Shown here: in pieces, positions 1-25,573 of the stretch
How the letters are laid out: each line of letters opens with the position of its first letter
How positions within the stretch are numbered: the stretch's first letter is position 1
Virus record (IMG/VR): IMGVR_UViG_3300023284_001118
Coordinates: 1-25,573 of that record
Direction: 5' to 3' (one strand)
DNA: 25,573 nucleotides
Source of the DNA: a virus
Notes under the pieces: model-generated
The model's input: only the letters and a program-made list of their open reading frames with translations
What the model was told of the DNA's origin: nothing
The model's database searches: none
Program-made: the position numbers and the translations under genes

Positions 1-2
1 AG

Positions 3-200
3 GTGATCACCGAAGGGGGAGCTTGGCTAGGGCTCGGTGGCACAGGCCCCATGGTGGCCGACATCCTCAACATGAGCATTGAGTTCTTCTGCTCAATCGT
101 TGACGTCGGCCTGAGTGCTCCTTCTGATGTCGGCGACATGCTCGGAGTGACCACCCCGACAGAGCCGGCAAGCGTAGAGGGCGAGGATGGCTCCTACTAG
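3..200 (+). CDS. Small hypothetical protein, possibly 5'-truncated by the window edge
   Basis: I do not recognise this product. The frame is open from the first complete codon of the window. The GTG at position 3 is only the first possible start, and the real one may lie outside. The visible 65 residues are moderately hydrophobic and Gly-rich in the first half, with no convincing long membrane helix, and end in an acidic tail (GEDGSY). The 3' end overlaps the start of the lipoprotein gene by 14 bases, as expected for co-translated small phage genes. It reads in the same direction as the next three genes and opposite to the structural operon. Function cannot be assigned. Confidence 0.45.
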   Translation: MITEGGAWLGLGGTGPMVADILNMSIEFFCSIVDVGLSAPSDVGDMLGVTTPTEPASVEGEDGSY

Positions 201-462
201 GTGGATCGCCTTGGGGGTGATTGGACTGCTCGCGGGGTGTGGCGCCTACGACGCGGTCGTTGGTTTCTTCGAGAGCAGCGATGAGGCTGCCGTAGCAACG
301 ACCGACACCATGGTTCAGCTTGGAGATACACTGCACACGCTGGAACACGCCTTGCTACTGATCCCTGCCTACATAGCTGGAGAAGCACGCAAGCCTCTGT
401 GGGGTAAGATGAAGGCAATGAGGGACCGGAAAAAGTCCCAGGCGACATCCAAGAAGGGGTGA
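187..462 (+). CDS. Small predicted lipoprotein
   Basis: A 91-residue protein with a short N-terminal signal: a positive residue (R5), a hydrophobic run, then LLAGC with the Cys at residue 18. This is a textbook lipobox, so I infer lipid attachment and membrane anchoring after signal peptidase II cleavage. The middle contains an acidic stretch and a region that could form an amphipathic helix; the C-terminus is strongly basic. A purine-rich GAGGGCGAGG lies directly before the ATG. It sits between other tiny genes on the plus strand, one a single-helix membrane protein. That raises a lysis-related (outer spanin-like) or superinfection-exclusion role. However, Rz1-type outer spanins are usually Pro-rich and this is not, so the role is only a suggestion. 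Confidence 0.75.
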   Translation: MAPTRWIALGVIGLLAGCGAYDAVVGFFESSDEAAVATTDTMVQLGDTLHTLEHALLLIPAYIAGEARKPLWGKMKAMRDRKKSQATSKKG

Positions 463-468
463 TCTAGC

Positions 469-699
469 ATGGAGGGCGTGGCCTTATCGGACGTAGTTCT
501 CATGGCGTTGGTCGGGCTCGTTGGGTGGATTTCCCCAACGATCATGGAGATGAAGCGCAACATCCGCGACCTGCACAAGTGGCACGCACCAGATGACCAA
601 GGACGGCAAAATTGGAAAGTCCCGGATCTGGCCAAGTTGGTAACCAGGATTGACAGCCTCATCGACATCTTGGAGCGGAACAACAAGAAGAAACCATGA
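469..699 (+). CDS. Small single-pass membrane protein, holin- or spanin-like in layout
   Basis: A 76-residue protein with one hydrophobic segment at about residues 5-23 (LSDVVLMALVGLVGWI), followed by a charged, largely helical domain with heptad-like leucines and isoleucines near residues 52-70 and a basic end (NNKKKP). The layout (short N-terminal anchor, hydrophilic coiled-coil-like remainder) is shared by inner spanins, XhlA-like proteins and some holins, but no family-specific motif is visible. It starts six bases after the lipoprotein gene and its stop overlaps the next start as ATGA. This makes a tight four-gene cluster. Membrane location is well supported; a lysis role is inference. 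Confidence 0.65.
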   Translation: MEGVALSDVVLMALVGLVGWISPTIMEMKRNIRDLHKWHAPDDQGRQNWKVPDLAKLVTRIDSLIDILERNNKKKP

Positions 700-920
700 C
701 ACCACAGAGGGCTTCACTCCTAGTCTCCTCGTGGCGGCAGGATGGCTACAACCTCGCCGAGATGCTCATGCGCTTCTATACACGACCGTTGGAACTCCCG
801 GACGGGGAAATGATCCGTGAGCTGACCGCAGACGGGATGATGATACGGGCAGAGATCTACCGTGTGGACGAGATCGAGGCGATGATCGAGACAGCTAGCT
901 ACTTCGCCAACGCTGAGTAG
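696..920 (+). CDS. Small hypothetical protein
   Basis: A 74-residue soluble-looking protein with no recognised domain. It is acidic in the second half and probably helical (DEIEAMIETASYFANAE at the end). The ATG overlaps the stop of the preceding membrane-protein gene (ATGA), so translation is probably coupled. It is the last gene on the plus strand before the convergent spacer, and its stop codon lies inside the 5' arm of a hairpin. No signal peptide or membrane segment is seen. Function unknown. Confidence 0.6.
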   Translation: MTPQRASLLVSSWRQDGYNLAEMLMRFYTRPLELPDGEMIRELTADGMMIRAEIYRVDEIEAMIETASYFANAE

Positions 921-942
921 CATGGTAGACTTTCCGTGCTAC
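917..942 (+). terminator. Hairpin overlapping the stop of the last plus-strand gene
   Basis: A nine-base arm GTAGCATGG at 917-925 pairs with CCGTGCTAC at 934-942, with one G-U pair and an 8-base loop. The stem includes the TAG stop codon. No T-tract follows, so this is a weak candidate for intrinsic termination. It may instead protect the mRNA 3' end or act together with another factor. Confidence 0.4.
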
Positions 943-1001
943 CACTTCAGTGTATGGAGCCTAGGCTTGAAACGGTCCTGGGACACCGAACTAATACCGC
1001 T

Positions 1002-1047
1002 ATCCTTTGATCGATCAGGATGGAATGAACACCGGCTAGAATCCGGT
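1002..1047. other. Inverted repeats in the convergent spacer
   Basis: Two further inverted repeats lie between the convergent gene sets. The first is ATCC (1002-1005) with GGAT (1018-1021) around the palindrome TGATCGATCA (1008-1017). The second is ACCGG (1031-1035) with CCGGT (1043-1047). A 10-base palindrome AGCCTAGGCT also lies at 958-967. Neither side has a clear T-run. The spacer 921-1058 contains no gene that I can support and no tRNA-like fold. Confidence 0.3.
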
Positions 1048-1058
1048 AGTGGCGGCAT

Positions 1059-1643
1059 TTATACCTGAGCCGGAGCTTGAGCCATGAAGTCGGAGTAAGA
1101 CTTGTAGGGCAGCATGGTCATCATCGAGTCCTTGCTCAGGTTCCATAGCTGCCGCTTCATCAACCACGCCGCGCCCTTGAGTTGAAGGAACCCACGGTCG
1201 ACTTCACATACCCGCTTCTCGAGCGAACTATGTCCCTTCAGATCCACGCCTATCAATCCCACCCTCTTTGCCCCGAGAAACAACGCTAGCCCTACCGCAA
1301 GAGATGGAGTGGTGATCCTGGCTCCGGGCATGAGCAGGTCATCGAACAAGGTCACGGGTTGCCGCGGCTTCTTGTAGGTCTTCCAAGACTTGTCCGCTGC
1401 CTTGGTCAGAAACCAACGATTTGGCATTGAGGCAACGATGCGGTTTATCCTCTCAGGCTTGAAAGCCTTGGGACCGTCCAGCATGAGGATGTAGTTGCAC
1501 TCGTGATATGCCCAGATGTCATTGACGCCGATGGTGGGAATGTCGAGAGTCTGTGGGAGTTCGGCTACGGACGGTCCACACCCGCAGACGATCATGTCCT
1601 GACCACTGTGTATGTCCCTCCACTTCTCCAGCTCCTCCATCAT
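1059..1643 (-). CDS. MptE/DUF115- or GT42-like putative nucleotide-sugar-binding protein
   Basis: 194 residues. Near the N-terminus is MIVCGCGPSVAEL (about 17-29), a Rossmann-like glycine motif of the kind (G-x-GPS) found in DUF115/MptE-like proteins and in GT42 sialyltransferases. It is followed by IGVNDIW (38-44) and a second conserved-looking block with TTPSLAVGLALFLGAKRVGLIGVD in parts (about 111-134): a helix, then a strand ending G-x-D. Proteins of this type occur in phages and are usually suspected of modifying glycans or virion proteins, but the reaction is not known and I infer only nucleotide or nucleotide-sugar binding. The start ATGATG overlaps the stop of the giant upstream gene (ATGA). 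It is the last gene of the minus-strand operon. Confidence 0.65.
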   Translation of the reverse strand: MMEELEKWRDIHSGQDMIVCGCGPSVAELPQTLDIPTIGVNDIWAYHECNYILMLDGPKAFKPERINRIVASMPNRWFLTKAADKSWKTYKKPRQPVTLFDDLLMPGARITTPSLAVGLALFLGAKRVGLIGVDLKGHSSLEKRVCEVDRGFLQLKGAAWLMKRQLWNLSKDSMMTMLPYKSYSDFMAQAPAQV

Positions 1644-4600
1644 TTGATGAACTTCCCAGCCTTCTCTTCTTCTCGCCCAGTCTCCAAGACGTCGCGCTGG
1701 AACCTCTTGCTCTCCTTCTGTTGGCGACGGCGGTGTTTCTCAACCTCCACTCCAAGTGAAGGATCCATCTTTCTTAGCGCCTCTGGGAGGATGGTGCGCT
1801 TCCACTCCTCAGGCCCGAACATGGCTTGGTTGTTTTGTAGGAGACGGAGGAATCGCCATTGCAAGGTACTCGCAGCCTGTCTTGGCTTGACAAACAGCTT
1901 GGATAGCGCCCTGCCCATCTTGTCGGCAGTCTCTGTGTCACCTTCGTTCAGAGCGGTCATGAATCTCGTGAAGTAGTCTTTGCGCACTTCGTTGAACGCA
2001 ATCCTTAGCCCAAACGAGGGATCGATGTTGTTCCTGGTGGCAACGTTGGCGATCTCCTCGAGGTTTTCCACCGCTTCCTCTGGACTCATCTCCCGGCCCT
2101 CCCATAGGAAGTTACCCTTGGGATCGGCGTACTGATGGATCAGGCGAGTTGTGGCTTCAATGTGCCTGTGGGTGGTCATCTCCTGCCCACGAGGCAGGAC
2201 AAAGGCGAATTGGGTTCCGCCCCAAGCGAATGGTATGACATTGCTGGCGGCAAACTTCATCCTCTCTGGCACGGAATCCCAGAAGTCCTGGCCTTCCCAC
2301 GGGGCTGGGAACCCACTGCCCATGTCCTCGCTGGCGAATTGCTCAAACACCATCCTTACTACGGGACTGGCCTTGGCTCCCAGCTTCTTGATGGGATCAA
2401 CGAAGAACTGGAAGACCTCACGGACTTGCTTGAAGGGCTTGATCATCAACCACTGCCCTTCCTCGTCCTTCTTCCAGCGGATGGTGCCGAACTCCTCGTT
2501 GTTCCAGATATGGAGACCGCCAGCAGACTCTACGAGTTCGGCCTCTTCTTCATCCGTCAGCGAATACTTGAGCCATAGATACTGTGCAGCCTCAGCGGCA
2601 AGGAAGCCCTTGATAGCGATGTTCAGCGCATACCTGCGCCCAAACTTCTGGCTTGTCTTGCTGCCGACTCCGAGGAAACCACCGATAGCCCTGCCAGCGA
2701 TCCTGAGGTTGGACAGCGTCCAATCGGGAGCCAGCATCAGCATCTGCATCGTTCTCCGCTGACCTTGGTTGTGCATGACCTTGTGCCATCTCCACCAGTT
2801 CTGCCCGCCGTAGGCATCGTTGACTTGGTCAGCCACCTCTCGCAGAATCAACTTTCTTGTCCGCGCAGGATCACCGCCAGCCTCCTTGGACCACTTGGCC
2901 CAGTTCTTCTGGTCCAGAAGGGCAAGCTCCCCGTTCTTGTAGAACGAAGTCAGCTTGACAGACGTGTAGACCTTGTCCCAGAGCACATTGTCCAGGAGCA
3001 ACTGGGACCTGTGTAGAAGCTCTGCGCCCTTGCCAAGAAGCTTGACCAATGGCTCCTTGGATTCCTGCCACTTCCTCCACTGACCACGGAACCAAGTATC
3101 CGTAGTCATCTTGCCAATGTCCCCGGGAACGGAAAGCGTCAGGCCATGCTCAACAGCATCTTTTCCAAGAGCTAAGAGGTTGTCCAAGTCCTTGACGGCT
3201 TTACCTGCGCGGATGGCGTTGGAGTCCGCCAAGGCGCTTTCGCCCAAGGCTACGATGTGGAAGCCACTCCAAGCTAGGTTGAGGCGCTTGATGGCGAAGT
3301 TGGCAATCTGGAACCGGTGTCTCCACTCACCGGGCCGGAACGTGTTGTCAAAGACCTTACGAAGAGCCGGGGCAATCTCAGGGTGAACCAAGACCCCGCG
3401 TGCGGCCCAGTGGTCGATCTCAACGTAATCCTTGGGGACTTGGCCTTGCTTGCCAGCAAGCTTGACATTGCCCACATCGGTCTCCGAGATGGCCCTGAGA
3501 AGTTCCTTACCCGCGATGGCTTGGTTCGTGACGTTCTCGTAGTAGGTCAGGATCTCACTGATCTTGGTCGTTCTCGGAGTCAGCCCAGCCTTGATTCCCT
3601 CAAAGTAGGTGGGAATCGTCCGCTTCTTGGCAAACGGCGTCTTGGACCGGAAGGCTGACCGGATCCTTTCGGCCACAGCCTTCTGACCCGTTGGGATGTC
3701 CCACAGGTGGGTGATGTAGTCCTCTATGCCCTGCCCCTTCTCCAGAAGCCCAACATCCTCCATCAACTTCTGGAACTCTTCCATCCGCGGCTTGAGTTCC
3801 TGGTTGACCATGTCCCGGGCTTCTTTGGGCAAGCGAGCCTCAAGCTTCTTGAATGAGTCGCCTGGAACGCTGGGGTTGCCGGTGCGTTCTGCATAGAACA
3901 ACATCTCAGTCTGGAGTTCTTCAGGGAACCGCTGATCTAGGCGTTTGGCGAACCTACCCGTCTCGAACTTGGCAGCTTCTATCGTCCCTCCGTAGTCCTC
4001 AACGATCTCTCGGCCTGCTTTTGTAATGTCGGTAGTGACACCGCCGCTGAACGCCTGTCGAATTGACGCCCTCACCTTCCCGGGGATAAGAGCACCGATC
4101 CCAGCCATCGCTTCCGATGGTCCAAGCGGAGGTTCTGTCTCGGGCACGGCTCTCTTGGCTTTCGCGGCTTCCGCCTCTTTGCTGGTCTTGAACCCCTTCG
4201 GTCCCAGAGCCAGCTCGATAAACGCCTCTACTTTCTCTCCCTCAGTCATCTTCTGAGCCCGCTCCATGAGCGGTTCTCTTACTTCTTGCGGCGCTTTTTC
4301 AGCTTCCGGCCGGTCTTGTAGCTCTGGCCGGTCGACTTCTGGCACACGGCGTAAGGGTTCACCCCCGACCGCTTCCGCTTCACCTTCTGCACGCACCTGT
4401 GTACTCGGGTCCCTTTCGGCACGACTCACCTCCATGCTGTCTCTGGCCATCTCCGCTGTCATGGCTCCCTGAGCCGTGTGAATGAGGGTGGAGATGACCT
4501 CGTCTATTTCTTCTGGAGTCCTAGCCTTTGCAAGAGACTCCTGGAACTTAGGATCCATGAGCAGGCCAACGGTGTTGGCTACATCGGGCTTGCTGATGTC

Positions 4601-5884
4601 GCCCTTGATGGCCATGTCTAGCGCCTTCTGCGCAGTCACCAGATCCTTCGTCGGAACCCCTGACCTCGTAACTTCAGGACTCTCTATCCATCTCCCGGTA
4701 TGGTGCGCTAACTCTAGGAGCGGCGGCGGGACCATTGAGGCGTTCTCCTTGGTCAGCGGCGGATAGTCCTTCTTGAGTTCCTTGCCAGCCTCCTTGGGAC
4801 TGGGGAGTCGGTGAGCCTGAGCCATGGTGGGAGCCATCATCTTGATGATGCCCATAGCAACGCCTGCCGGCCCCAAGGTGTTTGCCAACGTGTCTTTGAC
4901 GGGTTCCCAGTTGTCTGTCTGCACAGCTTCCGCAACAGAGTTGGCAAACTCTATGAACGACGTGTCTCCCTCGATCTGGGCCGCCATCGGTAACAACGTA
5001 GCCCCTTCAAAAGCGCCACCCGCAAAGCGACCAGCAGCACCACCGCCAAGCACACCTTCGATGGCCCGACTGATTCCACCGATCCACTCCATCGCGATCC
5101 CCATCAACGCCCCAGCAGCCGCGCTACGTCCTTCTACCGTATACAGGCCAGACCATGCAGCACCAGACGCCGCGAGTCTGGCCGGATCGAGTGCCTGAGC
5201 AACCTTGCTTGATTTGGCGACAGTCTTCGATCCACCAAGAATCTTGTGCAGGAGACCGCTCGCCGTTCCCACGGCTTTGCCGGGCACCGCAATGAACTCC
5301 ATGATCTCCCCGAAGACGCCAGCGGTTTCTGCCAACATCTCCGAGCCTGGGTGTTTTCTCAGAAACTGACGCTCTGACTGAGCCGCCAACTCCATGTTCT
5401 GGTGTATCCGTTTTGTGCGCTCCTCATCACTCATGTTGAACAGCGACAACGGGTCCTGGACAAGCCTAGCATAGTACTCTTTGGCCTCCATGCGTTCGCC
5501 GGGCTCAAACCCCATGAACGTCTCAGCATGCTTGATGCTCTCCACAAGAGCGTCGGTGAATGACTCGGAAGCCGACTTCACAGCGATTGCCCCAGTAGCA
5601 ACCTCCTGCTTGAACATCCGGCCGATACCCTCTGGAAGCTTCGGGACGATTCGGCCCAGTTCGTCCAAGAAAGACTCTGTCTGCTCAGGCTCTTGAGCTA
5701 CGGGGGCAGGGAAGAAGGATGCGGACGGACCTCCCCGCGACATCCTCTGAGCGAGCTGGCTCTGAGCTTCTTCTCTATCTGGCTCTTCTGCGGCAGGGAA
5801 GAAGCTAGCGATTGTTCGCCCACCCCATTGGCCTTGAGGTTCCTGAGGACCCTCAGGATCCTGAATAGGATCCATCGGTGACAC
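1640..5884 (-). CDS. Giant probable internal virion / DNA-ejection protein with an LPD38-like segment
   Basis: 1414 residues. The N-terminus (1-75) is Pro/Glu/Gln-rich and carries ASFFPA twice, at 26-31 and 55-60. Residues about 190-350 hold several Ala/Gly-rich hydrophobic stretches that could be amphipathic or membrane-active. A charged Glu/Arg-rich linker follows at about 480-590. The C-terminal third contains YGGQNWWRWHKV and MLMLAPDWTLSNLR (about 1024-1065), which I recognise as resembling the large polyvalent protein-associated domain LPD38 common in very large phage proteins. The end is basic and helical. Size, position after nozzle-like genes and lack of a tape measure suggest an ejected internal protein analogous to T7 gp16; this is inference. 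The frame could begin at GTG 5884 (TAGTG overlap with the previous stop) or at ATG 5875. Confidence 0.7.
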   Translation of the reverse strand: MSPMDPIQDPEGPQEPQGQWGGRTIASFFPAAEEPDREEAQSQLAQRMSRGGPSASFFPAPVAQEPEQTESFLDELGRIVPKLPEGIGRMFKQEVATGAIAVKSASESFTDALVESIKHAETFMGFEPGERMEAKEYYARLVQDPLSLFNMSDEERTKRIHQNMELAAQSERQFLRKHPGSEMLAETAGVFGEIMEFIAVPGKAVGTASGLLHKILGGSKTVAKSSKVAQALDPARLAASGAAWSGLYTVEGRSAAAGALMGIAMEWIGGISRAIEGVLGGGAAGRFAGGAFEGATLLPMAAQIEGDTSFIEFANSVAEAVQTDNWEPVKDTLANTLGPAGVAMGIIKMMAPTMAQAHRLPSPKEAGKELKKDYPPLTKENASMVPPPLLELAHHTGRWIESPEVTRSGVPTKDLVTAQKALDMAIKGDISKPDVANTVGLLMDPKFQESLAKARTPEEIDEVISTLIHTAQGAMTAEMARDSMEVSRAERDPSTQVRAEGEAEAVGGEPLRRVPEVDRPELQDRPEAEKAPQEVREPLMERAQKMTEGEKVEAFIELALGPKGFKTSKEAEAAKAKRAVPETEPPLGPSEAMAGIGALIPGKVRASIRQAFSGGVTTDITKAGREIVEDYGGTIEAAKFETGRFAKRLDQRFPEELQTEMLFYAERTGNPSVPGDSFKKLEARLPKEARDMVNQELKPRMEEFQKLMEDVGLLEKGQGIEDYITHLWDIPTGQKAVAERIRSAFRSKTPFAKKRTIPTYFEGIKAGLTPRTTKISEILTYYENVTNQAIAGKELLRAISETDVGNVKLAGKQGQVPKDYVEIDHWAARGVLVHPEIAPALRKVFDNTFRPGEWRHRFQIANFAIKRLNLAWSGFHIVALGESALADSNAIRAGKAVKDLDNLLALGKDAVEHGLTLSVPGDIGKMTTDTWFRGQWRKWQESKEPLVKLLGKGAELLHRSQLLLDNVLWDKVYTSVKLTSFYKNGELALLDQKNWAKWSKEAGGDPARTRKLILREVADQVNDAYGGQNWWRWHKVMHNQGQRRTMQMLMLAPDWTLSNLRIAGRAIGGFLGVGSKTSQKFGRRYALNIAIKGFLAAEAAQYLWLKYSLTDEEEAELVESAGGLHIWNNEEFGTIRWKKDEEGQWLMIKPFKQVREVFQFFVDPIKKLGAKASPVVRMVFEQFASEDMGSGFPAPWEGQDFWDSVPERMKFAASNVIPFAWGGTQFAFVLPRGQEMTTHRHIEATTRLIHQYADPKGNFLWEGREMSPEEAVENLEEIANVATRNNIDPSFGLRIAFNEVRKDYFTRFMTALNEGDTETADKMGRALSKLFVKPRQAASTLQWRFLRLLQNNQAMFGPEEWKRTILPEALRKMDPSLGVEVEKHRRRQQKESKRFQRDVLETGREEEKAGKFIK

Positions 5885-6891
5885 TATCCACCACCATCAT
5901 CTAAGTAGTCCCTGATGGCTTCGATGGCGTCATCCTCCATGAGTCTCTTCTTGATCTCCCCCTCGGATGGCGGATTGGTCAGCATCATTGCCCCCTTGAT
6001 AAACTCGGCAACTGCCTCCTCAACCTGCTCGGGAGCCACGTTAAGTTCCTTCGTTATCCTCAGAAGGTTATCCACGAACGGTTTCTTAGCGCGCAGGTCA
6101 TACAACATCGACGACGCGGCAGCATCCAGGGCTTGCTCCCTCTCCGTCATCGCCTGTGCGGCTGAGTTGACAGGAGTCGCCGCTCCGCCTGGGGCTGCGC
6201 CCGGCTGAGGTGGTTGGTCACGGCGTCTGTTCCGCTCATCCAAGAGCCTGCTGATCTCCTCCTCAAACCTCTCCTTCAGATCCGGATCACCCAAGAATGA
6301 TTCCGATATTCTCGCGTAGGCGGACGACAGTGTGGCCATAGACTCCAAGTCCGTCGGCTCCTTGCCCATGCGAGCACCGGACATCTGCAACATGAGATTC
6401 GCTCTCTCTTGACTCTGATCCGTTACCCATCCTTGTCCTGGGACATGCCACTGCCACCGTGTCTCCCCAGTGCGACGAGAGGCGTTCACGTCGATCGTGG
6501 GCTGCAGAGCGATCTTCGATGACTGGCTTGCTGATAGAGCACCTCTACCAGCCCCTTCCTGCTGCTGGGCAGCGGCATACTCGACAGCATCGTTCTGTAA
6601 CCGCATGGCCCTGAGTTGTTCTCCCTGCATCTCCAAGGCAGATCCTCGGTCGATCATCGCCATCTTCTGGTTGATCTCATCTTGGCGCAGCTGTTCGGTC
6701 ATCATCCGAACACGGCCTTCTGCCCCACGCTGCTCGATCTGCTGTTGGGCTTGGTACGAGTGTACGAAGCCTTGAGCACCACGAGCCATCCCCTGTCCCA
6801 GAGACTGTGCCCCAGCGAACGCAATACGCTCGCCCTGCATACGCTGGGGTTGGGTGAGGGCTTGGGATTTGAAGGAGGTGTCCTGTGCCAT
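5884..6891 (-). CDS. Probable internal virion protein, Gln-rich and coiled-coil
   Basis: 335 residues with no family that I recognise. Residues about 30-130 are rich in Gln, Ala, Met and Arg and look like a long helix or coiled coil (QAQQQIEQRGAEGRVRMM). A short central patch with aromatic residues (TRWQWHVPGQGWV) resembles a beta element. A Pro/Gly/Ala linker follows near 225-245, and the C-terminus is acidic and helical, ending DDGGG. A good Shine-Dalgarno AGGAG lies 7 bases before the ATG. It sits between the collagen-like gene and the giant ejection-type gene, the position where podoviruses often encode smaller internal core proteins. That placement, not sequence identity, is the basis of the call. 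Confidence 0.6.
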   Translation of the reverse strand: MAQDTSFKSQALTQPQRMQGERIAFAGAQSLGQGMARGAQGFVHSYQAQQQIEQRGAEGRVRMMTEQLRQDEINQKMAMIDRGSALEMQGEQLRAMRLQNDAVEYAAAQQQEGAGRGALSASQSSKIALQPTIDVNASRRTGETRWQWHVPGQGWVTDQSQERANLMLQMSGARMGKEPTDLESMATLSSAYARISESFLGDPDLKERFEEEISRLLDERNRRRDQPPQPGAAPGGAATPVNSAAQAMTEREQALDAAASSMLYDLRAKKPFVDNLLRITKELNVAPEQVEEAVAEFIKGAMMLTNPPSEGEIKKRLMEDDAIEAIRDYLDDGGG

Positions 6892-6893
6892 GG

Positions 6894-7925
6894 CTAGACT
6901 CCTGACAGGCGTGAGAACATGGCCGAGACCATTGCGTCCAGGCCGCTATCCATGACGTCGTAGAACTGCTCGTTGGTGCCATCGATGTCCAACTCCAGCT
7001 TTGCTATCCCAACCACGTTCGACGCCATGGTCGGCCCCAGATCTGTGGTCATTTGCTGTGCCATGGCCTGGGATCCTACGCTACCCTGAGCCAGCAAACC
7101 TCCCTGACCGCCCACTGCCATGGGGTCTACAGCACCACCAGGAGCCCCTGCAGGGCCTCCGGGCTGGGGACCTCCTCCCGTAGGACCACCAGCAGGAGCA
7201 CCCACAGGAGGCGCACCAGGAGCTGGAGCAGCCCCTTCGGGCTGGATCTGGGCTGGAAGAGCGGCTCCGGGCTGGGCGGGTGCCCCGGTAGGGGCTGCTG
7301 GAGATGGGGCAATCTGAGCCTGAGCGGCGCCTGCCGTCTGGGGGAATGGTCTTTCTGCGGCTGGAACATCGGCTTCCTGGGCGGCGGCATCGACCATAGC
7401 CTTGCCCGGTGCACCACCGATAGCAGCACCAGGAGCGCCTCCCAGCGCCGCGCCCGCCACCGTACCAGCTGCCCCTATCAAACCGCCTACTATCGCCATC
7501 TTCTGACCACGCCGCGCAGCCTTTCTAGCCCTGTGAGCCTGGCCCGCTCGCGTGTAGTACAGAAGGTCAGGAGCTTGAGTTCTGCTTCCCGCCAGAATGT
7601 TGGCCTGTCCCTGGAACAGACCAGACGTCAGCGCAGCCGCGCCACCCGGGCGGTAACTCTGCAGCAGGTCCTGCCCGGCGCCGAGCCGGCCAAAGGCTCC
7701 TCTCATGAGATCAGCGTTGCGCTGGGCTACCTGCTTTTCGGAGCGGAACTGGGTAGGCGGTCCCTGGTGACCTCCGGGCAACTGCTCGGGGAACCCGAGT
7801 TCGTCGACAGGCTGGTTATAGTCCGTGCTGTAGGGTCTAGCAGGGGCTTGAGGGGTTGGCTGGGCTACCGGTCGTTGGGCTCCCGGCGACTGCTTGAGAA
7901 CGTCGGTTTTCCACTTCGCAACCAT
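6894..7925 (-). CDS. Structural-looking protein with glycine-zipper and collagen-like Gly/Pro region
   Basis: 343 residues. After a Pro/Gln-rich N-terminus comes a helical part (about 50-135). A glycine-zipper-like hydrophobic stretch follows at about 142-175 (VGGLIGAAGTVAGAALGG), a pattern known to insert in or span membranes. Then about 90 residues are built largely of Gly, Pro and Ala with near-collagen triplets (GAPAGGPTGGGPQPGG). The C-terminal 60 residues are ordinary and acidic, ending MFSRLSGV. A membrane-active segment plus a flexible arm fits an internal or ejection protein (compare the position of T7 gp14), but no homologous motif is visible. The ATG follows the upstream TGA by one base, with GAGAGGG upstream. 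Confidence 0.6.
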   Translation of the reverse strand: MVAKWKTDVLKQSPGAQRPVAQPTPQAPARPYSTDYNQPVDELGFPEQLPGGHQGPPTQFRSEKQVAQRNADLMRGAFGRLGAGQDLLQSYRPGGAAALTSGLFQGQANILAGSRTQAPDLLYYTRAGQAHRARKAARRGQKMAIVGGLIGAAGTVAGAALGGAPGAAIGGAPGKAMVDAAAQEADVPAAERPFPQTAGAAQAQIAPSPAAPTGAPAQPGAALPAQIQPEGAAPAPGAPPVGAPAGGPTGGGPQPGGPAGAPGGAVDPMAVGGQGGLLAQGSVGSQAMAQQMTTDLGPTMASNVVGIAKLELDIDGTNEQFYDVMDSGLDAMVSAMFSRLSGV

Positions 7926-7926
7926 A

Positions 7927-8385
7927 TCAATCCCTCTCGTTGTAGTTCAGCGTGATCGTAACAGCTTCCAGGCCTTCCCAGACCGCATCGGCACCGTTGT
8001 CCGAGCGGAACCCTTGGCTAACCACGAATAGCGGCTCGAGATACTTGATCGTTCCGCCCTGTCCTCTGGCCCTGATCACTTGGTGCTCCACGATGTCAGC
8101 GAAGTTGATGCGAACGGTCTCCGCCAAGACGGTGTAGCCATCGGGATAGGCCCGGACAACCGAGTTGACAAGCTTGGGTTGCACCATCTGGAAGGCAATC
8201 CAACCCGTAGAATCAGGGTTGGTCGGCCTGGCCTGATCGCTATACCAGAAGCTGACCGACATCTCCCGGATGACCATGTCCAAGGCATGACCGAAGGCGG
8301 AGAACACGTTCTGCTGCCCAAAGACGGAGCCTTGCAGGAGGTGGTTCTCGAAGTCTTCGATACAAGCACTTTCGGTGTACCTCAT
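7927..8385 (-). CDS. Hypothetical virion-associated protein
   Basis: 152 residues from ATG 8385. I chose this start because its ATG overlaps the preceding TGA as ATGA, the commonest junction in this operon; a TTG start six bases further upstream is possible but unlikely. The protein looks beta-rich and soluble, with aromatic residues (VSFWYSDQARP, WEGLEAVTITLNYN) and no membrane segment. It forms a pair with the preceding gene, between the nozzle-like protein and the internal-protein genes. A minor tail or connector component is plausible. I do not recognise the family. Confidence 0.6.
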   Translation of the reverse strand: MRYTESACIEDFENHLLQGSVFGQQNVFSAFGHALDMVIREMSVSFWYSDQARPTNPDSTGWIAFQMVQPKLVNSVVRAYPDGYTVLAETVRINFADIVEHQVIRARGQGGTIKYLEPLFVVSQGFRSDNGADAVWEGLEAVTITLNYNERD

Positions 8386-8861
8386 AACCAATGTGTGAGT
8401 GTTCTTACGCGCACGATCATGTCGTCGCCCGTTGGATCAATCGCTGCGGAATCGAAGATCCTGAGACGCCAATCGTTTTTGAGCCACAAGTTGTCTGGAA
8501 GAAACTCCCTGGCCTCTGGTCCCTCCACAAACGTGGCACCGGGGACCATCTCAAAGTTCTGCGTTTTGTCTGCCCCTACTTTCAGCTTCGGGTCCAGATC
8601 CTGGTGATAGATAACATTCTGAGCGCCGTCTTGAATCTCCAAGGCAAACAGGCGGTCCCCACTTGTCCCTGTTGCCGCAAACTCCACTCGGATGCCGTGA
8701 ACGAGGATGAACAGGATGTTGTTAGACAGCACCACGTCATCAGCAACGCTCAGTACGTTGTTGCTGCTGACGAGGCTCGTTTCCGAATACAGCGCGCATG
8801 TTATCTTGGGCAGTGGCCGAGTACTTGGAGGAGGAGGCGCTGCGTCTTTGGTCCAGGCCAT
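8382..8861 (-). CDS. Hypothetical virion-associated protein, beta-rich
   Basis: 159 residues from ATG 8861, beginning MAWTKDAAPPPP. A perfect AAGGAG ends six bases before this ATG, while the longer frame from 8951 adds 30 residues with no comparable ribosome site. The short form is therefore preferred, although the 8951 ATG also overlaps the upstream TGA. The body is probably beta-sandwich-like, with alternating hydrophobics (NNILFILVHGIRVEFAATG, LFALEIQDGAQNVIYHQD) typical of small phage decoration or tail proteins. Its stop overlaps the next ATG. Family not recognised. Confidence 0.6.
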   Translation of the reverse strand: MAWTKDAAPPPPSTRPLPKITCALYSETSLVSSNNVLSVADDVVLSNNILFILVHGIRVEFAATGTSGDRLFALEIQDGAQNVIYHQDLDPKLKVGADKTQNFEMVPGATFVEGPEAREFLPDNLWLKNDWRLRIFDSAAIDPTGDDMIVRVRTLTHWL

Positions 8862-8867
8862 GATCAT

Positions 8868-8873
8868 CTCCTT
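8868..8873 (-). promoter_or_regulatory. Shine-Dalgarno AAGGAG that decides the start at 8861
   Basis: On the minus strand AAGGAG is followed by six bases and then the ATG of the 159-residue gene. It is one of the strongest ribosome sites in the operon. It argues against the 30-residue-longer frame that opens at 8951. Confidence 0.6.
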
Positions 8874-8947
8874 GACGGGAAATGAGTTCATGGTAGGAAC
8901 CATCAACGAGCCGAGGACACTCGCAAAAGTACTAGCGACAAGGCAAC

Positions 8948-11900
8948 TCATGACCCGGCTATCCCAAGCTCGATCTCGATGTCGTTGATGCGGATCTGTT
9001 GTCCGCCGTAATAGGTGAACTCCAGCCTAGTGTCCTGTCCTCGGTTGGTCCCTCTCTCGGTCCTTGCTTGCCTTCCCAGCCCAATAGCAAAGCCCATGGT
9101 ACGGAACTGGTCACCCCCCAATTGCACGGTTGCATTCTCGGTAATGGCTCTGGCTTGCAGAAAGGATGGGGAAGGTCTTCCCTGAGCAACGAAGTTGTCA
9201 AAGTCAACCTCAGTGACCGTAGGGCTGTCCACGTCGTTGGTCACAAACGTCGAGTTCTGGGAGAACCTGTGCGCGCTGCTGTTGATCTTGGTTGGACGTT
9301 TGGAGGTTCCCCATGATTCCTCAAACGTCTCAAGCCTCATTGCTTGCGGCGTGCCGACGTAGAGGATGTCCCCAGCCGCCCACGTGAAGCTATCCGCAAG
9401 AGTGACCTGGGTATCCGAGCCAACCGCCGTAATGCTCGTTTCACCCAAGAGGGTGAAGGAGTTGTTGGCGAGGGAGATGAGGAGGGCTCGCATCCCGACT
9501 CTGGTGAATGTGTCGTTGCCGAGGTTGGTTTGGATTTGAGCTGGCGTTGTATTGCCCGCCGTGTTGAACGTCGAGGCCGAGACATCAAATATGTTGGAGC
9601 TTGTCTTACCTGTGCTGGCGATTGCAGTAACGGGCTGGGTATTGGTATCAGCCCAGGCATCGTCCATTGCGAATATCCTCGGCTCGTTGAAGAAGTCATT
9701 TCCCTCTGCTGTAGAACTCCTCTCTCCTGTGAGAAAAGCCATCCGGTAAACTCCGTCATCGCACAAGATCCTTTCCATGTCGAAGATCTGAAGGTTGGAA
9801 GGAGGCTGCCAGATCGACCATGCGTTGTTGCGGTATGACCACACCAGCACCTCATCACAAGGGAACTTGGACCGATCTCCGTCAGTAGCGTTCGGGTAGG
9901 TGTTGCCGTTGACCGTGAAGGTCAACCTATCAGCTCTCATTCCGAAATAAATGAGGCCCCGTTCCGGGTCGTGCGCTCCCCAGGAGTGAGGCATGAGGCC
10001 CCTCCCATCACGAAGATACCTCGCGTTCACACCCGAGAACAGGGCCTCTACCTCCCGGCCGATCCACTCCAGAGCGCCACCAATGATGGCAACGGGACCA
10101 CGGTCGGAGATCCAGGCAACACCGCCATCAAACTCGACCATGTCGGGCGCGATGGCCCCGAACTCGCTGGAGAGCAGGGACGGATCAGCTCCAAGAGGGT
10201 TGTTTGACCATGACATCGTGGACGTCTGCGTACGAGTGCAGAAGACCACGCTATTTCCAAGCCTACCTATCGCCTCAAGGTCTTCGTCGTCCTTGGCGTC
10301 CAGGAACAGACGGTTGACGGCAGGCACGGCTCCTGGAACTCCTGCCTCGGACCACCAGACCTGTCCGACGGGCAACAGCAAATAGGCATCAAGGTTGTCT
10401 ATGCCAATGCGATGTTCAAGGAGGAACTGGGCCTTGTGGACAATCTCCTCCATCTTCCAGCGGATGAACCACTCCTCCGGCGTCGTGGTACCTCCAGAGG
10501 CGACGATATCGTTGGTCTGGGTGAGGTCATACTTGTCCAAGCGCATGAACTCGACTGGCGACGGAAAGAGGCCGGTCACATCCGAACTATCGACACCCGG
10601 CGAGAAGACCAGTTGCCCGGCATAGGCCGGAGGAATGATGTGGTGAGCCACATTCCACTGGGTTCCCTGGGACGTGTAGTCAATATCGATGAACGCATGA
10701 GCAATGGTGCTGTTGTTGTCCCAGTTTGGGTCCGGGATCAGCGATCCGGCAGAACTGCCTTCGAAATTGGCCGACAGTGTTCCGTGCTGCATCTCAAGAT
10801 TGATGCCAGTGTCGCCGACGTTACCACCGAAGAACGTAACTCCCCGAACCGTGGCCAACACCTTGCAGCCCATTGGCATCTGGGCAACGATGTCGGGGCC
10901 TTGATTCGCATCCACCTGCACATCGGGATCGGCCAAAACCGCGTCTCCAGGGTCGGAATCGAAGACATCTAGGATTCTGGACCCCGTTACACTGGCATCG
11001 GAGGGGTTGGCGCTTGATGGAAGACCGAACTTGGTTTCGGCGGTGACATCTGATGAGAACTCGTACACACCCAGAAAGTTGACTCCCTGCACATCCCTCT
11101 TAGAGACGTAAACCCTGACCGTGTTTGCCAGCGTCTCACTAAGGTAATACCCAGGTATAAGGAAGCTCGGAAGGAGTTGCTGTCCCAGCCCTGAGGTAGG
11201 AACAGTGACTTCCATCTCCTCAGACGGTAGTCCCTCCTCTCCGGTCCCTTGATCCTTGAAGGCAATCCTCACCAAGTAGGTTCCGGCCTCCTGGCGAGGA
11301 TCCGTATTGGTGGTGAACGAGGTTGTCAGCAGAGCCACGGCCTTGGGCACACCAAGACTTCTCGGCATATCATACAAGTCGTTGTAACGGAGGGGTGCAC
11401 CCGCTCCACCGCCATGAGTAGCACTGGTCTTCACAGGGATCACAACAGGTGCCTGAAAGACAACCCCATACCCAGGAGCCGCGATAAGGACTCTGTCTCC
11501 GAGAGCCTCAAGATTGGTCCGGAACGGCAGAACTCTCTGTCGTCTCCTAGAGTGGTAGTCGGAGCCAGCGTCCGTAGGACCATTTCTGTGTCCTTCCTGG
11601 AAATTGCTGGCGTCCGGGCCCGAAACAGCGGGAAGCGGACCCCAGTCCCTCTGGCGATTCGCCACGTTGGCTACGTTGGTTGCATTGAGAGGGCTGGTTA
11701 TTCCAGCCGGTCCCTCGTGAGACCATGTGGTAAGCGAATCTAGGTCATCGTTCTCAACCCGAGTCTTGACAAAGCTCCCGTTACCGTCCGCTGTATCAAG
11801 CCCACCAGAGCCACCTAGCGTAGTATCAAGTTCAACGGTAGTGCTAGTCGGCGTTGTCGCCGTTACTCGATGATAGAGGTTGTTGAGAATGCTCGCGAAT

Positions 11901-12382
11901 ATGCCAGTGACTCCAGTTACGTAAATGGTCTCGAAGGCATCAAGTGTCCCTGGATCAACAGTGACATCAACACCGCTGTAAGTCAGCGTAATGTTGGTCC
12001 CATCGTCTGAGATGTCGTCAATAGTGGCGGCTAACGCAGTGCTGGCGAACCCAGTCTTCCGGAAATTGCTCTCTCCAACAATGATGATGCGACCACGCAC
12101 CACCTTGAACCCGTGCATACTCGTCATCCGCACGAACGAGAAAACATCTGACGTTCGGCCGCTGAGTTCACGATGTCCATCGTTGAACTCCATGATGGCG
12201 TCGACGTTGACGACACACTTGTAGCCTGGGAAACTACGGATCTCTGTGCCGTCTGGTGAGACGTACCCGTTCATCAGGGCTCGCCATCTCCGATCACCGC
12301 GGTTGAAGTTGACTTGACGAGACATCCCTCGCCAGACACCAGACCGAGGCTTCAGTGAGACGGCATTCGTAGGGTCAGCCAT
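8948..12382 (-). CDS. Large nozzle / tail-tubular-protein-B-like structural protein
   Basis: 1144 residues. The N-terminus (about 20-60) has a run with QVNFNRGDRRWRALMNG and then a phrase about the sequence start and a Pro-Gly turn. Together with the position right after the adaptor, this recalls tail tubular protein B (T7 gp12-like) and related podovirus nozzle proteins, which often begin with an 'R-x-x-P-G' element. The body is beta-rich throughout. Near 760-790 is WISDRGPVAIIGGALEWIG, a blade-like beta segment of the propeller type seen in nozzles. The protein is longer than T7 gp12 (about 800 residues), so extra domains are likely. The call rests on gene order and fold-like features rather than a diagnostic motif. 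The ATG follows the upstream TAG by five bases, with a weak AGGTG. Confidence 0.6.
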   Translation of the reverse strand: MADPTNAVSLKPRSGVWRGMSRQVNFNRGDRRWRALMNGYVSPDGTEIRSFPGYKCVVNVDAIMEFNDGHRELSGRTSDVFSFVRMTSMHGFKVVRGRIIIVGESNFRKTGFASTALAATIDDISDDGTNITLTYSGVDVTVDPGTLDAFETIYVTGVTGIFASILNNLYHRVTATTPTSTTVELDTTLGGSGGLDTADGNGSFVKTRVENDDLDSLTTWSHEGPAGITSPLNATNVANVANRQRDWGPLPAVSGPDASNFQEGHRNGPTDAGSDYHSRRRQRVLPFRTNLEALGDRVLIAAPGYGVVFQAPVVIPVKTSATHGGGAGAPLRYNDLYDMPRSLGVPKAVALLTTSFTTNTDPRQEAGTYLVRIAFKDQGTGEEGLPSEEMEVTVPTSGLGQQLLPSFLIPGYYLSETLANTVRVYVSKRDVQGVNFLGVYEFSSDVTAETKFGLPSSANPSDASVTGSRILDVFDSDPGDAVLADPDVQVDANQGPDIVAQMPMGCKVLATVRGVTFFGGNVGDTGINLEMQHGTLSANFEGSSAGSLIPDPNWDNNSTIAHAFIDIDYTSQGTQWNVAHHIIPPAYAGQLVFSPGVDSSDVTGLFPSPVEFMRLDKYDLTQTNDIVASGGTTTPEEWFIRWKMEEIVHKAQFLLEHRIGIDNLDAYLLLPVGQVWWSEAGVPGAVPAVNRLFLDAKDDEDLEAIGRLGNSVVFCTRTQTSTMSWSNNPLGADPSLLSSEFGAIAPDMVEFDGGVAWISDRGPVAIIGGALEWIGREVEALFSGVNARYLRDGRGLMPHSWGAHDPERGLIYFGMRADRLTFTVNGNTYPNATDGDRSKFPCDEVLVWSYRNNAWSIWQPPSNLQIFDMERILCDDGVYRMAFLTGERSSTAEGNDFFNEPRIFAMDDAWADTNTQPVTAIASTGKTSSNIFDVSASTFNTAGNTTPAQIQTNLGNDTFTRVGMRALLISLANNSFTLLGETSITAVGSDTQVTLADSFTWAAGDILYVGTPQAMRLETFEESWGTSKRPTKINSSAHRFSQNSTFVTNDVDSPTVTEVDFDNFVAQGRPSPSFLQARAITENATVQLGGDQFRTMGFAIGLGRQARTERGTNRGQDTRLEFTYYGGQQIRINDIEIELGIAGS

Positions 12383-12387
12383 AACAC

Positions 12388-13752
12388 CTAAAAACCCGTG
12401 ATGGGTGTCGTGAGATGCTTTCCAAACGGGATGTGAACAACCCGTCTACGCGCCTGCAGCTTCACCTTTGTCGTGCGGTTGAGCCTGTTCATGTCCTGAC
12501 GCATCTGTCTCAGCTTCTGCTGGAACCGGGCCATCGTCTGGGCATGGAGCGAGTCGTTGGTATCAAACTCAGCCACCCGCATGATGGTCCCGTAGACCAC
12601 AGTCTCTGTGTAACGTCTAGGGATGGGGCACGGATCAGCGTCAACGTCCATACGCTGATACTTCATCTGGTAGTGGACTCGCAGACGTCTTCCCTTGGCG
12701 TTGTAGCCTTTCTCAAACACGATCTGAGAGACTTCGTTGGCTAGCTTGCCAAGGAACTGCCACGGTGCAGAGAACTCCCTCTCCACGTCTACGATGGTAA
12801 AGATCCTGTCGATGTAGGTGGGAAGGGTTACCACGCGGTCAACGGTAGGAATGAACGTCAACTCCTCGACGACCTGCATGAACCACGCTACATCTCCCAC
12901 CTCGGTGATGATTTCCTCCACCGTGGAGTTGATGATCTCGTTCATGAAGACGGTGTCTCCAGCCCTATCGGTGCCGGTAGACGAACCGTCCATGCGAGTC
13001 AGGACGTTGGCTCTGATCTCTCCAAGGTTATGACGGTCCTTGATCTGGACGTCATCGGGCTCTCGCTCTTCGATGTCGTCGCCATGAATCTCGGCAACCT
13101 TGAGCGTGCGGAGAGGGGCTTCATCGAAGTGGAAATACCACTGCCCGAGCGCGGAGCCTGTAAGGTCAAAGGAATCTCTGTGATCGACGTATTCGAGGTT
13201 GGGGGTGTCGTCGTCGTCCTCGTTGACGTAGGCCCTGACCCGCGTACCTCCCTCTACAGGAGTCGCTATCAAACGGATCTCCTGGAGCACGTTCAGGTCC
13301 GAGCTGGACTGGGAGAGGATCTGAGCCGTTGTCAGCGTCACCGTGGCTACAGAGGTAGGAGAACCACCAGCTGTAATCGCCGTGCCGTCGTCCCTGATAA
13401 TCTCGAGAGTCCGGACGCTGTTGTTGGCGTAGGTCAGCCGGACGCCGTATCCCCAGCTGGCTCCGTCTGCGAGCGAGTAAAGCCCTACGATGATCCTGTG
13501 GTTGTCGGAACCAGAAGCCGGTGTCTCTGTGTTGAACGCGACAAGAGCCCTAACCCTCTGCTCATCCGTCGTCGGTATGGTTGTGGCTTGCTGCGCCTGA
13601 ACAGCGGCTGAGGCCACGGCGTTGGTGGCAAAGGTGTTGAACAGTTCAACAATGCCGAGAGGGGTAGTCCCGTCGTTGTCGGTGGTGAAGCCGAGATCGG
13701 CGTCCAGATCAGCGATGTCAGCCTGTGCGAAGCTCTGAGAGTAGCTAGTCAT
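12388..13752 (-). CDS. Head-tail adaptor (tail tubular A-like) with an N-terminal LamG-like domain
   Basis: 454 residues from ATG 13752. This start makes an ATGA overlap with the preceding gene. Its first 18 residues (MTSYSQSFAQADIADLDA) recur in the chimeric gene at 14125, where they also begin exactly at a GTGA overlap. Those two facts outweigh the four-residue-longer alternative at 13764. Residues about 25-240 look like a jelly-roll/LamG domain (SWGYGVRLTYANNSV, FHFDEAPLRTLKVAEI). From about 250 to the end the protein is helical, then beta-rich, then basic-helical (VEEIITEVGDVAWFM, LRQMRQDMNRLNR), consistent with a podovirus gp11-like adaptor that joins portal and nozzle. It lies directly before the nozzle-like gene. 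Confidence 0.6.
   Translation of the reverse strand: MTSYSQSFAQADIADLDADLGFTTDNDGTTPLGIVELFNTFATNAVASAAVQAQQATTIPTTDEQRVRALVAFNTETPASGSDNHRIIVGLYSLADGASWGYGVRLTYANNSVRTLEIIRDDGTAITAGGSPTSVATVTLTTAQILSQSSSDLNVLQEIRLIATPVEGGTRVRAYVNEDDDDTPNLEYVDHRDSFDLTGSALGQWYFHFDEAPLRTLKVAEIHGDDIEEREPDDVQIKDRHNLGEIRANVLTRMDGSSTGTDRAGDTVFMNEIINSTVEEIITEVGDVAWFMQVVEELTFIPTVDRVVTLPTYIDRIFTIVDVEREFSAPWQFLGKLANEVSQIVFEKGYNAKGRRLRVHYQMKYQRMDVDADPCPIPRRYTETVVYGTIMRVAEFDTNDSLHAQTMARFQQKLRQMRQDMNRLNRTTKVKLQARRRVVHIPFGKHLTTPITGF
13699..13752 (-). repeat. Direct repeat copy 2: true 5' end of the adaptor gene
   Basis: The adaptor's own first 18 codons. After the common GCCGA the sequences part: the adaptor continues with its LamG-like domain, the chimera with the zinc-ribbon tail. 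Confidence 0.85.
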
Positions 13753-13976
13753 TTGTTCGTCCAACCCACTGGAATAAACAGGTCGCTAGTCACTGGCCCA
13801 ATGTTTGCGAATGGCACTGGGGGGTCAGGCGGATGCGTACACTCAGGATGATAAGGCCCCTCATGCCCGTGGACGATATAACTGGAGTCTTCGATGAGAG
13901 AGGTGTTGACGATGGGGCGCCCGCAGTAACAACACCTAGGATCGCGGTCGGTCTTATTAGTCACTTCTTGCAGCAT
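13749..13976 (-). CDS. Small zinc-finger-like protein in a repeat-flanked cassette
   Basis: 75 residues from ATG 13976, which overlaps the chimera's stop as TGATG. Cysteines at 15, 16 and 18 (CCYCGRP) and H36, H38, H43, C46 (YHPECTH) give a C-x2-C plus H-x2-C arrangement typical of treble-clef or LIM-type zinc knuckles. No catalytic His-Asn-His set of an HNH nuclease is evident. The C-terminus is Pro-rich and then hydrophobic. The gene is bordered on one side by a copy of the zinc-ribbon gene's 3' end and on the other by the adaptor's 5' end. The unrelated 60-residue gene next door has the same borders. I infer an accessory cassette; function unknown. Confidence 0.6.
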   Translation of the reverse strand: MLQEVTNKTDRDPRCCYCGRPIVNTSLIEDSSYIVHGHEGPYHPECTHPPDPPVPFANIGPVTSDLFIPVGWTNK

Positions 13977-14071
13977 CACTTATCCCCCCACCAACATCCA
14001 TGCTTCTTGAAGAGGTTCGTGCCGTCCACCTTGAGCAACGTCCCCGCAGCAACCTCCTGGGATCGAGACTC
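13976..14071 (-). repeat. Direct repeat copy 2: zinc-ribbon 3' end inside the chimera
   Basis: Second copy of the 96-base 3' segment, forming codons 19-49 and the stop of the chimeric gene. In this copy the following gene is the zinc finger; in copy 1 it is the 60-residue gene. Confidence 0.85.
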
Positions 14072-14125
14072 GGCGTCCAGATCGGCAATGTCAGCTTGTG
14101 CAAAGCTCTGAGAGTAGCTTGTCAC
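13976..14125 (-). CDS. 49-residue chimeric protein: adaptor N-terminus fused in frame to zinc-ribbon protein C-terminus
   Basis: GTG start at 14125 overlapping the previous stop (GTGA); TGA at 13976-13978 overlapping the next ATG. Residues 1-18 match the adaptor's first 18 residues exactly, apart from the GTG start codon. Residues 19-49 match the last 31 residues of the 152-residue zinc-ribbon protein with only Q-to-E and Y-to-F changes. In the first part all five internal codon differences are synonymous; in the second, eight of ten changed codons are. The joint falls at GCCGA, shared by both parents. It may be an expressed mini-protein or merely an intact recombination joint. The conserved reading frame and tidy overlaps favour translation. 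Confidence 0.6.
   Translation of the reverse strand: MTSYSQSFAQADIADLDAESRSQEVAAGTLLKVDGTNLFKKHGCWWGDK
14072..14125 (-). repeat. Direct repeat copy 1: adaptor 5' end inside the chimera
   Basis: Codons 1-18 of the chimera match codons 1-18 of the adaptor (13699-13752) at 48 of 54 bases by my count. Differences are the start codon and five synonymous third positions. Confidence 0.85.
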
Positions 14126-14304
14126 TTCTCTTCCCCTTCTTGGCCGTTCTTTATCTTGTCCATGAGCGCACGAACTTCTTCATGGTCCGGTATTCCCCCG
14201 AACTCCCCCTCCAATTCGTAATGCAACTCTTCCCCGATGCACTGACCTTCTAGGATGTAGAGGGCGTTGACAATCAGCAACTGTTCACGCTCCGTAAACG
14301 TCAT
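14122..14304 (-). CDS. Small hypothetical protein in a repeat-flanked cassette
   Basis: 60 residues, acidic and almost certainly helical (TEREQLLIVNALYILEGQ near the start, KIKNGQEGEEK at the end). The ATG overlaps the zinc-ribbon gene's TGA (ATGA), and the stop overlaps the chimera's GTG (GTGA). No family is recognised. It has no visible similarity to the 75-residue zinc-finger gene that occupies the same place in the second repeat unit, so the two look like alternative accessory genes. Confidence 0.55.
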   Translation of the reverse strand: MTFTEREQLLIVNALYILEGQCIGEELHYELEGEFGGIPDHEEVRALMDKIKNGQEGEEK

Positions 14305-14396
14305 TTGTCACCCCACCAACATCCATGCTTCTTGTAGAGATTCGTGCCGTCTACCTTGAGCAACGTCCCCGCGGCAACTTGCTGTGACCTAGACTC
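14301..14396 (-). repeat. Direct repeat copy 1: 3' end of the zinc-ribbon gene
   Basis: The last 31 codons plus stop of the zinc-ribbon gene. They match 13976-14071 at 84 of 96 bases by my count, and most differences are at third codon positions. Confidence 0.85.
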
Positions 14397-14759
14397 AGCA
14401 ACCAACAGCTCCCGGGGCATGGAACCCACTCGCCTGAACAGCTTGCCATTGAGCTTCCCAGTAGAGGTTCCTTGAGCACGCTTCTCCCGCCCATCCCGGT
14501 AACGCTTATGGGCAACGACCTTCCTGTAGATCTCTTCCTGCTTGTCGTTGGACCGTTGGTATGCAGCCAAGTTGATCCCGGGGAGCTTGAGGCTATCCCT
14601 CTTTCCCTCTCCACGAATGATCACTCCTGGAGTCGTCCATTCGCGGTGACGCATCCCGCCGCACAGGCACGCGAAGCTAGGAGGTGGTCCCTCGTTGATG
14701 CTCCTCTGAAGTTCCGTGGACTTCCCACAGCCATCGCATCGGTAGTCGTATCGAGCCAC
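14301..14759 (-). CDS. FmdB-like zinc-ribbon protein
   Basis: 152 residues. The first 50 follow the FmdB/CxxC-CxxC zinc-ribbon plan: an aromatic-rich strand (RYDYRCDGC), C8 and C11, then C31 and C33, and a TPGVIIRGEG strand. The second knuckle is C-x-C rather than the usual C-x2-C. The rest is basic and helical (about 70-115). It ends in a module, residues 122-152, with VAAGTLLKVDGTNL and KKHGCWW, which recurs in the chimera downstream. GTG start at 14759 with GGAGG 7 bases upstream. It lies between the major capsid protein and the adaptor, where podoviruses often carry small head-completion or accessory proteins. A structural or regulatory role cannot be decided. Confidence 0.6.
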   Translation of the reverse strand: MARYDYRCDGCGKSTELQRSINEGPPPSFACLCGGMRHREWTTPGVIIRGEGKRDSLKLPGINLAAYQRSNDKQEEIYRKVVAHKRYRDGREKRAQGTSTGKLNGKLFRRVGSMPRELLVAESRSQQVAAGTLLKVDGTNLYKKHGCWWGDK

Positions 14760-14783
14760 AGATCCCCCTCCAAGAGGAAGGCA

Positions 14784-14799
14784 GGGGGCCGAAGCCCCC
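14784..14799 (-). terminator. UUCG-tetraloop hairpin downstream of the major capsid gene
   Basis: On the minus strand GGGGGC-TTCG-GCCCCC forms a perfect six-pair GC stem closed by the extra-stable C(UUCG)G loop, 21 bases after the capsid stop. It is followed by TGCCTTCC rather than a T-run. It probably acts as a partial terminator or as a 3' barrier that protects the abundant head mRNAs while letting some transcription continue into the tail genes. Confidence 0.65.
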
Positions 14800-14819
14800 C
14801 ACCAAGCGTAGGACAGGTT

Positions 14820-15899
14820 TTAGACGTGTCCGTCAACCAGCAGGATGCCGGCCTTCGGGTTGTCCACTTGGAACCCGAAGTCGATGACGCACATTCCCTT
14901 GGTGCTGTGGCCAGTCTTGGCCAGCGGGATGAAAGTCAGACCCTCAAGGACCCTGATGCGGAACATCGTCGGATCAATGATGATCACCATCTCATCGGGC
15001 GGCTCAGAGTTGGTCACAACAGCGGACTCAGTCACGGACGACCCGAGGGCGACCGTGGTGCCGCTGTTCATGCGGCGGTCAATGTTCATGTAGATCGTGC
15101 CGAAGTCCGTCTCGAAGATGTCAATCGTGTCGATCAACGTCCTCTCACGGGCTCCGATCCGTCTCTCATTGAGCGGGACCGCCGTATCGGTTGTTGAGCC
15201 TCCGTCGAAGACAAAGGCAAACTGGCTGATCAACCTCTTCATCTGGGATGGGACCAGGGCCACCGCCCCAGACAGGTCCATACCCCCTACGTGAGCAGGC
15301 TGCAGCAGGTTGTCATGAAGTTGATCACGGGTCAGATCAGCACCAGCGTTGTCCGAGTAAGTCGCTCGGAACGTCGATGTCGTGATCGTGCTCGCCGCGA
15401 TTGTGGCCGCTGACGCTGTGGTCAGGCCTGTTGCATACAACCAGTTGGCCAGACCATGTGTTCTGGCCGGTACCGAGGATCCTACCAGCGCCTGAAACTC
15501 GCTGAAGTGGCACGCATAGTCGGCCTGTTTTAGCGTCTCAAGGAACTTCTTGTAGATCTGGTAGGAGAACTCGTCGTCCACGCCAGCCTCGAGCATCTTT
15601 CGCTCGGTGTCACTGACCTGCACTGGGCGGGTGACGATGTGGTTGAAGTTGGTTGCGCGTTGCCTTGCGGTCAGCGTTGGGAACACCGCATCCACGCCTT
15701 CCTCACGGGCGAAGTCGCCGTCGGTCTGCGTTGTTTGTTCCGCGTCAATGTTGTCCATCGACCAGTCGAAGAGCGTGTTATGAGCAGGCTCTTTCTCCAG
15801 CAGATGGAATAGCGGAGTGTCGTTGGGGCTGATGATAGCTATACGATCAGCCAGATCCTCACGAATGGTCGTTGAGGATTCAGTCAAAAAGACGGGCAT
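14820..15899 (-). CDS. Major capsid protein, SU10/DUF5309-like
   Basis: 359 residues. The N-terminal part has the pattern REDLADRIAIISPNDTPLF followed by TLFDWSMDNI (about 13-51). This is the signature I associate with the SU10-type major head protein family (DUF5309), which forms the HK97-fold shell. Later parts are beta-rich with a typical P-domain feel (DLSGAVALVPSQMKRLISQF, IFETDFGTIYMNIDRRM), ending with a compact beta segment. Length fits the family. Gene order supports the call: portal, scaffold, this gene. The ribosome site AAGGAG is inside the last codons of the scaffold gene, 10 bases before the ATG. A 12-base palindrome covers scaffold stop and capsid start. Confidence 0.88.
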   Translation of the reverse strand: MPVFLTESSTTIREDLADRIAIISPNDTPLFHLLEKEPAHNTLFDWSMDNIDAEQTTQTDGDFAREEGVDAVFPTLTARQRATNFNHIVTRPVQVSDTERKMLEAGVDDEFSYQIYKKFLETLKQADYACHFSEFQALVGSSVPARTHGLANWLYATGLTTASAATIAASTITTSTFRATYSDNAGADLTRDQLHDNLLQPAHVGGMDLSGAVALVPSQMKRLISQFAFVFDGGSTTDTAVPLNERRIGARERTLIDTIDIFETDFGTIYMNIDRRMNSGTTVALGSSVTESAVVTNSEPPDEMVIIIDPTMFRIRVLEGLTFIPLAKTGHSTKGMCVIDFGFQVDNPKAGILLVDGHV

Positions 15900-15909
15900 A
15901 GGCGCCTAT
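15898..15909. promoter_or_regulatory. 12-base palindrome spanning scaffold stop and capsid start
   Basis: ATAGGCGCCTAT is a perfect palindrome that holds the TAG stop of the scaffold gene and the first bases of the capsid ATG. It could be a weak translational hairpin or a protein site. Chance is also possible. Confidence 0.3.
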
Positions 15910-16766
15910 CTCCTTCGTCCCCTTGGGGTCGTTTCAGTGAATATGTCGTCCTTGATCGTGTCGATCAGAGCCCTCTTCATACCTACCTTGTCACGCGCCC
16001 TGGCTGTGCGGACGAACTCCTCGTCCAGCTTCTGCCTGGCTGTCTTCGTGGACTGTTCGGGCTCTTGCTCTGATCCTGGAACATTGACGACATGAGACGA
16101 GGACAGTCCATCGTTGGCTGTCCCAACCCCCTTGAAGAGGTCGGAATGGCGTCGTTTAGCTACGCTGACCAGGTCTGGCCCGGGCAACCCGGGAGCTTCC
16201 TCTCGAAGCTGTAACAACACAGCCATCTGCTGGACATTCCACCTGTTTCCTGTTGCCTTGATCAGAGCCCGCTCTGCACGTTGCATGGCGATCTCCTCAC
16301 GATCTTCAGGAGACAAGTCGGTTTGCGCAACTTGGCGCTGTGCTGCCTGATCCGCTAGATACGCGAGTTGCCGTTCTGCAGGCATCTTGTCCCATCCATC
16401 TGGCTTCTCCTCTAGGAGAGCCTCTAGGCGGGCATCCTGCTCATACGGCTTCATCCGTTCCGCACTCTTCTTGAGAGCTGCAAGTTCCTTCTGCGCCTTG
16501 TCCAGTTCGCCTTGAGTAGCCTTGTGCTGCTCATTGACTTCCTGGAACCGTGCATAGGGAACGTGCTTGTCTTCCGAGGTGCCATCGGCCAAACGACCGG
16601 ACTCCTCGTCCTCACCCCGGGGAGACGAATCCCCAGCTACGTCCGCTTCGGGCTCGGTACCCCCAGCAACTTCTTCATCTCTCGGGTTGTTCCCAAGGAC
16701 CATGTCCTTGATATCTGTCTGTATAGACTTCTGAGTTTGCTTCTGTTCCTGGGTCATTCGTGCCAT
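15906..16766 (-). CDS. Head scaffolding protein
   Basis: 286 residues. A disordered acidic N-terminal third (about 28-68) leads to VPYARFQEVNEQHK (69-82), a phrase characteristic of many phage scaffolds. A Lys/Glu/Ala coiled coil follows at about 76-125, and a basic C-terminus ends PRGRRR; scaffolds usually contact the coat protein through such a basic end. It acts by guiding capsid assembly and is then expelled or degraded. No protease motif is visible, so this is not a protease-scaffold fusion. GGAG precedes the ATG by 8 bases. It is immediately upstream of the major capsid gene. Confidence 0.85.
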   Translation of the reverse strand: MARMTQEQKQTQKSIQTDIKDMVLGNNPRDEEVAGGTEPEADVAGDSSPRGEDEESGRLADGTSEDKHVPYARFQEVNEQHKATQGELDKAQKELAALKKSAERMKPYEQDARLEALLEEKPDGWDKMPAERQLAYLADQAAQRQVAQTDLSPEDREEIAMQRAERALIKATGNRWNVQQMAVLLQLREEAPGLPGPDLVSVAKRRHSDLFKGVGTANDGLSSSHVVNVPGSEQEPEQSTKTARQKLDEEFVRTARARDKVGMKRALIDTIKDDIFTETTPRGRRR

Positions 16767-16789
16767 GGGAGCGACTCCATTCTTACGCT

Positions 16790-16814
16790 AAATAAAAGCG
16801 GCGGCGAACCCCGC
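16790..16814 (-). terminator. Weak terminator-like GC hairpin with T-rich tail before the scaffold gene
   Basis: On the minus strand GCGG and CCGC flank a 9-base loop and are followed directly by TTTTATTT. An alternative five-pair stem CGGCG/CGCCG uses bases up to 16824. The T-rich stretch is locally unusual in this GC-rich region. The 67-base gap could also hold a promoter for scaffold and capsid, though I see no convincing -35/-10 pair. Confidence 0.35.
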
Positions 16815-16833
16815 ACCTACGCCGTACAGACCA

Positions 16834-17043
16834 CTACGAGTGGCCTTTGATCCGTGACTTGTGCGGGATGATCTTCTCGTGGCCCCAGTGTGGACCGGGA
16901 GCAGACGATCCCTGGGGGACACTGGCTACTGACTTCCCCCATGAGTCCTTGGGCATGACAGCGCCGTGCTGTACCGACAGCTTGCCTTTCTTGCCGCCGT
17001 AGCCCATTTTTCCGTAGGCCATTTTTCCATAACTGTGCTTCAT
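16834..17043 (-). CDS. Small basic protein with YGK repeats
   Basis: 69 residues, Lys/Gly/His-rich. The N-terminus repeats a YGKM/YGGK theme (SYGKMAYGKMGYGGKK), encoded by a 15-base near-tandem repeat. The remainder contains WGKSVASVP and a basic end (HKSRIKGHS). A strong AGGAGG overlaps the previous stop and lies 5 bases before the ATG. No family recognised. The charge and the location between portal and scaffold suggest a head-associated DNA-binding or decoration protein; this is inference. Confidence 0.6.
   Translation of the reverse strand: MKHSYGKMAYGKMGYGGKKGKLSVQHGAVMPKDSWGKSVASVPQGSSAPGPHWGHEKIIPHKSRIKGHS
17002..17031 (-). repeat. 15-base tandem repeat encoding YGKM units
   Basis: Two adjacent 15-base units (17002-17016 and 17017-17031) agree at 13 positions; each contains GGAAAAATGG on the minus strand. 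They encode the repeated Y-G-K-M residues. Confidence 0.7.
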
Positions 17044-17052
17044 GTGCGCCTC

Positions 17053-17208
17053 CTATGGCGTCTTACGACCGTGCTTGTAGCCCTTGATCTTCTTGGGCTG
17101 TTTTGCAATGTGCTTGTTCCTGGAGTAGTGCAGACTGTGGCTGCCCAACCCCTTGGTCTTGCCGCTCTTCTTCGAGGACTTCTTACCGTAGTGCTTGCTG
17201 TATGCCAT
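17053..17208 (-). CDS. 51-residue Lys-rich protein
   Basis: ATG at 17208 overlaps the previous TAA (TAATG) and the TAG at 17053-17055 is part of the next gene's AGGAGG region, so the frame fits perfectly between its neighbours. About 14 of 51 residues are Lys, plus Arg and His (SKHYGKKSSKKSGKTK near the start, KKIKGYKHGRK near the end). The YGKK near the N-terminus recalls the next gene's YGK repeats, so the two may be distant paralogues. Such composition suits nucleic-acid binding inside the head, but no family is recognised. Confidence 0.6.
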   Translation of the reverse strand: MAYSKHYGKKSSKKSGKTKGLGSHSLHYSRNKHIAKQPKKIKGYKHGRKTP

Positions 17209-17543
17209 TAGCCTGTCTCCCATCTTGGTGGTTTCGTGTCGTCGCGGACCAGCTTGGGGACTGCTTCGCTCTTCTTAGCCATCTCCATCTCTTCCTCAAG
17301 CTTGACTATTCGGTCTTTCGTGTCCTCGGCCAGCCGGACCCACCGGTCCAAAAGATCCATCCGACCTTGCCAATTCCCCATCTCCATGGGGTTCCACTCC
17401 CTGTGGTGGAGGACATGCTTGAGCAAGCGGTCAAAGTGCTTCTTCCACTGCCCCACCAGCTCGCGATACCCGTTGTGGTTGGACAAGCTTTGCAACGCCT
17501 TGGCAGTTAGCAAGTCCTCACGGATCTCTTCTACGTCTCTCAT
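17208..17543 (-). CDS. Small helical protein after the portal
   Basis: 111 residues, strongly helical with heptad-like hydrophobics and many charges (AEDTKDRIVKLEEEMEMAKK near 72-91). Trp and His residues cluster in the middle (HVLHHREWNPMEMGNWQGRM in part). The ATG overlaps the portal stop (ATGA), and its own stop overlaps the 51-residue gene's start. It may be a small scaffold-like or portal-associated factor; no family is recognised. Confidence 0.6.
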   Translation of the reverse strand: MRDVEEIREDLLTAKALQSLSNHNGYRELVGQWKKHFDRLLKHVLHHREWNPMEMGNWQGRMDLLDRWVRLAEDTKDRIVKLEEEMEMAKKSEAVPKLVRDDTKPPRWETG

Positions 17544-19849
17544 CTGACTGGGGAGTTGTTGGTCTGGAATGTAGACATCTGCCGACCGGGAGCGGCGACC
17601 TTACTCGGATCCGCGGATGGGCCGGGAATCTCGCCTGGAGGGGTCTGAGATACAGAGTCAGTCGCGGTAGCCGGGCCCGGCAAGGTGCCGTTCCGGCCAG
17701 CAGGCTGTTGTGATGGAAGCATGGTCTGGGCCGGATTCTGCGCGGCCTGTTGCTGCAGGCGCTTCTGTCCCTTGGCCATCTCATGACCGGCAAGATGCTC
17801 GATGAAGAGCTTTTGGGTCTTGACCGGGAACTTGCCGAAGTCATCTCCAGTGAAGATGTGGGTCATCTCTTGGATGTGCTCTTCGTCGTTGTCCTGAGGA
17901 TGCACAGGAACCTTCTGCCCCTGGGCCAGCATGAGATTCTCAACGTGCTGTGGCAGCATGTCGTCGAGAGAGGTGTCCTTGAAGATCTTCTCCTCTCCCA
18001 GATGGTCTCCTACCATGTAGCGGAAGGTGTTCCTGAGAAGAGCAACAACATCGATCTCGTTGGGGTGCGTTTGCACCACCGGCACAGCTACGTTCATGAA
18101 CGCCATCATGTTGGACGCCCGTTGTCCCAGCGTAGCCAGGTTGGACACGCCCACGAACTCGAAGTCGATCTCGTGATCAAAGGCCTCAGGACCGATTTCC
18201 TCGTACTCGGCCAGACCCTTGGCAGCCTTGCCCAGGACCCGGAACGTCATGCCGCGGGTCACGAACTGCCTATTGAGCATGTGAAGCTGTCTCAGAACCT
18301 GCTCCAGCATCCTGGTGTAGCCGCGGACAAAGCCCTGGATGCGCTTATTACCTTGGGTGGTGCGGTTGATGTCAGCGGTAGCTGTAGAGTCAGCCGGTCC
18401 AGTCCCCATGAGTTGAGTGGTAGCGCCTGTGACTTCGTCGATGTCCCGCCGGAACATCTCGTTGGACTCCGCCATGTTCCGCCACGTGTCCGGGACGGTC
18501 ATGAAGGTGGGGGGTGTGGGCGTCCTGAAGACCGACCCGGGCTCTACTTCCCAGATGGAGTCGGGGAAGTCTGTGTCATCACTAACGAAGGTCAGGGGGC
18601 AAAGTGCATTTCGATGCGCTTGAAGGGCCAAGTTTCGGTGCTCGTCCAGCTCGATGTTGAGTCGAATCGCGTGATCAAACGGGCCGACTCCAAGGAACTC
18701 GTAGGAGTCACCCGCAACACGCGCAACAGCATACGGACGATGCTTGCTATCAAACGGATTCTCTTGGACCCGGAGTACCACAGAGTCATTTGCAATCGTG
18801 ATGACGTACTCGGCGGTTTCCCCTGTGTCATAAGGATCAAACCGGCCCCAGACTTCAGTGACTCTAATCTTGGCGGCTGTTCCTTCTGGCTCATTATCGA
18901 ATCCGTGGTTGGAGTAGGTGAGCGAACGCTCAAGCCGATCATAGTCGGTATACTGCTCCATGCTACGCCTGACCCCGCGTAACTGCTCCCAGTTCTCGTA
19001 GACCTTCATGCGACCCATGGCCGCGATCTCGTCAAACGTCATGTCCACGGAATCGCCCACGTACAGGGCCTCTTGTGGATCCGTGGCCAAGGCCTCAATA
19101 AGGAAGTCGAGCGGGTCAACCAGCTTGATGCGTGGGCCGAAGTCTGCGCGGGTGGTTCTTTCGCGTTTGATCACATACTTCGGGGATTCTCCAAGCTCCT
19201 CGACCCGCTCAGTAGTCTTCTTGACGTAGCTGACCGTCTTGCATTCGTACCAGATCTTCAGGACCACAAAGCCATAGTCCAGCATGGTCCGGATAGTGGG
19301 CGCATGCTTGTGGCTCAGGTTGCACTTGTCCAGCTGATAGTCCAGGTATGCCGCGATCTTCTCCTCCTGAACCTGATCCATGGCCTCTCTGCCTTGGACA
19401 CGGAACCAGGGCTTGTAGTCCATGACCGCTTCCTCGATCCGAGGAACCAACGTCTCCCTCTTCTTGTAGAGTTCGGGAACGTGGACTTCGGCGTTAGGGA
19501 AAGTCCGGGATAGCGAGTTGCCCCTCATCATCCACTGGATGGCTCGCCACTTGTCCCTCTGGGCGATGGTCTTGTCTTCCCAGTTCCTCTTGACCGTCTT
19601 GACGTAGTGCAGAGCCCTGTCGGCTACATCGGGGTTGGAGGCGATGTTGTTGTAAGGGACTTGGGCGTTGTACCACTCCGTGATCTCCTCAGGAGTGGGT
19701 TCGCCTAACGGCTCTTCAAGCGTGACGGTGCTCTCGTCAGCTGGGGCGTCGGTACCTGGACCTTTCCCCTTACGGTCTACCCGGCCCTTGTTGGCCAGCC
19801 TACCGCCCGACATCGGGGTGAAATCACTACTGCCGTCTACAACCGCCAC
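17540..19849 (-). CDS. Portal protein
   Basis: 769 residues, the size of the larger podovirus portals (P22 gp1 is about 725). It would form the dodecameric DNA channel at one capsid vertex. The N-terminal third has the helical, aromatic-rich phrasing of portals: RDKWRAIQWMMRGNS, then HVPELYKKRETLVPRIEEAV and DYKPWFRVQGRE. An amphipathic helix and a strand follow (MLDYGFVVLKIWYECK). The middle contains EVWGRFDPYDTG. The last 90 residues are Gln/Pro-rich and probably disordered. The frame starts with GTG 19849, with GGGAGG about 12 bases upstream; an internal ATG at 19813 is an alternative. It follows terminase and a small gene, the usual order. Confidence 0.85.
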   Translation of the reverse strand: MAVVDGSSDFTPMSGGRLANKGRVDRKGKGPGTDAPADESTVTLEEPLGEPTPEEITEWYNAQVPYNNIASNPDVADRALHYVKTVKRNWEDKTIAQRDKWRAIQWMMRGNSLSRTFPNAEVHVPELYKKRETLVPRIEEAVMDYKPWFRVQGREAMDQVQEEKIAAYLDYQLDKCNLSHKHAPTIRTMLDYGFVVLKIWYECKTVSYVKKTTERVEELGESPKYVIKRERTTRADFGPRIKLVDPLDFLIEALATDPQEALYVGDSVDMTFDEIAAMGRMKVYENWEQLRGVRRSMEQYTDYDRLERSLTYSNHGFDNEPEGTAAKIRVTEVWGRFDPYDTGETAEYVITIANDSVVLRVQENPFDSKHRPYAVARVAGDSYEFLGVGPFDHAIRLNIELDEHRNLALQAHRNALCPLTFVSDDTDFPDSIWEVEPGSVFRTPTPPTFMTVPDTWRNMAESNEMFRRDIDEVTGATTQLMGTGPADSTATADINRTTQGNKRIQGFVRGYTRMLEQVLRQLHMLNRQFVTRGMTFRVLGKAAKGLAEYEEIGPEAFDHEIDFEFVGVSNLATLGQRASNMMAFMNVAVPVVQTHPNEIDVVALLRNTFRYMVGDHLGEEKIFKDTSLDDMLPQHVENLMLAQGQKVPVHPQDNDEEHIQEMTHIFTGDDFGKFPVKTQKLFIEHLAGHEMAKGQKRLQQQAAQNPAQTMLPSQQPAGRNGTLPGPATATDSVSQTPPGEIPGPSADPSKVAAPGRQMSTFQTNNSPVR

Positions 19850-19872
19850 TTTGAATCGCCCCCTCCCAGGAG

Positions 19873-20118
19873 CTAGAAGCGCTTCTTTCTTGGTCCGTTC
19901 TTGGGCTTCGGGGTAGGTGGATCAGGAGGAACCGTGATCCTCTCGGGTTCCGGCTCCGGAGCCGCCATGGCTAGATCCAACATCTGCCGCGCACGCATGA
20001 ACATCTTGGCAGCCCGGTAGCCCACTCGTGCCACTTCATGGCCTTGCCCCCTCATGGTGGCAAACCCTCGTTCAGCGGTCTGTAAGTAATCGCGTAGCTC
20101 CTGGGACTGTCTGTTCAT
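19873..20118 (-). CDS. Small basic protein between terminase and portal
   Basis: 81 residues. The first 50 look helical and basic (RDYLQTAERGFATMRG, AAKMFMRARQMLDLAM); the last 30 are Pro/Glu and then Lys/Arg-rich (GPRKKRF). The ATG overlaps the terminase stop (ATGA). No family recognised. It could be a small head or packaging accessory. A terminase small subunit is usually upstream of the large one and larger, so I do not call it that. Confidence 0.55.
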   Translation of the reverse strand: MNRQSQELRDYLQTAERGFATMRGQGHEVARVGYRAAKMFMRARQMLDLAMAAPEPEPERITVPPDPPTPKPKNGPRKKRF

Positions 20119-21848
20119 CTACCTGCCCTCTTTGCGAGGTCACCCCAGAACGAGTCTGGGTTGCCATATCCTGCCCTAGCGTCCACCCTCTGGTCAATCC
20201 CGTTGATTCGCTCGGTCATGGTTACCGCCGCCTGTCCGCGTGTCCGCCCCTTGAACCGGCTCTTTCTGCGCTTCAGCCTATCTGACCGCATCCGCGACAT
20301 CGGTTGGCAGAACCGGGTGCCGATGTTGTCTCGAGACTCGATGTCGGCCAACGCGTCAGCGATGTCTCTCTTTCCGTAGGCCGGGAAGCGCGTAAACTCC
20401 TTGACCAACTCACCATCTGGGTAAGGGTGCCCCTTGTCGTCCCTAGCGCCTTCGGGATCCCACAACACCCTTTGCTTGCCAAGGTCCCTGTAGTAGCGGT
20501 CCACGGTGTCCAGGACCAGAAAGTGTCCTTGGGCAATCCGACCCGTCATGGACTTGATGCGCTGGACCTTACTTGCGTCGTTGCCAGATCTTGGGACCTC
20601 GAAGAAGTGAGGCAGGATGACGCGCCGGGCACGGCCCTCAGCCTCGATCATGGACTTGAAGACCTTGGTCAGAGTGACCTTCTCCATGAGCACACCCCTG
20701 ATTCCGACTTTCGGCTCCCAGCGGTTGATCATGTCGTAGAACTGCGTCACGAACTCCTGAGGGAGCCAGTGGCCTACCCGGAGGTCTGCCAGGTAGAAGC
20801 GGTTGGTGTCGTCCAGACCGCCTATAGCCACCACGCTGTAGCAGTTCTCTTCCTTCTGGGACACAGCGACGTCGGTGAAGATGTAGAAGGGCATCTCCTC
20901 CATCCAGTCCTCCCACTTGGCAGAGCGAAAGTCTCTGGCGGAGAAGAAGACTCGGCCCGCACCGATGGGGTTGTTGCAGTACTGAGAAAGGAAGCCGTGA
21001 ACGCCTCCCTCCTTGTCGGTCATGCCGTCGAGCTTCTCCTTCAGGAACTCCTCTGGCATGTGCTCAAACCGCGGCTTGCCGACCAGCATAAACTTGCCGG
21101 TCTCAATGTCCTTCTCGGGATACATCCCACAATCGATGATTAGCTTCTTGCAGCGATGCTCAAGGTACCGTCCGATGAACCCATGAAGGTCCTCGTCATG
21201 GTATCGGGTCCCGCAGTCTATGATTACGCCACCGGGATCAAGAAGGGGTTGGCAGAAGCGAAAGATGTCTATGACCTTCTCGATCTGGTCGGGGTTCCTG
21301 GAATTGAGGAGGGTGACCAAGTCATCAAGGAGGATGATGTCGAAGTGACCACCTACCGTGTTCTTGTCAACTCCAAAGCACGAGAAGGTCTCATTGTCGA
21401 GATCGTGCCGCGTTCGGCTGTTGAGTGTGAACGCGGTTTGACCCCACGGCTCACCCTTGAGGTTCCCGAAGACCTCTACAAACTTTTCGTTGCTGGTAAA
21501 CGTCTGACGAATGGACAGTAGCTTGCGTTGCGCTTCCACCATCTCTGCCATCCCGTAGAGGATGCGGATGTTGGGCCTCTTCAGCGCAATCCGAGTTGCA
21601 TAGGCCTTGAGCAACGTCGTCTTGTAGCAACCTCTCGGGGCCTGCAGCATCTTGAGCCGCCCCTCAGAGTCTATGAACGTCACCATCTCCTGGTGAGGGC
21701 CGTAGTTTCGGATGCCGCCTGTCCCGATGTTGTGCTCCTCTCCCGTGATCTCGTTCTTGTCGGAGTTGTAACCCAGCACGTTCCTGGCAAGGAACCCTGT
21801 GTCGGTCAGGCAACTCTGGATGAACTCACTACCGCGGTTCTCGGTCAT
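20115..21848 (-). CDS. terL: Terminase large subunit (packaging ATPase-nuclease)
   Basis: 577 residues, the usual length. The ATPase has a Walker A-like QAPRGCYKTT (69-78), which lacks the Gly normally before the Lys; an adjacent hydrophobic strand with Walker B DIILLDD (170-176); and GTRYHDED (213-220), the coupling-motif region. The RNase-H-like nuclease follows, with likely metal-binding acids D326 (YIFTDVAVS), E389 (VLMEKV) and the DIADALAD cluster near 495-502. It pumps DNA through the portal and cuts concatemers. The ATG overlaps the LamG-like gene's stop (ATGA). No small subunit is visible in the window. Confidence 0.92.
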   Translation of the reverse strand: MTENRGSEFIQSCLTDTGFLARNVLGYNSDKNEITGEEHNIGTGGIRNYGPHQEMVTFIDSEGRLKMLQAPRGCYKTTLLKAYATRIALKRPNIRILYGMAEMVEAQRKLLSIRQTFTSNEKFVEVFGNLKGEPWGQTAFTLNSRTRHDLDNETFSCFGVDKNTVGGHFDIILLDDLVTLLNSRNPDQIEKVIDIFRFCQPLLDPGGVIIDCGTRYHDEDLHGFIGRYLEHRCKKLIIDCGMYPEKDIETGKFMLVGKPRFEHMPEEFLKEKLDGMTDKEGGVHGFLSQYCNNPIGAGRVFFSARDFRSAKWEDWMEEMPFYIFTDVAVSQKEENCYSVVAIGGLDDTNRFYLADLRVGHWLPQEFVTQFYDMINRWEPKVGIRGVLMEKVTLTKVFKSMIEAEGRARRVILPHFFEVPRSGNDASKVQRIKSMTGRIAQGHFLVLDTVDRYYRDLGKQRVLWDPEGARDDKGHPYPDGELVKEFTRFPAYGKRDIADALADIESRDNIGTRFCQPMSRMRSDRLKRRKSRFKGRTRGQAAVTMTERINGIDQRVDARAGYGNPDSFWGDLAKRAGR

Positions 21849-22705
21849 CGGATGTGCCTTCTGATTCCTCTCATCAGCCTGCGAGTAGCTCCCTTCTTGG
21901 CAGCCATGAGATCCATGATGTGAGGCTTTCTACGATGAGGGTTTCTCCATCCCCTACGCTGCCCGCCACGGCCAGAACTGGCGAGCCCTAGCAGGCCCTC
22001 AGAGAGCGTCACCCGCTCGCTGGCGGACAAAGCCCGCTTGTAAAACCCCCACTGGAAGAGATCGCCCTCCCAATAGAACGCGGCGGGCTGAGTGTGGGCG
22101 AAGTTGCCCAGCGCGCTGTTCACCGCGTCTACGCTTCCAATCAGCGAGATGTCGGCAGGGCTACTCGCACTCTCGGCCAGCGGGGTGGACACAGAGCCGT
22201 AAAAGGCTCGGAAGTTGCTCCCGTCCCGCTGCGCCATGACGACCCAGGTCGTGGTGCCGTCGTCGAATGTCTCATCGGCGCCTGTCACGCTCGCAATGTC
22301 CACGCCGTCCGCAACCCCGATCAGGATGCTGGTATTGAGGGTCAGCAACCAGTTCGCCGCGGGAGAGGACCCGTCCGCCTGCACCCAAAGAATGTGGTCG
22401 ATGTCAGAGCTGGCAGTAACCCTGACCGAGGCGAACACCGTAAAGTCTCCAGAGCCCGGCTGCAGCACGTCGTTGCTCTCGACGTCCGCCATCCAGTAGG
22501 CGGCGCCATTGAAGTGTAGCGCCTGGATGCCGCCCACGGTCACGATGGTGGGCTTGTTGGCGAGAACCGTCTGCTCGTAGGTCTTCGCCGTCGTGCCCTT
22601 GTTGGTGATGGCCTGGCAGCGACCGGAGGGATTTTCAGTGATCGTCGAAGTGTCCGAAGCGTCCCACCATCCGGTCAAGTTCGGAATCGAGTCAGGATCC
22701 GCCAT
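21845..22705 (-). CDS. LamG / concanavalin-like protein with shared Arg-rich C-terminal module
   Basis: 286 residues. Residues 1-240 match the plan of phage LamG-like proteins: IPNLTGWWDASDTSTIT at the start, strands such as FTVFASVRVTASSD, TTWVVMAQRDGSNFRAFY, and a closing GDLFQWGFYKRALSASER. Such jelly-rolls bind carbohydrate or decorate virions. From residue 244 the protein switches to a basic module with SGRGGQRRGWRNPHRR and then RRLMRGIRRHIR. The same module ends the upstream beta-helix protein. No signal peptide is seen. AGGTG lies 5 bases before the ATG. It sits directly before terminase, an unusual place for a tail-fibre-like domain. Confidence 0.7.
   Translation of the reverse strand: MADPDSIPNLTGWWDASDTSTITENPSGRCQAITNKGTTAKTYEQTVLANKPTIVTVGGIQALHFNGAAYWMADVESNDVLQPGSGDFTVFASVRVTASSDIDHILWVQADGSSPAANWLLTLNTSILIGVADGVDIASVTGADETFDDGTTTWVVMAQRDGSNFRAFYGSVSTPLAESASSPADISLIGSVDAVNSALGNFAHTQPAAFYWEGDLFQWGFYKRALSASERVTLSEGLLGLASSGRGGQRRGWRNPHRRKPHIMDLMAAKKGATRRLMRGIRRHIR
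21848..21976 (-). repeat. C-terminal Arg-rich module, copy in the LamG-like gene
   Basis: Encodes 43 residues. The first 16 (21929-21976) are identical in protein to those at 22803-22850 but use different synonymous codons in most positions. The remaining residues are weakly similar with conserved Arg/Met spacing. Confidence 0.85.
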
Positions 22706-22712
22706 CGCGCAC

Positions 22713-23888
22713 CTAGATCCCTTGCCGCCTTCTGAACCTTCTCATCATTCTGTCGGTTTCCAGATCCTTAGCGCGCATCCTCATCATGAGGTTGGTCTTC
22801 ATTCGACGATGCGGGTTTCGCCACCCCCTACGTTGTCCACCACGTCCGCTGACGACGGCCGGAAGAGGGGTGCCATCCGCTCCAGCATCCCAGGCTCCCG
22901 CTGCGGCTCGTGTGTCGCCTGCAATGTCCTCCGAAATGGAGATGTTTTCGGGGAAGACTTCAGCGGTCAGGTTGTTACCAAACTCTATAGCTGCGTTATC
23001 CGTGCGCGTGACCGGTTCAACCAGACGCAGATCTTCGGTACCTGCTGTAAGGTTCGCGAACATGACCCGGGTACCAGCCCCTCCAGTCCCAGCTTGGAAC
23101 GTAGCACTTTCGATCAGATCCCCAGGCAACCCTTCGGTCGTGCCCGACCCATCGCTGAGGATATTCTGATCACAGCCAGCATTCCAGGGATCACCAGACC
23201 CTGCCGTGATGGTAATGGCAGCAGCTAACGCGTCTGCGTGAAGCAGGGTGTTTCTCATATCAACATCGGTAGTTGAAGGACTGTCGATGTCGAGTGCGGC
23301 ATGACCGGCACCATCCCTTCCCACGTTCCACACCGTGTTGTTGTAGATCCGAACCGTATGACCAATGCCATCAAGGCTAATCCCATGCCGATCGCAGTTG
23401 TAGATCGCGGTGTTGATCAGATCGACCGTGCAGTTGTCCGCGCTGGTCAGGAAAAAACCGATGCCTTGGTCCCGCATGATCAGCTTGTCCATGTGCAGGA
23501 ACATATTGTCCGCTGTGGAGTTGATCCTGAGGCATGGACGGAAGTCGCTAGGCACAGAATCCGAGAGTTCAAGCCAGGTGACATGTGCGTGATGGGCTGT
23601 ATTCTGGAAGATGATAGGTATGGTGCTGGCCGAAACAACACGGGCACCTGTTCCGGCGGTGCCGTCATGACGAGCTGCGGCGTTTTCCGCGTCAATCCAG
23701 ATGTAGCGTGTGGCATCTGAAGCCCACGTTGTTCCTATAGCCACCTCGCCCGTATGCAGCTCATCCTTCATCGCCGCACGAGCGATCTTGTCAGCAACTA
23801 GAAGATCTGTTCTCTCTCCGGAGTCCCAAAGCGCGAGTGTCGCGTAATCGGCTGCGGTGCCGACGGTGTTGGAATCTACAGTGACCAT
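22713..23888 (-). CDS. Right-handed beta-helix-like protein with shared Arg-rich C-terminal module
   Basis: 391 residues from ATG 23888, four bases after the upstream TAA; the longer frame to 23945 would need a TTG start inside the previous gene. Residues about 100-280 have beta-helix-type rungs with repeated short strands and Asn/Asp turns (CTVDLINTAIYNCDRHGISL, HTVRIYNNTVWNVGRDG). Such folds are typical of phage tailspikes and decoration proteins, some with polysaccharide lyase activity, but catalytic residues are not evident. Residues 347-391 form the Arg-rich module (SGRGGQRRGWRNPHRR, then RRFRRRQGI) also found in the LamG-like protein. It belongs to the accessory structural group upstream of terminase. 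Confidence 0.7.
   Translation of the reverse strand: MVTVDSNTVGTAADYATLALWDSGERTDLLVADKIARAAMKDELHTGEVAIGTTWASDATRYIWIDAENAAARHDGTAGTGARVVSASTIPIIFQNTAHHAHVTWLELSDSVPSDFRPCLRINSTADNMFLHMDKLIMRDQGIGFFLTSADNCTVDLINTAIYNCDRHGISLDGIGHTVRIYNNTVWNVGRDGAGHAALDIDSPSTTDVDMRNTLLHADALAAAITITAGSGDPWNAGCDQNILSDGSGTTEGLPGDLIESATFQAGTGGAGTRVMFANLTAGTEDLRLVEPVTRTDNAAIEFGNNLTAEVFPENISISEDIAGDTRAAAGAWDAGADGTPLPAVVSGRGGQRRGWRNPHRRMKTNLMMRMRAKDLETDRMMRRFRRRQGI
22716..22850 (-). repeat. C-terminal Arg-rich module, copy in the beta-helix gene
   Basis: Encodes 45 residues; the first 16 (22803-22850) are identical to those of the LamG-like protein. The following 29 keep a pattern of Met, Arg and Lys with about ten alignable identities, showing that the homology extends to the stop codon. 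Confidence 0.85.
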
Positions 23889-23892
23889 GGAA

Positions 23893-24243
23893 TTACGGCC
23901 CCAGCGCCGGGTTGGCCTTACGCAAAAGGGCGTTCGGGTTGACAACCGTTAGCGTGCGATTTTGAGCGATCTCGGCAGCCTGAGGTGGTAGGAAGTTCAC
24001 CGCCAGCAAACGCAAGGTGTCACCAGTCAGGTCGTCTACGTTGGTCTCCATGAAGTCGTCGAAAGCTGCCGTCGGAGATCCCGGCGAATGCACACTGCGA
24101 AAGTTGTTGTTAGGTCGGCTGTTCCAGCCGGTGACCGTATTTGGGTCCTCGACGACCTTAGTGCCGGGATGAACGCCGTCGGCCAGGTTGGCAACGACTA
24201 CGTCGCCCTGCCCGGGACGGTTGCTGAGGATGACATAGGCCAT
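23893..24243 (-). CDS. Hypothetical small virion-associated protein
   Basis: 116 residues beginning MAYVILSNRPGQGDVVVANL. The N-terminal half is probably beta-rich, with a Pro/Asn-rich middle (TGWNSRPNNNFRS); the end is helical and then Pro-rich. No family is recognised. The start has AGGTGA four bases upstream, just after a hairpin and a possible 9-codon leader. It lies four bases before the beta-helix gene, so the two are probably co-translated. Confidence 0.6.
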   Translation of the reverse strand: MAYVILSNRPGQGDVVVANLADGVHPGTKVVEDPNTVTGWNSRPNNNFRSVHSPGSPTAAFDDFMETNVDDLTGDTLRLLAVNFLPPQAAEIAQNRTLTVVNPNALLRKANPALGP

Positions 24244-24254
24244 GTTTCACCTAC

Positions 24255-24270
24255 GGTGGATCGGTCCACC
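24255..24270 (-). promoter_or_regulatory. Hairpin in the leader of the 116-residue gene
   Basis: On the minus strand GGTGGA-CCGA-TCCACC forms a perfect six-pair stem with a four-base loop. It begins at the last base of the mini-ORF stop codon and ends just before the AGGTGA ribosome site. No T-tract follows, so translational control or mRNA processing is more likely than termination. Confidence 0.45.
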
Positions 24271-24299
24271 TACCGCCTTTCAGGATACGTCAGGATCAT
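24270..24299 (-). other. Possible 9-codon leader peptide (MILTYPERR)
   Basis: An ATG preceded by GGAGGGGG at four bases opens a frame of nine codons, stopping at TAG on the edge of the hairpin. The ribosome site is stronger than that of the real gene that follows. It may be a leader or a decayed gene start. The remainder of the 111-base gap (24300-24354) shows nothing that I can name. Confidence 0.3.
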
Positions 24300-24354
24300 G
24301 GATCCCCCTCCCAGAGGGAACCACGACAGTTTGCCACAACCCCTCGCCCGGCGT

Positions 24355-24642
24355 CTAGTAAGGAATCGTCCCCATGGTGACCAACCCCTGGAGGACCTTG
24401 CGGTCAGCACGACCGGCCTTACTCCACGACCTTGACACTACCTTGTACTTGAGCCAGCCCTCGCCCTGACGACGTAACCCTACAGCTCGCCCCATGTCAT
24501 GAACAATCTCGAACGAGGTGCCTACCGGCAGAGGGCTGGTGATGTAGACGATGCAGGACTCGTCACTCTCCCTGAAGTACTTCCAGAGCTTCTGGTATCC
24601 CGGGATCACGTCCTTGGCGCTGCGCTCAAGGTCAGCCGCCAT
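24355..24642 (-). CDS. Small hypothetical protein
   Basis: 95 residues. The start overlaps the preceding gene by 11 bases. The N-terminal 30 residues look helical (DVIPGYQKLWKYFRES); the rest alternates strand-like pieces (CIVYITSPLPVGTSFEIVHD, GWLKYKVVSRSW) with basic turns. A small beta-barrel-like structural or adaptor role is possible, but nothing specific is seen. It ends the first gene group before the 111-base spacer. Confidence 0.55.
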   Translation of the reverse strand: MAADLERSAKDVIPGYQKLWKYFRESDESCIVYITSPLPVGTSFEIVHDMGRAVGLRRQGEGWLKYKVVSRSWSKAGRADRKVLQGLVTMGTIPY

Positions 24643-24658
24643 AGGCCTTGACCTTGCG
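24632..24658 (-). repeat. RKVKAYGG-stop direct repeat, copy in the small basic gene
   Basis: 27 bases matching 24880-24906 at 24 positions. The three differences are synonymous third bases in the Tyr and two Gly codons. Confidence 0.75.
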
Positions 24659-24883
24659 GGAATAATCGAGAATCCTCGTCCGGCGACGTCGAAACTCCTC
24701 AGGATCGAATCGTCTCCAACTCAGCCAGTTGAGACGCCCTGTCTTGCGGTTTCTTACTCGGCCTCGATACATCACAACAACACCGTCAACAACCGCCTCT
24801 TGAACCTCATGCGGCCCCCACACCCGTATGGCACTTCGATAACCGCCCCCAGGGCGGATGACGGCGTTCTTCGGCGGTCTCAT
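24632..24883 (-). CDS. Small basic hypothetical protein ending RKVKAYGG
   Basis: 83 residues from ATG 24883, which overlaps the glycosyltransferase stop (ATGA); the 25-residue-longer frame up to 24958 merely reads through the other gene. It is Arg-rich (VRNRKTGRLNWLSWRRF, EEFRRRRTRILDYS). The last eight residues, RKVKAYGG, and the stop are the same as those of the upstream gene, with 24 of 27 bases equal. The gene thus looks like an insert bounded by a direct repeat of its neighbour's 3' end. Family not recognised. Confidence 0.6.
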   Translation of the reverse strand: MRPPKNAVIRPGGGYRSAIRVWGPHEVQEAVVDGVVVMYRGRVRNRKTGRLNWLSWRRFDPEEFRRRRTRILDYSRKVKAYGG

Positions 24884-24906
24884 CCCCCGTAGGCCTTGAC
24901 CTTGCG
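24880..24906 (-). repeat. RKVKAYGG-stop direct repeat, copy in the glycosyltransferase gene
   Basis: The 3' end of the glycosyltransferase-like gene. The copies are 248 bases apart and enclose the small basic gene. Confidence 0.75.
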
Positions 24907-25573
24907 AATGGGACCCTTGTTGTGCTCTGAGAAGGCCCCGAGCGGCGTGTGCGGCCACACATGAAGGTCGTGGACGTGATCAGAAAGGCTCACCTGACGC
25001 TCTGTCAGGATCTGGGAACGGCCCAGACACAGATCGAAGACCATGGAATCGTGCCACTCGGGCAGGGTGAAGACCTCAGGCTTGCTGCCGAGGTAGCAGG
25101 ATCGCATGTCCAGTAGCATCATGGTGACAGCGGGGTCATCGAGGTTGAAGGCTATGAAGCCCGTCTCTGAATGCCTGAACTTGGGACGGCCAAGATAGAC
25201 GAGCGAGGATATGGAGGCCAACTCGTTTCCCTTGAAGAGCGGATGGAACAGATGGATGAAGTCCACCGTTGGCGGAGCAGTGAAGACGATGTCAGCATCA
25301 AACCAGACAAACCATCCGGTCGTCTCCAGCATGTTGGACATGGCAAAGATCTTGCGAGAGAACTTGATGGCTTGCCGTCGGTAGTTGTCTCCGCTCTCAA
25401 GGTGATGGAAGCGTTCCTTGAACTCCTCTGCCTCCTTGTCCTCGGTCAGGTCTCGATGGTGCATCAACACCCCGCTCTCAAAAACGTATGGTTCCGACCC
25501 ATCGTTGAAGAGATAGAGAGGGAACTGCCAGCCGCTCTCTTGGTAGGAGCTGACGAAGCAGGTTCCATACTGC
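24880..25573 (-). CDS. GT-A-like glycosyltransferase, 5' part outside the window
   Basis: The frame is open through the right edge, so about 230 residues are visible and the true start is beyond; in-frame GTG 25470 is not the start, because the upstream residues (YGTCFVSSYQESGWQFPLYL) read as normal protein. The key motif is TTGWFVWFDADIVF, a DxD-type metal/nucleotide-sugar site after a hydrophobic strand. It is followed by a HSETGFIAFN strand-loop and WHDSMVFDL, arranged as in GT-A fold transferases. The donor and acceptor are unknown; phage versions may modify virion or host glycans. It ends in RKVKAYGG, repeated in the next gene. It is the first visible gene of the long operon. Confidence 0.7.
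   Translation of the reverse strand, partial: QYGTCFVSSYQESGWQFPLYLFNDGSEPYVFESGVLMHHRDLTEDKEAEEFKERFHHLESGDNYRRQAIKFSRKIFAMSNMLETTGWFVWFDADIVFTAPPTVDFIHLFHPLFKGNELASISSLVYLGRPKFRHSETGFIAFNLDDPAVTMMLLDMRSCYLGSKPEVFTLPEWHDSMVFDLCLGRSQILTERQVSLSDHVHDLHVWPHTPLGAFSEHNKGPIRKVKAYGG

Follow-up and report, generated by a model that had tools for sequence, protein, structure and literature searches.

Two small genes in series between repeated gene ends in the head-to-tail operon of an uncultured SU10-like phage, a probable recombination scar

In an uncultured SU10-like phage, the head-to-tail operon carries two unrelated small genes in series at a place for a single one, each between copies of the same flanking gene ends, with an open, in-frame chimera of those ends lying between them. 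We hypothesize that this segment is probably the scar of a non-allelic recombination between two related SU10-type phages, in which both cassettes were kept. The phage is represented by a virus record from IMG/VR, and the window analysed here is the whole stretch of 25,573 bases.

The window contains an SU10-type portal, major capsid protein and adaptor, in this order (PF23899, PF17236 and PF24175 matches), which is the order of the SU10 head module. No tRNA or Rfam match was obtained within the window. The gene order read earlier on the minus strand also holds: zinc-ribbon gene (14759-14301), 60-aa gene (14304-14122), 49-aa ORF (14125-13976), 75/76-aa gene (13979-13749) and adaptor (13752-12388). 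The features of the segment, in the direction of reading, are the following.

14820..15899, minus strand: SU10-type major capsid protein, the upstream neighbour (Pfam PF17236, E 7e-51)
14301..14759, minus strand: FmdB-like zinc-ribbon gene, 152 aa (TIGR02605 E 3e-7; Pfam Zn_ribbon_8 E 2e-5)
14301-14396, minus strand: repeat 1, first copy, the last 96 bases of the zinc-ribbon gene (sequence comparison)
14122..14304, minus strand: 60-aa cargo gene, its ATG overlapping the zinc-ribbon stop as ATGA (ORF and junction sequence)
13976..14125, minus strand: 49-aa chimeric ORF, its GTG overlapping the stop of the 60-aa gene as GTGA (ORF list and repeat comparison)
14072..14125, minus strand: repeat 2, first copy, the adaptor 5' end within the chimera (48/54 to 13699-13752)
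14070..14079, minus strand: putative junction zone of about 10 bases, where both homologies overlap (overlap of repeat families D1 and D2)
13976..14071, minus strand: repeat 1, second copy, the zinc-ribbon 3' end within the chimera (84/96 to 14301-14396)
13749..13979, minus strand: 75/76-aa cargo gene with CxxC...HxxC-type motifs, its start overlapping the chimera stop (ORF and junction sequence)
13699-13752, minus strand: repeat 2, second copy, the first 54 bases of the adaptor (sequence comparison)
12388..13752, minus strand: head-to-tail adaptor, 454 aa, SU10_adaptor domain at about aa 241-425 (Pfam PF24175, E 7e-6)

The repeat counts given in the initial annotation, 84 of 96 bases for the zinc-ribbon 3' end and 48 of 54 for the adaptor 5' end, proved exact, and chance repeats are excluded by self-BLAST (E = 4e-28 and 3e-16, respectively). 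The repeats are in register on both flanks of the cassettes and meet at about 10 bases. A crossover site of about ten near-identical bases had been proposed, and the two repeats do overlap by 10 bases, at 14070-14079, where the sequence reads GACGCCGAGTCT in the chimera, GACGCCGATCTC in the adaptor and GTTGCTGAGTCT in the zinc-ribbon gene.

A point missed by the initial annotation is that the joint leaves an open reading frame. It consists of adaptor codons 1-18 followed, in the same frame, by the final 31 codons of the zinc-ribbon gene, 49 aa in all, and reads VTSYSQSFAQADIADLDA|ESRSQEVAAGTLLKVDGTNLFKKHGCWWGDK (adaptor part | zinc-ribbon part); at either end it shares a 4-base RTGA start/stop overlap with its neighbour. 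All four junctions of the segment, as read from the sequence, are 4-base overlaps (ATGA, GTGA, GTGA and ATGA), and they stay so because the chimera is in frame and brings with it the adaptor start overlap as well as the zinc-ribbon stop and the purine-rich stretch GGTGGGGGGA, which lies in the second copy of repeat 1, upstream of the 75/76-aa gene. We infer that the 60-aa and 75-aa products are accessory and would be co-translated. As an in-frame joint is expected by chance one time in three, frame alone is weak evidence for selection.

The two cargo genes had been described as unrelated, and this is confirmed at the protein level, where their alignment score of 24 (shuffle mean 20.5) is reached by 84 of 500 shuffles; the nucleotide alignment lies slightly above shuffles (13 of 500 reach its score), which we take as no real similarity. 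The gene earlier called a 75-aa zinc-finger gene has 76 aa from the GTG at 13979 or 75 aa from the ATG at 13976, and its zinc finger is suggested only by a Cys/His motif, profile searches giving no family match for either cargo protein. The predicted structure of the 76-aa protein is of low confidence (pLDDT 40.8).

The zinc-ribbon gene falls below the curated FmdB cut-offs (30.3 vs 31.3 bits for TIGR02605, 24.7 vs 34.4 for Zn_ribbon_8), so that its FmdB likeness is a resemblance only, and the predicted structure of its product is likewise of low confidence (pLDDT 47.5). The PF24175 match of the adaptor is marginal (27.1 bits, cut-off 27). The adaptor starts at the ATG at 13752; in 75 of 81 surveyed relatives the adaptor ORF has 197-235 aa vs 454 aa in the window, which, with a domain start near residue 241, indicates a long extra N-terminal region of about 240 residues compared with most relatives. 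The repeated 18 codons are contained in this region.

The divergence between the repeats bears on how the segment arose. Over 48 codons (start and stop codons excluded) they are separated by 15 synonymous changes, about 0.48 per synonymous site, and 2 non-synonymous changes, about 0.018 per non-synonymous site, and identity is alike in both repeats (87% and 89%), as expected from two parental lineages. These numbers indicate coding constraint on the repeats and would argue for divergence within intact genes ahead of the joint; selection on the chimera once it was formed would produce an identical 15:2 pattern. If 8 of the 17 changes are placed on an unconstrained chimera, 2 or fewer non-synonymous changes are obtained with P of about 0.002; with 5 changes (about a third) on the chimera, P is 0.07, which is not significant. 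The pattern therefore appears compatible with a recent joint of diverged intact genes or with a selected chimera, and does not separate these two; a recent non-allelic junction between related phages would account for it better than an ancient duplication whose scar is neutral.

The proposed event would have involved two parents about 87-89% identical in this region, each with a zinc-ribbon gene, one small gene and an adaptor, the small genes being different. The adaptor start of one parent would have been joined to the zinc-ribbon end of the other at about 5-10 bases of microhomology, either by direct crossover or by integration, through homology, of a circularised slot fragment, two routes that are not distinguishable; the outcome would be both cargo genes in series with the chimeric 49-aa ORF between them. 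Recombination between the repeats would be expected to restore either single-cassette form. Recombination between two phages had already been put forward in the initial annotation, and it is partly supported, by a geometry such as a non-allelic crossover would leave and by the near-purely synonymous divergence; rival explanations still stand beside it.

One of them, which we regard as unlikely, is a tandem duplication of the slot within one lineage, through unequal crossing-over, after which one cargo copy gave way to an unrelated gene or changed into one beyond recognition. Tandem duplications through unequal crossing-over are documented in bacteria (PMC3784515) and would yield an identical flank geometry; however, this explanation requires a second event for the unrelated cargo genes, and it requires constraint on the chimera to account for 15 synonymous vs 2 non-synonymous changes. 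We give a similarly low probability to the chimera being a selected small protein or translational bridge, in an arrangement that is old and maintained and not a recent scar. In its favor, the ORF is in frame and open, 29 of 31 and 17 of 18 residues are identical to the source ends despite 11-13% nucleotide divergence, and start/stop overlaps are found on both sides. The same pattern is nevertheless predicted by a recent junction of two diverged parents, an in-frame junction arises by chance one time in three, and a conserved chimera was not found in any relative, in collections without a close relative spanning the slot. A junction artefact, in which the assembler or an amplification step fused two strain variants of the sample, is suggested by the metagenomic origin of the record and by the short homology at the junction. 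It is very improbable: typical assembly k-mers are much longer than these roughly 10 bases, and the fusion keeps the reading frame and an overlap at either end.

Searches by DNA or protein of phage, viral-contig and genome-contig collections gave no close relative spanning the slot. The queries were DNA and the capsid, adaptor, zinc-ribbon, both cargo and terminase proteins for the phages, the adaptor, zinc-ribbon, capsid, terminase and portal proteins and the pattern KHGCWWGDK for the viral contigs, and the adaptor and terminase proteins for the genome contigs. In the same collections, none of whose records spans the slot, no single-cassette relative, second parent or relative with a conserved chimera was found; as such collections may omit very near records, the missing close relatives are no evidence of absence. 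The sole close relative is locus L005 (terminase 72% and portal 79% protein identity), which ends inside the portal gene. Before its terminase, L005 has a partial 435-aa ORF (L005:2-1309) with internal repeats of a FLVETLRLARQQDPEEPPKPR-type unit.

More distant loci were also surveyed. The set comprised 80 loci collected by capsid protein alignment and eight complete related phages; in the capsid-adaptor interval of the surveyed loci, 78 ORFs form one family of about 100 aa. Among the 80 loci with an ORF in this interval, this family stands alone in 44, an extra gene lies between it and the adaptor in 24, extras are found solely before it in 10, and it is absent in 2; the 24 insertions are not independent, since this region is almost the same in several loci. 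These counts, 24 loci with an extra gene next to the adaptor and 44 with no extra, indicate that the operon has an insertion slot roughly just before the adaptor. The zinc-ribbon C-terminus was considered as a divergent member of the conserved family of about 100 aa, and the likeness proved motif-like; with E 0.093 and an hhalign probability of 0.5%, membership is not claimed. The equivalence of the slots is consequently one of position, and the hotspot for small-gene exchange proposed earlier gains support at the family level (24/80), although homology between the conserved small gene and the zinc-ribbon gene is not demonstrated.

Common 3' ends are also seen in two more pairs of adjacent genes in the window. 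At 21845-23945 (minus strand), upstream of the terminase, a 410-aa (beta-helix-like) gene and a 286-aa gene have a common C-terminal tail, SGRGGQRRGWRNPHRR (46 bases, 82.6%), and a related tail ends the gene before the terminase in L005; it is possibly an attachment tail on exchangeable domains. At 24632-25470 (minus strand), a glycosyltransferase-like gene and the next, 83-aa gene both end in RKVKAYGG* (gene ends at 24880 and 24632), with 24 of 27 bases identical. In an annotation-free scan for stop-anchored shared ends within 1.6 kb, the zinc-ribbon pair scores 60, the adaptor-start repeat, on the opposite strand, 30, and the RKVKAYGG pair 18, while an indel between its tails keeps the 410/286 pair out of the scan; the same scan of eight related complete phages gave nothing above 13. 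Among the repeats inspected in about 930 kb of related loci, no comparable gene-end repeat was found. When 28 repeat pairs from these loci, hand-picked from the repeat list with loci of many overlapping repeats left out, were checked by ORF, 18 proved to lie within a single ORF, and the remaining pairs include none that links two gene 3' ends in the manner seen here. These observations hint that gene-end repeats are a recurrent mode of gene gain in this genome, but with three cases, all from a single genome, no mechanism is established. It is rather doubtful that this lineage repeatedly gains genes via short repeated gene ends and that the chimera is a maintained translational bridge, through which two alternative accessory genes are expressed from one slot.

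The usual product of phage mosaicism is one gene replaced by another, whereas here both alternatives are retained in tandem. The exchange itself is of the same nature, since genes pass between phages by homologous, relaxed or illegitimate recombination (PMC8136500). Serial accumulation of alternative modules, each with a fragment of conserved flank, is also seen in the displacement of Rhs C-terminal tips in the E. coli rhs loci, for which recombination through a circular intermediate was proposed (PMC2935791). However, Rhs tips are 3' modules of a gene, displaced behind an intact core gene (PMC2935791), while in our segment both cargo genes are complete, the setting is a phage virion operon, flank copies lie on both sides and an in-frame fusion lies between. 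In the T6SS immunity-gene arrays of V. cholerae, alternative genes are likewise added stepwise at one locus with the old genes left serially, and homology-facilitated illegitimate recombination was proposed for their successive addition (PMC5361080); that evidence comes from multiple strains, whereas ours comes from one genome, in which no effector-immunity logic is seen. In the passages of PMC4503421 that cite Arbiol 2010 and Comeau 2014, T4-type PeSL cassette shuffling is a further likeness, small genes being exchanged through repeated boundary sequences; the boundaries described there consist of promoter and stem-loop, and here it is the coding ends of genes in the virion operon that serve as boundaries. 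The interval 12300-16000 gave no promoter-like site, and the terminator-like sites near 14780-14803 and 15890-15907 lie away from the cassette boundaries, which are thus not of the PeSL type. The first of these sites, on the minus strand in the interval between the capsid and zinc-ribbon genes, is a strong terminator-like hairpin of 10 pairs.

Taken together, the process looks like ordinary recombination of a known kind, in unusually clear form. The segment resembles an intermediate of phage mosaicism, with both alternatives of a slot in series, a joint readable to about 10 bases and start/stop overlaps preserved. Close relatives would make it directly testable which parents took part in the event, in what direction it went and how old it is, and the predicted reversion products, in which either cassette would be lost between the repeats, bear on the gain and loss of small genes in phage structural operons.
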